Part shown: piece by piece, positions 1 through 57,380 of the stretch
Layout: each line of letters begins with the position of its first letter
Numbering within the stretch: position 1 is the first letter of the stretch
Origin: Pseudomonadota bacterium
GTDB lineage: Bacteria; Pseudomonadota; Alphaproteobacteria; SHVZ01
NCBI GenBank assembly: GCA_016195085.1
Contig: JACQAG010000083.1
Span: 1 to 57,380 of the forward strand
Length of the DNA stretch: 57,380 nt
Direction of reading: 5' to 3'
Made by a program: the position numbers and the translations under genes
The notes under the pieces: model-generated
Seen by the model: the letters and a program-made list of their open reading frames with translations, nothing else
Told to the model about the DNA's origin: nothing
Database searches by the model: none

Positions 1-439
1 CGGCGTGCACGAGGATGGTCTCGCCCGCCTTCACCCGATGAGTGCGTCGGATGAGATACTGCGCGGTCATGCCTTTCAGCATCATTGCGGCCGCCTGCTG
101 GTCGGAGATGCCGGCGGGGATCTTCACCAGCCGGTCGGCGGCTACGATGTGGCGTTCGGCGTAGGCGCCCATCGCATAGGCGACGACCCGGTCGCCAATC
201 TTGAGCTCCTTCACCTTCGGGCCGATCGCCTCGACGATTCCGGCCCCCTCCTGTCCAATCGCAGCCGGAAGCGGTAACGGATAGAGACCGGAGCGGTAAT
301 AAACGTCGATGAAGTTGAGGCCGACGGCGGTGTTTCGGACCAGCACCTGGCCAGGGCCGGACTCGCCGATCTCGATCTCCTCCCAGCGCATAACCCCGGG
401 GCCGCCGGTCTCGTGGATGCGGATCGCATGGGTCTTCAT
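1..439 (-). CDS. NADPH:quinone oxidoreductase, N-terminal part (cut by window edge)
   Basis: The reading frame opens with ATG at 439 and runs off the left edge, so only about 146 residues are visible. They form the GroES-like N-terminal half of a zinc-independent medium-chain dehydrogenase: a start MKTHAIRIHETGGPGVMRWE, then GLNFIDVYYRSGLYP around residues 40-55, the GQEGAGIVEAIG turn around 62-73, and GDRVVAYAMGAYAERH. This is the pattern of quinone oxidoreductase (QorA/zeta-crystallin), which reduces quinones with NADPH in the cytoplasm. The NADPH-binding Rossmann domain lies outside the window. Reading the same DNA in other frames gives arginine-rich translations that do not resemble proteins. 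Confidence 0.88.
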   Translation of the reverse strand, partial: MKTHAIRIHETGGPGVMRWEEIEIGESGPGQVLVRNTAVGLNFIDVYYRSGLYPLPLPAAIGQEGAGIVEAIGPKVKELKIGDRVVAYAMGAYAERHIVAADRLVKIPAGISDQQAAAMMLKGMTAQYLIRRTHRVKAGETILVHA

Positions 440-650
440 GGCTACCTCGTGAGGTGGGACTTGAAGAGAAACTCGGTGCGGCATGGGCTTGAGTGGACAC
501 CTCTTCGAGCTAGCGTTCGTGCTGCTGGGCGTATCGGGACAAACATTAGACAGAAGATCCTGAGCATCGGCGTGGCTGACCTTGGGGCATTTGCCAGGCG
601 ACGAGCAACGGCGCAATAAGTCTGGCCGGTCGGGGAATCCGTCAGCATCA

Positions 651-1124
651 TCAGTCGATCCGCTCCAGCTCTTTTTCGATCGGGCGCACGAAATTACCGC
701 TCATCTGCGCCTGCCGCAGCTTGAGAACCGGTCGATCGGAGACCTGAGTGACCTGCGCCTCGAACTCCTGCTCGCGGATCTTAAGGCGCACGAGAAACGG
801 CCCGCGCTGCTCGACCGCCCATTTGGCCTTGCTGGTCTGCGCAACCTTGCCTGCTTGGCAGCGCTCGATGGTGACGTCGTGATCGGCGAGAGCGAAGCGA
901 TAGCTTTCGCCATCGAGACAAGGCCCGGCTCCGGCAGCGGCTGTGCCCTTAGGCGCCCAGAGATGCTGGGTTCCGCCGGTCAGGGTCTGCTCGAGCTGCT
1001 TCGCCTTGTCGGCCTCCGCCGGCTGCGCCCAGGCCGGGCCCGCCAGGATGATGGCCACTCCCAGCAGGGCCGCGAGGCTGAGGCTCGATCGACACGCACG
1101 GCGCCTTGCTCGCCAATCCCGCAT
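651..1124 (-). CDS. small secreted protein of unknown function
   Basis: The product has 157 residues when started at the ATG at 1124, preceded by a GAGG-like ribosome site. The first 38 residues look like a Sec signal peptide: an arginine-rich start (MRDWRARRRACR), a hydrophobic core (LAALLGVAIILAG) and a PAWAQPAEA cleavage region. The mature part is about 120 residues, with two cysteines (PCLDGESY and ERCQAGK) that could pair in the periplasm. I do not recognise the family. It is transcribed away from the amino-acid transporter to its right and shows no operon partner. An upstream extension to 1328 is open but begins inside the divergent intergenic region and is less likely. Confidence 0.65.
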   Translation of the reverse strand: MRDWRARRRACRSSLSLAALLGVAIILAGPAWAQPAEADKAKQLEQTLTGGTQHLWAPKGTAAAGAGPCLDGESYRFALADHDVTIERCQAGKVAQTSKAKWAVEQRGPFLVRLKIREQEFEAQVTQVSDRPVLKLRQAQMSGNFVRPIEKELERID

Positions 1125-1431
1125 GGACGCACCTCGTTCCTGGATCGAAAGCATGACCGATGATCGTGCCGTCTTGAGATTCAAAGTGCAATGGCGAGGC
1201 TCGTTCCGACGATTCGGCCGGGTCTCGCGGACCCGGGCATCGGCTCCCGCGATTTGACAAGCTCGGCGCGTGCGGGGCAACCTTGAGGCCGCAAGGCCAT
1301 AATCAAGCGGCGAACAAACATAGATCAAAGGATTCCAGGAGGCGCGACATCAAGGCCGTGCGATGCCACCCTCGGGTATCAACAGTGCAGGGGGCATCAG
1401 GAAGTCCGGCTTCACCGATAAGGAGGCTGTC
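1125..1431. other. divergent intergenic region before the ABC importer
   Basis: The stretch separates the leftward secreted-protein gene from the rightward binding-protein gene and should hold both promoters. A TTGACA hexamer lies at 1254-1259 and a CATAAT at 1298-1303, but they are not spaced as a sigma-70 pair, so I do not call a promoter. A clear Shine-Dalgarno sequence, AAGGAGG, lies at 1420-1426. I see no reading frame with protein-like composition. Confidence 0.4.
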
Positions 1432-2250
1432 ATGGAGACCCGATCGAAGATGTCATGGTTGACGACTGGTTTTGCCACCTTCATTGCGGCCGTGGGATTG
1501 GTGTTTGCCTCGCTGCCGGCTGAAGCGCAGCAGCCCAGCATCATGTCAGAGATCGTCAAGCGCGGCGCGATCCGCATCGCCACGATCGCCGGCAATCCGC
1601 CCTATAGCGCGCTCGGCGCCAATGGCCAGCCGGAGGGTTACGACGTCGAAATTGGCAAGATGCTGGCCGCCAGCCTCAAGGTTAAACCGGAGTTCATCAT
1701 CGTCGACGTTCCGGGCCGCATCGCGGCACTGCAGACTCGCCGCGCCGACGTCACCGTCGCCAATTTTACCAACACGGTCGAGCGTTCGACCACCATCGCC
1801 TTCACCAACCCCTATATGGTGGTCGGCAGCGTTTTCATGGTGCTCAAGGACTCGCCGATCCAGACCGTCGACCAGCTGAACGACCCAAAATACAAGGTTG
1901 CCTTCGCGCGCGGCGGCACCGCCGAGCAGATCTCCGCCGCTGCCACGCCGAATGCGTCCAAGCTGCGCTTCGATACGGTCGGTGACGCGTTCCTCGCCAT
2001 GGGATCGAAGCAGGCGGACTCGCATCTGCAGGACAGCTTCCAGAACGTCGCCTATATGGAAAAAGAGCCCGGGAAGCACCGCACGCTGCCCGGTAATTTC
2101 TCCTATGAGGAGATCGCGATCGGCCTGCCCGCCGGCGATTTTGACTGGTGGCGGATCGTCGACACCTGGGTCAGGCAATTCAACGGCTCGGGCGAGAATA
2201 ATCGGCTGTTCCGGCAGTTCTTCGGCTTCGATCTGCCGCCGTTCAAATAG
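1432..2250 (+). CDS. polar amino-acid ABC transporter, periplasmic binding protein
   Basis: A 272-residue extracellular solute-binding protein of family 3 (PBP2 fold). The ATG at 1432 is chosen because AAGGAGG lies 5 bases upstream; the longer frame from 1363 has no ribosome site. Residues 1-32 are a signal peptide ending LPAEA. The mature protein starts with the classic family-3 pattern, GAIRIATIAGNPPYSA then GYDVEIGKMLAASL, followed by GRIAALQTRRADVTVANFTNT, the ligand-contacting first lobe of glutamine, histidine or glutamate binders. It captures an amino acid in the periplasm for the permeases encoded downstream. The specific substrate cannot be read from the sequence. Confidence 0.9.
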   Translation: METRSKMSWLTTGFATFIAAVGLVFASLPAEAQQPSIMSEIVKRGAIRIATIAGNPPYSALGANGQPEGYDVEIGKMLAASLKVKPEFIIVDVPGRIAALQTRRADVTVANFTNTVERSTTIAFTNPYMVVGSVFMVLKDSPIQTVDQLNDPKYKVAFARGGTAEQISAAATPNASKLRFDTVGDAFLAMGSKQADSHLQDSFQNVAYMEKEPGKHRTLPGNFSYEEIAIGLPAGDFDWWRIVDTWVRQFNGSGENNRLFRQFFGFDLPPFK

Positions 2251-2271
2251 CAGCGGCGTTCACCCGCGAGA

Positions 2272-2300
2272 CGGCCGGGGCCTCCGATAGTCCTCGGCCG
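2272..2300 (+). promoter_or_regulatory. imperfect hairpin between binding protein and permease genes
   Basis: CGGCCGGGG (2272-2280) pairs with CCTCGGCCG (2292-2300) with one G-U type mismatch around an 11-base loop. Hairpins placed just after the binding-protein gene are common in ABC importer operons. They protect or partly terminate the message, so that more binding protein than permease is made. That role is inferred here. Confidence 0.4.
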
Positions 2301-2378
2301 ACGATGCTGGCCGGTGCCTCGCGATCGAAGGCACCGACGCTGGAGCGTTGCGGCTGAGAGGATTGGAAGCCGACGAGC

Positions 2379-3047
2379 ATGTATCAATTCAGCCTCCGGG
2401 CAATCTCCACTTATTTCGAGCCTCTACCCTATGCCATCGCGATGACGCTGTGGCTCAGCCTGCAGACGATCGTGCTCAGTACCATCGTCGGCATCGTCGG
2501 CGCGCTCTGCCGGAGGAGCGACAGCCTGCTGCTGCGCTTCCTCGGCGGCGCCTATGTGGAGGTGCTGCGCAACATTCCGCTCCTGGTGGTGATCTATCTG
2601 GTGTTCTTCGGCCTGGCGCAGATCGGCATCCGGGTTGACAACTTCAACTCGGCTCTGATTGCACTCACGCTCAACGCCGGCGCCTATATGACCGAAATCT
2701 TCCGCGGCGGCCTGATCGCCATCCCGCGCGGCCAATATCTGGCGGCGCTGTCGCAGGGCATGACCAAGCTCCAACTCTATCGCTATGTGGTGCTGCCGCA
2801 GGTGGTGCGCGTCATCTACGCGCCGCTCGGAAATTTGTTCATCGGCATCATTATCGGCTCGTCGCTCTCGGCCGTTATCGGCGTCGAAGAGCTCGCCAAC
2901 TGGATGTTCTACGTCGGCAACGAGTCGTTCCGCTACATGGAGTCGTTCCTGATCGCCGGGCTCGTCTATGTCGGCCTCGCCCAATCGGTCAATATCGGCC
3001 GCATCGTCACCGGCCGCGCCCTGATGCGCGCGCCAGGCGCGCGGTGA
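2379..3047 (+). CDS. polar amino-acid ABC transporter, permease 1
   Basis: A 222-residue inner-membrane permease of the HisM/GlnP family. Hydrophobic segments are evident around residues 20-45 (AIAMTLWLSLQTIVLSTIVG), 60-85 and 170-205. The EAA loop that touches the ATPase is represented by GMTKLQLYRYVVLPQVVRV around residues 127-145, preceded by AYMTEIFRGGL. It follows the binding-protein gene after a 128-base gap holding a hairpin and precedes a second permease by 12 bases, so the three belong to one operon. Confidence 0.9.
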   Translation: MYQFSLRAISTYFEPLPYAIAMTLWLSLQTIVLSTIVGIVGALCRRSDSLLLRFLGGAYVEVLRNIPLLVVIYLVFFGLAQIGIRVDNFNSALIALTLNAGAYMTEIFRGGLIAIPRGQYLAALSQGMTKLQLYRYVVLPQVVRVIYAPLGNLFIGIIIGSSLSAVIGVEELANWMFYVGNESFRYMESFLIAGLVYVGLAQSVNIGRIVTGRALMRAPGAR

Positions 3048-3059
3048 GCGGCCGCCCCG

Positions 3060-3710
3060 ATGAACCCGCACGTCGCCCAATACTGGCTGGTGTTCCTCAA
3101 GGGCGCCGGCATCACCCTCTGGATCAGTTGGTTGGCGCTCATCTTGGGCGGGCTCATCGGCGCCGTCATCGGCCTCGCCCGCACCTCGCGCTGGCGCGTC
3201 CTGGAGGCGGCGGCGCTGGTCTATACCGAGGTGTTCCGCTCGATCCCGCCACTCATCCTGTTCTTCGGCTGCTTTTACGGCGTCTCCTACGCCATCAATC
3301 TCGATCTTTCGCCCTTCGGCGCGGCCACCATCGCCTTGACCGCGGTGGCCAGTGCCTTCATGTCGGAGGTGGTGCGGGCCGGGATCGAGAGCGTCGGGCG
3401 TGGCCAATGGGAGGCGGCACAATCCTCGGGCATGCGCTACTGGCAGATCCAGCGGTACGTGGTCTGGCCACAGGCGATCCGCGTGATGCTGCCGCCGTCG
3501 GTCGGCGTGTACATCTCGACCCTCAAGGATTCCTCGCTCGCCTCGGTCATCGGCTATCTCGAGCTCACCAAGTCCGGCATGCTCATTCGCGAGACGACCG
3601 GAGTCAGCTTCGATGTGTTCCTGATCGTGGCGACGCTGTATTTCGTCATCAACTACTCGATCTCCCTCGGCGGCGCGGCGCTGGAAAGGAGATTCTGGTT
3701 TGTCCATTGA
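3060..3710 (+). CDS. polar amino-acid ABC transporter, permease 2
   Basis: A 216-residue inner-membrane permease of the same HisM/GlnP family as its neighbour. It shows AFMSEVVRAGIESVGRGQWEA then the EAA-type loop GMRYWQIQRYVVWPQAIRVM at about residues 125-145. The N-terminus has a membrane segment with LILGGLIGAVIGLA. Its last 11 bases overlap the start of the ATPase gene, a sign of translational coupling. The pair of non-identical permeases implies a heterodimeric channel. Confidence 0.9.
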   Translation: MNPHVAQYWLVFLKGAGITLWISWLALILGGLIGAVIGLARTSRWRVLEAAALVYTEVFRSIPPLILFFGCFYGVSYAINLDLSPFGAATIALTAVASAFMSEVVRAGIESVGRGQWEAAQSSGMRYWQIQRYVVWPQAIRVMLPPSVGVYISTLKDSSLASVIGYLELTKSGMLIRETTGVSFDVFLIVATLYFVINYSISLGGAALERRFWFVH

Positions 3711-4464
3711 AACCCGAGGAAAGCCGGGCGCGCCGGTTCTCAAGATCGAGGGACTGGTCAAGCGCTTCGGCCAGCGCACGATCATCGGCGGCGTCGACCT
3801 CGAGGTCGACGCCGGACAGGTCGTGGTGATCATAGGGCCCAGCGGCACCGGCAAGTCGACCTTGCTGCGCTGCGTAAACGGGCTCGAGGACATCCATGGC
3901 GGTACGATCCTGTTCGAGGGCGAGCCGGTGCGTGCCCGCTCTAAGGAGATCGTCAAGGTCCGCCGGCGGATCGGCATGATCTTCCAGAGCTTCAATCTCT
4001 ATCCGCACCTGACCGCGCTCGAGAACGTGATGCTGGCGCCGGTGAAGGTGCTGGGCGAGAAGAAGGCGGAGGTGGAAGCGAGGGCGCGGGAGCTGTTTCG
4101 CAAGGTCCGGCTCGAGCACCGGGCGCTCGCCTACCCGGCGCAGCTGTCGGGCGGCGAGCAGCAACGGGTGGCGATCGCCCGGGCCTTGGCGATGAACCCG
4201 CATCTCCTCATGTTCGACGAGCCGACCTCGGCCTTGGACCCGGAGACCGTGGGTGACGTGCTCCTGGTCATGGAGGAGATCGCGCAGGAAGGCCGCACCA
4301 TGCTGGTGGTGACCCATGAGATCGGCTTCGCCCGCCATGTGGGATCCCGCATGATTTTCATGGATGGCGGCAAGATCGTCGAGGACCGCACGCCCGGGGA
4401 CATGCTGGCCACACCGCGGAACGAGCGCACCAAGCAATTCCTTGGCTCGATCCTGCATCAGTAG
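3700..4464 (+). CDS. polar amino-acid ABC transporter, ATP-binding protein
   Basis: A 254-residue ATPase of the GlnQ/HisP type. It has Walker A GPSGTGKST around residues 47-55, the Q-loop in MIFQSFNLYPHLT, signature [16 protein letters not shown], Walker B LLMFDEPTSALD and the H-loop in VVTHEIGFA. The start is a TTG at 3700 with AAGGAG just upstream, overlapping the permease gene by 11 bases. It powers the importer encoded by the three upstream genes. The operon ends here, since the next 460 bases hold no convincing gene. Confidence 0.92.
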   Translation: MSIETRGKPGAPVLKIEGLVKRFGQRTIIGGVDLEVDAGQVVVIIGPSGTGKSTLLRCVNGLEDIHGGTILFEGEPVRARSKEIVKVRRRIGMIFQSFNLYPHLTALENVMLAPVKVLGEKKAEVEARARELFRKVRLEHRALAYPAQLSGGEQQRVAIARALAMNPHLLMFDEPTSALDPETVGDVLLVMEEIAQEGRTMLVVTHEIGFARHVGSRMIFMDGGKIVEDRTPGDMLATPRNERTKQFLGSILHQ

Positions 4465-4925
4465 ATGAGAACGTGCCAGACCTCCATGTAGCGTAGCGAT
4501 TGTGTAGCACTCCCACTGACGTTAGCGCGCGGTCTCTGGGCTGGCGGGGTATGGCATCAGCCTGTAATTGCCGCGAGCCTCACAGAGGAACCCAAGTTCT
4601 ATGCGCTGCCGCAGCCAAAGCTACCTGACTAACCCGGTGAGAGGCCGCCCATCACGATATACAAGGCTCCTGAGCAGGCGACCTGAGCCATTGCTCGATC
4701 CACTAGGACTGCTTCGGGTCAATCACGTCGATTCACCGACATCACGGATATGTCCGCCTGACTCCCAAAAGCGGACGAAAGAACACGCCGCCTTCGCTTC
4801 ATCTTGATGCGTGTCGATCAGCCGAATAGTGTCCGCAACTGCGCCAGATTTCAAATTGAGACACGACCCAAGGAGCCCATGCTGAGCATGGGCGCGAGCG
4901 AACTCCAGACGAAAGGCCGCTCGGA
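4465..4925. other. intergenic stretch without a convincing gene
   Basis: This lies between the ends of two convergent transcription units. Short open frames exist, but their translations are low in hydrophobic residues, without domain-like motifs or ribosome sites. The stretch is visibly less GC-rich than its neighbours and may be a decayed relic. A small palindrome near its right end is listed separately. I see no tRNA or insertion-sequence ends. Confidence 0.4.
4875..4893 (-). terminator. palindrome downstream of lolD, possible terminator
   Basis: GCCCATGCT (4875-4883) and AGCATGGGC (4885-4893) form a perfect 9-base inverted repeat 33 bases beyond the lolD stop codon. On the minus strand it is followed by CTCCTTGGG rather than a clean U-tract, so it is at best a weak intrinsic terminator. 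Confidence 0.3.
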
Positions 4926-5609
4926 CTACGCCGCCTCCACCAGAACACCGTCCCTGAGCGCCACGATCCGGTCCAGCTTCCCCGCCAGCTCCAGATTGTG
5001 AGTGGCGATGAGGGCGGCCAAACCGGTCGCGCGCACGATCCGTCTCAGCTGCTCGAACACGTCGGCGGCGGTGCCGGGGTCGAGATTGCCGGTGGGCTCG
5101 TCGGCGAGCAAGAGCCGCGGCACATTGGCGACGGCGCGAACGATGGCGACCCGCTGCTGCTCGCCGCCGGAGAGCCGGGCCGGGCGATGGCTCGCCCGCT
5201 CGGAGAGCCCCACCATTGCTAGGAGCTGCTCCGCGCGCGCCTTTGCTTCGCTGCGACGGAGACCGGCGATGAGCTGCGGCATCATCACGTTCTCTAGCGC
5301 GGAGAATTCCGGCAGCAGGTGATGGAACTGGTAGACGAAGCCGATCGTCTCGCGCCGAAGCCGCGTGCGCTCGTCGTCGCCCATTGCCTGGGCCTCCTTG
5401 CCGGCGACGCGGATGCTGCCGGCATCGGGACGCTCCAGAAGCCCGGCGATATGAAGCAGGGTCGACTTGCCGGCACCGCTCGGGCCGACGAGGCCCACCA
5501 TCTGGCCGGGACCCAGCGCCAGATCGATGCCGCGCAGCACCTCCAGCGCGCGCCCTCCTTGGCGAAAGCTCCTGGCGATCCCCGCCAGCACCAAGACCGG
5601 ATCACTCAT
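4926..5609 (-). CDS. lolD: lipoprotein-releasing ABC transporter ATPase LolD
   Basis: A 227-residue ATPase of the LolD/MacB group. It has Walker [10 protein letters not shown] (around residues 42-50), Q-loop [21 protein letters not shown] (the FHHLLPEF wording is typical of LolD), signature [14 protein letters not shown] and Walker [13 protein letters not shown]. It powers release of outer-membrane lipoproteins from the inner membrane to the LolA chaperone. The gene overlaps the upstream permease by 8 bases, and with the two permease genes forms an operon read leftward. Confidence 0.93.
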
Positions 5610-6849
5610 AGCGAAGCGCCTCGACCGGATCCATCCGGGCCGCGCGCCAGGAAGGATAGAGGGTCGCCAGAAAGGACAGAATTAGCCCCATCGCCACCAC
5701 CTGGGAGACCTCGCTCCAATCGAGGATCGCCGGCAGATGCGACAGGTTGTAGATCACCGGCGAGAACAGCTCGGCACCGGTCAGGCCTTGCAGCAGCTGC
5801 CGGATGCTCTCGATGTTGCGCGCAAAGGCGATGCCGAGAAGGAGCCCGGCAAAGGTGCCGATGGTCCCGACCGCCGCACCGCTCATGATGAAGACCCTCT
5901 GCACGCTGCCGCTGGTCGCCCCCATGGTGCGAAGGATGGCAATGTCGTGGCCCTTGTCCTTCACCAGCATGATCATGCTGGAGATGATGTTGAAGGCGGC
6001 GACCAGGACGATGAGCGTCAAGATGAGGAACATGACGTTGCGCTGCACCTGGACGGCGTTGAAGAGACCGGAATACGCCTGCTGCCAATCGTAGAGCCGC
6101 TTGTCGCCGCCTGCCGCCGAGGCGAGCAGCGGTCGCATCGCCGGTACCAGATCGGCGTTCTCCAAGGTGACCTCGATCCCGGTCGCCGCGTCGGGCACGC
6201 GGAAGAAAATCTGTGCCGCACCGAGGGGCATGAATACGAAGATCGAGTCATACTCGTACATGCCGACGTCGAAGATGGCGGCAACCGTATAGGAGCGGGT
6301 CCTGGGCATGCTGCCGATCGCCGTCGTCTGAAACTGCGGCGACACCAGAGCGATCTCATCGCCGACGGCGACATGCAGCTTTTCTGCGAGCCGCGCTCCG
6401 ATGCTGACGCCGTCCTCGTCCAGGCTCTCGAGCTTGCCCGAGCGAATGCTGGTGCCGAGGAAGTCGCTGCGCGCCAGATCCCCCACCCGCATGCCGCGCA
6501 CGAGCGCGCCCGCGGCGATGCCGTTGGCCGTCGCCATCGCCTGGCCTTCGACCATGGGAATGGCGCGCACCACGCCCCTGAGCTCGCCGAGGCGCTTGGA
6601 GACCTGATCGAAGTCGCCAATGGGTGCCGCTGCGCCGTAGATCGTCACATGGCCGTTCAAGCCGAGGATCCGGCCGAGAAGCTCCTGGCGGAAGCCGTTC
6701 ATGACGCTGGTGACGACGATCAAGGTCGCTACCCCCAAGGCGATGCCGAGCAGAGAGAACCCGGCGATGACCGAGATGAACCCCTCCTGGCGCCGCGCCC
6801 GGAGATAACGGAGCGCCAGCATCCGCTCGAAGGTGCCGAAGGCAGACAT
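5602..6849 (-). CDS. lipoprotein-releasing ABC transporter permease, LolC/LolE family (copy 1)
   Basis: 415 residues. An N-terminal cytoplasmic start ([20 protein letters not shown]) precedes the first membrane helix (about 22-50). A large periplasmic domain follows (about 50-270, including [15 protein letters not shown]), then three C-terminal helices with the coupling motif [19 protein letters not shown] and the end [18 protein letters not shown]. It forms the membrane part of the Lol exporter. It is followed by lolD with an 8-base overlap. The gene upstream encodes a close paralog of the same length, so this operon carries two LolCE-type permeases where many alphaproteobacteria have one. 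Confidence 0.9.
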
Positions 6850-6868
6850 GGGAGCTCAGCGATCCTTC

Positions 6869-6975
6869 CTAGTACCGGATCGCATTGAAACGCGAGGCGT
6901 GCCGACACGCGTTTCAATGCGATCCGGTACTATTTCCATGTCGATCTGTACCGACTTTCTATGAAAGTCGGTACT
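6869..6975. repeat. pair of adjacent hairpin repeats
   Basis: The first hairpin has perfect 25-base arms at 6870-6894 and 6908-6932 around a 13-base loop. The second has perfect 12-base arms, GTACCGACTTTC (6948-6959) and its complement (6963-6974), with loop TAT. Both begin or end with TAGTAC/GTACTA, and the block as a whole is bounded by CTAG-type ends. It lies in the 157-base gap between the two paralogous permease genes. It resembles an extragenic palindromic (REP/BIME-like) element. It could also reduce read-through or protect the upstream message. The same architecture recurs at 15535-15653. Confidence 0.7.
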
Positions 6976-7006
6976 AGGCCGGAATGCCGGCGCGCGTCGG
7001 ACACGC

Positions 7007-8254
7007 TCACTCATAGCGCAGCGCCTCGATGGGATCGAGCCGGGCCGCGCGCCAGGAGGGATAGACGGTGGCGAGGAAGGAGAGCGCCAGGCCCATCGCC
7101 ACCACGGAGGCGACCTCGCCCCAGTCGAGGATCGAAGGCAGGTGGGTCAGGAAATAGATCTCCCCCGACAACAGCTCGCCGCCGGCAAGGGCCTGCAGCA
7201 GATGACCGAGGCTCTCGATGTTGCGCGCAAAAGCGACGCCGATGAGGAATCCGGCGGTGGTGCCGATGACCCCGACCGAGGCACCGCTCATGAGGAAGAC
7301 CCTGAGCACGGCACCGCTGGTCGCCCCCATGGTGCGGAGGATGGCGATGTCGTGGCCCTTGTCCTTCACCAGCATGATCATGCTGGAAACGATGTTGAAG
7401 GTGGCGACCAGGATGATGAGCGTCAGGATGAAAAACATCACGTCGCGCTCGATCTGGAGGGCATTGAAGCGGCTGGCATTGGTCTGCTGCCAGTCGGCAA
7501 TGCGGCTGCCGGGCCCGGCGGCCGAGGCGATGAGCGGGCGAAGCCGGGAAACCAGATCGGGGTTCTCCAGCATGACCTCGATCGCGGTTGCGGCGCCGGC
7601 CAGGCGGAAGTAGCCCTGCGCCGCCTCCAGCGGCATGAAGATGGTGCCGGAATCGTACTCGTACATGCCGGCATAGAAGGTCGCGGCGACGGTGAAGCCC
7701 CGCGTCCGGGGCAGGCCGCTCGGCTGGCTTCCTTGGAATTGCGGCAACACCAGCGTCACCTTGTCGCCGAGGCCAAGCCTGAGCGACTGCGCGAGCCTGA
7801 CGCCGATGGCGACCCCGTCGTCGCCCATGGACTCGAGCGCGCCGGCGCGGATGGCGATGCCCGAGAGGCTGCCGCGCGCCAAATCCTCCACCCGGATGCC
7901 GCGCACCCGGGCACCCGATGCGATGCCGTTGGCGGTCACCATCGCCTCCCCTTCGATGATGGGGGTGGCGCTCACCACGCCCTGGAGCCCGCGCAGGCGT
8001 TCGGCCACCTGGTCGAAGTCGGTGATCGGCCCGGCCGCCCCCGCGACGCTCACATGCCCGCTCAATCCCAGAATGCGGCCGAGCAGCTCTTGGCGAAAGC
8101 CGTTCATGACGCTCATGACGATGATCAAGGTCGCCACCCCCAAAGCGATGCCGATGAGCGAGAAGCCGGCGATGACCGAAATGAAGCCCTCCTGGCGACG
8201 GGCGCGGAGGTATCGGAACGCCAGCATCCGCTCGAAGGTGCCGAAGGCGGCCAT
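7007..8254 (-). CDS. lipoprotein-releasing ABC transporter permease, LolC/LolE family (copy 2)
   Basis: 415 residues from the ATG at 8254; a longer frame to 8296 runs into repeat DNA and is rejected. It aligns end to end with the product of the gene downstream: the same FGTFERMLA start, [38 protein letters not shown] and the [16 protein letters not shown] end. Differences are concentrated in the periplasmic domain. The two genes are tandem paralogs and may make a heterodimeric (LolCE-like) complex with LolD. Which copy would correspond to LolC or LolE cannot be decided by reading. Confidence 0.9.
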   Translation of the reverse strand: MAAFGTFERMLAFRYLRARRQEGFISVIAGFSLIGIALGVATLIIVMSVMNGFRQELLGRILGLSGHVSVAGAAGPITDFDQVAERLRGLQGVVSATPIIEGEAMVTANGIASGARVRGIRVEDLARGSLSGIAIRAGALESMGDDGVAIGVRLAQSLRLGLGDKVTLVLPQFQGSQPSGLPRTRGFTVAATFYAGMYEYDSGTIFMPLEAAQGYFRLAGAATAIEVMLENPDLVSRLRPLIASAAGPGSRIADWQQTNASRFNALQIERDVMFFILTLIILVATFNIVSSMIMLVKDKGHDIAILRTMGATSGAVLRVFLMSGASVGVIGTTAGFLIGVAFARNIESLGHLLQALAGGELLSGEIYFLTHLPSILDWGEVASVVAMGLALSFLATVYPSWRAARLDPIEALRYE

Positions 8255-8282
8255 GGCTAGGTATGGTCTCGACCGCTGACGA

Positions 8283-8388
8283 GGCCCCCACCCCAACCCT
8301 CCCCCACACTACGTGCGGGGGAGGGGGCAGGAAGCGCGGTCTGCGCTCCCTCCCCCGCCGAAGGTGGGGGAGGGTTGGGGTGGGGGCC
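8283..8388. repeat. long GC-rich palindromic repeat, family A
   Basis: Perfect 25-base inverted arms lie at 8283-8307 and 8364-8388, made of C-runs and G-runs (CCCCCACCCCAACCCTCCCC and its complement). A second, imperfect pair is nested inside. The element fills the space between the second Lol permease gene and proS. Close relatives occur at 33164-33270 and 47585-47692, and a half copy at 21561-21602. I infer a dispersed extragenic palindromic repeat. Confidence 0.75.
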
Positions 8389-8416
8389 CATCGCCGGCGC
8401 TTGCAAGTGACGCGCC

Positions 8417-9733
8417 CTAGCCCACCAGCCGGTTCAGCGCCGCGTCCGGGGATAGCTCGGTCTTGGCCCCGGTGCGGCGCTCCTTCAGCTCCACGGTGCC
8501 CGACGCCACACCCCGGGGGCCGACCAAGAGCTGCCACGGCAGGCCGATCAGATCGAGCTCGGCCAGCTTCGGGCCGGCCCGCTCGTCGCGGTCGTCGTAG
8601 AGCGCGCTCACTCCGGCCGCTTGCAGCTTCTCATAGAGATCGCTCGCAACACCGTCGACGGCGGCATCGCCGACCTTGAGATTGACCAGGCCCACCCGGA
8701 AGGGTGCCACCGCATCGGGCCAGATGATGCCGGCATCGTCATGGCTCGCCTCGACGATGGCACCCACCAGGCGCGACACGCCGATGCCGTAGGAGCCCAT
8801 ATGCACGGCCACGCTCTCGCCCTTGGGTCCGCTTACGCTGGCCCCGAGCGGCTCGGAGTATTTGGTGCCGAAATAGAAGATGTGGCCGACCTCGATGCCG
8901 CGCGCCTCGACGCGCTTGTCCGCCGGAATCGCCGCAAACGTCTTCTGATCGTGCTTCTCGTCGGTCGCGGCATAGAGGTTGGTCCAGCCATCGACGATCG
9001 GCTGCAAGTCGGAGCCATAGTCGATCGTCCGGCCGAGCACGTCGAACTCGACGAGGTCGCGGTGGCAATAGACCTGGCTCTCGCCGGTCTCCGCCAGGAT
9101 GATGAACTCGTGGCTCATGTCGCCGCCGATCGGGCCGCTATCGGCCGCCATCGGAATGGCTTTGAGGCCCATGCGCTGGAAGGTCTTGAGATAGGCCACG
9201 AACATCTTGTTGTAGGAGCGCTTGGCGCCCTCGAAGTCGAGATCGAAGGAATAGGCATCCTTCATCAGGAACTCGCGGCCGCGCATCACGCCGAAGCGCG
9301 GCCTCACCTCGTCGCGGAACTTCCATTGAATGTGATAGAGGTTTCTCGGCAGGTCGCGATAGCTCTTGGCTGACGTCCGAAATATGTCGGTGATCAGCTC
9401 CTCGTTGGTGGGACCATAGAGCATGTCGCGGTCGTGACGATCGCGGATGCGCAGCATCTCCTTGCCGTAATCGTCATAGCGCCCGCTCTCCCGCCAGAGA
9501 TCGGCCGACTGGATCGTCGGCATCAACAGCTCTTGGGCGCCCGCGGCGTCCTGCTCCTCGCGCACGATCTGCTCGATGCGCTTCAAGACCTTGAAGCCGA
9601 GGGGCAGCCAGGAATAGATGCCGGCGCTCGCCTGGCGGACCAAGCCGGCGCGCAGCATCAGGCGATGCGAGACGATCTGCGCCTCGGCCGGCGTTTCTTT
9701 GAGCGTGGGCAGGAAATAGGCCGATCGACGCAT
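8417..9733 (-). CDS. proS: proline--tRNA ligase (short alphaproteobacterial form)
   Basis: 438 residues, class II aminoacyl-tRNA synthetase. It starts [20 protein letters not shown], has [20 protein letters not shown] (motif 1 region), [15 protein letters not shown] with the TxE-type amino-acid site, and [20 protein letters not shown] (motif 2). The C-terminal anticodon-binding domain spans roughly residues 330-438. At 438 residues it lacks the large editing insertion of the 570-residue E. coli enzyme, as is usual in alphaproteobacteria. It charges tRNA-Pro in the cytoplasm. Confidence 0.95.
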
Positions 9734-9819
9734 GGAATCCTCTGGACTTGGGGCGTGAGCGGCGCCGAGCGCCGGACTTTAGGTAATGCGCGGCCGGCTG
9801 TCCATCGAGGCCATGCCGC

Positions 9820-10887
9820 TCAGATCCAGCCCCGGCGGCGAAAGACCGTGAGCATGCCGATCGCGAGGCACAGCATGACCCCCAACACCGTGGGATAGCC
9901 ATAGGGCGAGTCGAGCTCGGGCATGTTCCAGTGGCTCGCCTCGCGATTGAAGTTCATGCCGTAGAGCCCGGTGATGAAGGTGAGCGGGATGAACAACGTC
10001 GAAATGATCGTCAGCACCTTCATGGTCTCGTTCAGGCGAAACGATTGGCTGCTGAGATATATATCCAGCATGCTCGCCAGCATCTCCCGGTAGGTCTCCA
10101 AGAGATCGATGATCTGCACGGCGTGATCCTGACAATCCCTGAGGAAGGGCAGCGTCGAATCCTCGATGAGCGGCGTGTCCTCGCGCATGAGATGGCCGAT
10201 CGCATCGCGTTCGGGCCAGAGCGCGCGCCGCAGCACCAGGAGGTCGCGCTTGGCCTTGTGCAGTTTGCGCATCGTCTTCGGCGTGGGCGTTTCGAGCATC
10301 TCCTGCTCCAGCGCCTGGATGCGAGCACCGAGCTGTTCCAGCATTGGAAACTTGTAGTCGATGAGCACGTCGATCAGCGCGTAGTAGAGATAATCGACGC
10401 CGCGCTGCCGGAGGCGCGCCGGCGTACGCAGCCGCCGCCGGATCGGCTCGAACAGCGCCTCGTCGCAAGGATCGAAGCTGACCACCGTGCGCTCGAGGAG
10501 AAAGAGGCTCGCTTGGCGCACCCGCACGCGGCCATCGTCGATGATCGGATGGGTGAACACGGCGAAGACCTGGTTGTCGTAGATGTCGACCTTCGGCCGC
10601 TGCGATTCGTTGAGCACGTCCTCGAGCGCCAGCGCATGCAGGCCGAGCGCATTGCCGATCTGGCGCACCGTCTCGGCATCCGGCGAGCCGGCGACGTGGA
10701 TCCAGGTGTTGCGCGCGTCGTCGCGGGATTGCACGCAGGTCTCGATCGAGGTGGTGGTGAACTCCTCGACGCCGGCGGGCCCGTAGAGGGTCACCATGAT
10801 TCGTGCGTTGCCCACGACCCCAGGCTCCGAGACGAGCGTGCCTGGAGCGCTGCCGGGCGGCGCATAGCGCGGCATGAATTCATCCAT
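9820..10887 (-). CDS. CorA-family magnesium/cobalt channel
   Basis: 355 residues. A long cytoplasmic N-terminal domain (about 1-285) ends in two membrane helices. Between them is the selectivity signature GMN, seen in TGLYGMNFN around residue 315, and the protein ends with a positively charged tail, RRRGW. The preceding stretch, SQSFRLNETMKVLTIISTLF, is the typical stalk and first helix of CorA channels. It forms a pentamer in the inner membrane and imports Mg2+ (or Co2+/Ni2+). The neighbours proS and the MarR-type gene give no functional link. Confidence 0.92.
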   Translation of the reverse strand: MDEFMPRYAPPGSAPGTLVSEPGVVGNARIMVTLYGPAGVEEFTTTSIETCVQSRDDARNTWIHVAGSPDAETVRQIGNALGLHALALEDVLNESQRPKVDIYDNQVFAVFTHPIIDDGRVRVRQASLFLLERTVVSFDPCDEALFEPIRRRLRTPARLRQRGVDYLYYALIDVLIDYKFPMLEQLGARIQALEQEMLETPTPKTMRKLHKAKRDLLVLRRALWPERDAIGHLMREDTPLIEDSTLPFLRDCQDHAVQIIDLLETYREMLASMLDIYLSSQSFRLNETMKVLTIISTLFIPLTFITGLYGMNFNREASHWNMPELDSPYGYPTVLGVMLCLAIGMLTVFRRRGWI

Positions 10888-10967
10888 GAGGACACCTCCG
10901 GTAAGACGTAAGTCCGACCGGAGACTAACAGAGCCCCGATGACGCGGTTATGGCCGTGCGGCCAGGG

Positions 10968-11002
10968 CTAGGAGCCCGTCTATTTCTCAGACAGGCTCCT
11001 AG
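10968..11002 (-). terminator. CTAG-bounded hairpin overlapping the ldtR-like stop codon
   Basis: Arms of 14 bases at 10968-10981 and 10989-11002 pair with one mismatch around a 7-base loop; both ends read CTAG. The stop codon of the MarR-type gene lies inside the right arm, so the structure forms at the very 3' end of that message. No U-tract follows. It may be a stabilising or terminating stem, or a member of the hairpin repeat family at 6869-6975 and 15535-15653. Confidence 0.45.
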
Positions 11003-11475
11003 GCGGCGGTGACCCTGGGAGCGCGCGCGCCGTAGTCGAGCAGGCTCGACCAGAAACGCTCGAGCTCGCGGTAGTGCCCGCTCGAGCTCTTGAGCTGATC
11101 GGGCGTCAAGATGCCCTTGGCCAGGGTGGTCGCGTGCTGGTCGAACATGGTCGCGACCCGCTTGCACAGCTCCAACCCTTTGGTCGACAGCCGGATGCGG
11201 ATGGAGCGGCGATCATGGGCAGAGCGTTCCTGCTCCAGATAGCCGTTTTCCACCATTTTGCGCACGTTGTAGGAGACGTTGGAGCCGAGGTAGTAGCCGC
11301 GATTGGTCAATTCGCCAACCGTCAGCTCATCCTCGCTGATGTTGAAAAGAATTAACGCCTGGACATTGTTGATGTCTTCAATGCCCAGCCGATCGAGCTC
11401 GGTCTTTACCACCTCCAGGAACTGTCGGTGGAGCCGTTCAATCAGTTTGATAGCTTCGAGATAGGCAATTCGCAC
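10999..11475 (-). CDS. MarR-family transcriptional regulator, LdtR-like
   Basis: 158 residues from a GTG at 11475. A winged helix-turn-helix occupies about residues 40-110: LFNISEDELTVGELTNRGYY, then GSNVSYNVRKMVENGYLEQE (recognition helix) and the wing HDRRSIRIRLSTKGLEL. The RGYYLGSNVSYNVRKM wording matches my memory of LdtR, the regulator first studied in Liberibacter and Sinorhizobium, where it activates an L,D-transpeptidase gene and affects osmotic tolerance. That assignment rests on pattern memory. No L,D-transpeptidase gene is adjacent, so the target must be elsewhere. Confidence 0.82.
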   Translation of the reverse strand: MRIAYLEAIKLIERLHRQFLEVVKTELDRLGIEDINNVQALILFNISEDELTVGELTNRGYYLGSNVSYNVRKMVENGYLEQERSAHDRRSIRIRLSTKGLELCKRVATMFDQHATTLAKGILTPDQLKSSSGHYRELERFWSSLLDYGARAPRVTAA

Positions 11476-11571
11476 GGCGACCTCGCAAGCAGCCAGGGCC
11501 TCTCAAGCCCCACTCCGTCTGCATGACAACTCCATAATAGTCAATGATTTCCGTCTTGACCATCCCGGTTC

Positions 11572-12459
11572 TTAGGCGCCGTCCAGCATGGTCATGATCG
11601 CTGAAAAATCGAGCGGGCCCTGGCCTCTGTTGCAAAAGAGCGTGTAGAGCTGGGCCGCTTCGGCGCCGAGCGGGGTCGCCGCCCCGGTCGCCTGGGCCGC
11701 TTCCTGGGCCAAGCGTAAATCCTTCAGCATCATCTGGGCGGCAAAGCCGGCCTTATAGGCGCGGTTGGCAGGGGATGCGGGCACCGGCCCCGGGACCGGG
11801 CAGTAGGTGGTCATCGACCAGCATTGGCCGGAGGATTTCGAGCTGATGTCGAAGAGCGTCTGGGCATCGAGGCCGAGCCGTTTGGCGAGCCCGAAGCCCT
11901 CCGCGACGGCAATCATCGATATCCCGAGAATCATGTTGTTACAGATCTTTGCCGCCTGTCCGTTGCCGGGGCCGCCGGCGTGGACGATGGTCTTGCCCAT
12001 GGCCTCCAAGAGCGGTTTGGCGCGCGCAAAGGCCTCGGCCTCGCCACCCACCATGAAGGTAAGGGTGCCGGCCTCGGCACCGCCGACGCCGCCGGAAACC
12101 GGCGCATCCAGCATGGCGAGGCCCTTGGCCCGGGCCGCCGCCGCCACGCTGCGGGCGCTGTCGACATCGATGGTGGAAGAATCGATGAGAAGCGCGCCCG
12201 CACGGACCTTGGCAAGGATGCCGTCGGCGGCGCAGTAGACCTGCCTCACCTGAGGGCCCGCCGGCAGCATGGTTATGATGATCTCGGCCGATTCGGCGGC
12301 TGCGGCAATGCTGGCGGCGGGCTTGGCGCCGGCGGCGGCGAGCGCCTCCACCGTGGCCGTCTGCAGATCGAAGACGCTGAGCCGGTGGCCGGCCTTCAAC
12401 AAATTGCGCGCCATCGGCGTGCCCATATTGCCGAGGCCGATGAAGCCGATCTCAGCCAT
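11572..12459 (-). CDS. mmsB: 3-hydroxyisobutyrate dehydrogenase
   Basis: 295 residues. The N-terminal Rossmann fold has GLGNMGTPMARNLLKAGH at residues 6-23. The substrate-binding signature DAPVSGGVGGAEAGTLTFMV lies around 117-136. The catalytic lysine is in NGQAAKICNNMILG near residue 170. It oxidises 3-hydroxyisobutyrate to methylmalonate semialdehyde with NAD+, a late step of valine breakdown. It is the last gene of a leftward operon that begins with an acyl-CoA dehydrogenase at 15523; the hydrolase gene just upstream ends 24 bases before it. Confidence 0.9.
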   Translation of the reverse strand: MAEIGFIGLGNMGTPMARNLLKAGHRLSVFDLQTATVEALAAAGAKPAASIAAAAESAEIIITMLPAGPQVRQVYCAADGILAKVRAGALLIDSSTIDVDSARSVAAAARAKGLAMLDAPVSGGVGGAEAGTLTFMVGGEAEAFARAKPLLEAMGKTIVHAGGPGNGQAAKICNNMILGISMIAVAEGFGLAKRLGLDAQTLFDISSKSSGQCWSMTTYCPVPGPVPASPANRAYKAGFAAQMMLKDLRLAQEAAQATGAATPLGAEAAQLYTLFCNRGQGPLDFSAIMTMLDGA

Positions 12460-12483
12460 GCGCTCCTCCCGTTCCTAGCCGAA

Positions 12484-13296
12484 TTAGCCGCCTTGGCGTC
12501 CGTTTGCCTTGATCCACCGGCCGATGTCTTCGATGACCCGCTGCTCGATCCCGAGAAACCCGTGCCGGGAGAACGGCTCGCAGGGATCGCCGCGAGGCGG
12601 CGCTCCGCCCTCGAAGAGGAGCGTGTCCACCTTCGGCGCGTTGACGAGAGCCGCGGCAAGCTTGGGCACCATGCGGGCTGGCGTGGCGATGCACCCGTCC
12701 TCGCGGTGATGGACGATCAGCACCGGAAGGCGAATCGAGTCGAGGTCCTGCAGGAAGACATCGTCGCGGCCTCGGCCGGTATCGAGCATCGTCGAGGTGA
12801 GCACGATGCCGTCAGGCCCCCCCGTCTGCAACCGGGATGCGACATTGACGACGCTCAAGGTGCCGCGGCTGGTGCCGACGAGCCAGAGCGGCCGGTCGGT
12901 GCGGCCGCGAACGAGCCGAATCACCGCCGCGATATCGTTTGCATGAGCCGCCGCGAAGCGAAAGGCACCGAGCCCCTGCCAATTGTGCCAATCGGAGGGC
13001 GCGTCGACAACGGCGGTCAAGAATCCCTGCTCAAGCCACGATTGTCGCGTGCGGACGAGGAAGTTCCCCTGGCCCTGGCTGATTGTTCCCTCCTCGCCGA
13101 TGGCGACGACGCCGCCGCCGCCGGAGAACAGGATGACCGCTCCGGCAGGCGTCTCCGGTGCATCGATAAGAACCCGGAGCGTGACCCCCGGGCGCGGCTC
13201 GAGGTCGACGATCGAGCGGCCGGCTTCGGCGATGGCCGGGTCCTGGGCGATGAGGAGGCCCAGCATTGCCGCAACGAGAACCCTAGCCATCAGCAT
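12484..13296 (-). CDS. secreted alpha/beta-hydrolase-like protein inside the valine operon
   Basis: 270 residues from the ATG at 13296, 14 bases after the upstream stop. The first 23 residues look like a signal peptide (MARVLVAAMLGLLIA then QDPAIAEAG). The fold shows AVILFSGGGGVVAIGE (oxyanion region) and the nucleophile elbow GTSRG in PLWLVGTSRGTLSVVN; later HHREDGC and RHGFLGIE could supply the acid and histidine. The catalytic serine is followed by arginine, as in some esterase-like alpha/beta hydrolases. The substrate is unknown. Its place between the hydrolase and dehydrogenase of valine breakdown suggests co-transcription, but a periplasmic protein is unlikely to act in that cytoplasmic pathway. 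Confidence 0.75.
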   Translation of the reverse strand: MLMARVLVAAMLGLLIAQDPAIAEAGRSIVDLEPRPGVTLRVLIDAPETPAGAVILFSGGGGVVAIGEEGTISQGQGNFLVRTRQSWLEQGFLTAVVDAPSDWHNWQGLGAFRFAAAHANDIAAVIRLVRGRTDRPLWLVGTSRGTLSVVNVASRLQTGGPDGIVLTSTMLDTGRGRDDVFLQDLDSIRLPVLIVHHREDGCIATPARMVPKLAAALVNAPKVDTLLFEGGAPPRGDPCEPFSRHGFLGIEQRVIEDIGRWIKANGRQGG

Positions 13297-13310
13297 CGAG
13301 CGCTCCCGCG

Positions 13311-14387
13311 TCAATCGAACCGTAGATCGGCTGCGCCGAGGGGCGCGAAATACGCCTCGATGTCGGCCGCCCGGACCTCCTCGAGGTGCTGCGGCCGCCA
13401 CACCGGCTTTAGATCCTTGTCGACCAGCAAGGCGCGTATGCCCTCGAAGAAATCATGCCCCGCCATGCAGCGTTGGACCATGCGGAATTCCATGATGAGC
13501 GCCGCCTCGATCGACAGCGTCTTGCCGCGGCGGAGCTGCTCGAGGGTGAGCTTGAGGCTGGTCGGAGACTTGCCGGCGAGTGTCGCCAGCGTCGCATTCG
13601 CCCATTCCGTCTTGAGTCCGGCCAGCTCCGCGAGAATGGCCTCGACCGAGTCCCCGGCAAAGGCGCGGTCGATGGCGCTCTCGTGCTGGCGGAGGGCGGC
13701 CTCGCCGGGGCTGCCGGCGAAGCGCCGAACGGTGGTGCTGGCGGTCTCGCTTGGATCCCGGCTCCAATCGGCTTCCCCGAGCGCCCGCTTGAGCTCGGCC
13801 AAGCGCCCGCTTTCGACAAAGTCCGTGGCGATGCCCGCATAGAGCACATCGGCCCCCCGCAGCCTGGCACCGGTCAGCGCCAGATAGAGCCCGAGCCGAC
13901 CCGGGCAGCGGTTGAGGAACCAGGTGGCACCGATATCGGGAAAGAGCCCGATTCCGGTCTCCGGCATCGCCGAGAGGGTGCGCTCGGTGGCGACGCGGAT
14001 GCCGCCATGCACGGAGAGACCCATGCCGCCGCCCATGGTGATGCCGTCGATGAGCGCGATGTAGGGCTTCGGAAAGCGGTGGATGGCGCGGTTCAGCCGA
14101 TACTCATCGACGAAAAAAGCGCGATGGAGGTCGCTCGGCGCCGCTTTGACCGAGTCATAGACGGCGCGCACATCGCCGCCGGCGCAGAATGCGCGCTCGC
14201 CCTCGCCCTGGATCACCACCGCGTGCACCGCCGGGTCGCTCGCCCATCGGGAGAGCCGCGAAGCAATGGCCTGGATCATCTCGAGCGTGAGCGCGTTCAG
14301 AGCCTTCGGCCGGTTGAGCGTGACGAAGGCAATGCCGCGCTCGACCTGGAAGCCGATGTCCGCGGTCTGGGGATGGGCCTCGTTCAT
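13311..14387 (-). CDS. 3-hydroxyisobutyryl-CoA hydrolase (crotonase fold)
   Basis: 358 residues from ATG 14387, overlapping the upstream stop by 4 bases (ATGA). Crotonase-family marks are [19 protein letters not shown] near the N-terminus, [18 protein letters not shown], and [18 protein letters not shown] with [17 protein letters not shown], the pattern of 3-hydroxyisobutyryl-CoA hydrolase rather than a plain enoyl-CoA hydratase. The 358-residue length also fits that hydrolase (hydratases are about 260). It releases 3-hydroxyisobutyrate, the substrate of the dehydrogenase encoded two genes downstream. Confidence 0.9.
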
Positions 14388-15523
14388 AAGTCGAGCAGGC
14401 GGCGCGCAATGATGACGCGCATGATTTCGTTGGTTCCTTCCAGGATCTGGTGCACGCGCACGTCGCGCAGATAGCGCTCGATCGGATAATCCTTGATGTA
14501 GCCGTAGCCGCCATGCAGCTGGAGCGCAGCGTTGCACACCTCGAAGCCGGCGTCGGTCGCAAATCGCTTGGCCATGGCGCAATAGAGCGTGGCTTCGGGG
14601 TCGCCGGCATCGAGCCTGGAGGCGGCGCGATGCACCATGAGGCGGGCGGCTTCCAGCTCGGTTGCCATGTCGGCGAGCTTGAACTGGAGCGCCTGGAATT
14701 CCGCGAGCTTCCGGCCGAATTGGCGGCGCTGGCCGAGATGCTCGCGCGCGGCGGCAAGGCAGGCGCGCGCCCCGCCGATGGAACAGGCGGCGATGTTGAG
14801 GCGGCCGCCATCGAGCCCCATCATCGCGATCTTGAAGCCGTCGCCCTCCGCGCCCAGGCGGTTGGCGACCGGCACGCGGCAATCTTCGAAGATGACGGCG
14901 GCGGTCGGCTGGCTGTTCCAGCCGAGCTTCTTCTCCTTCTTGCCGAAGCTGAGGCCAGGCAAGCCGTTCTCGACGACGAGGCAGGAGATACCCTTCGGGC
15001 CCTCGCCCCCGGTCCGCACCATGGCGACGTACACATCCGAGCTGCCGCCGCCGGATATGAACGCCTTGGAGCCATTCAGCACATAGTGCTCGCCCTCGCG
15101 CCTGGCGGTGGTCTTGAGCGCGGCCGCATCCGAGCCGGCACCGGGCTCGGTCAAGCAGTAGCTGGCGAAGAGCTGCATGGACGCCAGGCCGGGCGACCAG
15201 CGCCGACGCTGCCCGTCGTCGCCGAACCGGTCGATCATCCAGCTTGCCATGTTGTGGATCGACAGATAGGCGGCCGTCGACACGCAGCCCGCCGCCAGCT
15301 CCTCGAAGATGAGTGCCGCATCGAGCCTGGACAGGGCCGAGCCGCCCACATCGTCTCTGACATAGATGGCGGCGAAGCCGAGGGACGCCGCCTGGCGGAG
15401 CGCTTCCACCGGGAATATCTCTTCTTCGTCCCACCGCTTGGCGTCGGGCGCGAAGCTCGCTGCGGCGAAGCTTCGCGCCGCATCCTGGAAGGCCAGCTGT
15501 TCGACGGTGAGCTCGAAATCCAT
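14384..15523 (-). CDS. acyl-CoA dehydrogenase, probably isobutyryl-CoA dehydrogenase
   Basis: 379 residues, FAD-dependent. Family signatures include [18 protein letters not shown] (FAD and substrate contacts, around residue 125-140), [38 protein letters not shown] and the C-terminal [17 protein letters not shown] with a dimer-interface end ([15 protein letters not shown]). A glutamate base is expected near GTNE. Its position at the head of the valine-degradation operon makes isobutyryl-CoA the likeliest substrate, oxidised to methacrylyl-CoA. Electrons would go to electron-transfer flavoprotein. Confidence 0.9.
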
Positions 15524-15534
15524 GAACGCACTCT

Positions 15535-15653
15535 AGTGTCCCGCCCCTGAAATTCGTCAGCGAATTTCAGGGATAAGCGGGCCACTAATCAATTGAGTCT
15601 AGTGAGATTCAGATTCCGAAGTTCACGGACGAACTTCAGAATCATCACACTAG
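15535..15653. repeat. pair of nested hairpin repeats upstream of the valine operon
   Basis: Hairpin 1 (15535-15586) has inner perfect 12-base arms (15545-15556 and 15561-15572, loop TCAG) within outer 10-base arms that differ at one position. Hairpin 2 (15599-15653) is bounded by CTAGTG and CACTAG and has inner 13-base arms (15612-15624 and 15631-15643) with one mismatch. The two-hairpin layout with CTAG-type ends matches the block at 6869-6975, though the stem sequences differ. It sits just upstream of the acyl-CoA dehydrogenase start, where a promoter or leader would be expected. Confidence 0.65.
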
Positions 15654-16823
<1,170 letters not shown>

Positions 16824-16826
16824 GCC

Positions 16827-17840
16827 TTAGGCGGCGTTGGGCGCGTTCGCGGCGATGCCGCGCGCCTCCTGCTCCTCGAAAAACCGGACGACGCAGCGGT
16901 CGTGCCAGGATGCCTCATCGCCGACCCCGTGAAAGCCCACATGGCCGCCGCCGGCGCTAAGCAGCGGCGTCAGCCTCGGATTGGCGCTCCAATCGACGCG
17001 GGCATAGGCATCGCCTGGAATCCAAGGATCGTTCCCAGCGTGAATGATCAAGGTCGGGACCGTGATCTGGGCGAGGTACGATTGCGCCGAGGAGCGCGCG
17101 TAATAGTCCTCGGCATCGCGAAAGCCGTTGCGCGGGGCAACCACCAAGTTGTCGAACTCGTAGAGCGTGCGCGCGCTCGCGATGGTGCGCCGCTCCGCCT
17201 CCGTCGGCTCCGCCGCCGGCGCCAGGCTCTCCTCCTTCATCGCGGTCAAGAGCCAGCGCTGATAGACCCGATTGCGCGGACGCCGCAGCTCCACCGAGCA
17301 GGCCTGGAGATCGATGGGTGCTGAGACCGAAGCCGCGGCGCGGATGGGAAAGGCCTTGCCGGCCTCGGCCAAGAATTTGAGCAGCATGTTGCCGCCCAAG
17401 GAATAGCCGACCAGCACGACGCCGTTGCGGCAGAGCTCCGCCTCGATCTGGCTCAACACCATGAAGAGATCTTCCGAACGGCCCGCATGGTAGTGCCAGC
17501 GGCAGAGCGGCCGGCTCGGTCCGGCACCCCTGAGATTGAGTCTCAGCACCGGAAAGCCGTGCTCGAGAAGATGCCCGGCCGAGCGCCTGATGTAGACGCT
17601 GTCCTCCCAGCCGGTGAGCCCATGCACCAGCACCGCCAGCGGGCGGCTCGTCTTCTCCAGCGGCCGGTTCAGCATCGCCGCCAGACGATCGCCGGTGCCG
17701 TCGGCCAGGTCGACCACCAGGCGCCGGCCGGGATAGCGGCCGACATCGGGCGCCCGGCGCGTCATCCAATTATGCAATGTCTGGAGATCGCCGCCGAACC
17801 ACGGGAAGCGTTCGCGGAATTGGGGAAAGGCCGTGCTCAT
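16827..17840 (-). CDS. YheT-family alpha/beta hydrolase
   Basis: 337 residues from ATG 17840, which overlaps the upstream stop by 4 bases; an in-frame extension to 17882 is rejected. The hydrolase_4/YheT pattern is clear: TLHNWMTRR near the start, LVHGLTGWEDSVYIRRSAGH (oxyanion region), NLRGAGPS, and the nucleophile elbow VGYSLGGNMLLKFLAEAG. Its C-terminal part has IHAGNDPWIPGD (acid) and GGHVGFHG (histidine), completing the triad. Such proteins act as esterases or lipases in the cytoplasm; the natural substrate is not known. It is convergent with hemB, whose stop is 3 bases away. Confidence 0.85.
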   Translation of the reverse strand: MSTAFPQFRERFPWFGGDLQTLHNWMTRRAPDVGRYPGRRLVVDLADGTGDRLAAMLNRPLEKTSRPLAVLVHGLTGWEDSVYIRRSAGHLLEHGFPVLRLNLRGAGPSRPLCRWHYHAGRSEDLFMVLSQIEAELCRNGVVLVGYSLGGNMLLKFLAEAGKAFPIRAAASVSAPIDLQACSVELRRPRNRVYQRWLLTAMKEESLAPAAEPTEAERRTIASARTLYEFDNLVVAPRNGFRDAEDYYARSSAQSYLAQITVPTLIIHAGNDPWIPGDAYARVDWSANPRLTPLLSAGGGHVGFHGVGDEASWHDRCVVRFFEEQEARGIAANAPNAA

Positions 17841-18709
17841 GACTCCGGTTTCTGCTCCCGATCCTCCTCGGGTACGAGCCAATCGCGGATGAGGGCGATC
17901 TGGTCGGCGCTCATCAGCGCCGGCGCATGGCCGACGCCCGGAATCTCCACGACCGTGGCCCTGGGCCCGCGCCGGGCCATGTCACGGGCGGTCTCGGGCA
18001 ACAACACGCGACTCCGCTCCCCCCGCAGCACCAGGACGGGACAGGCGATCTCATCCCAGACCGTCCAGAGGTCGATGTCCTTGATCGGCGATTGTCGGAG
18101 CTGGTTGCGGATCTCCGGGTCATAGTGCAAGGCGTAGCCGCCCCCCGGCAGGCGCAGCACGCTATGCGTCGTCATTTCGCTCCATAGCGCATCGCTGAGA
18201 TCGCCGAACTCCGCATGCACCCGCTTCAGATACTCCATGACCTCGGTCAGGGTGCGGAAGTGCGGATCCTCGCCGACATGCTCGGCGATCTCCTGAGAGA
18301 CGGCTTTCGGCAGAAACGGTCCGATGTCGTTGAGGACCAGCCGGCGGATCATCTCCGGCCGCTCGGCGGCGATCCGCATGCCGATGAGTCCGCCCATCGA
18401 GGTGCCGACCCAATCGACCTGCTCCTTGCCCAGATGCTCGATGAGCTCGATCATGTGGGCGATGTAGGTCTCGAGGTTGTAGCCGGATTTGTCGTTGAGC
18501 CAGCCGGAGCGGCCACGCCCGACGACATCGGGGCAGATGATGCGGTAGTCGCGCGCGAGCCCCTTGGCGAGCGCGTCGAAGTCCCGCCCCTGCCGGGTCA
18601 ACCCGTGGACGCAGAACAGCATCGTCGGGTGGAAGCGGGGCCCCCAGTCGAAATAATTGAGCCGCACCGTCTCGCCGGGACCGTGTGTGGCATGGCCACC
18701 GTCGCGCAT
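17837..18709 (-). CDS. alpha/beta hydrolase
   Basis: 290 residues from ATG 18709. It shows HPTMLFCVHGLTRQGRDFDA (oxyanion HG), CPDVVGRGRSGWL, the nucleophile elbow DWVGTSMGGLIGMRIAAERP, LVLRGERSRVLLPE and VVEIPGVGHAPALMSADQ (catalytic histidine). This is the standard fold-hydrolase 1 layout with a full Ser-Asp-His triad. It is co-transcribed with the YheT-like gene (ATGA overlap). The substrate is unknown. The upstream limit is uncertain, but no good start codon lies closer to the divergent CoA-transferase gene. Confidence 0.85.
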   Translation of the reverse strand: MRDGGHATHGPGETVRLNYFDWGPRFHPTMLFCVHGLTRQGRDFDALAKGLARDYRIICPDVVGRGRSGWLNDKSGYNLETYIAHMIELIEHLGKEQVDWVGTSMGGLIGMRIAAERPEMIRRLVLNDIGPFLPKAVSQEIAEHVGEDPHFRTLTEVMEYLKRVHAEFGDLSDALWSEMTTHSVLRLPGGGYALHYDPEIRNQLRQSPIKDIDLWTVWDEIACPVLVLRGERSRVLLPETARDMARRGPRATVVEIPGVGHAPALMSADQIALIRDWLVPEEDREQKPES

Positions 18710-18859
18710 GGTGCCAAGGCTAGTGGCGTCCCGCCGGGCACACAAGCATCTGAACGGGCCGGGAGGGGGCGAAATGCCCGGTTTTCGCCCCATTGCGCTC
18801 CACCCGCCTCTCGGGATAGGTAGCCCCCATCCAATTCGCCCAAGACGACGGGAGTCGCC

Positions 18860-20032
18860 ATGCGCCCGACGACCCTCGAGGGTCCGCTCACCGGCATCAC
18901 GGTCGTGGATCTCTCGCGCATTCTCGCCGGACCCTATTGCACGCTGATGCTGGCCGAGATGGGAGCCCGCGTGATCAAGATCGAGCCGCCCGATCGCGGC
19001 GACGACGCGCGGCACTACGGCCCGTTCGTCAACGGCGTCTCCACGTATTTCGCCAGCGTCAACCGCGGCAAGGAGTCGATCGCCCTCGACCTCAAGCAAA
19101 AGGCCGACCGCAAGATCCTCGAGGCGCTCTTGGCCACGGCCGACGTGGTGGTGGAGAATTTCCGGCCCGGCACCATGGAAAAGCTGGGCTACGGCTGGGA
19201 TGAGCTGCACCGGCGCCATCCCAAGCTCATCTATGCGGCAGCCTCCGGTTTCGGCCACACCGGCCCGGAATCGACACGGCCGGCCTATGACATGGTGGTG
19301 CAGGGCATGGGCGGCATCATGAGCGTGACCGGCCATCCCGGCGGGCCGCCGACCCGCATCGGCATGTCGATCGGCGATATCGGCGCCGGCCTCTACACCA
19401 CCATCGGCGTCACTTCCGCGCTCTATCAGCGTAGCCGCACCGGTCAGGGCATCAAGATCGACGTCAGCATGTTCGATTGCCAATTGGCGCTCCTCGAGAA
19501 TGCGATCATGCGCTACTTCGTCACCGGCAAGCCGCCGGGCCCCTTGGGCGCCCGCCATCCGACGATCACGCCCTTCGAAGTGTTCAAGACCGCCGATGAG
19601 CCGATCATCATCGCCGCCGGCAACGACGCGCTCTTCGTCAAGCTCGCCGTCGCCATCGGCCGGCCCGAGCTCGCCCAGGACAAGCGCTACCTCACCAACG
19701 ACGATCGCAACCGGAACGTGGATGTGCTGCAGGCGGAGCTGGAAGCGGTGCTCACGACCGAGCCCCGGCAGCATTGGACCCAAGCCTTCGATGCCGCGGG
19801 CGTGCCTGCCGGGCCCATCAACAACGTCGCCGAAGCGATCGAGCACCCCCAGGCCAAGGCCCGCAACATGCTGGTCGAGGTCGACGACCCGAAGGCCGGA
19901 CGCATCCGCCTCGTCGGCTTTCCGATCAAGTTCTCCGGCGTCAGCGACCGGCCGGAGCGCGAGCCGGCGCCCGAGCTCGATGGATCGCGCCAAGCGATCC
20001 TGGCTGAGCTCGGCGTGCCCGCCAACGACTGA
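18860..20032 (+). CDS. CaiB/BaiF family CoA-transferase (class III)
   Basis: 390 residues. Class III CoA-transferase marks are VVDLSRILAGPYCTLMLAEM, GARVIKIEPPDRGDDARHYG, VVVENFRPGTMEKLG, ASGFGHTGP and RPAYDMVVQGMGGIMSVTG, whose aspartate is the expected nucleophile (near residue 152). It moves CoA between an acyl-CoA and a free acid in the cytoplasm. It is followed after 14 bases by an aldehyde dehydrogenase, so the pair is likely co-transcribed. The acid substrate cannot be told from the sequence. Confidence 0.9.
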   Translation: MRPTTLEGPLTGITVVDLSRILAGPYCTLMLAEMGARVIKIEPPDRGDDARHYGPFVNGVSTYFASVNRGKESIALDLKQKADRKILEALLATADVVVENFRPGTMEKLGYGWDELHRRHPKLIYAAASGFGHTGPESTRPAYDMVVQGMGGIMSVTGHPGGPPTRIGMSIGDIGAGLYTTIGVTSALYQRSRTGQGIKIDVSMFDCQLALLENAIMRYFVTGKPPGPLGARHPTITPFEVFKTADEPIIIAAGNDALFVKLAVAIGRPELAQDKRYLTNDDRNRNVDVLQAELEAVLTTEPRQHWTQAFDAAGVPAGPINNVAEAIEHPQAKARNMLVEVDDPKAGRIRLVGFPIKFSGVSDRPEREPAPELDGSRQAILAELGVPAND

Positions 20033-20046
20033 ACGAGGACGATCCC

Positions 20047-21543
20047 ATGACCAACCAGCTCTCGCAGAACCTCGATCCGCGCAAGCTCGCGGGCGAGCTG
20101 TCCGCCAAGCTCATGATCGATGGCGCGATGGTGCCGGCGATCTCGGGCAAGACCTTCGATGTGATCGACCCCGCCACCAGGACGACGATCGGCAAGGCGG
20201 CACTCGGCGAGAAGGCCGACGTCGATGCCGCGGTGGCCTCGGCCAGGAAGGCGCAGCGGGAGTGGTCCAAGCGCGCGGCGCGCGAGCGCGGCAAGCTGGT
20301 GGCGGAGTGCGGCCGGGTGCTGTCCTCCCACGTCGAGGAGCTGGGTCGCCTGGTGGCGCTCGAGACCGGCAAGGCGCTCCGCACCGAGAGCCGCGTCGAG
20401 GCCTCGGTGCTGGCCGACGTGTTCGTGTTCTTCGGCGGTCTCGGCTCCGAGCTCAAGGGCGAGACCGTTCCGTTCAATCCGAACATGCTGACCATGACCA
20501 TGCGCGAGCCCATCGGCGTCGTCGGCGCCATCATCCCCTGGAACGTGCCGCTCTTGTTGATGGCGCTCAAGATCGCCCCGGCCTTGGTCGCTGGCAACGC
20601 CGTGGTGGTGAAGTCCGCCGAGGAGGCGCCGCTGGCGGCGCTGCGCGTCGCCCAGATCATGAACCAGGTGCTGCCGCCGGGCGCCTTCAACCTCATCTCG
20701 GGCTTCGGCCCGGAATGCGGCGCGCCGCTCGTCGCCCATCCCCATATCGGCAAGGTCACCTTCACCGGTTCGGTCGAGACCGGCAAGATCGTCTACAAGA
20801 CCGCGGCAGATAAGCTGATCCCGGTCACCTTGGAGCTGGGCGGCAAGAGCCCGATGATCGTCATGGGCGACGCCGACATCGACCGCGCGGTGGATGGTGC
20901 GGTCATCGGCATGCGCTTCACCCGCCAGGGCCAGAGCTGCACCGCGGCCTCGCGCATCTTCGTGCATGAGAGCGTGCACGATGCCTTCGTCGCCAAGCTG
21001 CAAGCCAAGGTCGACGCCATGAAGATGGGCGATCCCCTGGACGAGTCGACGGACATCGGCGCGATCATCTCCCCGCAGCAATACGAGAAGGTGAAGAACT
21101 ACGTGGCCGTCGGCGAGAAGACACAAGGCGCCAAGGCGACGCGCTGCTCGGCGATGCCGAAGGACGAGAAGCTCAAGGACGGACTGTTCGTGCAGCCCGT
21201 GCTCTTCACCGGCATCACCAACGACAGCAAGCTCGCGCGCGAGGAGATCTTCGGGCCCGTCACCTGCATCATACGCTTCAAGAGCTACGAGGAAGCGATC
21301 CAGGCCGCCAACGACACCGACTATGGTCTCGCGGCGACGATCTGGACCAAGGATTTGAAGACCGCGCTCGATGCCACGCGCCGGCTCGAGGCCGGCCTGG
21401 TTCAGGTCAACCAGAACCTGGTGGTGCAGCCGGGCATGAGCTATGGCGGCACCAAGCAGTCGGGCCTCGGCAAGGAAGCCTCGCTCGAATCCATGCTGGA
21501 GCACTTCACCCAGAAAAAGACCGTGATGGTGAATCTGGGGTGA
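20047..21543 (+). CDS. aldehyde dehydrogenase (NAD(P)+)
   Basis: 498 residues. The cofactor motif is FTGSVETGKIV. The general-base glutamate lies in VTLELGGKSPMIV (about residue 265), and the catalytic cysteine in RQGQSCTAASRIFVH (about 299). IIPWNVPLLLMALKIAPAL is the standard helix that positions the nicotinamide. The C-terminal SYGGTKQSGLGKEASLES is typical of the broad aldehyde-dehydrogenase class that includes betaine- and phenylacetaldehyde-type enzymes. It oxidises an aldehyde to a carboxylic acid. Close coupling to the CoA-transferase gene suggests a shared catabolic route. Confidence 0.92.
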   Translation: MTNQLSQNLDPRKLAGELSAKLMIDGAMVPAISGKTFDVIDPATRTTIGKAALGEKADVDAAVASARKAQREWSKRAARERGKLVAECGRVLSSHVEELGRLVALETGKALRTESRVEASVLADVFVFFGGLGSELKGETVPFNPNMLTMTMREPIGVVGAIIPWNVPLLLMALKIAPALVAGNAVVVKSAEEAPLAALRVAQIMNQVLPPGAFNLISGFGPECGAPLVAHPHIGKVTFTGSVETGKIVYKTAADKLIPVTLELGGKSPMIVMGDADIDRAVDGAVIGMRFTRQGQSCTAASRIFVHESVHDAFVAKLQAKVDAMKMGDPLDESTDIGAIISPQQYEKVKNYVAVGEKTQGAKATRCSAMPKDEKLKDGLFVQPVLFTGITNDSKLAREEIFGPVTCIIRFKSYEEAIQAANDTDYGLAATIWTKDLKTALDATRRLEAGLVQVNQNLVVQPGMSYGGTKQSGLGKEASLESMLEHFTQKKTVMVNLG

Positions 21544-21560
21544 ATATTTCCGCCTTTTGA

Positions 21561-21602
21561 TCCCCTCCTCAGCCGAAGGCGGGGGTGGGTTAGGATGGGG
21601 GC
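21561..21602. repeat. half copy of GC-rich repeat family A
   Basis: The segment reads as the right half of the element at 8283-8388 (GCGGGGGTGGGTTAGGATGG and flanks), with a short C-rich left part. It lies in the 59-base gap between the aldehyde dehydrogenase and penicillin-acylase genes, ending at the latter's start codon. It may therefore form part of that gene's leader. Confidence 0.5.
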
Positions 21603-23969
21603 ATGCGGCGCCTTTTGAAATTTGCGGCCGTCGGCTTAGGTGCCGTCCTCGGATTGGCCGTCGTCGTCCTCGCCGGCGCCTTCCTCTATCTGCGCTCCTC
21701 CCTGCCCGAGAGCGAAGGCGAAATGCGGATGGCGGGCCCGGCGGCGCAGATCACGCTTGCCCGCGACGTCGACGGCATCCCCTATATCACCGCCGAGAGC
21801 GAGCGCGACGCCGCCTTCGCTCTCGGCTTCGCCCATGCCGGCGATCGGCTGTTTCAGATGGAGCTGACCCGCCGCCTCGGCGCCGGCCGCCTGGCCGAAA
21901 TCGTCGGCCAGCGCGGGCTCGTCTCCGACCGCTTCATGCGCACTCTCGGCCTCTATGCATTGGCAGAAGGGAACTACCAGCGCCTGCCGCCGCCGCTCCG
22001 CGCCGTGTTCGATGCCTATGCCGAGGGGGTCAACGCCTATGTCGCCCATCATTCCGGCGCGCTGGCGCCGGAGCTGGCGGTCATGGGCCTGATCGGCGTC
22101 CGCTTCGAGCCCTGGCGCCCCGCCGACTCGTTGGTCTGGGGCCGGCTCATGGGCATGAGCTTGACCCATGGTTGGCGCGACCAGCTCCTGCATGCAAGGT
22201 TGCTGCAGCGCCTGCCGGCCGAGCAAATCCGGCTCCTCCTCGACCATCAGCCCGACGGGCCCGAGGTGCCGCTCGCCGAGATTGCCGATCCGGCCCTCCT
22301 GGAGCGGCTGCTGGCCGCGATCCCGGAGGCGGCAAGGCCGCGGCTCGCCTCCAACATCTGGATCCTCGCCGGGACGCGAACGGCCACCGGCAAGCCGCTC
22401 TTGGCCAACGATCCGCATCTCGGCTTCCAATTGCCGAACCTCTGGTATCTCGCCCGCATCGCCACACCGGAGACCACGCTCGTCGGCTCGACCGTGCCCG
22501 GTGTGCCGCTGATGGTTCTGGGACACAACGGCCGCATCGCCTGGGGCATGACGACGACCAGCGGCGACACATCGGACGTCTTCGCCGAAGAGACCCTGCC
22601 CGATGATGCCAACGCCTACCGCACGCCCGACGGCACCAAGCGGTTCTCGGTCCGCGAGGAAGTGATCCACGTGCGCGGCGGCGGCGAGGAGCATCTGCGC
22701 GTGCGCGTGAGCCGCCACGGACCGATCATCTCCGATCTGGCGGCACGTGCCGGCGAACCGAGGGGAGCCGCGATCGCGCTCGCCCATCCGGTGCTGGCCG
22801 AAGACGACCACAGCGTCGAGGCGATCTACCGCTTGAACCACGCAGGCACCTGGGAGGAGTTCCGCGCCTCGATGGCGCTCTTCGATGCGCCCGAGCAGAA
22901 TGTCGGCTACGCCGGGCCCGACGGCATTGGCCTCATCGTCGCGGGCCGCGTTCCGGTGCGTCGCGACGTCCGGCCTTGGCAGGCGGCCGACGGCGCCGGC
23001 CCCGGCGGCGATTGGATCGGCTGGCTTGCCTTCGACGAGCTGCCGATGGCGCAAAACCCATCGAGTGGACGTATCGTCAACGCCAACAACGCCGTCGTCG
23101 ATGCCTCATATCCACACTATCTCGGTCGCGATTTCGATGCGCCCTATCGCGCCCGGCGCATCGCGGCCATGCTCGAAAAATCCGAGCGCGTCAGCACCGC
23201 CGACATGGCACGGTTGCAAATGGACGCGACCTCGACGATGGCGCTCGACGTGCTCCCGCTCATGCTGAGCGTGGTCGAGCGCACGCCTGCCACCGCCGGC
23301 ATCCTGGATCGGCTCGCCCGGTGGGACGGCGGCCTCGCCCGCGATCGTTCGGAGCCGCTCATCTTCACCGCCTGGTGGCGCCGGCTCCTGCGCCGGCTCT
23401 ACGCCGAGGCGCTCGGCGAGTTCGCCGACGAGGTGACGCCCCTGCCCGCGGTGGTGAAGCGAACGCTGGCCGGGACGACGCCGTGGTGCGGCGGCCAGGC
23501 TCCGCCCGAACGCGCCTCTTGCGGCAGGCTCGCTGCCCAGGCGCTCGCCGAGGCGATCGCCGAGCTCGGCACCGCTCATGGCGAGGATCAAGAGGACTGG
23601 CATTGGGGCGATGCCCACGCAGCGCGCTTCGTCCATCCGATCCTGGGCCGTCTGCCGGTGATCGGCGGCTTCTTCCGTTTCCACATCGCGACATCCGGCG
23701 ACAATTGGACGGTCAACCGGGGCACGACGCGCCTCAACGACCCGAACGATCCCTATGGGCATGTCCACGGCGCCGGCGTGCGTGCGGTCTACGACCTCGC
23801 CGACCTCGATCGCTCGCTGTTCAGCATGGCGCTCGGCGAGTCCGGCAACCCGTTCTCCCCGCATTTCGCCGATATGCTGACCCGCTGGCGCAACGGCGTC
23901 CCTGTCACCATCGGCCGCGGGCCGCGCCAACCCGCCGCGGTGCTTCGCCTCATTCCGAGCAGCCAGTAG
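21603..23969 (+). CDS. penicillin acylase family protein (N-terminal nucleophile hydrolase)
   Basis: 788 residues. An N-terminal membrane anchor or signal sequence spans about residues 5-32 (LGAVLGLAVVVLAGAFLYLR). The alpha-chain region has VDGIPYITAESERDAAFALG FAHA in order, typical of penicillin and acyl-homoserine-lactone acylases. The autocatalytic cleavage site and nucleophile serine are in RLASNIWILAG (about residue 257), followed by LLANDPHLGFQLPNLWY and the oxyanion region GHNGRIAWGMTTT. The product is expected to be cleaved into two chains in the periplasm and to hydrolyse an amide bond. Substrates in this family range from beta-lactam side chains to quorum-sensing lactones; the one used here is unknown. 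Confidence 0.88.
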   Translation: MRRLLKFAAVGLGAVLGLAVVVLAGAFLYLRSSLPESEGEMRMAGPAAQITLARDVDGIPYITAESERDAAFALGFAHAGDRLFQMELTRRLGAGRLAEIVGQRGLVSDRFMRTLGLYALAEGNYQRLPPPLRAVFDAYAEGVNAYVAHHSGALAPELAVMGLIGVRFEPWRPADSLVWGRLMGMSLTHGWRDQLLHARLLQRLPAEQIRLLLDHQPDGPEVPLAEIADPALLERLLAAIPEAARPRLASNIWILAGTRTATGKPLLANDPHLGFQLPNLWYLARIATPETTLVGSTVPGVPLMVLGHNGRIAWGMTTTSGDTSDVFAEETLPDDANAYRTPDGTKRFSVREEVIHVRGGGEEHLRVRVSRHGPIISDLAARAGEPRGAAIALAHPVLAEDDHSVEAIYRLNHAGTWEEFRASMALFDAPEQNVGYAGPDGIGLIVAGRVPVRRDVRPWQAADGAGPGGDWIGWLAFDELPMAQNPSSGRIVNANNAVVDASYPHYLGRDFDAPYRARRIAAMLEKSERVSTADMARLQMDATSTMALDVLPLMLSVVERTPATAGILDRLARWDGGLARDRSEPLIFTAWWRRLLRRLYAEALGEFADEVTPLPAVVKRTLAGTTPWCGGQAPPERASCGRLAAQALAEAIAELGTAHGEDQEDWHWGDAHAARFVHPILGRLPVIGGFFRFHIATSGDNWTVNRGTTRLNDPNDPYGHVHGAGVRAVYDLADLDRSLFSMALGESGNPFSPHFADMLTRWRNGVPVTIGRGPRQPAAVLRLIPSSQ

Positions 23970-24013
23970 CGCCGGCGCCGGTCCTCGTCCATCATGGTGA
24001 CCGGACCCCGCCG

Positions 24014-25246
24014 ATGACCCTCTCCCTGGCCGATGTCAGCGCCGCCGAAGCTCTGCTCCGAGGACAGGTGGTGCGTACGCCCACGGTGTTCGCGAGCGCC
24101 TTGTCGGCCGAGCTCGGCATCGAGCTCTGGCTCAAGCTGGAGACCCTCCAGCATGCCGGCTCCTTCAAGTGCCGCGGCGCCTACGTCAAGCTGAAGAGCC
24201 TGGCCGCCGCCGAAGCCCGGGCTGGCGTGATTGCCATGTCCGCCGGCAACCATGCCCAGGGCGTGGCCTTCTTCGCCGGCAAGCTCGGCATTCCAGCCAC
24301 GATTGTCATGCCGCTTGCCACACCCTTCTCCAAGATCGAGCGCACCCGTGCCTTCGGGGCGCGGGTGGAGTTGGTCGGCGACAGCCTCAGCGAAGCGCAG
24401 AGCCATGCCGAGCGCCTGGCGGCGGCGCATGGGCTCACCTTCGTTCATCCCTATGACGATCCCAAGGTCATGGCCGGCCAAGGCACGATCGCGATCGAGA
24501 TGCTGGCCGACATGCCGGGTCTGGACGCGCTCCTCGTGCCGATCGGCGGCGGCGGCCTCATCTCCGGCATCGCCGTTGCCGCCAAGGCCCTCAAGCCGGA
24601 GATCGAGGTCGTCGGCGTGCAGTCGGAGCTCTATCCGAGCATGCGCCAGGCGCTCGCCGGAGAGGCGATACGCTGCGGCGGCGACACCATCGCCGAGGGC
24701 ATCGCCGTCAAGCTACCGGGCAAGCTCACTTGCGAGATCGTCCGCCGGCTCGTCAGCGACATCCTGCTCGTGGACGAGCAGGCGCTCGAGCATGCGGTGC
24801 AAATGCTGGCCGAGCGGCAAAAGCTGGTCGTCGAGGGCGCGGGTGCCGCCGGCATCGCCGCGCTCGCCCTGCATGGCGCCCGCTTCCGGGGCCGCCGCGT
24901 GGGCGTCGTCCTCTGCGGCGGCAACGTCGATGCAAGGCTGCTCGCCTCGGTCCTGATGCGCGGCCTCGTCGCCGATGGCCGGCTGGCGAGGCTCAGGGTG
25001 GAGATCTCCGATGCGCCGGGTCGGCTGGCCGCGGTCGCCTTGCTCATCGCCGAGGCCGGCGGCAACATCGTCGAGATCTACCACCAGCGCCTGTTCCAGG
25101 ACGTGCCGGTCAAGCTGGCGGAGCTCGACGTGGTGGTCGAGACCCGCAATGCCGAGCATGTACGGGACATCGCGGCCCGCCTGGCGGCGGCCGGGCACAC
25201 GCCCCGGCTCCTGGGCACGACCAAGGGTGCCGGCGAAGTGCTGTAG
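24014..25246 (+). CDS. threonine ammonia-lyase (biosynthetic or catabolic threonine dehydratase)
   Basis: 410 residues from ATG 24014. The pyridoxal-phosphate lysine is in HAGSFKCRGAYVKLKSL (about residue 50), SAGNHAQGVAFFAGKLG follows, and the phosphate loop is PIGGGGLISGIAVAAK. The C-terminal 70 residues (RLRVEISDAPGRLAAVALLI) form an ACT-like regulatory domain. It converts threonine to 2-oxobutanoate and ammonia, feeding isoleucine synthesis or catabolism. The single ACT domain and 410-residue length fit the short IlvA/TdcB class common in alphaproteobacteria. It follows the acylase gene by 44 bases. Confidence 0.9.
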   Translation: MTLSLADVSAAEALLRGQVVRTPTVFASALSAELGIELWLKLETLQHAGSFKCRGAYVKLKSLAAAEARAGVIAMSAGNHAQGVAFFAGKLGIPATIVMPLATPFSKIERTRAFGARVELVGDSLSEAQSHAERLAAAHGLTFVHPYDDPKVMAGQGTIAIEMLADMPGLDALLVPIGGGGLISGIAVAAKALKPEIEVVGVQSELYPSMRQALAGEAIRCGGDTIAEGIAVKLPGKLTCEIVRRLVSDILLVDEQALEHAVQMLAERQKLVVEGAGAAGIAALALHGARFRGRRVGVVLCGGNVDARLLASVLMRGLVADGRLARLRVEISDAPGRLAAVALLIAEAGGNIVEIYHQRLFQDVPVKLAELDVVVETRNAEHVRDIAARLAAAGHTPRLLGTTKGAGEVL

Positions 25247-25250
25247 CCGG

Positions 25251-25763
25251 TCAGTCCTGATGCGGGCCGACCTTGCAATAATCGCCGCGGTAGAAGAGCA
25301 GAGGCCGCCCCGAACCGGCATAGCCCAGGCGCAGGACCTCGGCGACCAGGATGACGTGGTCGCCGCCCTCATGCACCGCCTCGACCCGGCAATCGAGGAT
25401 GGCGAGGCATCCGACGATGATCGGCGCCCCGGTCACCCACCGCTCGAGCGTAAGCCCCGGCCAGGGATCGACGAGGGAGGTTGCGAATCGCTCCGACAAT
25501 TCCTGCTGGCCTTCGCCGAGCACATTGATCGCGCAGGCTTGCGCCTGGGCGAAGCTTGGATAAGCGCGCGCGCTGCGATCGACGCAGAACAGAATCAGCG
25601 GCGGATCGAGCGAGACGGAGGTGAAGGAATTGACCGTGAGGCCAACCGGGCGACCGCCCGAGTCGCGCGTCGTGGCCACCGTGACGCCGGTCGCGAAGCA
25701 TCCCAACGTGTTGCGAAAGCTAACGGCATCAAGAGGTTGAGCGACGCTCACGGGCTCGGTCAT
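25251..25763 (-). CDS. flavin reductase domain protein (short-chain FMN reductase)
   Basis: 170 residues from ATG 25763. The flavin-reductase-like split barrel is recognised by RNTLGCFATGVTVATTRD, VGLTVNSFTSVSLDPPLILF, the FMN-phosphate region around SARAYPSF, and INVLGEGQQELSERFA, then CRVEAVHEGGDHVILVAEV. Such proteins reduce free FMN or FAD with NAD(P)H and supply it to two-component monooxygenases. No oxygenase gene is adjacent, so the partner is unknown. It is convergent with the threonine dehydratase gene, 4 bases apart. Confidence 0.88.
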   Translation of the reverse strand: MTEPVSVAQPLDAVSFRNTLGCFATGVTVATTRDSGGRPVGLTVNSFTSVSLDPPLILFCVDRSARAYPSFAQAQACAINVLGEGQQELSERFATSLVDPWPGLTLERWVTGAPIIVGCLAILDCRVEAVHEGGDHVILVAEVLRLGYAGSGRPLLFYRGDYCKVGPHQD

Positions 25764-26126
25764 GGATGCTTCTCTGGGCGCGGATAGGGCGGTGCGGTCC
25801 AATTTCTCCCTGCCATAGAGGGGTCCCGGCCCGTCGATCGTCAAGCGCTTGCCGATCGCCACCCGCCGCCGATTGGCGGGTGCCGCAAGCGGCATCGATC
25901 ACGGTCGGTTCCGGCTTCGGCTGGTTTGACGAGCGCACATTCAGAAAAATTGCTAATATTGTGGTTAGGCTGCCGAATCCTAGGAGTCGAGGTGCGGCAC
26001 GCTGACCATGCCAGCGATCATTCGAGGCTGCGACATGCCGAACCGGGGGTTCGGCCAGGCGTGCCCCGGCCGACCCTCTCCGGGCGGTTGCGGCCATTAG
26101 AGGTGAGGGCGGGTTGACCCGGGGCC
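25764..26126. other. divergent intergenic region before motB
   Basis: 363 bases separate the leftward flavin-reductase gene from motB. An AT-richer stretch, unusual for this window, lies at 25940-25965. It contains TAATAT (25954-25959), and a TTGACG lies at 25926-25931, but the 22-base spacing is too long for a sigma-70 pair. I see no repeat and no protein-like frame. Confidence 0.35.
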
Positions 26127-27206
26127 ATGGATAACCAGCCGATCATCATCAAGCGCATCAAGAAGGGCGGCCATGGCGGCCACCATGGTGGCGCCTGGAA
26201 GGTCGCCTACGCCGATTTCGTGACCGCGATGATGGCCTTCTTTCTGCTCCTGTGGCTGCTCAACGCCACCACCGAGGAGCAGAAGATGGGCATCTCCAAC
26301 TATTTCGACCCGACGGCGATCTCGCGCTCGGCCCGCTCCGGCTCCGGCGGCGTTCTCGGCGGCACCACCATCACCACCCCCGGCGCCTTGCGCAATTCCA
26401 CCTCCCCGCCGGCGATCTCGACGCCGCTGGTCGCCCGCCCGGCCAATGATCCAAGCGACATGAAGGACCCGGAGGGCTCCGACCCCACCCGCGGCACCGG
26501 CAACGCCAAGGCCGGCGAGCGCGGCGCCGACACCAAGCAGTCCCCCGAGCAGGGCCGACCGAACCTGCCCGGCGGCCCGGGCCTCGCCGCCCAGCAGGCA
26601 GCGCAGGGCGTGCAGCAGGGCGCCCAGGCGCAAATGTCGAAAGAGGAGATGGACAAAATGCTGGCCCAGCGCGAGGAGCAGCGCTTGGAGCAGGCGATGA
26701 AGGAGGTGCGCCAGGCGATCCAGGCGAAGATCGACCTCAAGGAAGTCGCCGAGAACGTCCGGCTCGAGATCACGCCCGAGGGTTTGCGCATCCAGCTCAT
26801 CGACCAGGACAAGGAGACCATGTTCCCGCTCGGCAGCTCGCAGCTCCTTGACCACACCAAGAAGCTCCTGGATCAAGTCGCCGGCATCGTCGGCACGCTG
26901 CCCAACAAGATCACCATCACCGGGCACACCGACTCGACGCCGTTCAGGAATCCGACCTCCGGCTACGGCAATTGGGAGCTGTCGACCGACCGGGCCAATG
27001 CCAGCCGCCGTCAGCTCGTGGCTTCCGGCATACGCGAGGACCGCGTCGCCTTGGTGGTCGGCAAAGCCGATCGCGAGCCGCTCTTCGCCGACAACCCCGC
27101 GGCCCCGCAGAACCGCCGGATCAGCATCGTGGTGCTGCGCGAGACGCCCCAGGCTCCGGTCGGGCGCAGCGCCCAAGCAGGACCGAACCCCGGCCAAAAA
27201 CAGTAG
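26127..27206 (+). CDS. motB: flagellar motor stator protein MotB
   Basis: 359 residues. The basic start (PIIIKRIKKGGHGGHHGGAW) precedes a single membrane helix with the proton-binding aspartate in YADFVTAMMAFFLLLWLLN (about residue 30). A long Gly/Pro/Gln-rich linker follows (about 60-190), then an OmpA/MotB peptidoglycan-binding domain with ITGHTDSTPF and NWELSTDRANASRRQLVASG (about 265-300). It anchors the stator to the cell wall and conducts protons that drive the motor. No motA lies next to it, and no other flagellar gene is in the window, so this stator gene is isolated here. Confidence 0.92.
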   Translation: MDNQPIIIKRIKKGGHGGHHGGAWKVAYADFVTAMMAFFLLLWLLNATTEEQKMGISNYFDPTAISRSARSGSGGVLGGTTITTPGALRNSTSPPAISTPLVARPANDPSDMKDPEGSDPTRGTGNAKAGERGADTKQSPEQGRPNLPGGPGLAAQQAAQGVQQGAQAQMSKEEMDKMLAQREEQRLEQAMKEVRQAIQAKIDLKEVAENVRLEITPEGLRIQLIDQDKETMFPLGSSQLLDHTKKLLDQVAGIVGTLPNKITITGHTDSTPFRNPTSGYGNWELSTDRANASRRQLVASGIREDRVALVVGKADREPLFADNPAAPQNRRISIVVLRETPQAPVGRSAQAGPNPGQKQ

Positions 27207-27376
27207 GCGTCAGGGAGGCAGCCGACCGGCTGCGACAGCGACGGATCGGTGCCAACGCCAATGCTGCGGTCAGGCTCGAATTGCATTAGCGTTGCCATGG
27301 CCGCGCGGGCGGAGGCCGGGAAGGCTGCTCCGGCGGCGGCTGCCATTAACTTCTCATCGTTCCAATCGATCGCCCA

Positions 27377-28174
27377 ATGACCATCGAGGCAAAGCCCATC
27401 GTCGCCCCCGGGACGCAAACTCTGCCGAGGCAAGACCCTCTCGGCGAGCCCGGTCGCGCCTTGGACCTGATCGTGCTGCACGGAACCATGACCGCTCCGT
27501 GTCCCTATCTCTCCGACCGGCTGGAACGCCGCGTCGTCATCGATCTCGCCCGCGCCGGCGCCGCCGGCGGCTATGATGCCTTGGCCCGCGCCGGCTTTCG
27601 CCGCAGCCACGCGCTCGCCTATCGTCCGGCCTGCCCCAGCTGCTCGGCCTGCGTGCCGATCCGCGTGCCGGTCGGGCGGTTTCGCGCGAACCGCTCCCAG
27701 AGCCGCGTCGCCCGCCGCAACCGCGATCTAGCCGGGACCTGGTGCGAGGCGATCGCCACCAAAGACCAATACCGGCTGTTTCGCCGCTATGTGGAGGCGC
27801 GTCACGGCGACGGCGAAATGGTGCATATGCGCCTCGGCGACTATCGCAGCATGGTCGAGGACACGCCGGTCAGAACCGGCCTCATCGAGCACCGGCTCGC
27901 GGACGGCACGCTGGCCGCGGTGATGCTGGTCGACCGGTTGTCTGACGGACTCTCGGCGGTCTACAGCTATTTCGACCCCGATCTCGGCGAGCGCAGCCTC
28001 GGGACCTACATGGTTCTCGACCTGATCCAGCGCACTGGGAGCCTCGGGCTCGACCATGCCTATCTCGGCTATTGGATCAGCGAGAGCCAGAAGATGGCCT
28101 ACAAAGCGCGGTTCAGGCCCTTCGAGGTGCTGCGTGGCGAGGGCTGGCAGCCGGCGGAACCCGCGTCCGCATGA
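27377..28174 (+). CDS. bpt: aspartate/glutamate leucyltransferase (bacterial ATE, Bpt)
   Basis: 265 residues. N-end-rule transferase marks are CPYLSDRLERRV near residue 42, YRPACPSCSACVPIRVPV with its cysteine cluster (about 84-100), and the C-terminal SAVYSYFDPDLGERSLGTYM followed by YLGYWISESQKMAYKARFRP. It transfers leucine from Leu-tRNA to proteins starting with acidic residues, marking them for ClpS-ClpAP. Its length and cysteine pattern match Bpt rather than the Aat L/F-transferase. Confidence 0.93.
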   Translation: MTIEAKPIVAPGTQTLPRQDPLGEPGRALDLIVLHGTMTAPCPYLSDRLERRVVIDLARAGAAGGYDALARAGFRRSHALAYRPACPSCSACVPIRVPVGRFRANRSQSRVARRNRDLAGTWCEAIATKDQYRLFRRYVEARHGDGEMVHMRLGDYRSMVEDTPVRTGLIEHRLADGTLAAVMLVDRLSDGLSAVYSYFDPDLGERSLGTYMVLDLIQRTGSLGLDHAYLGYWISESQKMAYKARFRPFEVLRGEGWQPAEPASA

Positions 28175-28204
28175 GGCGCCTCCCCTCATGAAAAGCCCGC
28201 CCCC

Positions 28205-29296
28205 ATGAAAAGAAGAGCGTTCATTTCCCGTGCGGGACTGACGATCGCCGGCGCCGCCTTGGCAACGCCGGCCTTGGCGCAGGGCAAAGTGGAATGGCGG
28301 ATGGCGACCGCCTGGCCGCGCGCCGCCGCCGACCTCATGGGCGGTGCCGAGCGCATGGCGCAGCGCGTCGGCCAAATGTCGGACGGCCGGCTCTCGGTCA
28401 AGGTGCTGGCCGCGGGCGAGCTGGTCCCGGAAGGGCAAATCTTCGATGCCGTCTCCCAGGGCATGGCCGAGCTCGGCCATGACATTGCCCACGACCATCT
28501 GACGAAGACGGTTGGCTGCGCCTTCTTCGCCTCGGTTCCCTTCGGTCTGACGGCCGAGGAGACCAGCGCCTGGATCGTCCATGGCGACGGTCAGGTGCTT
28601 TGGGATGAGCTTTATGCCGCCTTCAATCTGAAGCCGTTTATCGCCGGCAACCTCGGTCCGCGCCCGTTCGGGTGGTTTCGCCGCGAGATCAAGTCTTCAG
28701 CCGAGCTGAAGGGGCTCAAGATCCGCATGCCGGGCTGGGGTGGGCGCATGCTGGCCGGGCTCGGCGCCAACCCAGTCAACACGCCCATGGCGGAGATCGT
28801 CGGCGCCTTGAAGTCGGGCGCCATCGACGCCGCCAGCTGGTCGGGGCTCAATGGCGATCTGGCGCTCGGCCTCGCCGAGGCGACCAGGATCTGCTACCTG
28901 CCGGGCGTGCAGGCGCCCGGCACCGCGCTCGAGCTCGTTGCCAACAAGCAGAAATGGGATTCTCTCGCCGCCGACCTCAAGGCCATCCTGCGCGCCGCCG
29001 CCCAAGCCGGCCATGACGACATCCAGGCCGAGCAGACCATGCTCTCCAGCAACGCCTTGCAGCTCTTGAAGGCCGGGCAGCGGGTGCGCTTTCTGCGGCT
29101 GTCGAACGAGTTCCTGGCCGGCCTCGGCGAAGCGGCGAACGCGCTCCTCGTGCAAGAGCGCGACAAGGCGGATCCGACGACGAAGCGCATCTTCGCCTCC
29201 TACCTCAAGGCGCGCGGCCGATTGGCTCCATACGAGCGGGCGCTGGCCGAGGCCTATTCCGCCGCTCGCGCCGCGAACGCCAAATATCCGGCTTGA
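28205..29296 (+). CDS. TRAP transporter solute-binding subunit, DctP/TakP family (receptor 1)
   Basis: 363 residues with a Tat-like signal (KRRAFISRAGLTIAGAA, cleavage after PALAQ near residue 26). The mature protein starts VEWRMATAWPRAAADLMGGA, and contains AAGELVPEGQIFDAVSQGMA and LKGLKIRMPGWGGRMLAGLG, the periplasmic binding fold of TakP-type TRAP receptors for oxo- or hydroxy-acids. It heads a rightward operon with the small and large membrane subunits. It is clearly diverged from the second receptor encoded at 31917-33014. The ligand cannot be read from the sequence. Confidence 0.9.
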   Translation: MKRRAFISRAGLTIAGAALATPALAQGKVEWRMATAWPRAAADLMGGAERMAQRVGQMSDGRLSVKVLAAGELVPEGQIFDAVSQGMAELGHDIAHDHLTKTVGCAFFASVPFGLTAEETSAWIVHGDGQVLWDELYAAFNLKPFIAGNLGPRPFGWFRREIKSSAELKGLKIRMPGWGGRMLAGLGANPVNTPMAEIVGALKSGAIDAASWSGLNGDLALGLAEATRICYLPGVQAPGTALELVANKQKWDSLAADLKAILRAAAQAGHDDIQAEQTMLSSNALQLLKAGQRVRFLRLSNEFLAGLGEAANALLVQERDKADPTTKRIFASYLKARGRLAPYERALAEAYSAARAANAKYPA

Positions 29297-29489
29297 CGTC
29301 GGCAGCGGCTATAAAATGCGCAGCGTCGCGCGGGCGGCTTCCATGCCTAAACGACTGTTGCCGTTCGGCCATCGGCGCGACGGGATGCTTCCCAATTTTT
29401 CCCGTAACGGTTAAGACACCCGCAAAGGCCGCCCAAGCGCGGTCGTGGGGCCGGACGCCAATCCGACTTGCCGAGGGGGAGGCCGCATC

Positions 29490-30056
29490 TTGACGTTTCT
29501 TTTACGCGTGAGCCGTCTCATCGACGGCCTCAATGAGCGCGTGGGCCATAGCGTCTACTGGCTCATCCTGGTGGCGGTGCTGGTGAGCTCCGGCAACGCC
29601 ATGGTCCGCTACACCCTGGATCGGAGCTCGAACGGCTGGCTCGAGATCCAGTGGTACCTGTTTTCCGCGGTGTTCCTGCTGGGGGCCGGCTACACGCTGC
29701 TCCGCAACGAGCATGTGCGCATCGACGTCGTCGCCAGCCGCCTCACCGAGCGCGGCCAGGCATGGCTGGACATCTTTGGCGGACTGTTCTTCCTCCTGCC
29801 GATGGCGATTATCATCGGCTGGCTGGCCTGGCCGGTCTTCATCGAATCCGTGGTGAGGAACGAGCAGTCGAGCGATGCCGGCGGGCTCATCCGCTGGCCG
29901 GTCAAGCTGCTCATTCCGGCCGGATTTCTGCTGCTCGCCCTGCAGGGCGTCTCGGAAATCATCAAGCGGATCGCCTTCCTGAAAGGCCTCATCCCGAACC
30001 CCGGCCGCAGGCACCAGCATGCCGATGTGGCGCCGGCGGCAGGAGAAGCCGGATGA
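29490..30056 (+). CDS. TRAP transporter small membrane subunit (DctQ)
   Basis: 188 residues from a TTG at 29490, with GAGGGGGAGG ending 7 bases upstream. Upstream in-frame codons from 29445 lack such a site. Four membrane helices are visible: about residues 20-38 (VYWLILVAVLVSSGNAMVRY), 50-68, 90-112 and 140-160, with the family motif WLEIQWYLFSAVFLLGAGYT. It pairs with the large DctM subunit in the inner membrane. The stop overlaps the DctM start by 4 bases (ATGA). Confidence 0.9.
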   Translation: MTFLLRVSRLIDGLNERVGHSVYWLILVAVLVSSGNAMVRYTLDRSSNGWLEIQWYLFSAVFLLGAGYTLLRNEHVRIDVVASRLTERGQAWLDIFGGLFFLLPMAIIIGWLAWPVFIESVVRNEQSSDAGGLIRWPVKLLIPAGFLLLALQGVSEIIKRIAFLKGLIPNPGRRHQHADVAPAAGEAG

Positions 30057-31501
30057 CCCAGCTTCTCATCGACAATATGGGCCCGCTCATGTTCGCGGCG
30101 CTCGTGGTCTTCCTGCTGCTGGGCTACCCCGTCGCCTTCTCGCTGGCCGCCAACGGCCTCCTCTTCGGCCTCATCGCCATCGAGCTTGGCGTGCTCAATA
30201 CCGAATTGCTGCAGGCCTTGCCCCAGCGCGTCTTCGGCATCATGCGCAACGACACGCTGCTGGCGATTCCGTTCTTCACCTTCATGGGCCTGATCCTCGA
30301 GCGCAGCGGCATGGCCGAGGATCTGCTCGACACCATCGGCCAATTGTTCGGAACGCTCCGGGGCGGGCTTGCCTATGCGGTGATCTTCGTCGGCGCGTTG
30401 CTGGCGGCGACCACCGGCGTCGTCGCCGCCTCGGTCATCTCCATGGGATTGATCTCGCTGCCGATCATGCTGCGCTATGGCTATGACCGGCGGGTGGCGG
30501 CCGGCGTCATCGCCGCGTCGGGCACGCTGGCGCAAATCATTCCGCCGAGCCTGGTCTTGATCGTCATGGCCGACCAGCTCGGCCGGTCCGTGGGCGACAT
30601 GTACCAGGGCGCCTTTGCGCCTGGCATCCTGTTGGCGGTGCTCTACGCGGGCTTCATCTTCATCGTGACGATGGTGCGGCCGACCTATGTGCCGGCCTTG
30701 CCGCCCGAGGCGCGCAGCCTCAGGGGCATGAAGCTTCTCGCCCGCGTGGTGTTCTCCTTGATGCCGCCGCTCATCCTGATCTTCCTGGTGCTGGGCACGA
30801 TCTTCCTCGGCGTGGCGACGCCGACCGAAGGCGGCGCCATGGGTGCGACCGGCGCGCTCATCCTCGCGCTGATCAACCGCCGCTTGGATTGGCCGCTGCT
30901 CCACCAAGCGATGGACACCACCGCGAAGCTGTCCTCCTTCGTCATCTTCATCCTCATCGGCTCGACCGTGTTCAGCCTGGTGTTCCGCGGCGTCAACGGC
31001 GATCTCTGGGTCGAATCGCTGCTCTTGGGCCTGCCCGGCGGCCAGGTCGGCTTCCTCATCGTCGTCAACATCATGGTGTTCGTGCTCGCCTTCTTCCTCG
31101 ATTTCTTCGAGCTGTCCTTCATCGTCGTGCCGCTCCTCGGCCCGGTCGCGGAGAAGCTCGGCATCGACCTCATCTGGTTCGGCGTTCTGCTCGGCGTCAA
31201 CATGCAGACCTCATTCATGCATCCGCCCTTCGGCTTCGCCTTGTTCTATCTGCGCAGCGTGGCGCCGGCTTCGAACTTCCTCGACCGCGTCACCGGCAAG
31301 CTCACCCAACCCGTCACCACCGGCCAGATCTATTGGGGCTCGGTGCCGTTCGTGGGGATCCAGCTCATCATGGTGACGATGGTGATCGCATTCCCGGGGC
31401 TGGTGCTGAGCGCGCTCGACCGCACCGTCAACGATCCGAGCAAGATCGAGATCATCCTGCCGCCCTCGGAGGACTCCGACGCACCGGTCGAGTTCAAATA
31501 G
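30053..31501 (+). CDS. TRAP transporter large membrane subunit (DctM)
   Basis: 482 residues with about 12 hydrophobic segments. Family marks include GYPVAFSLAANGLLFGLIAI, IPFFTFMGLILERSGMAEDL, AYAVIFVGALLAATTGVVAA, SGTLAQIIPPSLVLIVMADQ and GVATPTEGGAMGATGAL. This is the sodium-driven ion-transporter (IT) superfamily channel that imports the acid delivered by the receptor. The ATG at 30053 overlaps the small-subunit stop. Longer in-frame codons upstream read through the DctQ gene in the wrong frame and are rejected. Confidence 0.93.
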   Translation: MTQLLIDNMGPLMFAALVVFLLLGYPVAFSLAANGLLFGLIAIELGVLNTELLQALPQRVFGIMRNDTLLAIPFFTFMGLILERSGMAEDLLDTIGQLFGTLRGGLAYAVIFVGALLAATTGVVAASVISMGLISLPIMLRYGYDRRVAAGVIAASGTLAQIIPPSLVLIVMADQLGRSVGDMYQGAFAPGILLAVLYAGFIFIVTMVRPTYVPALPPEARSLRGMKLLARVVFSLMPPLILIFLVLGTIFLGVATPTEGGAMGATGALILALINRRLDWPLLHQAMDTTAKLSSFVIFILIGSTVFSLVFRGVNGDLWVESLLLGLPGGQVGFLIVVNIMVFVLAFFLDFFELSFIVVPLLGPVAEKLGIDLIWFGVLLGVNMQTSFMHPPFGFALFYLRSVAPASNFLDRVTGKLTQPVTTGQIYWGSVPFVGIQLIMVTMVIAFPGLVLSALDRTVNDPSKIEIILPPSEDSDAPVEFK

Positions 31502-31571
31502 GTGGCACGCACCGTTTGGGCGCGGCGGAGATTTGGGCGGACAGGCGGCTAGGGTCGAACTATGATGACGC

Positions 31572-31778
31572 ATGACCGGCGAAACGGAAAATATTGTCCT
31601 CGAGCACCTGCGCCACATCCGCAGCACTGTCGACCGGCTGGCGGATGATATGCGGGAAGTCAAGGAGCGGCTCGGAATTCTGGAGCATCAATACGCCAGC
31701 ATCTCCACGCGGCTCGACCGGATGGACGAGCGCGTTACCCGCATCGAGAGCCGTCTAGGATTGGTCAGCGCAATCTAG
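31572..31778 (+). CDS. small coiled-coil protein of unknown function
   Basis: 68 residues, nearly all a predicted amphipathic helix with heptad spacing: IVLEHLRHIRSTVDRLADDM, then REVKERLGILEHQYASISTR and LDRMDERVTRIESRL. Small proteins of this pattern are widespread in alphaproteobacteria, without a known function. It follows the DctM gene by 70 bases. It could be part of the TRAP operon or have its own promoter. Codon usage matches its neighbours, which supports a real gene. Confidence 0.7.
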   Translation: MTGETENIVLEHLRHIRSTVDRLADDMREVKERLGILEHQYASISTRLDRMDERVTRIESRLGLVSAI

Positions 31779-31860
31779 CGACCTTCTCTTAGGCTGCGAT
31801 CGCCTCCCCCTCCGCTCCTCCGTCGAGGAGAGAGTGGGGTGCTGAACGGTGACCACGAGA

Positions 31861-31900
31861 CGCAAAGGCCCCGCCTTCACGGCGGGGCCTCGCATTTGCG
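31861..31900 (-). terminator. strong hairpin downstream of TRAP receptor 2
   Basis: AGGCCCCGCC (31866-31875) and GGCGGGGCCT (31881-31890) form a perfect 10-base stem with loop TTCAC. The flanks CGCAAA and TTTGCG extend it to 31861-31900. On the minus strand it lies 17 bases after the receptor stop and is followed by a short T-run, as in an intrinsic terminator. It may work in both directions, since a rightward gene ends upstream of it. Confidence 0.7.
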
Positions 31901-31916
31901 AGCCTTAGACCGCGGC

Positions 31917-33014
31917 TCAGGACTTCCTCTGCGCCGCCTTGGTGTACATGAAGTTGTCGAAGGTCTGCTCGGCGACGCGGAACCACAGATGCTCCTCGTC
32001 GCGGAACGGACGCCAGGAGTCGAACACCTTCTTGAACTTCGGGTTCTTCTTAATTTCCTCGTCGTAGAGCTCGTAAGCCGCCTTATAGGAGGCCTCCATG
32101 ATCTCGCGCGGGAACGGTCTGACCTGCACGCCGTTGGCGACCAGCCGGCGCAGCGCCGCCGGATTCTGCGTGTCGTATTTCGCGACCGTCCAGTTATAGG
32201 CCTCGGCGCAAGCCGCCGTCAGGATCGCCTGGTAGGTCTTCGGCAGCGACTCCCAGGCGGCGATGTTGATGTAGGCGCTGAGCTGGGCGTTACCCTCCCA
32301 CCAGCCGGGGTAATAGTAGTTCTTGGCGACCTTGTAGAAACCGAGCTTCTCGTCGTCATAGGGGCCGACCCACTCGGCGGCATCGATGGTGCCCTTCTCC
32401 AGGGCGGGATAGATGTCGCCGCCGCCGATCACCTGCGGCACCATACCGAGCTTGGCGATGACGCTGCCGGCCCAGCCGCCCATGCGCATCTTGAGCCCCT
32501 TTAGGTCCTCGACCGTCTTCAGCTCCTTGCGGAACCAGCCGCCCATCTGCGCGCCGGTCTGCCCGGCGGGAATGTTGTAGATGTTGTAGTCCTTGTAGAA
32601 CTCGCGCAAGAGCTCGGTGCCGCCGCCATGCCGCATCCAGGCATTCTGCTGACGAGCGTTGAGCCCGAAGGGGACCGTGCAGTCGAAGACGAAGGTCGGG
32701 TCCTTGCCGACGTAGTAGTAGGAGGCGGTGTGGCCCATCTCCACCGTGGCGTTCTGCACCGCATCCAGCACCTGGAGGGCCGGCACGATCTCGCCTCCGG
32801 CGAAGACGCGGATCTGGAACTTGTTGTCGGTCGCTTCGGCGACGATCTTCGCCAGGTACTCCGCACCGCCAAAGATCGTGTCGAGGCTCTTCGGCCAGCT
32901 CGCGGCCATGCGCCATTTGATCTCGGGCTGGGTCTGCGCAATCGCCGGCGCCGCCAGCGTGCCGGCGGCGGCGACCCCGAGGCCGGCCGTGGTCAAGAAC
33001 TTACGTCGCTCCAT
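31917..33014 (-). CDS. TRAP transporter solute-binding subunit, TakP family (receptor 2)
   Basis: 365 residues from ATG 33014. The Tat signal is clear (MERRKFLTTAGLGVAAAGTL, cleavage after PAIAQ near residue 27). The mature protein reads IKWRMAASWPKSLDTIFGGA, VFAGGEIVPALQVLDAVQNA, FDCTVPFGLNARQQNAW and GLKMRMGGWAGSVIAKLG, all typical of TakP-like receptors that bind alpha-keto acids or lactate with a cation. It points toward the receptor-1/QM operon and may share its membrane subunits, since no other QM genes are visible. Confidence 0.92.
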   Translation of the reverse strand: MERRKFLTTAGLGVAAAGTLAAPAIAQTQPEIKWRMAASWPKSLDTIFGGAEYLAKIVAEATDNKFQIRVFAGGEIVPALQVLDAVQNATVEMGHTASYYYVGKDPTFVFDCTVPFGLNARQQNAWMRHGGGTELLREFYKDYNIYNIPAGQTGAQMGGWFRKELKTVEDLKGLKMRMGGWAGSVIAKLGMVPQVIGGGDIYPALEKGTIDAAEWVGPYDDEKLGFYKVAKNYYYPGWWEGNAQLSAYINIAAWESLPKTYQAILTAACAEAYNWTVAKYDTQNPAALRRLVANGVQVRPFPREIMEASYKAAYELYDEEIKKNPKFKKVFDSWRPFRDEEHLWFRVAEQTFDNFMYTKAAQRKS

Positions 33015-33163
33015 GGATGAATCCTCCGAGAGTTGTGGCTTCCTTAATTGGTCCGGTCCGCCCGGCCGTGGGTCGACTCTGAGCCCAGGCAGGCGATAAT
33101 ACACGACCCGGATTGCCTGTGTAGCCGGTGCGAAACGGCGCGCAGTCGAACTCCACGATGGCT

Positions 33164-33270
33164 GCATGCCCCCACCCCGACCCTCCCCCAGCAAGCTGGA
33201 GGAGGGAGATACGATCGGCCTTTCTTCCCTCCCCCGCGGATGGCGGGGGAGGGCCAGGGTGGGGGCATGC
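33164..33270. repeat. long GC-rich palindromic repeat, family A
   Basis: The left arm begins GCATGCCCCCACCCC at 33164, and the right arm ends GGTGGGGGCATGC at 33270. The arms pair over roughly 26 bases with a few mismatches, and a nested pair lies inside. It is the second full member of the family first seen at 8283-8388. It sits between the parC stop and the start of TRAP receptor 2. Confidence 0.7.
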
Positions 33271-33278
33271 GGCGTTGA

Positions 33279-35504
33279 TTAGCTGAAGCGGTTGTTGCGC
33301 GGGAATCCGTTGGGCGGCATTCGACCCGACTGGCCGCGACGCCCGAGCCAGGAGGCGAGATCGGTCTCGGTGCGAACCCGTCCGCCGGCGAGCCGCCAGG
33401 TGAGGCCGTCCGTCAATTTGAAGACGGTGGCATCGCTGAGGCCGCCATCCTTATAGCGCTGGAGGGTGATGCCGCGGCCCCGCGCCATGACCGGCAATTC
33501 CGCCAATGGAATGACCAGGAGCTTGCGGTTCTCGCCGACCAGCGCGGCATGATCGCCCGCGACCCGCGCGATGGCCGCGAGCTTGGTCCCCTCGGCCAAC
33601 GTCATCACCTGCTTGCCGGCGCGCGTCGAGGCCACCACATCGGCTTCCGCCACCACGAATCCGCGCCCGTCGCCGGAAGCGACCAAGAGCTGCCCATCGG
33701 GGCGATGCACCAGGAGGCGGATGATCTCCTGGTCGTTGGGCAGGTCGATCATCAAGCGCAGGGGTTCGCCATGGCCGCGCCCCCGCGACAGCTTGTCGAC
33801 CCCGATCGTATAGAAGCGGCCATTGCTCGCGGCCACCAGGAGCTTGTCAGTGGTCTCCGCGTGCAAGAAGAACCGGCTCTCATCGCCTTCCTTGAACTTG
33901 ATCTCGGAGTCGTCGGCGAGGTGGCCCTTGACCGCCCGGATCCAGCCCTTGGCCGAGCACAGCACGGTTACGTCCTCGCGCTCGACCATGGCGTCCAGGG
34001 GAATGTCGACCGCGACCGGCGCATCGGCGATGAGGGTGCGGCGCCGTCCCAAAGGCGACTTCTCGGAGAACTTCTTTTTGACCTCGGCGATCTCCTCGGC
34101 CAATCGCAGCCAGCGCTGCTTCTCGTCCTTGAGCAGGCCGGCCAGATCCTTGCGCTCGGCGGCGAGCTGGCTGTGCTCTTTCTTGATCTCGATCTCCTCC
34201 AGGCGCCTGAGGGAGCGCAGGCGCATGTTGAGGATGGATTCGGCCTGCAAATCGCTGAGCTCGAAGCGGCGCATCAGGATCGGCTTCGGCTCGTCCTCCT
34301 CGCGGATGATCTTGATCACCTTGTCGATGTTGAGATAGGCGACGAGATAGCCCTTCAGGATCTCCAGCCGCCGGTCGATCGCATCGACGCGGTGCTTGGT
34401 GCGGCGCACCAGCACCACATGCCGGTGATCGAGAAACGCCTGCAGCGCTTCCCTGAGGTTCATCACCCTGGGCACGCCGTCGCCATCGAGCACGTTGAGA
34501 TTGAGGGGTATGCGCCCTTCGAGATCCGTCTGCCGGAACAGGGACTCCATCAGATGGTCGGGATCGACGGTGCGGCTCTTCGGCTCCAGGACCAGGCGCA
34601 CCTCGTCGGTCGACTCGTCGCGGACATCGGCGAGCAAGGCCAGCTTCTTCGCCGCCAAGAGCTCGGCGATCTTCTCGATCAGCCGCGACTTCGCCACCTG
34701 ATAGGGAATCTCGGTGACGACGACCTGGTATTGCCCGAAGGCAAGCTTCTCCACGCTCCAGCGCGCGCGCAGGCGGAAGCTGCCGCGCCCGGTCTTGTAG
34801 GCCTCCAGGATCGAGCTTGCCGGCTCCACGAGCACGCCGCCGGTCGGGAAGTCCGGCCCCGGCACCTTGCCGAGCAAGGTCTCGAAGGAGGCGTTCGGGT
34901 GCTTGATCAAATGCAGGAGCGCATCGCAGAGCTCGGCGGCGTTGTGCGGGGGGATCGAGGTCGCCATGCCGACGGCGATGCCCTGGGCGCCGTTGGCGAG
35001 CAGATTGGGAAATGCCGCCGGCAGGACCACCGGCTCCTCGTTCTCGCCGTCATAGGTCTGCCGGAAATCGACGGCATTCTCTTCGATGCCGGCGAGCAGC
35101 ATCTCGGCGACCTGGGTCAGCCGCGACTCGGTGTAGCGCATGGCCGCGGCGTTATCGCCGTCGATGTTGCCGAAATTGCCCTGGCCGTCGACGAGCGGGT
35201 AGCGCTGGGCGAAATCCTGGGCGAGGCGAACCAGGGCCTCGTAGACGGCGACGTCCCCATGGGGATGAAACTTGCCGATGACGTCGCCCACCACGCGGGC
35301 GGATTTCTTGGCGCTGGTGGTGGGCCCGAGGCCAAGCTGGCGCATGGCATAGAGTAGGCGCCGGTGTACCGGCTTCAGGCCGTCGCGCACATCGGGAAGC
35401 GAGCGGGCCATGATGGTGGAGAGGGCATAGGAGAGGTAACGCTCGCTCAGAGCCTCGGCGAGCGGAGTCGCGCGGACCTCTCCGGCGGGGAGTGCGGCGG
35501 ACAT
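33279..35504 (-). CDS. parC: DNA topoisomerase IV subunit A
   Basis: 741 residues. The N-terminal breakage-reunion domain has [20 protein letters not shown] then [18 protein letters not shown]. The catalytic tyrosine is in [16 protein letters not shown] (about residue 127). The [20 protein letters not shown] block is typical of type IIA topoisomerases. The C-terminal beta-pinwheel (about 500-741) is short, as in ParC rather than GyrA, and the GyrA-box is not evident. Paired with ParE (not in the window), it unlinks daughter chromosomes. Confidence 0.92.
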
Positions 35505-35514
35505 GGGCTATTCC

Positions 35515-36249
35515 TTACGGGTCGCTAGATATAGTAGAGGTGCTCTGAAATCGGTCAACAAATCGTGTGCGCGCGGCCGGAAGCGGGCGGTGATGCGGGG
35601 CGAGCACGTGCCGCTCGAGGAAATAGCCGGTGAGCGCCAAGCCTTGCGCCACCTCCTCCTTCCCGCCGCCGCCGAGACCGACGAGAAATCCCGGCAGCGT
35701 CAAGAGGCGGTCGCGGAAGGGCTCTCCGGCCAGGAGCGAAACCGCCCGGCCGGTTCTGGGCGAGACGAAGGCGAGCCCCTCTTCCGCGCCGCTCGCCGCG
35801 CACCGGCTGAGATCGAGACCGAAGCCGAGCTCGGACAAGAGCCCCAGCTCCCAGCGCACATAAGCCGCATCCCACACCGGCCCCTCGAAGGCCTCGATCA
35901 GCGCCAGCATGCCGTCGAAGGCCCCGGCATGGGGCTCGCGCTCCGGCAATGCCGTCTCGGCAACCGCGCAGGCGGAGGCGAGGCAAGCAAGCCGCAACGG
36001 ATCGTCAATGAGGCGTGCCGCGGTCCAGGCGACCGGCTCGCAGCTCCAGGAGCCGAGATGCTCGGACAAGCGCCCCCGCCAGATCGCGGCCACCACATTG
36101 CCCGGCTCGTAGAGCGCCCGCGCCTTGCCGGCCCCACCCCTGACCAGACCGGCATGGCGGCCATGCTCGCGGGTCAACAGCGAGACGATGAGGCCGCTCT
36201 CGCCATGAGGGCGCGCCGCCAGCACGATGCCGCGATCGTTCCAGTCCAT
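35515..36249 (-). CDS. recO: DNA repair protein RecO
   Basis: 244 residues from ATG 36249 (a TTG two codons earlier at 36255 is possible). The OB-fold N-terminus reads MDWNDRGIVLAARPHGESGL then VSLLTREHGRHAGLVRGG, the standard RecO start. The rest is the helical C-terminal domain, with cysteines around residues 155-165 where many RecO proteins have a zinc site. It works with RecR and RecF to load RecA on gapped DNA. It ends 10 bases before parC, so the two may be co-transcribed. The recO-parC order near era is familiar from alphaproteobacteria. Confidence 0.92.
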   Translation of the reverse strand: MDWNDRGIVLAARPHGESGLIVSLLTREHGRHAGLVRGGAGKARALYEPGNVVAAIWRGRLSEHLGSWSCEPVAWTAARLIDDPLRLACLASACAVAETALPEREPHAGAFDGMLALIEAFEGPVWDAAYVRWELGLLSELGFGLDLSRCAASGAEEGLAFVSPRTGRAVSLLAGEPFRDRLLTLPGFLVGLGGGGKEEVAQGLALTGYFLERHVLAPHHRPLPAARTRFVDRFQSTSTISSDP

Positions 36250-36289
36250 GTCCAATTCACCCCACGCGGGCGACCGGCCGGCGGTTGGG

Positions 36290-36514
36290 TTAAGCCCGCT
36301 TAGCCTTGCGGGGCTTCACCGGCTCCGACTGTGCGGGGTGTTTCGCCTCGCTCTTGCTGCGGCGAGGGCTCTTCCTAACCCCTGGTACCTTGCTCAGAGG
36401 AATGAACAACTCCGCGTCTTCCCAATCCTTCACCGTGGTTGGCGGCATCGCGTCGGCAAAGGCCTCCTTCGGGAGTGCGCGGATGGCATCGATCAGGGCC
36501 TTACCCTTGGGCAT
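36290..36514 (-). CDS. putative antitoxin partner of the BrnT-like toxin
   Basis: 74 residues when started at the ATG at 36514, which overlaps the toxin stop by 14 bases; ATGs at 36529 and 36550 are also in frame. The product is small and ends in a basic tail (SPRRSKSEAKHPAQ and PVKPRKAKRA). The middle reads MPPTTVKDWEDAELFIPL. I do not see the ribbon-helix-helix of canonical BrnA, so the antitoxin call rests on size, overlap and order (toxin first, antitoxin second, as in brnTA). Confidence 0.5.
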   Translation of the reverse strand: MPKGKALIDAIRALPKEAFADAMPPTTVKDWEDAELFIPLSKVPGVRKSPRRSKSEAKHPAQSEPVKPRKAKRA

Positions 36515-36812
36515 TGCGGATCGCGGCATAGTAGGTGATGGCTTCTTCATCTGTGGCTAGGCGAAGGCTAATGATACGACATTGGTTGTTGCGCGGGGTG
36601 AAAACAATGGCGAGAACCTGGCCGTTGCACTCACCGAGAGCCTGATATCGGGGCTCTCCATAGTCCTTGCGCGCGTCACGTCGCCGCAGCATCGGGCCGC
36701 GGAACGCAATCGTGGCTGCATGGAAGGTGAGCCCTCGATCGTCGAAGGTACTCTGCGATTTAGGTGGGTCCCACACAAACTGGTCGTCACCATAGGCCGC
36801 GTAATAGACCAT
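36501..36812 (-). CDS. BrnT-family ribonuclease toxin
   Basis: 103 residues from ATG 36812; ATGs at 36833 and 36878 extend the same frame. The BrnT pattern is evident: FVWDPPKSQSTFDDRGLTFH (compare F-W-D-x-x-K near the start of BrnT), ATIAFRGPMLRRRDAR, then GECNGQVLAIVFTPRNNQCR and IISLRLATDEEAITYY, which matches the ending RIISARKATxxE of the family. BrnT is a small RelE-like ribonuclease that halts translation until bound by its antitoxin. The unit is less GC-rich than its neighbours, suggesting transfer. Confidence 0.72.
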   Translation of the reverse strand: MVYYAAYGDDQFVWDPPKSQSTFDDRGLTFHAATIAFRGPMLRRRDARKDYGEPRYQALGECNGQVLAIVFTPRNNQCRIISLRLATDEEAITYYAAIRNAQG

Positions 36813-36930
36813 GAAGGGCGGGCGGCGAGGCATCGGGGTTCGCTTATACCTTCGACGGCGCCGGAAGAAGTAAACCACATACCGTCGCGAAGCTTACTGA
36901 CTTCAGCACAACCGCCGGCCGCCCCGCGCC

Positions 36931-38226
36931 TCAGCGAATGCTGAAGGCCAAGCCCGGCTCCGGCACGCGGGGAAATACCGCGGCGCCGTTCAAATAGTCG
37001 AAGCGCAGCCGCTTTGCCAGGGTCGCCACCTCGAGCGAGCGGGCGCCGAGGAACCAGGTGCGATAGCCATGCTTGCGAGCCCCTTCGACGAGCGCATGAA
37101 GCGCCTCGGCTTCGGGCTTGGAGAGATGCTCCCAATGGCTGCCGTCGACGGCGAAGCCGCGCAGTCGCAAGCCGGTGAGCAGGTCGGAGGGGCGAAAGCT
37201 CGGCTGCACGCGAAAGACGAATCCGGCAAAGAACGGACCGACTACGCTCAGGAGCTGGTGCAATCGTCCCTGGGGCGTGCCCTCGGGCAGATCGACGATC
37301 TGCATCAAGAGCCGGCGCGAAGAGCCCTTGGGCAGCACCTTGCACGCCTCGACATAGCGCTGGCGGTGGTTGCGCGCGGCCAGGGTGTCGTAATGGATCG
37401 GCGCCATCAGCACCGCCTTGTGCCTGGGTTGATCGCCGCGCGCCAGAACCTCGGCCGCCTTGGCGAGCGCGTAGCAATCGAGCTCGCAGAAAAACGCCCC
37501 GGTGCCGCCCGGCGATTCCGCCGCCGCACCATCGGCGAGCTCGGGCAGGGCCGCGTCATACATCGAGATCAGCCGCTTCTTCAGGTTGGCGACCGGCCAA
37601 TAGGCGATCTTGAGCTTGGGCATGATCTCGACAAAGGCCGCGCGCTCGCGCTTCTCGCTGTCGCGCTCGGCCTGGCTCACCGTGCCGGCGAGCGCCTGGG
37701 GCGAGGCCAGCGCCTCGGCGGAGGTCTTGGGATCGAGCTCGACGGCGACGGCGCGGACCTGGATGAGATGGCTTTCCTGGCCCGCGGCGCCGAGGCGCTG
37801 GTCCAGCACGCTGGCGATCGCCCGCGCCTTCGCCTCGCCTTGCGCGCGCGAAGCGCGGTCGAACAGCACGATGAAGCGCTCATCGCTCGCCTTCAGAAAG
37901 AGGTCGCCGGGTCCGAGATGCTTGCGGATGACCTCCTCGGCGAGCCCGTGCACGCGCTCGCGCACCTCGTGCCACACCGGACCCAGGCGCTCGCGAACCC
38001 GCGCGAATCCCAGCATTTGCACGTTGCCGGCGATCAGCGCCTGGGCGAGAGCCTTGTGCTGGCGGCTGAGCTCGAGCACCCGGGAGCGAAACACCGCCTC
38101 GTCCGCCCCATCCAGACTCTGCGCCGAGGCGGCCTTCGCATCGCCGCCGGCACGCCCGCCGTGGTAACCGGGAACCGACGGGCCGGTGGCCGCACCCTTG
38201 GGGCCACCCGGCCGCTGTTCGCTCAT
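36931..38226 (-). CDS. unknown protein with degenerate GGDEF- and EAL-like parts
   Basis: 431 residues. The first 45 are low-complexity. Around residues 105-145 a stretch (GPGDLFLKASDERFIVLFD) has the spacing of a GGDEF turn, but the signature itself is lost (ASDER in its place). The C-terminal half (about 265-425) follows the rhythm of an EAL fold: APIHYDTLAARNHRQRYVEA, LLMQIVDLPEGTPQGRLHQL, LRGFAVDGSHWEHLSKPEAE, FDYLNGAAVFP. The catalytic EAL and metal residues are missing. If this reading is right, the protein neither makes nor breaks cyclic di-GMP and may be a sensor or scaffold. The domain call is inferred from pattern only. Confidence 0.7.
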   Translation of the reverse strand: MSEQRPGGPKGAATGPSVPGYHGGRAGGDAKAASAQSLDGADEAVFRSRVLELSRQHKALAQALIAGNVQMLGFARVRERLGPVWHEVRERVHGLAEEVIRKHLGPGDLFLKASDERFIVLFDRASRAQGEAKARAIASVLDQRLGAAGQESHLIQVRAVAVELDPKTSAEALASPQALAGTVSQAERDSEKRERAAFVEIMPKLKIAYWPVANLKKRLISMYDAALPELADGAAAESPGGTGAFFCELDCYALAKAAEVLARGDQPRHKAVLMAPIHYDTLAARNHRQRYVEACKVLPKGSSRRLLMQIVDLPEGTPQGRLHQLLSVVGPFFAGFVFRVQPSFRPSDLLTGLRLRGFAVDGSHWEHLSKPEAEALHALVEGARKHGYRTWFLGARSLEVATLAKRLRFDYLNGAAVFPRVPEPGLAFSIR

Positions 38227-38423
38227 CGCTGCATGTCCCGACTCCGCCGCCGAATTTCTCGCATTTTATTTCAAATTGTTCTGAACGTCTCCGGCGTCGG
38301 CTCCCCTCGACCCCGGAGGCTTTGCCCGCCTGCGTGATACATGTTTATTTATAGTGTTTATCGGTCAATTGTGCGTAATTCCCCTGCCGCGTCTCCACGA
38401 TTCCAACCAGACCGACAAGCTTC

Positions 38424-40160
38424 ATGGCCAAGACCCAGACCTTCGACGTGCATGTCTGCCGCCAGGCGCGCTGGACCATCGATGCCAGCTGCGACAGCCA
38501 GCGCGAGGCCGAAGAGCTGGCGCGCAAGCTGTTTGCGAAGATGGATGTCGAAGGCGTGCGTGTGATCGTGGATACCGCCACCAGCGGCGGGCTGACCAAG
38601 GAAGCCCCGCCGGTCCTGGAGCAGATCAAGAGCGCCGCGAAGAACGACAAGCTGTTCATCGCCGATGTCGAGGCGGTCCCGGCGTGCCAGGCGATGGCCG
38701 AGCTTTACGAGGCTCCCAGCCGGATGGTCATCGGCCGGATGTTCCGCGCCTATCTCGACAAGGTGAACCTGCTGCCGATCGAGATCATGCACGTCTATCG
38801 CGAGATGAAGCGCGTGATGGACCAGGACACGATGGTGCCGAGCGCGGTCGCGAAGGCGGCCGCGCTGCAGTCGAAGGGCGGTGCGGCCGCGGAGAGCGTG
38901 GCCCGGCGCAACGAGCTGTTCAAGTGGGTGGATTTGGTCCTGGTGCGCGCCCGCGACGCGGAAAGCCGCAAGCTGCCGAGCGTGAAGGAGCACGGACTCG
39001 AGAGCGCGGTCGACATGATGAAGAAGGAGATCGCCCAGCCCGAGCTCGACTTCCATGTCCGCGTCATGCTCGCCCGCGAGCTGTCGAACATCCGCAACCT
39101 CTTCGGCAAGCTCGAGCAGGCGCTGACCTGGCTCGGGGCCTGCAAGAGCGAGTATTGCTACGCCAGGCTCGACGACTTCCTCGCCGACGTGCTCGGCAAC
39201 GCCACCATCATTCAGGATCTCCTGGGCCAGCAGCCGAGCCTGGCCCAGGCGCTCGTTCGCCTGGCCGATCTCGGCCACGGGCATTGGGAGGCGGGCGAAT
39301 CGAAGGCCCAGGGCGCGATGGCGGAGCAGGAGGCGATCACCAAGAAGCTGGCCGAAGCGATCGCTACCGGGCGGCTGCCGAACAGCCAATTGGCCTTGAT
39401 GGAGCGGGTGCGCCAGCAGCTCCTGGGCGGAGCGACCTTGATCCGCGGCGGACCGGAGGCGGAGCAGACCGCCTTCAATCAGCTCCTCGCCAAGCTCGTG
39501 CCCGAGGACGGCCCGATCATCGGCGGCGGCCCGATGGCCGAGGCGCTGACCGGGCGCCAGGCACGGCTCATGAACAAGGGCGGCCTCCAGGGCCAGAAGG
39601 ACGCGCTCACCATGATGGCGGCGCGCCTCGGCAGCGCCATTCGCCGTACCCGCTATTTGCTTACGCTGTTGACGACACCCTTCGGCCGCGAGACCCAGGA
39701 CGAGCTGGTGGCGCAGATCACCGGCATGCTGATCCGGCCGAAGACCGTGCACGACCTCATCCGCCAGGAATGTCCGCCCAACGAGAAAATGAAGCGGATC
39801 ACCAAGATCCACGCCGAGATCCAGCGCTCGGCCTTGAACGAGGAGAAGAAGGCGGAGCTGCTCGGCAAATTGGATGAGCTGCTCGTGCTCTACCTGCGCA
39901 ACGACAAGATCCTGGAGCGCATCGACAGTCCGGAGCGGCCGCTCCGGCTCAGAGCGTTCATGCTGATGCAGCTCTGCACCCCGGCGCTCCTGCCCAAGGG
40001 CAATGCGCTCAACCTCGCCCGCGGTCTCGTCGTCGAGCATTTGAAGCGGCCGAATTTCGAGGGTCAGATCGTCGCCGATATCGCCGATCCGCAGGAGAAG
40101 GAGCGGACGCTGAGGCAGTTCCACGGCCTCATGCGCGAGGCCGGCCTGATGGGCGGCTGA
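38424..40160 (+). CDS. conserved-looking 578-residue protein of unknown function
   Basis: 578 residues, no signal peptide and no membrane segment. The first 60 residues (TQTFDVHVCRQARWTIDASC then QREAEELARKLFAKMDVEGV) look like a small alpha/beta module. The rest is mostly helical and rich in charged residues, with possible coiled coil near RRNELFKWVDLVLVRARDAE and NEEKKAELLGKLDELLVLYL. I recognise no catalytic motif. It is divergent from the degenerate GGDEF/EAL-like gene, 197 bases apart, so the two may share regulation. An AT-rich patch at 38339-38382 with TATAGT (38350-38355) may be part of its promoter. Confidence 0.8.
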   Translation: MAKTQTFDVHVCRQARWTIDASCDSQREAEELARKLFAKMDVEGVRVIVDTATSGGLTKEAPPVLEQIKSAAKNDKLFIADVEAVPACQAMAELYEAPSRMVIGRMFRAYLDKVNLLPIEIMHVYREMKRVMDQDTMVPSAVAKAAALQSKGGAAAESVARRNELFKWVDLVLVRARDAESRKLPSVKEHGLESAVDMMKKEIAQPELDFHVRVMLARELSNIRNLFGKLEQALTWLGACKSEYCYARLDDFLADVLGNATIIQDLLGQQPSLAQALVRLADLGHGHWEAGESKAQGAMAEQEAITKKLAEAIATGRLPNSQLALMERVRQQLLGGATLIRGGPEAEQTAFNQLLAKLVPEDGPIIGGGPMAEALTGRQARLMNKGGLQGQKDALTMMAARLGSAIRRTRYLLTLLTTPFGRETQDELVAQITGMLIRPKTVHDLIRQECPPNEKMKRITKIHAEIQRSALNEEKKAELLGKLDELLVLYLRNDKILERIDSPERPLRLRAFMLMQLCTPALLPKGNALNLARGLVVEHLKRPNFEGQIVADIADPQEKERTLRQFHGLMREAGLMGG

Positions 40161-40189
40161 GGCCGCGAGTTCGGCACGGGTTGCTAAAG

Positions 40190-40258
40190 ACCCTCACTCC
40201 GCCCCTCTCCCGCATCGCGGGAGAGGGTGCCGAGCGTAAGCGAGGCGGGTGAGGGTCT
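40190..40258. repeat. GC-rich palindromic repeat, family B
   Basis: The core CTCTCCCGCATCGCGGGAGA is a near-perfect hairpin. It is flanked on the left by ACCCTCACTCCGCCC and on the right by GGCGGGTGAGGGT, which pair as outer arms. A second member lies at 43131-43218. Repeats of this wording are frequent between genes in alphaproteobacteria. It sits just after the stop of the era gene (minus strand) and after the 578-residue gene. Confidence 0.7.
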
Positions 40259-40287
40259 GCGGGCGATCGGCAAGCCGTGTCCCGGCC

Positions 40288-41196
40288 TTAAGGCGCCCAG
40301 TCGAGGCCCATCATGCGGTAGCGCTCGGGGTCCTCGGGCCAATTCTCCCTGACCTTGACGAACAGGAAGAGATGCACGCGGCGCTCGAACAGCGTCTCCA
40401 GCTCGGTGCGGGCGGCCTCGCCCACGCTGCGGATGCGGGCCCCGCCCTTGCCGAGCACGATCGCCTTCTGCCCATCGCGCTGCACGAACACCACCTGCTT
40501 GATGCGCACCGAGCCGTTGCGAAATTCTTCCCAGACCTCGGTTTCGACCGCGAGCTGGTGCGGCACCTCGTCATGCAGCTGCCGAAATAGCTGTTCGCGG
40601 GTGATCTCGGCGGCCAGGAGCCGCATCGGCAAATCGGTCAGCTCGTCTTCAGGATAGAGCCAAGGCCCCGCGGGCATTGAGCCCGCCAGGTGGGATTTGA
40701 GATCCTCGACGCCGTCGCCGGTCTCGGCCGAGACCATGAAGGTCTCTTTGAACCGGAATGCCTGATTGAGCCTGGCCGCCATGGGCAAGAGGCTTTCGCG
40801 GCGCACCAGGTCGATCTTGTTCAAGACCAGGACCGCCTTGCGGCCGGCCTCTTTGAGGCCGTCGAGGATGCGGTTGTCATCGACGGCATGGCCTCGGTTG
40901 GCGGCATCGACGACGACCACGATCTCATCCGCATCGGCCGCACCCTGCCAGGCGGCCGCGACCATCGCCCGCTCCAAGCGCCGTTTCGGCTCGAAGATCC
41001 CGGGGGTGTCGACGAAGACCAGCTGGCTCGCCCCGGCGATGGTGATGCCGGTCACCCGCGCCCGCGTCGTCTGCACCTTGGGCGAGACGATCGAGACCTT
41101 GGCTCCGACGAGCTGATTGAGCAGCGTCGATTTGCCGGCATTGGGCGCACCGACGATGGCGACGAACCCGGCGCTGGTCTTCGCCGCCTCAGCCAC
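40288..41196 (-). CDS. era: GTPase Era
   Basis: 302 residues from a GTG at 41196, overlapping the rnc stop by 8 bases; no ATG lies at a sensible place. G1 is GAPNAGKST, the switch region QTTRARVTGI contains G2, G3 is DTPG, and G4 is NKIDLV. G5 corresponds to MVSAETGDGVEDL. The C-terminal KH domain has KAIVLGKGGARIRSVGEAAR. Era binds 16S rRNA late in 30S ribosome assembly. The lepB-rnc-era order is conserved across proteobacteria. Confidence 0.94.
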   Translation of the reverse strand: MAEAAKTSAGFVAIVGAPNAGKSTLLNQLVGAKVSIVSPKVQTTRARVTGITIAGASQLVFVDTPGIFEPKRRLERAMVAAAWQGAADADEIVVVVDAANRGHAVDDNRILDGLKEAGRKAVLVLNKIDLVRRESLLPMAARLNQAFRFKETFMVSAETGDGVEDLKSHLAGSMPAGPWLYPEDELTDLPMRLLAAEITREQLFRQLHDEVPHQLAVETEVWEEFRNGSVRIKQVVFVQRDGQKAIVLGKGGARIRSVGEAARTELETLFERRVHLFLFVKVRENWPEDPERYRMMGLDWAP

Positions 41197-41905
41197 CGGC
41201 GATTCCGAGCCGTGCCAGCAGCCCCTGAGCAGCGCTCTGCTCGGCCTCGCGCTTCGAGCGTCCGCTCGCCTCGAACGGCTCGATCCCCTCGAGCCGCGCT
41301 TCGACGGTGAAGACGGGTGCATGCGCCGGGCCGCTGCAGGCGAGCTCGGTGTAGATCGGCCGCGGCATGCCGCGGCCCTGCGCCCATTCCTGCAAGGTGG
41401 TCTTCGGATCGCTGGGCGGCTCGGCGGCGCTGGCGATCCAGCCCTGCCAATGGCGGAGCACGAAGGCGCGCGCCGCCTCGAGCCCGCCATCGAGATAGAG
41501 GGCCGCGATCACCGCCTCCAAGGCATCGGCGAGCACCCCCGGATTGTCGCGGGCACCGGCATCGTTCTCGCCGCGTGACAGGAAGAGGTGGCCGCCGAGG
41601 CCGATCGAGCGCGCCACCTCGGCCAATGTCTCGCGACGCACCAGCTGAGCATAGCGCTTGGCGATGTCGCCTTCGCGCTCGGCCGGAAACCGATCGAGCA
41701 AAGCGTCGGCGACGATCAATCCGAGCACGCGGTCGCCGAGGAATTCCAGGCGCTCATAGCCGGCGCGCCCGCGTCCCACGGCGCTCCCATGGGTGAGCGC
41801 CTCCTGGATCAATCGCGGCCGGCGGAAGTTGTGGCCGACGACCGCCTCGATCGGGGCTAGTCGATCCCGTGGAACATCCGGCTGAACCGGGTGGCCAGCG
41901 GCCAT
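41189..41905 (-). CDS. rnc: ribonuclease III
   Basis: 238 residues. The signature YERLEFLGDRVLGLIVADAL lies around residues 50-69 with the metal-binding acidic residues, and DALEAVIAALYLDGGLEAAR follows (about 128). The C-terminal double-stranded RNA-binding domain (about 165-235) shows PIYTELACSGPAHAPVFTVE and EQSAAQGLLARLGI. It cuts double-stranded RNA in rRNA and mRNA maturation and could also trim crRNA:tracrRNA duplexes of the CRISPR system at the right end. The ATG at 41905 overlaps the end of lepB by 49 bases, an unusually long overlap. Confidence 0.94.
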   Translation of the reverse strand: MAAGHPVQPDVPRDRLAPIEAVVGHNFRRPRLIQEALTHGSAVGRGRAGYERLEFLGDRVLGLIVADALLDRFPAEREGDIAKRYAQLVRRETLAEVARSIGLGGHLFLSRGENDAGARDNPGVLADALEAVIAALYLDGGLEAARAFVLRHWQGWIASAAEPPSDPKTTLQEWAQGRGMPRPIYTELACSGPAHAPVFTVEARLEGIEPFEASGRSKREAEQSAAQGLLARLGIAGG

Positions 41906-42606
41906 TTCCAGATCTCCCAGAAGCGCGCTTCGCCCGAGGTCGAATAGAAGAGAAACTCGGCGCGTCCGACGAGGTTGACCGCGGGCACGTAACCAACGCC
42001 GTTGAGCACACGGGAATCGAGCGAGTTGTCGCGGTTGTCGCCCATGGCGAAATAATGTCCGGCCGGGACGACATAGACTTGCGTGTTGTCGAGCGGCGCA
42101 TCATCGGAGAGCTCGATGATGCGGTGGCGCCGGCCGTTGGGCAGGGTTTCGATGTATTGCGTGTAGCGGATTGCCGCGCGCCCGTCGCCCTCGACGAAAT
42201 CCTCGATGCGCTCGCGCTTCACCGGCTCGCCGTTGATGTTGAGCACACCCTTGATCATCTGGATGCGGTCGCCCGGCAGCCCGATGATGCGCTTGATGTA
42301 GTCGGTGGAGTTGTCGCGGGGCAGCTTGAACACCGCCACGTCGCCGCGCTGCGGCTCATGGAAGAGGATCCGCCCGGGGACGAGCGGCAGGCCGAACGGC
42401 AACGAATAGCGCGAATAGCCGTAGGAGAACTTCGAGACGAACAGATAGTCGCCGATGAGCAAGGTCGGGATCATCGATCCCGAGGGGATGTTGAAGGGCT
42501 CGTAGGCGGAGGTCCGAATGCCAAGGGCGATCAGCAGCGCATAGAGGACCGTTCGGATCGTGTCCCAGAGGCCGGCGGACTTCTTGGCGGTGGACAAGGT
42601 CTTCAT
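41857..42606 (-). CDS. lepB: signal peptidase I
   Basis: 249 residues from ATG 42606; a longer frame to 42684 has no ribosome site. One N-terminal membrane helix (about 12-35) precedes the catalytic serine in YEPFNIPSGSMIPTLLIGDY. The lysine base is in RGDVAVFKLPRDNSTDYIKR then IIGLPGDRIQ. The family box GDNRDNSLDSR lies around residue 200. It removes signal peptides on the outer face of the inner membrane. Confidence 0.94.
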   Translation of the reverse strand: MKTLSTAKKSAGLWDTIRTVLYALLIALGIRTSAYEPFNIPSGSMIPTLLIGDYLFVSKFSYGYSRYSLPFGLPLVPGRILFHEPQRGDVAVFKLPRDNSTDYIKRIIGLPGDRIQMIKGVLNINGEPVKRERIEDFVEGDGRAAIRYTQYIETLPNGRRHRIIELSDDAPLDNTQVYVVPAGHYFAMGDNRDNSLDSRVLNGVGYVPAVNLVGRAEFLFYSTSGEARFWEIWKWPLATRFSRMFHGID

Positions 42607-42693
42607 CGCTGCTTTCGAGCCCAAAGCGAGGCCATTCGGGGGTTGAACGAGGCGAGGTATGCCAGAGCCGGCCAGGGGTGGCAAGCCGGGAGC

Positions 42694-43098
42694 TTAGCTC
42701 GAGGCCGGCACGGCCGAGATCACTACGATCGCCTGTGCGATCGGATGATCGTCGGTGATGCTGAGATCGATACGCGGCGCCATTCCAGGGGGCGTCAGCT
42801 CCTTGAGGCGGAGTGCGGCCCCCCCGGTGAGCGCCATGGTCGGCCGGCCGCTGGGGAGATTGACGACGCCGAGATCGCGCCAGAACACGCCCTTGCGAAA
42901 GCCGGTGCCGAGCGCCTTCGAGCAGGCCTCCTTGGCCGCGAAGCGCCTGGCATAGCTGGCCGCAGGGTTGGCGCGGCGCTCCGAGCGCCGGCGCTCGGTC
43001 GAGGTAAAGACGCGCTGCAGGAACCGATCGCCGAAGCGCTCCAGCGTGCGCTCGATCCGGCGAATGTCGACGAGGTCGCTGCCGAGGCCGAGGATCAT
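42694..43098 (-). CDS. acpS: holo-[acyl-carrier-protein] synthase
   Basis: 134 residues. The start [20 protein letters not shown] carries the conserved aspartate of the metal site, and [16 protein letters not shown] carries the second acidic residue. It moves 4'-phosphopantetheine from CoA to acyl-carrier protein. It lies between pdxJ and lepB, as in many alphaproteobacteria. The C-terminus ([16 protein letters not shown]) is normal. Confidence 0.93.
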
Positions 43099-43130
43099 CT
43101 ACGAACGCTAAGGTACGGGGCAAACAGCAA

Positions 43131-43218
43131 GACCCTCACCCTCCCGCGCAGACGCGGGCCCCTCCCTCTCCCGCATTGCGGGAGAGGGTGCCGAGCGCCA
43201 GCGAGGCGGGTGAGGGTC
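43131..43218. repeat. GC-rich palindromic repeat, family B
   Basis: The core CTCTCCCGCATTGCGGGAGA is flanked by ACCCTCACCCTCCCGC on the left and GCGAGGCGGGTGAGGGTC on the right. The right part, GAGGGTGCCGAGCG and following bases, matches the member at 40190-40258 almost base for base. It fills the gap between pdxJ and acpS. A small extra hairpin (CCCGCGCAGACGCGGG) lies near the left end. Confidence 0.7.
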
Positions 43219-43250
43219 AACGTTCAATGATCTCTGTTGAGACGATTGCG

Positions 43251-44012
43251 TCAAGCTCCGCTCGCCCCCGTGGCCTGGGCGCGGGCTTGGTCCATGAGCG
43301 CGCGCATGCGCCTAATCGCGCTGTCGAGCCCGGAGAAGATCGCCTCGCCGACGAGGAAATGGCCGATATTGAGCTCGACGATGGTGGCGATCGCGGCCAC
43401 TGGGCCCACGGTCTCGTAGCTGAGGCCATGGCCGGCATGGCATTCGAGCCCGAGGCGGTCGGCGATGGCGGCGGCCTGGGTCAGCCGCGCCAGCTGGCGC
43501 TGGCACTCCGCCCCCTCGGCATGGCAGTAGGCTCCGGTGTGGAGCTCGACCACCGGTGCCCCCAGCCATTTCGCCGTCTCCAGCGCCTTGGGATCGGGTT
43601 CGATAAAGAGCGAAACGCGGATCCCGGCGGCGCTGAGCTGGCTCACATAGGGTTTCAGGTGGTTGCCGAGGCGCACCACGTCGAGGCCGCCTTCGGTCGT
43701 GACCTCGGTGCGCTTCTCCGGGACCAGGCAAGCCGCGTGCGGACGGTGGCGCAAGGCGATCGCCAGCATTTCTTCCGTCGCCGCCATCTCCAGATTGAGC
43801 GGCCGGTCGATCTCTCGCGCCAGGCGCGCGATGTCGTCGTCGGAGATATGGCGCCGATCCTCGCGCAGATGCGCGGTGATGCCGTCGGCGCCGGCCTTGG
43901 CGGCGAGCCTTGCGGCACGAACCGGGTCGGGGTGCTTGCCGCCGCGCGCATTGCGGATGGTCGCCACGTGGTCGATGTTGACGCCCAGGCGAAGGGTCCG
44001 AGTCTGATTCAT
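43251..44012 (-). CDS. pdxJ: pyridoxine 5'-phosphate synthase
   Basis: 253 residues. It shows RLGVNIDHVATIRNARGG at the start, GADGITAHLREDRRHISDDD (about 42-61), LNLEMAATEEML with a catalytic glutamate, CLVPEKRTEVTTEGGLDV, and VELHTGAYCHAEG, all standard PdxJ blocks. It joins deoxyxylulose 5-phosphate and aminoacetone phosphate to make pyridoxine 5'-phosphate, the last step of the long vitamin B6 route. The final residues (about 245-253) are a basic tail. Confidence 0.94.
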   Translation of the reverse strand: MNQTRTLRLGVNIDHVATIRNARGGKHPDPVRAARLAAKAGADGITAHLREDRRHISDDDIARLAREIDRPLNLEMAATEEMLAIALRHRPHAACLVPEKRTEVTTEGGLDVVRLGNHLKPYVSQLSAAGIRVSLFIEPDPKALETAKWLGAPVVELHTGAYCHAEGAECQRQLARLTQAAAIADRLGLECHAGHGLSYETVGPVAAIATIVELNIGHFLVGEAIFSGLDSAIRRMRALMDQARAQATGASGA

Positions 44013-44072
44013 GGTGCCAGGCAGCTCCTGCTGAACAGTTGCGTCTCTATGGGCCGATGCAAACGGCGATCA

Positions 44073-46220
<2,148 letters not shown>

Positions 46221-46298
46221 CGCATGCGGCCCCGACACGGCACCCGCGGCGCGGGCCGAGGTGCCCGACCGCAAGGCGATTGGGACGAGGCGGGCCCT

Positions 46299-46700
46299 CT
46301 ACTCTGCGAGAGGGGGCTCGGCCTCGTCTTCGATGTTCGGCTCGGCGGCCTCCTCGGCCACCTCGTCATCGTCCTCGCCCAAGGCCTCCGCGGCATCGGC
46401 ACGCACGATGTCGGCCGTCAGCGCCGCCTCGCCCTCGATGAAGTCGGCGACCTCTTCCTCCGGCTCGTCGATCTCGACGTGCTTTTGCAGGCCCTTGACC
46501 AGCGCGTTGCGGAGCAGGTCGAGCTCGACCGTCTGGTCGGCGATCTCACGCAGCGCCACCACGGGGTTCTTGTCGTTGTCGCGTTCCAAGGACAAGCTGG
46601 CGCCGGCGCTGATGTCGCGCGCGCGTTGGGCGGCGATCATGACCAGCTCGAACCTGTTGGGTACTTGCAGGACGCAGTCTTCAACCGTTACGCGCGCCAT
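46299..46700 (-). CDS. rpoZ: RNA polymerase omega subunit
   Basis: 133 residues from ATG 46700. The omega core is [20 protein letters not shown] then [20 protein letters not shown] and [20 protein letters not shown]. The tail (about 80-133) is strongly acidic, a common alphaproteobacterial extension. It helps assemble RNA polymerase and, in other bacteria, forms part of a ppGpp site, which fits its place directly upstream of the (p)ppGpp synthetase gene. Confidence 0.93.
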
Positions 46701-46957
46701 CGGGCGATTCTCCAAAGTGAGCCATTGAGAATAAGCTTATTACAATAGGGATCGTGCCTACGCTATGCAATGCAGAAGGCAAATCGTCGCAGACTCCGCG
46801 GGTTTTTCGCCTCACCCACGTTTGATGACGGGCTTACTTGACACTTCCGCGACATGATGTTGTCTTCGCGAAGCGAGGATTGCGGTGATTTGTCATGCTT
46901 TGTTGAATTGGTCATTTTCTTCCAAGCGTTAGTCCACACGCAAAAGGATAATTACCA

Positions 46958-47548
46958 ATGATTTTCTATCCCCAGGAACGAATTGCCATGTTCATCGACG
47001 GCGCCAACCTCTATGCCGCCGCCCGAGCCCTTGGCTTCGACATCGACTATCGCAAGCTCTTGGATCTGTTCGCGAGCAAGGGCCGGCTCATCCGCGCCTT
47101 CTATTACACGGCCCTCATGGAAGATCAGGACTATTCCCCGATCCGCCCGCTGGTCGATTGGCTCGATTACAACGGCTACACCATGGTGACGAAGCCGATG
47201 AAGGAATTCACCGACGCCTCCGGCCGGCCCAAGCGCAAGGGCAACATGGATATTGAGCTCGCCATCGACGTCTTGGAGATGGCGCCCCATCTCGACCATA
47301 TCGTGCTGTTTTCCGGCGATGGGGACTTTCGCCGCCTGGTGGAAGCCACCCAACGCAAGGGCGTGCGCGTGAGCGTGGTGTCAACCCTGCGCTCGCAGCC
47401 GCCGATGGTGGCCGACGAGCTCCGGCGCCAGGCCGACAGCTTCGTCGAGCTGGCCGATCTCGCCCCGCACATCTCCCGCGTCCATCAGGGCCCGCGCGAG
47501 CCGATGCCAGTCCGCGAGGAGCCCGGGCGCCCGGCGGCGGCGCAGTAG
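46958..47548 (+). CDS. NYN-domain protein (LabA/DUF88-like, putative ribonuclease)
   Basis: 196 residues from ATG 46958, with AAAAGGA about 9 bases upstream. The PIN-like NYN fold is shown by MFIDGANLYAAARALGFDID (first acidic residue), RPKRKGNMDIELAIDVLEMA (second) and HIVLFSGDGDFRRLVEATQR (third cluster). This acidic set is expected to bind metal and cut RNA. The last 25 residues are proline-rich and variable. It diverges from rpoZ. A TTGACA lies at 46838-46843 in the 257-base gap, but a matching -10 is weak. Confidence 0.88.
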   Translation: MIFYPQERIAMFIDGANLYAAARALGFDIDYRKLLDLFASKGRLIRAFYYTALMEDQDYSPIRPLVDWLDYNGYTMVTKPMKEFTDASGRPKRKGNMDIELAIDVLEMAPHLDHIVLFSGDGDFRRLVEATQRKGVRVSVVSTLRSQPPMVADELRRQADSFVELADLAPHISRVHQGPREPMPVREEPGRPAAAQ

Positions 47549-47584
47549 GAGATCGCGCGGCTGGTTTCCGGTCTGGCGCCGTGT

Positions 47585-47692
47585 GCCCCCACCCCAACCC
47601 TCCCCCACGCTCACGCGTGAGGGAGGGGGCCGAACAGCGCAGTTTCGTGCCCCCTCCCTCGCCGCCAGGCGGGGGAGGGTTGGGGTGGGGGC
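47585..47692. repeat. long GC-rich palindromic repeat, family A
   Basis: The outer arms (GCCCCCACCCCAACCCTCCC on the left from about 47585; the complement ending at 47692) are nearly identical to those at 8283-8388. The inner part differs and carries its own hairpin, CTCACGCGTGAG. It lies in the gap between the NYN gene and udg, just before the latter's start. Confidence 0.75.
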
Positions 47693-47713
47693 TCGCCGCG
47701 AGCTGAGCGCTCC

Positions 47714-48385
47714 ATGGACGCCGAGGCGCCCGCCCGCGACTGCCCGCTCTGTCCGCGCCTCGCGGAGTTCCGCCAAACGCAGCGTCAGCACCACCCCGAC
47801 TGGCACAATGCGCCGGTCGCGTCCTTCGGAGCCGGGACGGCGCGGCTCTTGATCGTCGGGCTCGCCCCGGGCTTGAAGGGCGCCAACCGCACCGGCCGGC
47901 CGTTCACCGGCGACTATGCGGGCGAGCTGCTCTATCCCATGCTGATCCGCCACGGCTTTGCCCGCGGCGACTACGCTGCCAGGCCCGATGACGGACTCGA
48001 GCTCGTCGACTGCCGGATCACCAATGCGGTCCGCTGCGTGCCGCCGGCGAACAAGCCGACCCCGGCGGAAGCCACAATCTGCCGCCGGTTCCTCATCGCC
48101 GAGATGGCGGCGATGCCGCGGCTGGAAGCAGTGCTGGCCTTGGGTGCCATCGCCCATGGCGCGGTGCTGAAGGCCTCGGGCGAGCGGCTGGCCGCGCATC
48201 CCTTCCGCCACGGTGCGCTCTATCGCCTGAAGCGGCCGCACTGGCTCGCCGACAGCTATCATTGCTCGCGCTACAACACCAACACCGGGCGGCTGACCGA
48301 GGCGATGTTCGCCGAGGTGCTGGCGCAGTTAAAGGCCACGCTTGACCGAGCACCGGGGCGCCCGGAGCAATCTGCCATCGAGTAG
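47714..48385 (+). CDS. uracil-DNA glycosylase, family 5 (UDGb), iron-sulfur type
   Basis: 223 residues. Four cysteines fit the 4Fe-4S cluster: C10 and C13 in DCPLCPRLAEFR, C108 in AVRCVPPANKP and C123 in ATICRRF. Motif 1 is GLAPGLKGANRTGRPFTGDY (about 49-68), which in family 5 lacks the aspartate or asparagine of other families. The late motif is DSYHCSRYNTNTGRLT (about 180-195). It removes uracil and related damaged bases from DNA. Its 3' end is copied twice downstream (49061-49172 and about 52322-52476), with foreign-looking genes between the copies. Confidence 0.9.
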   Translation: MDAEAPARDCPLCPRLAEFRQTQRQHHPDWHNAPVASFGAGTARLLIVGLAPGLKGANRTGRPFTGDYAGELLYPMLIRHGFARGDYAARPDDGLELVDCRITNAVRCVPPANKPTPAEATICRRFLIAEMAAMPRLEAVLALGAIAHGAVLKASGERLAAHPFRHGALYRLKRPHWLADSYHCSRYNTNTGRLTEAMFAEVLAQLKATLDRAPGRPEQSAIE

Positions 48386-48421
48386 ATGGTGGATCGGCGC
48401 GCACGAGGAGGGCGGACCGCT

Positions 48422-48910
48422 CTAGCGATTTCGGTTCAAAGCGGCAACGCGGTCGACCAGAGTCGCCAGCGCAGTAATGATCTCAAGCGCGATGCCTTGC
48501 GGTGCACCCTTGATGTTGTGCCGCACCATCGCCCGCAATGCGTCGATCTGCACGTTGAGAATTCTGAGCTGTCGTCCTGTTCGCTCGCTCGGGCGCTCGA
48601 TCAGACGGCAAATCAACTCTGCCACATTGGAGATGGCCGGGTATCCGAAGCTGGCGCCTTCGCCGCGCAAGTTATGGGCGACTTCATAGATCTTCTTGGC
48701 AATGTCGGCGCTATCAGGGTGATCCGTCAGCTGGGGCAGCAGCACGCGCAACCGGTCAAGCGACTCCTTGGCGATGGTCCGATAGTTGACGCGCTGCAGG
48801 TGTCGCTTGGTCGCGCCTTCGGCCTTGGCAATGATGGCACGACCGCCCAACGGGACGCCTGGCCCGGTCTTGTCGCCCAGCTCGCGCGGCGGCTTGAGAA
48901 AGTCGGCCAT
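48422..48910 (-). CDS. orphan Hpt (histidine phosphotransfer) domain protein
   Basis: 162 residues from ATG 48910; a TTG at 48991 extends the frame by 27 residues. An Hpt helix is seen in AKKIYEVAHNLRGEGASFGY (about residues 72-91), where the histidine is the phosphorylation site and the G-x-G-A-S-F-G spacing matches Hpt domains. The C-terminal half is helical. Such proteins relay phosphate between a hybrid kinase and a response regulator. No kinase or regulator is adjacent. It lies between the intact udg gene and the first udg fragment, and is less GC-rich than the core genes. Confidence 0.72.
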   Translation of the reverse strand: MADFLKPPRELGDKTGPGVPLGGRAIIAKAEGATKRHLQRVNYRTIAKESLDRLRVLLPQLTDHPDSADIAKKIYEVAHNLRGEGASFGYPAISNVAELICRLIERPSERTGRQLRILNVQIDALRAMVRHNIKGAPQGIALEIITALATLVDRVAALNRNR

Positions 48911-49060
48911 CCAATCAGCCCACCAGATCGAGACCTTGTCAGCTCGAATGCCTAAGTCTTCCCCGTTGATCGTACGGAGCGGCGGAGGCAAAGAATCCCA
49001 AGTCTATAGGATTCATTCAACCGGGATTGAGGCAAGTGCTGCGCCCTCCGGGCAGCGGAT

Positions 49061-49172
49061 CTCTACGTATTGCCGGAACACCAATACCGGGCGGCTGACC
49101 GAGGCGATGTTCGCGGAGGTGCTGGAGCGGCTACGAAGTACGCTAGGCTCGGAACCCAGGCGCCGTGGATAG
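49061..49172 (+). pseudogene. truncated copy of the udg 3' end (copy 2)
   Basis: In frame, the segment reads STYCRNTNTGRLTEAMFAEV then LERLRSTLGSEPRRRG and a stop (49170-49172). It matches SYHCSRYNTNTGRLTEAMFA in the intact udg product with a three-residue gap. The DNA is nearly identical to 48277-48330 for about 45 bases, then diverges. No N-terminal glycosylase motifs lie upstream. It is a remnant, not a working enzyme. It marks the right border of the Hpt unit and the left border of the ABC importer unit. Confidence 0.8.
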
Positions 49173-49218
49173 CCCGAGAGCTTCGCGGCGCCTCGAATTA
49201 GGCCGGCCTTAAGACGTC

Positions 49219-49247
49219 GGCAGGGCCGTGCCGATCACGGCCCTGCC
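49219..49247 (-). terminator. terminator of the ATPase-less ABC importer operon
   Basis: GGCAGGGCCGTG (49219-49230) and CACGGCCCTGCC (49236-49247) form a perfect 12-base stem with loop CCGAT, 8 bases beyond the binding-protein stop codon. A U-tract is not evident, as is common in high-GC bacteria. It closes the leftward operon before the udg fragment. Confidence 0.7.
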
Positions 49248-49255
49248 GATCCGTC

Positions 49256-50038
49256 TCAGAAGCGCGGCAGCTCCTTGTTGACGGTCTTCATCCACTTCTG
49301 CTGGAGCGCTTGGATCTCCTTGTTGGCCCACAGGAGATAGATCTCGGTGTTGAGCCAGCGCAAGAGGTCCGCATCGCCGCGACGCAGGCCAATGCCCATC
49401 GCCGCCTCGGCGACGACGAATTTGATTTCCAGCTTCGGGTCGCGGCCGATGATGGCGGCGGCGGTCGCGGCACTCGTCACCATGCCGTCGATCTGGCCGG
49501 CGAGCATCGCCTGGTTGGTCGAAGCGTCGTCGTCATAGCGCTGGATGTTGGTGCCTTCGACGGCCTTTTTGGTAGCGACGATGTCGTTGGTGGTCGACCG
49601 GGTGACGCCCAGGCGCTTGCCCTTGAAGTCATCCAGACTGGCGAGCGACAAGGCCTTGGGCGCCAGCGCCACCTGCTGATCGACATAGATCGCGTTCGAG
49701 TAGTTGATCGCCTTCGCCCGTTCGGCGGTGATCGAGAACGACGAGACCACGATGTCGACCTTGTTGGTGGTGAGGCTCGGGATGCGGGCGGCGGCGACGA
49801 TGTCGACGAACTGCGCCTTCACGCCGAGATCGCGGGCGATGAGCTTGCCCATGTCCACATCGAAGCCGTCGGGCTCCATGGTGGCATTGGTGATGCCGAA
49901 GGGTGGGGTGCCGAGCGAGACGCCGATGACCAGCGTGCCCCTCTTGATGACCTCATCCAGCGTGCTCTGGGCGTAGGCGGATGCCGAGGCGAATCCGACG
50001 AAGGCGAGCGCGGCGACGGCAGCAATCAATCTTTTCAC
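49256..50038 (-). CDS. amino-acid-type ABC transporter, periplasmic binding protein
   Basis: 260 residues from a GTG at 50038, preceded by GGGAGGA 5 bases away; the frame extends to 50110 without a ribosome site. The signal peptide ends ASAYAQ near residue 23. Family-3 binding-protein blocks are LDEVIKRGTLVIGVSLGTPP, FDVDMGKLIARDLGVKAQFV and VDIVVSSFSITAERAKAINY. It is the last gene of an operon with two permeases and a GntR regulator. It is clearly a different subfamily from the binding protein at 1432-2250. Confidence 0.9.
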   Translation of the reverse strand: MKRLIAAVAALAFVGFASASAYAQSTLDEVIKRGTLVIGVSLGTPPFGITNATMEPDGFDVDMGKLIARDLGVKAQFVDIVAAARIPSLTTNKVDIVVSSFSITAERAKAINYSNAIYVDQQVALAPKALSLASLDDFKGKRLGVTRSTTNDIVATKKAVEGTNIQRYDDDASTNQAMLAGQIDGMVTSAATAAAIIGRDPKLEIKFVVAEAAMGIGLRRGDADLLRWLNTEIYLLWANKEIQALQQKWMKTVNKELPRF

Positions 50039-50048
50039 GAGTTCCTCC

Positions 50049-50717
50049 CTAATCGATGAGTGGTACCGGACGACGACCGAGGAGCCGCGCCTCGAGGGCA
50101 CGGCTCGCAAGAGACAGCGGAAAGCAGAGCGAGAAGTAGAAGACGGCGACCGTCATGAACACCGGCAGCGGCTGGAACGTAGCGTTGCTGACGATCTGAC
50201 CGGCGCGGGTCAGCTCCGTGTAGCCGATGATCGAGGCGAGTGCCGTGTTCTTGACCAGCTGGACCAGGAACCCGACCGTCGGCGGCACGGCCGAGCGCAC
50301 TGCCTGCGGGACGATGATCAGCAGCATGGTCTTCGGCCAGTCGAGGCCGAGCGCGTAGGCGCATTCCCATTGCCCTTTCGCGATCGACTGCAGCGCCCCC
50401 CGCCAGATCTCGCCGAGGAAGGCGCTGGCATAGAGCGTGAAGGCGATCGCCGCCGCCATCAGCGGCGGCACCTGCAGCCCGAGTGCCGCGGCGCCGAAAT
50501 AGGCGAGGAAGAGCTGAACCAGAAGCGGAGTCCCCTGGATCGCCGTGATGTAACCGCGTGCAAGCAAATTGAGGGGGACGCTCGGCGCCGTCCGCAGCAA
50601 GGTAAGCAGCAGGCCCCCGACGGTGCCGCCGAGGAAGGCGAGCGAGGACAGCATCAACGTCCAGAGCGCCGCCTGGCCGAGGAAGAAGACGTGATTGGCC
50701 GAGAAGGTCTGGAACAT
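50049..50717 (-). CDS. amino-acid-type ABC transporter, permease
   Basis: 222 residues. It has GGTVGGLLLTLLRTAPSVPL in the first membrane region, AFTLYASAFLGEIWRGALQS, then GQWECAYALGLDWPKTMLLI IVPQAVR in order, the EAA loop of HisM/GlnP permeases (about 120-145). The stop lies 10 bases upstream of the binding-protein start. It forms the channel with the permease encoded upstream. No ATPase gene accompanies them. Confidence 0.9.
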   Translation of the reverse strand: MFQTFSANHVFFLGQAALWTLMLSSLAFLGGTVGGLLLTLLRTAPSVPLNLLARGYITAIQGTPLLVQLFLAYFGAAALGLQVPPLMAAAIAFTLYASAFLGEIWRGALQSIAKGQWECAYALGLDWPKTMLLIIVPQAVRSAVPPTVGFLVQLVKNTALASIIGYTELTRAGQIVSNATFQPLPVFMTVAVFYFSLCFPLSLASRALEARLLGRRPVPLID

Positions 50718-50727
50718 CGTCCGGCCC

Positions 50728-51399
50728 TCAGCCCCCGGCGTGACGGAAACGGAAGATCACGCGGTCGAGGCGGGCGAAGGCGGTGCGGAACATCAACGTG
50801 AAGGCGAGATAGACCGCGGCGACGACGATGAAGGCTTCGAAGGCGCGGAAGGTCAGGCCTTGGATATCGGCGGCCGCACCGGCAAGCTCGGGCGTCGAGA
50901 TTGTCGAGCAGACCGATGAGGCCAGCATCAAGAGGATGAATTGGCTGGTGAGTGCCGGATAGACCGCGGCCAGCGCCGGCGTCAGGATGACGTGGCGGAA
51001 GATCAGGAGCCGCGAAAGGCCGAGCGCGCGGGCCGCCTCCACCTGGCCTCGTTCCACCGTCTCGATGCCGGCGCGCAGGATCTCCGTTACATAGGCGCCG
51101 GCATAGATGGTGAGCGCCAGGATCGAGGCGGCGACCGACGTCAGCCGGATGCCGAGCGCCGGCAGGCCGAAATAGACGATGTAGATCTGCACCAGGAACG
51201 GCGTATTGCGGATCGCCTCCACGTAGACAATGACCGCGCCGCGCAGAATCGGATTGCGGCTCCGTTGCGCCAGCGCGCCGAGAAGGCCCACGGTCATGCC
51301 GAGGATCATGGCGGCGGCGGAGAGTGCCAGGGTCAGTGCCGCACCCTTCGCCAGGAGATCGCCGCGAGCGAAGGTGCCCGAGAAGTCGAAGTAGAACAT
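50728..51399 (-). CDS. amino-acid-type ABC transporter, permease
   Basis: 223 residues from ATG 51399; the frame extends to 51450 without support. It reads MFYFDFSGTFARGDLLAKGA, then AAMILGMTVGLLGALAQRSR, AIRNTPFLVQIYIVYFGLPA and the EAA-like GQVEAARALGLSRLLIFRHV (about 125-145). It is the first transporter gene after the GntR regulator, 78 bases downstream of it. It is a separate paralog from the other permease. Confidence 0.9.
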   Translation of the reverse strand: MFYFDFSGTFARGDLLAKGAALTLALSAAAMILGMTVGLLGALAQRSRNPILRGAVIVYVEAIRNTPFLVQIYIVYFGLPALGIRLTSVAASILALTIYAGAYVTEILRAGIETVERGQVEAARALGLSRLLIFRHVILTPALAAVYPALTSQFILLMLASSVCSTISTPELAGAAADIQGLTFRAFEAFIVVAAVYLAFTLMFRTAFARLDRVIFRFRHAGG

Positions 51400-51477
51400 T
51401 TTCCGCCTGGTCTGTTTCGTCTGGGCGGTGTGTCCCGCCTTCGCCTGCATGGATGCGCCAACGCCCCTGGGGTCGGC

Positions 51478-52194
51478 TCAGCTCCGTCGTCGCTTCGAGG
51501 ATGTGGGGCCGGACGCCGACGCCGTCTTCACAGCGGACCGAGAGATCATCTCCCGCACGATCGCGTCGCGGGCCTGGGCGAGGTGCCGGCGCAAGGCACG
51601 CTCCGCCTCGTCCTGGTTGCCGGCGGCAAGTGCCACCAGAATCGACTGATGCTCGTCCATCGTCCCTTGGGCCCGGTCAAGGCGCATGGAGAAGCGGCGG
51701 ACCAGATGCGACTGGTCGATCAGCGCGGCATGGATGGCGGCAAGCCGACGATTCCCGGTCGCCGACACGATGAGCACGTGGAACCGGTTATCGGCGGCCA
51801 GCGCCGCATCGGCGCGGACGATGCGCCCGCGCTCGCAGGCGGAGGTGAAGTCGGCAATGCTCCGGGTGAGGTCGCCGAGGAGGGGACGCTCAGCGCCCGC
51901 ACCGATCAGCATGCGGACGGCGGCAGCCTCGACGATCTCGCGCGCCTCGTAGAGGTCGGCGACGTCGGCGGCATCGAATTCGCGGATGACGGTGCCGCGC
52001 CGCGGCAGCACCTCGACCAGCCCCTCGCTCTCCAGTTGCTTCAGCGCCTCCTTGATCGGCGAGACGCTCACCGTCAGCTCCTCGGCGAGACGGTCGACGT
52101 CGAGGCGATGACCGGGCTCGAACTCGAGCGCCAGAATGCGGCGTCTCAGCTCGGTGTAGCTCTGAACGGCAAGGGTTTCCCGGATGATCGCCAA
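51478..52194 (-). CDS. GntR-family regulator, FadR/FCD type
   Basis: 238 residues from a TTG at 52194. The N-terminal winged helix (about 10-75) has SYTELRRRILALEFEPGHRL then VDRLAEELTVSVSPIKEALK (recognition helix) and LEVLPRRGTVI-like turns (LVEVLPRRGTVIREFD). The C-terminal FCD domain is helical, with NRFHVLIVSA and DEHQSILVALAAGNQDEAER, where histidines usually bind a metal and a carboxylate ligand. It heads the importer operon and probably controls it and itself through the palindrome at 52206-52224. The inducer is unknown. Confidence 0.9.
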   Translation of the reverse strand: MAIIRETLAVQSYTELRRRILALEFEPGHRLDVDRLAEELTVSVSPIKEALKQLESEGLVEVLPRRGTVIREFDAADVADLYEAREIVEAAAVRMLIGAGAERPLLGDLTRSIADFTSACERGRIVRADAALAADNRFHVLIVSATGNRRLAAIHAALIDQSHLVRRFSMRLDRAQGTMDEHQSILVALAAGNQDEAERALRRHLAQARDAIVREMISRSAVKTASASGPTSSKRRRS

Positions 52195-52205
52195 GGTAGG
52201 CCAGT

Positions 52206-52224
52206 CTGAAATTTAAAATTTCAG
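52206..52224. promoter_or_regulatory. perfect palindrome upstream of the GntR gene, likely operator
   Basis: CTGAAATTT (52206-52214) and AAATTTCAG (52216-52224) are perfect inverted repeats around one base, 11 bases upstream of the GntR start codon. AT-rich dyads at this position are typical binding sites of FCD-type GntR regulators. I infer autoregulation of the GntR-transporter operon. No second copy was seen in the window. Confidence 0.6.
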
Positions 52225-52321
52225 TTGGAGGATGAAGGGCGGTTCGGATCCTGTCAATGACCGGCCCCGGGCATCATCATTGCTCCGCTTCGCCCTGTGC
52301 GGATCTGCCGTCTGGGACCAC

Positions 52322-52476
52322 GAGGCGCGGATCATTGGCCTCGCCTCCGGCCTCAGGAGCGCGGGCTATGGCTCGCCGACGGCGATCCCTACGCGCGCCG
52401 CTTGACCGAAACGATGGTCGCCGATGTGCTGGAGCAGCTCACGGGGACGCTGGGCGCGCACCTACGGCACGCCTGA
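52322..52476 (+). pseudogene. decayed udg copy (copy 3), motif 1 joined to the C-terminus
   Basis: Two glycosylase pieces can be read in different frames. At about 52326-52366, ARIIGLASGLRSAG resembles motif 1 of the udg product (ARLLIVGLAPGLKGA). At 52369-52476, WLADGDPYARRLTETMVADV then LEQLTGTLGAHLRHA and a stop resembles its C-terminus (WLADSYHCSRYN, RLTEAMFAEVLAQLKATL; about 12 of 18 residues equal in the last block). A frameshift and an internal deletion of most of the gene separate them. The fragment ends 48 bases before the tracrRNA hairpin. Confidence 0.62.
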
Positions 52477-52523
52477 GCAAACAGAGAGCTGCCGGTCTCG
52501 CCCGTTGAAGGCTCTTGAGGAAT

Positions 52524-52600
52524 CCCCCTTGGCCTTTCGGCCAAGGGGTAATCCTTCGAGTGGATAAACCACCTTACCGTGGTTTCCCAACCGACTCCCG
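52524..52600 (-). ncRNA. predicted tracrRNA of the type II-C CRISPR system
   Basis: The anti-repeat is at 52577-52599. The plus strand here reads CCGTGGTTTCCC, one changed base, then ACCGACTCCC, matching bases 2-24 of the CRISPR repeat in crRNA sense at 22 of 23 positions. The minus-strand RNA would therefore pair with crRNA along 23 bases with one U-U mismatch. After the anti-repeat come a short stem (52560-52563 with 52569-52572) and a perfect 10-base terminal hairpin (CCCCTTGGCC, 52525-52534; complement 52539-52548; tetraloop GAAA in the RNA). The order anti-repeat, small stem, GC-rich 3' hairpin is that of known tracrRNAs. The length is about 75-80 bases, and transcription runs away from cas9. 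Confidence 0.85.
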
Positions 52601-52606
52601 ACGCAG

Positions 52607-52635
52607 AGATTGCAACCCCTCCTATGCAATGTCAA
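52607..52635 (-). promoter_or_regulatory. predicted promoter of the tracrRNA
   Basis: On the minus strand TTGACA (52635-52630) is followed by a 17-base spacer and CAATCT (52612-52607). A start about 7 bases further on falls near 52600, exactly where the anti-repeat begins. The -35 box is perfect and the -10 box is weak. The agreement between predicted start and anti-repeat edge supports the call. Confidence 0.6.
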
Positions 52636-52669
52636 TAATCGCTGACTTGTGGATAACTCGGCGAATCCG

Positions 52670-55600
52670 ATGGCAACAGCCGCAAACCTTCGAAAAGGCC
52701 TGATCTTAGGCCTCGATCTTGGAATCGGCTCGTGCGGATGGGCCGTCATCGACGAGACGAAGCCTGCGGGCCGCATCATCGACATGGGCGTGCGGACCTT
52801 CGATGTGCCCGAAACCGATAAAGAGCGAACACCGACCAATCAGCTTCGCCGCGAACATCGAGGGCTTAGGAGAGTCATCGGACGCCGACGCCAACGCATG
52901 AACGGGCTGCGGCAACTTTTCCAAGACGCGGGATTGATTGCCGACGACCGCAAGGGCGCGCTCAAGATTCGGGGCCTCGATCCTTGGGCATTGAGAGCGG
53001 ATGGGCTGGAGCGGAAGCTGACCGGACCGGAATTGGCCGTGGCGCTCGGCCACATTGCGAAGCATCGCGGTTTCAAGTCAAACAGCAAGCGCGATCGCGG
53101 CGCGAACGCGCCCAAGGATTCCTCGAAGATGCTGGGCGCGATTGACGCTACGCGCGAGCGTATGAAGACCTACCGCACGGTTGGCGAGATGTTTGCCAAG
53201 GACCCAGCGTACATCGCCCGCAAACACAATCGAGATGGCGACTTCACCCGATCGATTCTCCGCGGCGATCAAGAGCAGGAGGTACGCATCCTGTTCGAAC
53301 GCCAGCGTGCCGCCGGCAATGTCATGGCGACCGCAGAGCTGGAGGCAAGGTTCACCGACGCGGCTTTCTATCAGCGACCCTTGGCCGACAGCGAGGACAA
53401 GGTCGGCGAATGCCCGTTCGAGCCAGGCGAAAAACGGGCGGCGAAGCGATGCTATTCATTTGAGCTATTTCGCTTGCTCTCGCGGCTCGCGGCGGTGCGC
53501 ATTCAATCGTTCTCGGAAGAGCGGGCGTTGACGCCAGAAGAAATCGACGCCGCAAGCAAGGATTTCGGCGCGTTCCGAGGAATGACCTTCAAGCGAATGC
53601 GCAAGCGTATAGAACTACACGAAGAACAGCGCTTTGCCGGTGTCCCGCTCGACGACGAGGGACGACGCGACGTCGTCGCAAGGACCGGCGACATGGCTTC
53701 CGGCACCTATGCGCTCCGGAAGATCCTGGGCAGCGCCTGGAGAACGTTGCTGGCTGCCCCCGGCACGCTCGACCGGATCGCTTTCGTACTCTCCTTTCGC
53801 GAAGACCCGAAGTCGATCCGCGCCGGTCTCGATGAGATCGGTCTCGATCAAGTCATCGTCGACGCCGTGATGAAGGGCGTGGAGGACGGGGACTTCGGCC
53901 AGTTCAGCGGAGCGGGCCATATCTCCGCCAAAGCGTGCCGGAAGCTGATTCCCCATCTCAAGCACGGTCTTGTCTATTCGCGAGCGTGCGAAGAAGTGCC
54001 TGGTTACAATCACGCTGCGCCGCCCGAGGCCGATCCAAGCAAGATTGGCAGTCCCGTTGCCCGCAAGGCGCTGACGGAGGCAATCAAGCAAGTGCGTGCC
54101 GTCATACGCGAGCACGGCTTGCCGGAGCACGTTCACATCGAGCTCGCACGCGACGTCGGGAAGAGCAAGGAAGAGCGCGACGAGATAAGGATCGGCATCG
54201 ACAGGCGCAATAGGGAAAAGGACCGCCTCCGCGAGCATTTCCTGGAAACGGTCGGGAGCGAAGCAACGAGCGGCGAAGACCTCCTCCGCTTCGAGCTCTG
54301 GCGCGAGCAGAACGGCCGTTGCCTCTACACAGACCGGGTAATCCATCCGAACGCCATCGTCGCGTCAGACAACTCGGTGCAGATCGATCACATTCTGCCG
54401 TGGAGCCGCGCTGGCGACGATTCGTTCGTCAACAAAACGCTGTGCCTTGCGAGCGCCAATCAGCAAAAGAAGGGCCGCACACCTTGGGAATGGTTCAAGG
54501 CCGAGCGGACCGATGCCGAGTGGGCGGCCTTCGCCGAGGGCATCGAAACCAACAAAAGCATGAAGGGCCGCAAGAAGCGCAACTACCTTCTCAAGGATTC
54601 GTCGATTCTCGAGGAGAAGTTCCGTCCGCGAAACCTCAACGACACGCGCTACGCTTGCCGTCTCTTGGCCGATGTGGTGGCGCGGATGTACCCAGACGAT
54701 GGGCGGCGTCATGTTCTCGCCCGGCCCGGCCGCTTGACGAGCCTGTTGCGCAGGGGATGGGGCGTCCAAGACTTGAAGAAGGACGCGGATGGCAAACGCG
54801 TCGATGACGACCGCCACCACGCGCTCGACGCGCTCGTCGTCGCAGCGACGACGGAGGGCGAACTGCAAGAGCTGACTCGCGCGTTTCAGGAAGCGGAAAA
54901 GCTCGGCGCGCATCGCGACTTCAAAAGGCTTGATCCGCCATGGCTCGGTTTTGCAGCGGAGGCAAGAGCGAAGCTCGACGCCGTCTTCGTCTCGCGGGCC
55001 GAGCGACGGCGCGCACGCGGAGAAGCGCATGGCGCAACCATCCGTCAGATCGTCGAGACCGATGGAAAGCATATCGTCTATGAGCGCAAAAGCGTCGACG
55101 CGGTGACGGAAAGCGATCTGGCGCGAATCAAGGATGCCGAGAGAAACGCCAAGCTGGTCGGAGCGCTCCGGGAATGGATCGCGGCCGGCAAGCCGAAAGA
55201 CCGGCGCCCGCTGTCTCCAAAGGGAGATCCCATCGCGAAGGTTCGACTGCGGACCAACAAGAAGGCTGACGTCCTCATACGCAGTGGCGTTGCCGATCGG
55301 GGGGAAATGGTGCGCGTCGATGTCTTCCGAAAGAAGAACCGGAGGAATTTGTGGGAGTATTTTTTTGTTCCGGTCTACCCGCATCAGGTGGCCAACGCAA
55401 TGGATTGGCCGACGCCGCCAAACAAGGCCGTGCAGGGTAACACGCCGGAAGAGCTGTGGCCCGACGTGGACGAGACCTACGAGTTTCGCTGGAGCCTCTA
55501 TCCGCTGAGCTTCGTTGAGCTGATAAAGTCCGACGGCGAAGTGATCGAGGGTTACCTGCGAGGTGTCAACCGCAACACGGGAGCATTGGCGGTCTCTCCC

Positions 55601-55741
55601 CATCACACCAAACAGGAGGTTCGAGACGGTATTGGCGGTAGGACGCTCAAGGATTTACGCAAGTTCACCGTTGATCGCCTCGGTCGCCGCTTCGAGATTG
55701 CGCGGGAGATCCGCACATGGCATGGCGCGGCCTGCACGTAA
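52670..55741 (+). CDS. cas9: Cas9 endonuclease, type II-C
   Basis: 1023 residues from ATG 52670; a GTG at 52649 adds 7. Neither has a clear ribosome site. Positions are counted from the ATG. RuvC-I is LILGLDLGIGSCGWAVID with D16. The arginine-rich bridge helix (HRGLRRVIGRRRQRMNGLRQ) spans about 63-82. RuvC-II is HVHIELARD with E491. The HNH nuclease is SVQIDHILPWSRAGDDSFVN (H574), then CLASANQQKKGRTPWEW with N597. RuvC-III is DDDRHHALDALVVA with H717 and D720. All catalytic residues are present, so both DNA strands should be cut. The C-terminal 200 residues form the wedge and PAM-reading region (YFFVPVYPHQVANAMDW). Size and the absence of csn2 or cas4 fit subtype II-C. Confidence 0.96.
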   Translation: MATAANLRKGLILGLDLGIGSCGWAVIDETKPAGRIIDMGVRTFDVPETDKERTPTNQLRREHRGLRRVIGRRRQRMNGLRQLFQDAGLIADDRKGALKIRGLDPWALRADGLERKLTGPELAVALGHIAKHRGFKSNSKRDRGANAPKDSSKMLGAIDATRERMKTYRTVGEMFAKDPAYIARKHNRDGDFTRSILRGDQEQEVRILFERQRAAGNVMATAELEARFTDAAFYQRPLADSEDKVGECPFEPGEKRAAKRCYSFELFRLLSRLAAVRIQSFSEERALTPEEIDAASKDFGAFRGMTFKRMRKRIELHEEQRFAGVPLDDEGRRDVVARTGDMASGTYALRKILGSAWRTLLAAPGTLDRIAFVLSFREDPKSIRAGLDEIGLDQVIVDAVMKGVEDGDFGQFSGAGHISAKACRKLIPHLKHGLVYSRACEEVPGYNHAAPPEADPSKIGSPVARKALTEAIKQVRAVIREHGLPEHVHIELARDVGKSKEERDEIRIGIDRRNREKDRLREHFLETVGSEATSGEDLLRFELWREQNGRCLYTDRVIHPNAIVASDNSVQIDHILPWSRAGDDSFVNKTLCLASANQQKKGRTPWEWFKAERTDAEWAAFAEGIETNKSMKGRKKRNYLLKDSSILEEKFRPRNLNDTRYACRLLADVVARMYPDDGRRHVLARPGRLTSLLRRGWGVQDLKKDADGKRVDDDRHHALDALVVAATTEGELQELTRAFQEAEKLGAHRDFKRLDPPWLGFAAEARAKLDAVFVSRAERRRARGEAHGATIRQIVETDGKHIVYERKSVDAVTESDLARIKDAERNAKLVGALREWIAAGKPKDRRPLSPKGDPIAKVRLRTNKKADVLIRSGVADRGEMVRVDVFRKKNRRNLWEYFFVPVYPHQVANAMDWPTPPNKAVQGNTPEELWPDVDETYEFRWSLYPLSFVELIKSDGEVIEGYLRGVNRNTGALAVSPHHTKQEVRDGIGGRTLKDLRKFTVDRLGRRFEIAREIRTWHGAACT

Positions 55742-56616
55742 CGAAGCCGTCGCGGCTGGCTTTGGCCGACGGACAAGTGACGATCGCCCAAGACGATGGG
55801 GACGTGCGCGTCCCGCTCGAAGATCTTGCCTGGATCGTCCTCGATACGCCGCAATCTACTTTGACCGGAAGCTTGCTTTCCGCGTGCATGTCGGCGGGCA
55901 TTGCATTGATCGCGACCGACGAGACTCACACGCCGTCCGGCGTCCTGCTACCCTTTCACCGGCATTTCCGTCAGGGTGAGATCGCGCATCGGCAGGCGGC
56001 TATAGGCGCGCCCCTGAAGAAGCGGCTCTGGCGAAGGATCGTGCGCGCCAAAATCGAAAATCAGGCGGAAGCGCTCCACGTCGCCCACCGCGGCGGCGCG
56101 CGCACGCTTCGGGAAATGGCGCATCTCGTCGGGTCCGGCGACCCGCGCAACGTCGAGGCAAGGGCAGCCAGGTATTATTGGACGCAGCTATGGCCCGAGT
56201 TCCGCCGCGAGGATGGCGGGGATAAGCGGAACAAGCTGCTGAATTACGGCTACGCCGTTGTTCGGGCCGGCGTTGCTCGCTCGCTCGTGGCTGCGGGCCT
56301 GCTTCCGGCCTTCGGCCTCAACCATGCGAGCGTCACGAACGCCTTCAATCTCGCAGACGACATCGTCGAGCCGTTTCGGCCCTTCGTCGACTCCCTGGCG
56401 TGGAAGACGGCGGATGCGGGCCGGCCGTCGCGTGACGACCTCACAATCGACGACCGGCGCGCCATGGCGGGCGTTCTTCTCGCCGAAGCCAAGATGTCGG
56501 ACGAAACCGTGACGTTGCTCGTGGCCGCCGAGAGGACGGCGGAATCGCTGGTGCGTGCGATGGAGGGCTCGACGGCTGATATTCTCGAGCTCCCGGCTTT
56601 TGCTTCTCGAGCGTGA
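55717..56616 (+). CDS. cas1: CRISPR-associated integrase Cas1
   Basis: 299 residues. The metal-binding residues are E147 in GDPRNVEARAARYYWTQLW, H203 in AFGLNHASVTNAFNLADD, and D215/E218 in ADDIVEPFRPFVD. The type II Cas1 start TKPSRLALADGQVTIAQDD is recognisable. Together with Cas2 it inserts new spacers into the array. The gene overlaps the cas9 end by 25 bases, implying one transcript and coupled translation. Confidence 0.95.
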   Translation: MAWRGLHVTKPSRLALADGQVTIAQDDGDVRVPLEDLAWIVLDTPQSTLTGSLLSACMSAGIALIATDETHTPSGVLLPFHRHFRQGEIAHRQAAIGAPLKKRLWRRIVRAKIENQAEALHVAHRGGARTLREMAHLVGSGDPRNVEARAARYYWTQLWPEFRREDGGDKRNKLLNYGYAVVRAGVARSLVAAGLLPAFGLNHASVTNAFNLADDIVEPFRPFVDSLAWKTADAGRPSRDDLTIDDRRAMAGVLLAEAKMSDETVTLLVAAERTAESLVRAMEGSTADILELPAFASRA

Positions 56617-56625
56617 GCGCTTTTG

Positions 56626-56955
56626 ATGAAAGTCGAAGAGGTCCGCATCTTGTGGATGTTCGTTTTCTTCGATTTGCCGGTCGGGACCAAGGGCGAGCGG
56701 CGCGCCGCGACGCGTTTCCGCAATTTTCTGAAGGACGACGGTTATATGATGCTGCAATGGTCGGTATATGCGCGCGTGTGCCGCGGCGAGGAGGCGGCCG
56801 AGAAGCACGTTCAGCGCGTCACCAAGAATTTGCCGGGAAAAGGCAGCGTGCGAGCCCTGCAAGTGACCGATAAGCAATACGGTCGGATGCGACTGTTGCT
56901 CGGAGAGATGACGAAAAATGAGAGAGTCGCCCCTCAGCAGATGGTCCTGCTCTGA
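56626..56955 (+). CDS. cas2: CRISPR-associated protein Cas2
   Basis: 109 residues from ATG 56626. The ferredoxin-like fold starts RILWMFVFFDLPVGTKGERR with the conserved aspartate D16, then FRNFLKDDGYMMLQWSVYAR and RALQVTDKQYGRMRLLLG. It is the structural partner of Cas1 in spacer integration. It follows cas1 by 9 bases. Only this three-gene set (cas9, cas1, cas2) is present. Confidence 0.94.
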   Translation: MKVEEVRILWMFVFFDLPVGTKGERRAATRFRNFLKDDGYMMLQWSVYARVCRGEEAAEKHVQRVTKNLPGKGSVRALQVTDKQYGRMRLLLGEMTKNERVAPQQMVLL

Positions 56956-56987
56956 TTTCGGCCTCGGTAAGAAGGCAAAAATCAGAG
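56950..56987. terminator. hairpin between cas2 and the array, possible bidirectional terminator
   Basis: CTCTGATTT (56950-56958) and AAATCAGAG (56979-56987) are perfect 9-base arms around a 20-base loop; the cas2 stop codon lies in the left arm. It separates the rightward cas transcript from the leftward array transcript inferred from the anti-repeat. No strong U-tract follows on either strand, so termination is only plausible. Confidence 0.45.
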
Positions 56988-57013
56988 CATTTCCAATAGC
57001 TTCGATCGCTGGG

Positions 57014-57379
57014 AGCCTACCGGATGGGAGTCGGTAGGGAAACCACGGCGCGGGGGTCCCTTGAGCCGTACAGATAGGCAGCCTACCGGATGGGAGTCGG
57101 TAGGGAAACCACGGCAGCTTGGATCGCGCCTCGACAGGAGACAGCAGCCTACCGGATGGGAGTCGGTAGGGAAACCACGGCGAAAATGCATCGACCTGGA
57201 AGGGGCGACGGAGCCTACCGGATGGGAGTCGGTAGGGAAACCACGGCCGGCAATTACGATGTCGTCGGGATGCGGGCAGCCTACCGGATGGGAGTCGGTA
57301 GGGAAACCACGGCGAACTGCGTCCCGGTGTTTATCGCCAGACGAGCCTACCGGATGGGAGTCGGTAGGGAAACCACGGC
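57014..57379 (-). CRISPR. CRISPR array, six 36-base repeats seen, continues beyond the window
   Basis: Identical repeats start at 57014, 57080, 57146, 57212, 57278 and 57344. Each is 36 bases, and all five complete spacers are exactly 30 bases, typical of II-C. In crRNA sense (minus strand) the repeat begins GCCGTGGTTTCCCTACCGAC and ends CCGGTAGGCT. Its first 24 bases carry the anti-repeat match, so crRNA reads leftward, toward cas2. The last base of the window (57380) begins another spacer, so the array and its leader end lie to the right. All six repeats are identical, with no decayed terminal repeat. Confidence 0.97.
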
Positions 57380-57380
57380 C

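Follow-up and report, generated by a model that had tools for sequence, protein, structure and literature searches.

The convergent junction between the core genes udg and smpB in an alphaproteobacterial genome (G000) holds a stack of cargo units separated by truncated copies of the udg 3′ end. The window, the whole stretch of DNA analyzed, is the complete 57,380-nucleotide contig C83, whose end falls inside a CRISPR array. At least 11 kb is stacked at this single core-gene junction, compared with the abutting udg and smpB genes of same-family relatives. The best explanation is one-sided homologous recombination, either homology-facilitated illegitimate or of the Campbell type, with DNA from related strains, which is probably how the stack was built. 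The junction would then constitute an insertion hotspot without mobility genes of its own. It is the udg–smpB junction, rather than the udg 3′ end alone, that best describes the target.

Relics and cargo at the udg–smpB junction

The intact uracil-DNA glycosylase gene udg borders the stack on the left (Table 1). It is classed as family-4-like, with a score under the family cut-off of TIGR00758. Two truncated copies of its 3′ end, relics 1 and 2, follow in the window. In relic 1, positions 49077–49128 align with 48275–48326 of the intact gene. The alignment score of the decayed relic 2 was reached by none of 1000 dinucleotide shuffles, and its similarity to udg is not that of a chance match, the outcome that the original prediction had regarded as fatal to its reading. 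That prediction had placed the copy at ∼52322–52476. The part from ∼52358 stands, whereas an extension back to 52322, which would include a udg N-terminal motif, was rejected as not significant because 26–100 of 500 shuffles were as good.

Relics 3 and 4 lie on contig C31, so that G000 contains an intact udg and four 3′-end relics, two in the window and two on C31; a whole-genome DNA search of G000 found none elsewhere. After the array start, C31 continues in order with relic 3, a toxin–antitoxin pair, relic 4, a 92-residue ORF of no known family, smpB and dapA. The CRISPR repeat, a common spacer and the gene order in relatives would join C83 to C31 through the array. Nine exact CRISPR repeats are found in G000 on the same strand, six at the C83 end and three at the C31 start, and none elsewhere in that genome. 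The stack would accordingly be ordered as udg, Hpt, udg′, importer operon, udg′, CRISPR–Cas9, udg′, toxin–antitoxin, udg′, ORF and smpB. Alignment and shuffle statistics bore out the earlier reading of an intact udg end followed by two truncated, diverged copies at about the places given, and Pfam and TIGR hits matched the proposed order of the Hpt gene, importer operon and CRISPR–Cas unit among them. The suggested search for another udg fragment past the array yielded relics 3 and 4.

Among those cargo genes that matched a known family, no integrase, transposase or other recombinase was recognized, in line with the absence of a visible integrase noted originally; some small ORFs lack any match. 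Several cargo units have a composition unlike that of the host, and that of the CRISPR–Cas unit is atypical. The Hpt family has five further copies in G000 at 46–55% identity, none of them flanked by gene-end relics; each same-family relative has one close copy. In 464 kb of G000 (∼10% of the genome), the remaining repeats are mostly REP-like palindromes and paralogous genes, and no cluster comparable to the udg relics was found in this portion.

Table 1. Features of the udg–smpB junction in G000 (window coordinates unless contig C31 is named)
Feature	Position	Strand	Evidence
NYN-domain gene, upstream of udg	46958..47548	+	PF01936, E 1e-39; kept beside udg in most fetched relatives
udg, family-4-like uracil-DNA glycosylase, intact, left core-gene border	47714..48385	+	PF03167, E 3.8e-27; NYN-udg-smpB-dapA order in relatives
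Cargo unit 1, Hpt-domain gene (48422-48991)	48386..49060	-	PF01627
udg 3′-end relic 1 (NTNTGRLTEAMFAEVLERL...), own stop codon	49077..49172	+	94% over 52 bp, E 6e-18; tblastn 64% over 36 aa
Cargo unit 2, amino-acid ABC importer and GntR/FCD regulator	49173..52330	-	PF00497, PF00528 twice, PF00392/PF07729
Terminator-like hairpin (unit 2)	about 49218-49250		read from sequence
Importer binding protein (unit 2)	49256-50110	-	
Importer permeases (unit 2)	50049-50717 and 50728-51450	-	
GntR/FCD regulator (unit 2)	51478-52194	-	
Palindromic operator-like site (unit 2)	about 52207-52225		read from sequence
udg 3′-end relic 2, decayed, internal deletion	about 52358..52476	+	80% over 49 bp, E 4e-7
Cargo unit 3, type II-C CRISPR–Cas	52510..56955	.	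TIGR01865 (E 9e-184), TIGR03639, PF09827
Putative tracrRNA, between relic 2 and cas9	about 52510-52610	-	anti-repeat read from sequence
cas9; cas1; cas2	52649-55741; 55717-56616; 56623-56955		
CRISPR array	57013..57380, resumes at C31 start (L031:1-166)	+	exact repeats
udg relic 3	C31, 402-545		90% over 144 bp
Toxin–antitoxin pair	C31, between relics 3 and 4		TIGR02683/TIGR02684
udg relic 4	C31, 1313-1363		86%

The junction in relatives and in a second genome

The gene order in relatives consists of the NYN-domain gene and udg followed by convergent smpB and dapA. In three genomes of the same family but another genus (G003, G005 and G006), a single udg and smpB converge and abut, providing the empty-site relatives anticipated from the window. 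In other relatives, 0.1–6.4 kb separates udg from smpB, and the intervening genes differ: mandelate racemase-like and AstE-like genes, sulfatases, glutathione peroxidase and O-methyltransferase, or an MFS transporter. The intervening gene may be ancestral in some taxa, and hence not every gap represents cargo. No udg tails were observed in the udg–smpB intervals of those relatives or in 80 named loci. The same two core genes flank cargo that varies among relatives and is missing in some, as in a core-gene-flanked hotspot.

Orphan udg tails were found in two of 385 genomes across the class, G000 and G188. In a class-wide comparison with smpB, only G056, besides G188, shows two matches among the 367 genomes with a match, and it is thus a candidate for smpB fragments. 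G188 belongs to another family and is independent of the window's case; the same udg–smpB junction contains other cargo and at least three udg relics. Its assembly consists of multiple contigs, which may mix strains. On contig C98, udg is followed by a 632-residue ORF (L060:1688-3586) and then by a second, near-identical udg end of 88 bp (97.7%), which forms a direct repeat with sharp ends. The ORF has a GC content of 52% compared with 68% nearby. It matches no known family and, of the inserts beside udg in G188, looks the most recent. In that genome the C-terminus of the intact udg is unusual and is fused to cargo-side sequence.

Contig C45 of G188 starts with another copy of the udg end, followed by msrB, udg and smpB scraps, a 162-residue ORF, and YdjM and GGACT genes. 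C45 (L061:1) begins at the exact base where the udg repeat of C98 begins and is possibly an empty-site strain variant. Contig C89 contains, toward smpB, a partial GGACT gene, an smpB fragment (residue ∼42 to the stop codon), a joined udg relic, a small ORF, a GmrSD-like gene and intact smpB–dapA. The truncated smpB is positioned head-on to the udg relic. The solid smpB relics are those of G188. In G000, the highest-scoring smpB match anywhere in the interval adjoins relic 4 in the same orientation as in G188. It was equalled in six of 2221 control windows (about 0.3%), which corresponds to ∼1% by chance over four relics, and is suggestive of an smpB fragment beside relic 4.

Probable recombination with DNA from related strains

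The better-kept relics diverge mainly at synonymous positions. The C89 smpB fragment differs from intact smpB by ten synonymous codon changes and one nonsynonymous change. Under neutrality, 8.4 nonsynonymous changes are expected, and a count as low was obtained in none of 20,000 simulations. Such mostly synonymous changes indicate that the allele had evolved elsewhere under selection, and the fragment would most simply be a piece of a selected allele from a related strain. Pooling of relics 1 and 3 and the G188 88-bp repeat gave six nonsynonymous changes versus 12.7 expected (P 0.0005), and relic 3 by itself has a synonymous bias (P 0.009). The more decayed udg relics follow a neutral pattern. 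These observations support the early suggestion that the pieces derive from related strains.

In the proposed mechanism, incoming DNA from a related strain would carry part of udg (or smpB) together with different cargo and would undergo homologous recombination on one side only. The other end would be closed by an illegitimate joint slightly inside the resident gene, or a circularized fragment would integrate via a single crossover. In each event, the working udg would acquire a new 3′ end, a cargo unit would be added, and the old udg 3′ end would be displaced as a relic, sometimes along with the 3′ part of smpB. Repeated events would generate the G000 stack. One-sided recombination would explain why udg is intact yet has a new 3′ end, how the old end was displaced, and why smpB pieces and allelic divergence are seen but no recognized integrases. 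The cargo–udg′ and smpB′–udg′ joints are sharp and nonhomologous and are found next to intact udg, the homologous anchor being presumed. Event order and DNA entry route are deduced along with the mechanism; ComEC and DprA, whose genes are widespread, are present in both G000 and G188. Neither genome has a Ku gene, which counts against the proposed illegitimate joining, and Ku-dependent end joining was rejected as its route.

One-sided illegitimate joining does not predict that four of the six relics (relics 2 and 4 and the G188 C98 and C89 relics) start within about three codons at an LADSYH motif. Moreover, the udg relic on C89 (80%, neutral pattern) appears to predate the adjoining smpB piece (96.5%), so a single event would not suffice for this junction. 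The clustered starts would be accounted for by site-specific integration, in which integrase-less small elements are inserted by a trans-acting recombinase at the conserved LADSYH...NTGRL codons of udg and each brings a replacement udg 3′ end. Prophages in icd supply a replacement gene 3′ end. The sharp ends of the 88-bp direct repeat and the fused C-terminus of the G188 udg also agree with such integration. However, relic 3 (90% identity) starts 65 bp upstream of the clustered starts, the start of relic 1 is ambiguous, and clustering at a conserved motif may be partly an alignment effect. Site-specific integration also leaves the smpB fragments at the junctions unexplained, fits poorly with the rarity of udg tails in the class and their absence from the named loci, and lacks an integrase-bearing element at udg in phage records, plasmid records and viral contigs; it is considered unlikely. 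An arrangement of small integrase-less cassettes, each carrying a udg 3′ end for attachment and mobilized by a trans-acting recombinase, is very doubtful. If true, it would represent a single-site cassette system on a housekeeping gene that is able to carry CRISPR–Cas9.

The original prediction of serial cargo insertion bordered by udg 3′ ends holds, and its choice of site-specific or homologous integration is narrowed. Recombination anchored by homology to related strains is the better fit, given the smpB fragments, the unequal relic starts and the mainly synonymous differences in the better-kept relics. A search for possible vehicles, whether phages, plasmids or viral contigs bearing udg, returned nothing relevant. 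MT835680, the sole strong match in phage records, represents an almost complete udg on a faecal contig and was rejected as a vehicle.

The smpB′–udg′ junction of C89 is exactly what a joint inside smpB and udg would yield in a local tandem duplication of the udg–cargo–smpB interval, followed by loss of redundant parts and with no related DNA imported. The GGACT gene, present twice in G188, would likewise be expected, but the two copies are on separate contigs and may represent strain variants. The differences between the GGACT copies are almost only synonymous, as are those of the smpB fragment, and resemble those between alleles of separate strains. Tandem duplication is improbable given this divergence, cargo that is different in every unit and the foreign composition of some units. 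Still less probable is insertion with long target duplication of the Helicobacter pylori restriction–modification type, in which ∼90 bp of target would be duplicated with the insertion of each unit. The near-identical 88-bp repeat around the G188 insert has the expected form, with an empty site known only from other genera. Long target duplication nevertheless leaves the smpB fragments and the synonymous relic divergence unexplained, and such duplications may themselves arise through this same recombination.

Known systems and the CRISPR–Cas unit

In the minimal mobile elements of Neisseria, variable cargo resides between fixed core genes, and mobility genes are not required. Integrase-free hotspots between core genes are turned over through flank recombination (PMC5635113). 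The udg–smpB junction is similar to both in its variable cargo, its fixed core-gene flanks and its lack of need for mobility genes. However, the hotspots and the Neisseria elements are explained by double crossover, a clean cargo swap, whereas the udg junction gains cargo and keeps relics. Insertion with long target duplication (Nobusato et al. 2000, as described in PMC1643837) also places cargo without mobility genes between direct repeats of chromosomal sequence. It typically involves restriction–modification genes and one duplication, in contrast to the udg stack, in which the relics have diverged and both neighbouring genes have left pieces.

Homology-facilitated illegitimate recombination has been seen in laboratory transformation and conjugation and in genome comparisons (PMC3240628, PMC2884548), and homology-assisted illegitimate recombination is described as a source of variable segments (PMC2884548). 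The mechanism proposed here shares with it homology at one end of the incoming DNA and an illegitimate joint at the other, but is deduced from a single locus that preserves a series of fossils. The closest published concept is the serial displacement of Vibrio cholerae T6SS effector–immunity modules, a sequential process that was proposed to occur via homology-facilitated illegitimate recombination (PMC5361080). In both cases, serial modules are anchored in a conserved gene, and old 3′ ends and cargo are shifted back into a remnant array. Unlike at the T6SS loci, a housekeeping gene for DNA repair serves as the anchor, the cargo is unrelated to it and includes CRISPR–Cas, and smpB relics are present. 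No paper on udg as such an insertion site was found.

The junction provides a readable fossil record of a chromosome collecting accessory and defence genes without mobile-element machinery. Among these accessory and defence genes are CRISPR–Cas9, the toxin–antitoxin pair and, in G188, the GmrSD-like restriction gene. The record suggests that core-gene hotspots can grow through addition, beyond exchange, and that flanking-gene remnants are usable for finding such events in other genomes. It also outlines a possible route for complete CRISPR–Cas systems into genomes without a transposon.

The CRISPR–Cas unit contains cas9, cas1, cas2 and an array without csn2 or cas4, which is the composition of type II-C, and no additional cas gene lies between cas2 and the array. 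Rfam gave only sub-threshold matches and did not recognize the putative tracrRNA. The spacer AGCTTGGATCGCGCCTCGACAGGAGACAG is located near both array ends (C83 and C31) and reflects a duplicated spacer or an assembly effect. On C31, a near-perfect 45-bp inverted repeat (L031:168-212) is positioned right after the last CRISPR repeat, on the apparent leader side. A 122-bp inverted repeat (79%; L031:257-378 and 1779-1900) encloses relic 3, the toxin–antitoxin pair, relic 4 and the small ORF.

Follow-up and report, generated by a model that had tools for sequence, protein, structure and literature searches.

A type II-C CRISPR-Cas9 adaptive immune system, complete in its parts, almost certainly occupies the right end of the window, that is, of the whole stretch of 57,380 nt analysed here, which is the entire contig C83 of a 4.81 Mb genome (G000) in 95 contigs. 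Profile, structure, tracrRNA and comparative evidence support both this identity and the intactness of Cas9, and from its sequence the nuclease is predicted to be active. As the earlier note had claimed, open reading frames, protein families and repeats place tracrRNA, cas9, cas1, cas2 and an array in one block of about 4.8 kb at this end; only the start had to be moved, from 52524 to 52516. The features are as follows (window coordinates).

52516-57380: CRISPR-Cas9 locus, in the order tracrRNA (minus strand), cas9, cas1, cas2, CRISPR array
52516-52600, minus strand: tracrRNA (about 85 nt), from repeat pairing, fold and covariation
52577-52600, minus strand: anti-repeat; 22/23 nt complementary to the repeat over 52577-52599
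52559-52573, minus strand: nexus hairpin of the tracrRNA
About 52516-52556, minus strand: terminal hairpin of the tracrRNA
52607-52635, minus strand: likely tracrRNA promoter, TTGACA (52635-52630), 17 nt, CAATCT (52612-52607)
52610-52639, plus strand: possible cas9-operon promoter, TTGCAA-18-AATAAT
52670-55741, plus strand: cas9, 1023 aa, ATG start; TIGR01865, 613.5 bits; model pLDDT 82.7
55717-56616, plus strand: cas1, 299 aa, type II; TIGR03639, 278 bits
56626-56955, plus strand: cas2, 109 aa; TIGR01573, 79 bits
56948-57013, no strand assigned: cas2-array interval, comprising a hairpin across the cas2 stop codon (56948-56989) and the 24 nt that precede the first repeat
57014-57380, minus strand: CRISPR array, six identical 36-nt repeats and five 30-nt spacers; continues at positions 1-166 of contig C31 of the same genome

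Cas9, its partner proteins and the type of the locus

Looking at the cas9 gene, translation from the ATG at 52670 gives 1023 aa, the length reported in the earlier note, and an in-frame GTG at 52649 offers an alternative start that would add 7 aa. The protein had also been called small, which it is, but about 1020-1070 aa is the norm within this group. The Cas9 equivalog profile TIGR01865 matched across the whole protein and above its curated cut-off. The catalytic residues are retained, in agreement with the first reading of the sequence: RuvC D16, E491, H717 and D720 and HNH H574 and N597 are identical in 16/16 aligned Cas9s, and HNH D573 is a Glu in one of the 16. Comparison with characterised orthologs and a structural model, both suggested in the earlier note, led to II-C enzymes. 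The AlphaFold2 model (pLDDT 82.7, pTM 0.57) matched Nme1Cas9 (6je4) with a Z of 31.3 across 949 residues; the structures of ThermoCas9, GeoCas9 and HpaCas9 matched nearly as well, and the matches to Nme1Cas9, ThermoCas9 and GeoCas9 ran along the full length. The rmsd of these matches was 7-8 Å over the whole chain, a value that probably reflects domain positions and the modest pTM. The Nme1Cas9 of Neisseria meningitidis (6je4, 6jdq) and the window Cas9 thus share the full-length fold, the catalytic residues and the II-C organisation; they differ in sequence (32% identity) and at position 1024, where Nme1Cas9 has His and the window protein Asn.

Both cas1 and cas2 exceeded the NCBIfam and Pfam cut-offs, and in the alignments Cas1 E147, H203 and E218 and Cas2 D16 were invariant in 9 homologues; this Cas1 was the single one found in the genome. 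There is no space for a further gene from cas9 through cas1 and cas2 to the array, and csn2 and cas4 are absent from the locus. The locus has the features of type II-C: an adaptation module of cas1 and cas2 alone, a Cas9 with a split RuvC, an HNH domain and intact catalytic residues, a tracrRNA with anti-repeat, nexus and terminal hairpin, and 36-nt repeats with spacers of about 30 nt. Type II-A was rejected on the lack of csn2 beside cas2 and on the cas2-array distance of 58 nt. A Csn2 search of the whole genome gave no match, but its controls gave none either, and the first 1.6 kb distal to the array held no large open reading frame. RNase III, the usual processing enzyme for such guide RNAs, is encoded by the host at 41207-41845 in the window.

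Two observations concern the flanks. Similar peptide fragments (LWLAD...RLTE.M.A.VL..L) lie on both sides of the CRISPR locus, at about 52364-52455 in the window and at about 460-560 on C31 (L043); they resemble the remains of a single gene and possibly indicate where the locus was inserted, and the C31 copy had no Pfam match. Just past the array, on the minus strand of C31 (L043, 625-1232), a gene pair encodes an HI1420-type antidote (PF21716) and a Gp49-like protein (PF05973). This pair, which looks like a toxin-antitoxin module, provides the first clear genes beyond the distal array end.

Guide RNA, promoters and array polarity

The tracrRNA gave a fold z of -6.35 (against 200 shuffles), and the joined repeat-tracrRNA guide gave -10.4. 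In the joined guide, repeat and anti-repeat pair continuously except for a single U-U mismatch, a difference from the Nme1Cas9 system, and a nexus hairpin and a strong terminal hairpin follow. With the tracrRNA alone, RNAalifold paired the anti-repeat onto the nexus, as expected without crRNA. The same element was found upstream of cas9 in nine relatives, and over the 10 loci 8/15 tested helix pairs carried double, compensatory changes, the observed values being reached by 0/500 shuffles; anti-repeats and repeats were altered in step between species. An Rfam search returned no tracrRNA match, only a sub-threshold miRNA match.

TTGAC lies at an equal distance upstream of the tracrRNA in 9/10 loci (not L018) and is followed by an AT-leaning -10 sequence, and TTGACA-17-CAATCT is accordingly placed as the likely tracrRNA promoter in the window. 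On the other strand, a consensus scan found one cas9-operon promoter (0.1 expected), and TTGCAA-18-AATAAT is a weak candidate for this function. Between the tracrRNA promoter and the cas9 start, positions 52648-52656 read TGTGGATAA, whose minus strand, TTATCCACA, matches the DnaA box perfectly. The window has no other copy; L037 and L038 keep it at the equivalent position, and the other relatives do not. It is possibly a regulatory site.

The 36-nt repeat AGCCTACCGGATGGGAGTCGGTAGGGAAACCACGGC occurs six times without change at an exact 66-nt spacing (57014-57379), and the contig stops one base inside the sixth spacer, so that the array is truncated in the window. A whole-genome search located three further repeats at the start of contig C31, which begins inside the array; the array is therefore longer than its visible part. 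On C31 there is one additional spacer, together with spacer 2 in a second copy, and C83 and C31 combined have nine repeats, complete or nearly so, with zero mismatches. The six identical repeats and 30-base spacers of the earlier note were confirmed, six being the count of the visible part only. The two copies of spacer 2 (30 nt) lie near the cas2 end (57116-57145) and, as the most distal spacer, on C31 (101-130); this could be a real duplication or a mixture of strains in the assembly.

On the minus strand the crRNA repeat reads GCCGTGGTTTCCC..., and the strand logic of repeat/anti-repeat pairing implies that crRNAs come from this strand, toward cas2. Judged from the sequence and by analogy, the cas2-proximal end is likely the end at which spacers are integrated. 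Most relatives have 57-58 nt separating cas2 from the array and a hairpin that spans the stop codon of cas2, and in two the distance is 46 nt; L040 and L041 carry mutations in their far-end repeats. This conserved interval and the degenerate distal repeats agree with the published polarity of II-C arrays, in which acquisition takes place at the downstream end and promoters lie inside the repeats (PMC12638026, PMC12080349). No clear promoter was identified within the window repeat.

Just past the distal repeat, C31 carries a perfect 21-bp palindrome (168-212; L003, L043) with a fold z of -8.24, which occurs nowhere else in the genome. An 18-bp palindrome stands at the equivalent place in the related genome G372 (L064), and weaker ones near the far array ends of the two Tistrella-type loci; in L041, whose last repeat is mutated, there is no clear distal hairpin. 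The 25 nt adjoining the extra distal repeat fall almost wholly inside the C31 hairpin. A study covering over 650 II-C systems names terminators, hairpins in the guide and mutation of the extra repeat as means of suppressing extraneous crRNA (PMC12080349), and by analogy the C31 hairpin is probably such a device; since it has no obvious U-run, it is not clearly a terminator.

Spacer targets and the PAM-reading domain

Six different spacers, of which the window holds five and C31 the other, gave nothing above chance against phages and plasmids. When their PAM-proximal 18-mers were compared with 2.9 million viral contigs, each had 0-2 matches, with only 20-23/30 bases matching. The arrays were also compared with 385 genomes from the class and with 59 G372 relatives, where they returned array matches and chance-level pieces; spacer 2 found only its two array copies in the host genome, and the G372 array had no target among phages. 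The best protospacer candidate (26/30, in G050) was rejected, being inside an open reading frame that reads as a chemotaxis receptor. The expectation that the spacers match mobile elements was not borne out in the phages, plasmids and viral contigs searched, and, as these collections held no credible protospacer, neither the PAM nor past infections can be read from the array. Missing spacer targets are common because virus collections are sparse.

The C-terminal 184 residues, described earlier as individual, aligned directly and end to end with HpaCas9 and Nme1Cas9. This domain is 60% identical to that of the sister Cas9 (compare 67-76% for the other domains), which means that the PAM domain evolves faster than the others, yet it still aligns to known orthologs. 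Because of this alignment the PAM, which had been considered not predictable from orthologs, becomes weakly so at position 5. Residues N967, T970 and A972 correspond to His1024, Thr1027 and Asn1029 of Nme1Cas9, in which His1024 touches the fifth PAM base; among orthologues of Nme1Cas9, Asp at this site is associated with C, and either His or Asn is associated with A or G (PMC9433092). Under this rule Asn967 would make the window Cas9 take a purine at position 5. We hold this prediction with low to moderate confidence, since the rule was derived from proteins that share 60-70% identity with Nme1Cas9, and the figure here is about 32%. The same residue is His in the sister protein (L037) and Asp in the other members of the alphaproteobacterial clade that were aligned. 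Within this Asp-bearing clade, the window Cas9 (Asn967) and L037 (His) might have switched to a purine at position 5, a suggestion that we make tentatively and consider somewhat doubtful.

In the scheme we propose, the data show the gene content, the intact catalytic residues, the predicted Cas9 fold, the RNA pairing and covariation and the array layout, and we infer expression, cleavage, PAM, integration end and hairpin function. New 30-bp spacers would be inserted by Cas1-Cas2, the most likely site being the repeat next to cas2. Minus-strand crRNAs would run toward cas2, and the initial 24 nt of each repeat would pair with the anti-repeat of a tracrRNA whose transcription leads away from cas9. 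Guided by the two RNAs, Cas9 would cleave matching DNA beside a PAM located 3' of the protospacer, for which Asn967 predicts a purine at position 5. The 21-bp C31 hairpin would sit in the would-be guide of the extra repeat, the first to be transcribed, and would probably silence the extraneous crRNA arising from it.

Relatives, rival readings and significance

Alphaproteobacterial relatives with 43-70% Cas9 identity have the same architecture, with 36-nt repeats and 30-nt spacers. Those at 57-70% are Rhodospirillales-type bacteria and G372, and in a tree of 16 Cas9 proteins that of G372 (L037) was the sister of the window Cas9 (support 98/99). The two are 70% identical and share the tracrRNA, its promoter and a hairpin just past the distal repeat; they differ at the PAM-position-5 residue, and G372 has the Thr and Asn exactly as in Nme1Cas9. 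The Cas9 of Tistrella mobilis (plasmid NC_017958.1, H1, with the same coordinates as L039/G264) is about 51% identical. Its locus resembles ours in order, tracrRNA architecture, 30-nt spacers, 58-nt cas2-array gap and 36-nt repeat (GCCGTGGTTTCCCTACCGA...), and differs in its longer nexus and its Asp at the PAM-position-5 residue; we found no functional study of this enzyme in the literature searched. EHCas9 and SdoCas9, clade IX II-C enzymes related to Alphaproteobacteria (PMC10281378), are likewise compact, with the II-C gene order and 36-nt repeats. They probably form a separate branch, judged via the Pseudosulfitobacter Cas9s, a possible proxy for SdoCas9, which are only about 27% identical to the window Cas9. 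A cas9 match at E <= 1e-60 was found in 10/385 genomes of the class; six further genomes searched from the order, all from the same family, gave none. The system is therefore patchy. In a close relative, L038 (G092:C104, 4395-7351), cas9 lies in two frames with a break near residues 566-589, at the HNH site, and is a pseudogene or an assembly error; cas1, cas2 and the array there look intact.

The effector itself could belong to another class 2 type, II-D (Cas9d) or an IscB-like ancestor, and the Cas9d model does match at 162 bits. This score is far under the Cas9d cut-off of 375, whereas TIGR01865 reaches 613 over the whole protein; moreover, among solved structures the nearest are those of the II-C enzymes Nme1, ThermoCas9, GeoCas9 and HpaCas9, and cas1-cas2 and the 36-nt repeats follow the II-C layout, which leaves this assignment extremely improbable. 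Plus-strand crRNAs, starting from a leader beside cas2, are also very unlikely: the cas2-array interval is conserved, as leaders are, but the type II arrangement, in which the anti-repeat is paired to the repeat's 5' part ahead of nexus and terminal hairpin, arises only when array and tracrRNA are both transcribed from the minus strand, and TTGAC is properly placed on the minus strand in 9/10 loci.

Keeping to a type II-C system read from the minus strand, one may still ask whether it is a relic, genetically intact but unexpressed and no longer acquiring spacers. The lack of a spacer target in any collection searched, the six same-family genomes without a cas9 match and the relative G092, with its cas9 broken in two frames near HNH, would fit such a state. 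Nevertheless, the catalytic residues of Cas9, Cas1 and Cas2 are all kept, no mismatch occurs in the nine repeats, complete or nearly so, of the two contigs, the tracrRNA and its promoter are conserved, with compensatory changes, and absent targets are common with sparse virus collections; we consider an inactive locus unlikely.

Altogether, the locus is an ordinary one of the common small type II-C kind, from a little-sampled lineage of Alphaproteobacteria, and it changes nothing in existing CRISPR knowledge. With it, a compact II-C Cas9 that is intact and comes with a ready guide-RNA design joins a group in which we met few characterised enzymes. Specialists may find only the PAM prediction and the distal hairpin of interest. 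The array looks like another case in which a hairpin, of a sort described recently, keeps a II-C array from making useless guide RNA, and the switch at PAM position 5, if true, would be a natural one among close relatives with near-identical guide-RNA scaffolds. The Asn/His sister pair among Asp-bearing relatives would offer a clean setting for one-residue control of PAM position 5 outside the Neisseria-type enzymes.

Follow-up and report, generated by a model that had tools for sequence, protein, structure and literature searches.

In type II-C CRISPR-Cas systems the array is described as running opposite to the cas operon, and the direction of the tracrRNA gene varies (PMC3936727). As this arrangement of the array is the norm in the published account, a tracrRNA gene opposite to cas9 is not unusual. 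The EH CRISPR-Cas9 system is a metagenomic member of type II-C clade IX, with its nearest Cas9 homologues in Alphaproteobacteria. According to its published description its tracrRNA lies upstream of cas9 and the system works in E. coli (PMC10281378).

We analysed a contig stretch of 57,380 nucleotides (the window) that carries a type II-C locus at its end. The EH system resembles this locus in its cas9-cas1-cas2 order, its 36-nt repeats and an array at a contig end, and its tracrRNA of ~100 bp has its own promoter and two stem-loops after the anti-repeat, as predicted for the window; this likeness is one of published description, and the NGG-type PAM of the EH system is not transferable to the window. 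The type II-C locus of Tistrella mobilis (NC_017958.1; L029) encodes a Cas9 about 50% identical to that of the window and has the same repeat type and a divergent tracrRNA gene with the same elements. It differs in its longer nexus, in the sequence of its terminal stem and in having no DnaA-box-like site. The best solved-structure matches of the window Cas9 are full-length Cas9 chains, which we take to be of the Neisseria type (Neisseria meningitidis / Pasteurella multocida type II-C). The window tracrRNA presumably resembles the tracrRNAs of these two species as well.

The type II-C locus

The features of the locus are listed in Table 1. Cas9 contains HNH and RuvC nuclease domains (TIGR01865, 613.5 bits; PF13395; PF18541), and Cas9, Cas1 and Cas2 are intact as judged by family match. 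The locus has cas9, cas1 and cas2 without csn2 or cas4, as expected of type II-C. The minus-strand element upstream of cas9 is very probably, on the comparisons below, the tracrRNA gene of a complete type II-C locus (cas9-cas1-cas2-array).

Table 1. Features of the CRISPR-Cas9 locus and its surroundings (window positions, except where L008 is named)
Feature	Position	Strand	Remarks
UDG-related stretches	47714-48385, 49077-49128, 52369-52451; L008 402-545, 1313-1363		
Predicted tracrRNA	52512-52600	-	~83-89 nt; 5' end ~52600, 3' end ~52512-52518
Outer helix AGGA/UCCU	52518-52555	-	around terminal hairpin, with 3x3 internal loop
Terminal hairpin	52525-52548	-	10 perfect pairs, GAAA loop: CCCCTTGGCC-GAAA-GGCCAAGGGG
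Nexus hairpin	52559-52573	-	GGUGG-UUUAU-CCACU; two-sided changes in 4/4 modelled pairs
Anti-repeat	52577-52599	-	22/23 complementary to CRISPR repeat; one U-U mismatch
tracrRNA -10 region CAATCT	52607-52612	-	weak TATAAT match; position conserved
tracrRNA -35 TTGACA	52630-52635	-	TTGAC in 10/12 loci, TTGC in 2
Candidate cas9 promoter TTGCAA-18-AATAAT	52610-52639	+	over tracrRNA promoter, opposite strand
DnaA-box-like 9-mer TTATCCACA	52648-52656	-	common to two closest relatives
cas9	52670-55741	+	1023 aa from ATG; in-frame GTG at 52649 possible
cas1, type II	55717-56616	+	family model match
cas2	56626-56955	+	family model match
Hairpin GCTCTGATTT...AAATCAGAGC	56949-56988		between cas2 and array; overlaps cas2 stop
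CRISPR array	57014-57380	-	36-nt repeats, 30-nt spacers; six repeats to contig end

The predicted tracrRNA element

On the minus strand a promoter (TTGACA-17-CAATCT, 52635-52607), the anti-repeat, the nexus hairpin and the GAAA-capped stem follow one another in this order. The anti-repeat can pair with the 5' portion of the repeat in the crRNA, and structurally conserved hairpins lie 3' of it. The element lies inside the CRISPR-cas locus and outside the array, and a promoter is predicted upstream, with a -35 conserved at one offset and a weak -10. An Rfam search of the window gave no match at the gathering score.

An earlier note on this DNA had proposed a tracrRNA gene here, with a 23-base anti-repeat carrying one mismatch and a perfect 10-base GAAA-capped stem, all ordered on one strand. 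Every one of these elements was found in its place, and 11 alphaproteobacterial relatives share the strand, the order, the cas9-side position and the hairpins, in which compensatory changes occur. The expected start, at ~52600, is one base from the anti-repeat edge at 52599. The proposed promoter stands as regards its elements, their spacing and the conserved -35; its -10 is less convincing. CAATCT matches TATAAT at only 2/6 positions, and for this reason the minus-strand promoter was missed by a consensus promoter scan. The same scan found no terminator with a T-run.

The 3' end proposed by the earlier note, near 52524, has to be revised. It would cut off the conserved outer helix (52555-52552 paired with 52521-52518), which that note overlooked. 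This helix encloses the terminal stem, so the 3' end should lie no earlier than 52518. As regards a Rho-independent terminator, the stem is conserved, yet no U-tract follows the hairpin in the window. Runs of at least four T follow the outer helix in five relatives (L010, L011, L014, L015 and L030) and are missing from the window, so termination in the window is uncertain, and the claim that the guide architecture is readable without experiments was too strong.

Folding and pairing

The local match between repeat and anti-repeat has a score of 21; the best of 30 shuffles of the 13-kb segment reached 14. Their predicted duplex has an energy of -44.8 kcal/mol, compared with a mean of -16.0 for 1000 shuffles. 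Counting shared 11-mers as a test for the anti-repeat gave no significant result (two observed; up to four in 50 resamples). The minus strand at 52512-52599 folds at -46.3 kcal/mol (z = -6.3), and none of 200 shuffles was equally low.

Co-folding of the repeat with the tracrRNA, a check proposed in advance, gave the canonical arrangement at -81.7 kcal/mol, in which the duplex, the nexus and the terminal hairpin all form. The duplex is almost continuous, with a single U-U mismatch, and is followed by the nexus and terminal hairpins. The sequence, the conserved architecture, the compensatory changes and this predicted duplex are established in the present analysis.

Conservation among relatives

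Relatives of the Cas9 protein were collected from genome contigs (10 loci), from plasmids (seven records, one used) and from 385 genomes of the class, eight of which have a match, the genome of the window included. In the closest lineage no relatives beyond the two already known were found. Seventeen loci, counting the window, were tested for an anti-repeat. In 12 of these it lies on the strand opposite to cas9 and scores above every shuffle; L034 and L035 are the only alphaproteobacterial loci tested that are not among these 12, and for two of the 12 (L013 and L015) the repeat was borrowed from the window. In the three clostridial loci (L016-L018) the orientation of the anti-repeat to cas9 is reversed. 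L034 and L035, where no array was found and the window's repeat served as the stand-in query, gave no anti-repeat in this test. Their Cas9 identities are 43% and 34%, and L034 later gave a weak covariance model match of 28.4 bits beside cas9. L019, a 39% fragment with no array found, was outside both the test and the comparison below, from which L016-L018, L034 and L035 were also excluded; L022 is the Tistrella locus again.

The window and its 11 alphaproteobacterial relatives agree in the tracrRNA elements and in the strand on which these lie. These 12 loci hold 11 distinct sequences, because the tracrRNA stretches of L029 and L031 are identical. The anti-repeat and the mapped start of the cas9 match are 60-134 nt apart, and 10 of the 12 loci share TTGAC at one offset. 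Single-sequence folds of all 12 contain the nexus hairpin and a terminal hairpin enclosed by further pairs.

Alignment A1 comprised 11 of the compared sequences and A2, the covariance model, nine. Over the 11 distinct sequences 98.3% of 173 cells are paired and 13 of 16 pairs show two-sided changes, in an alignment that was fitted to the model with the tested structure and so favours that structure. None of 500 shuffles matched the real alignment on any of five measures, and pairing falls to 49-66% when the structure is slid. Unconstrained single folds with the anti-repeat left off agree with the alignment-based structure. In the 4.8-Mb genome the covariance model gave one full-length match, and the only other match reported was the array end on contig C31. 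Among the 385 genomes of the class full-length matches were found in six, always beside cas9; four of the six had supplied training sequences, so that only two, of Tistrella type, are independent. Weaker matches in three of the six are array repeats.

Strand and alternative readings

Seven G-U cells among the 11 distinct sequences favour the minus strand as the RNA, as do GNRA or UUCG loops in 9 of the 12 loci. Together with the order from anti-repeat to hairpins and the conserved -35, these sequence features favour transcription from the minus strand. It is highly improbable that the tracrRNA is instead read from the plus strand into cas9, with the array also read from the plus strand. The duplex would be equally stable in that case (-45.0 kcal/mol), the plus strand also folds below its shuffles (z -5.7) and the three clostridial relatives tested do show the reversed orientation. 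In type II systems, however, the anti-repeat must pair with the 5' part of the repeat, which in the crRNA sense starts GCCGTGGTTTCCC; an anti-repeat on the plus strand would pair with the 3' part. It would also precede the cas9 promoter and not the hairpins, the conserved hairpins would come first, and G-U cells, GNRA loops and -35 fit the minus strand only. This candidate was rejected on element order, loops and G-U pairs.

The lack of a U-tract in the window, the weak -10 and a free RNA that is predicted to sequester its anti-repeat would fit a decayed remnant, in which the anti-repeat is a relic and the hairpin serves only as a terminator. The chance of this is very small, as the anti-repeat still pairs at 22/23 positions with an array of six repeats, cas9, cas1 and cas2 are intact, and paired changes occur in the nexus and terminal stem among relatives. 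The predicted sequestration is also the basis for a further reading, in which the tracrRNA would have an extra regulatory role, with a closed form (anti-repeat paired to nexus) that opens on meeting the crRNA. This closed form is the predicted minimum-energy fold of the free tracrRNA (-46.3) and is also picked by the alignment consensus fold. Against it, no sequence has a two-sided change in the anti-repeat/nexus pairs and several sequences break them, and separate constraints on anti-repeat and nexus suffice for their complementarity. The closed fold is a weak rival only, because its pairs lack two-sided changes, and we regard such a role as unlikely. The element is almost certainly a tracrRNA gene, as in the relatives, and an ordinary part of the type II-C CRISPR-Cas9 system.

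The start region

TTGCAA-18-AATAAT, the candidate cas9 promoter, is the sole promoter reported by the consensus scan. Just beyond its candidate start site lies the 9-mer TTATCCACA, which we take to be a perfect "DnaA-box-like" site. Only three blocks of at least 6 bases, ATTGCA, GTCAATAAT and TGTGGATAAC, are common to the intergenic segments of the window and of L030 and L033, its two closest relatives. The former two are the ends of the tracrRNA promoter in the opposite-strand reading, and in the window they also make up TTGCAA-18-AATAAT, directed towards cas9; TGTGGATAAC is the DnaA-box-like site. Both the candidate cas9 promoter and the 9-mer recur in L030 and L033. The 9-mer lies 12 nt from the -35 in the window, 7 nt in L030 and 9 nt in L033; in L033 it holds an in-frame stop, so it cannot be coding for Cas9 there.

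The 9-mer was not found in the other nine of the 12 loci, and TTATCCACA is not enriched in the 4.8-Mb genome (10 sites, versus 14 for the reversed control). Its other nine sites show no regulon pattern among the genes partly identified round six of them. The predicted tracrRNA and candidate cas9 promoters lie in the same 30 bp on opposite strands, so a polymerase might serve only one of them at once. DnaA bound at 52648-52656 might tip the balance and, in this small lineage, couple CRISPR-Cas9 expression to the replication cycle; the odds are well against this reading as a whole. The overlapping promoters with the DnaA-box-like site are new, and as a putative control region they are an unproven lead and not a result.

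The array and its surroundings

The crRNA sense of the array would be the minus strand. The array runs on into contig C31, where the first 166 bases include three further repeats, the first of them truncated at the contig end, together with one new spacer and a repeat occurrence of spacer 2. The same spacer is found in L008 (101-130) and in the window (57116-57145), through either a real duplication or an artefact of assembly. In an exact scan of viral contigs with 20 bases per spacer, namely those adjoining the following repeat in the crRNA, none of six spacers found a target.

The hairpin at the cas2 stop has counterparts in relatives, with a different sequence in L032, and is perhaps a terminator facing both ways. 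The outermost repeat is followed at a distance of 0-3 nt by another hairpin, perfect or near-perfect and of ~20 bp (L008 166-210, L046 and L047). It is present in this genome and two relatives, with a different sequence in each. A leader promoter would not fit in on that side, and the repeats may have promoters within them. The outermost repeats at the outer array ends of L031 and L032 deviate from the consensus, which suggests spacer acquisition at the cas2 side, even though the crRNAs read towards cas2. In a close relative (L025 and L028, G092:C104) the Cas9 match falls into two overlapping stretches in different frames, suggesting a frameshift.

The window carries a uracil-DNA glycosylase (UDG) gene and contig C31 carries smpB. 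Among the six other family genomes, smpB directly adjoins the UDG 3' end in three, is ~1.3 kb off in a fourth, and does not occur within the 1.5 kb examined in the remaining two. This adjacency is an independent reason to consider the window and C31 neighbours. Of three proteins tested beyond the array, one is SmpB and two form a toxin-antitoxin pair of RelE/ParE type, which lies at L008 628-1232, just past the array and before smpB. Pieces of the UDG 3' end recur in the interval from the UDG gene to smpB, on either side of the CRISPR-Cas locus. Since smpB abuts the UDG gene in three of the six genomes, the CRISPR-Cas, ABC-transporter and toxin-antitoxin genes appear to have been inserted at a single hotspot.

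Proposed mechanism and significance

By extrapolation from known type II systems, RNA polymerase would start at ~52600 on the minus strand and yield an RNA of ~85 nt. The first 23 nt of this tracrRNA would form a duplex with nt 1-24 of every repeat of the pre-crRNA, likewise read from the minus strand. Host RNase III would cleave the repeat:anti-repeat duplex, Cas9 would bind the RNA at the nexus and at the double-stemmed terminal hairpin, and the dual guide so formed would direct Cas9 to cleave DNA.

A literature search found no paper on CRISPR-Cas9 expression tied to chromosome replication. If the promoter overlap and the DnaA-box-like site are functional, they would provide such a link. The kind of tracrRNA predicted here is known; what is new is another alphaproteobacterial member, well supported by comparison. 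It completes a type II-C system, with a Cas9 of 1023 aa, its repeat and its predicted tracrRNA, in a sparsely sampled alphaproteobacterial lineage (seven genomes of its order in the collection used), and the predicted guide design is directly testable.
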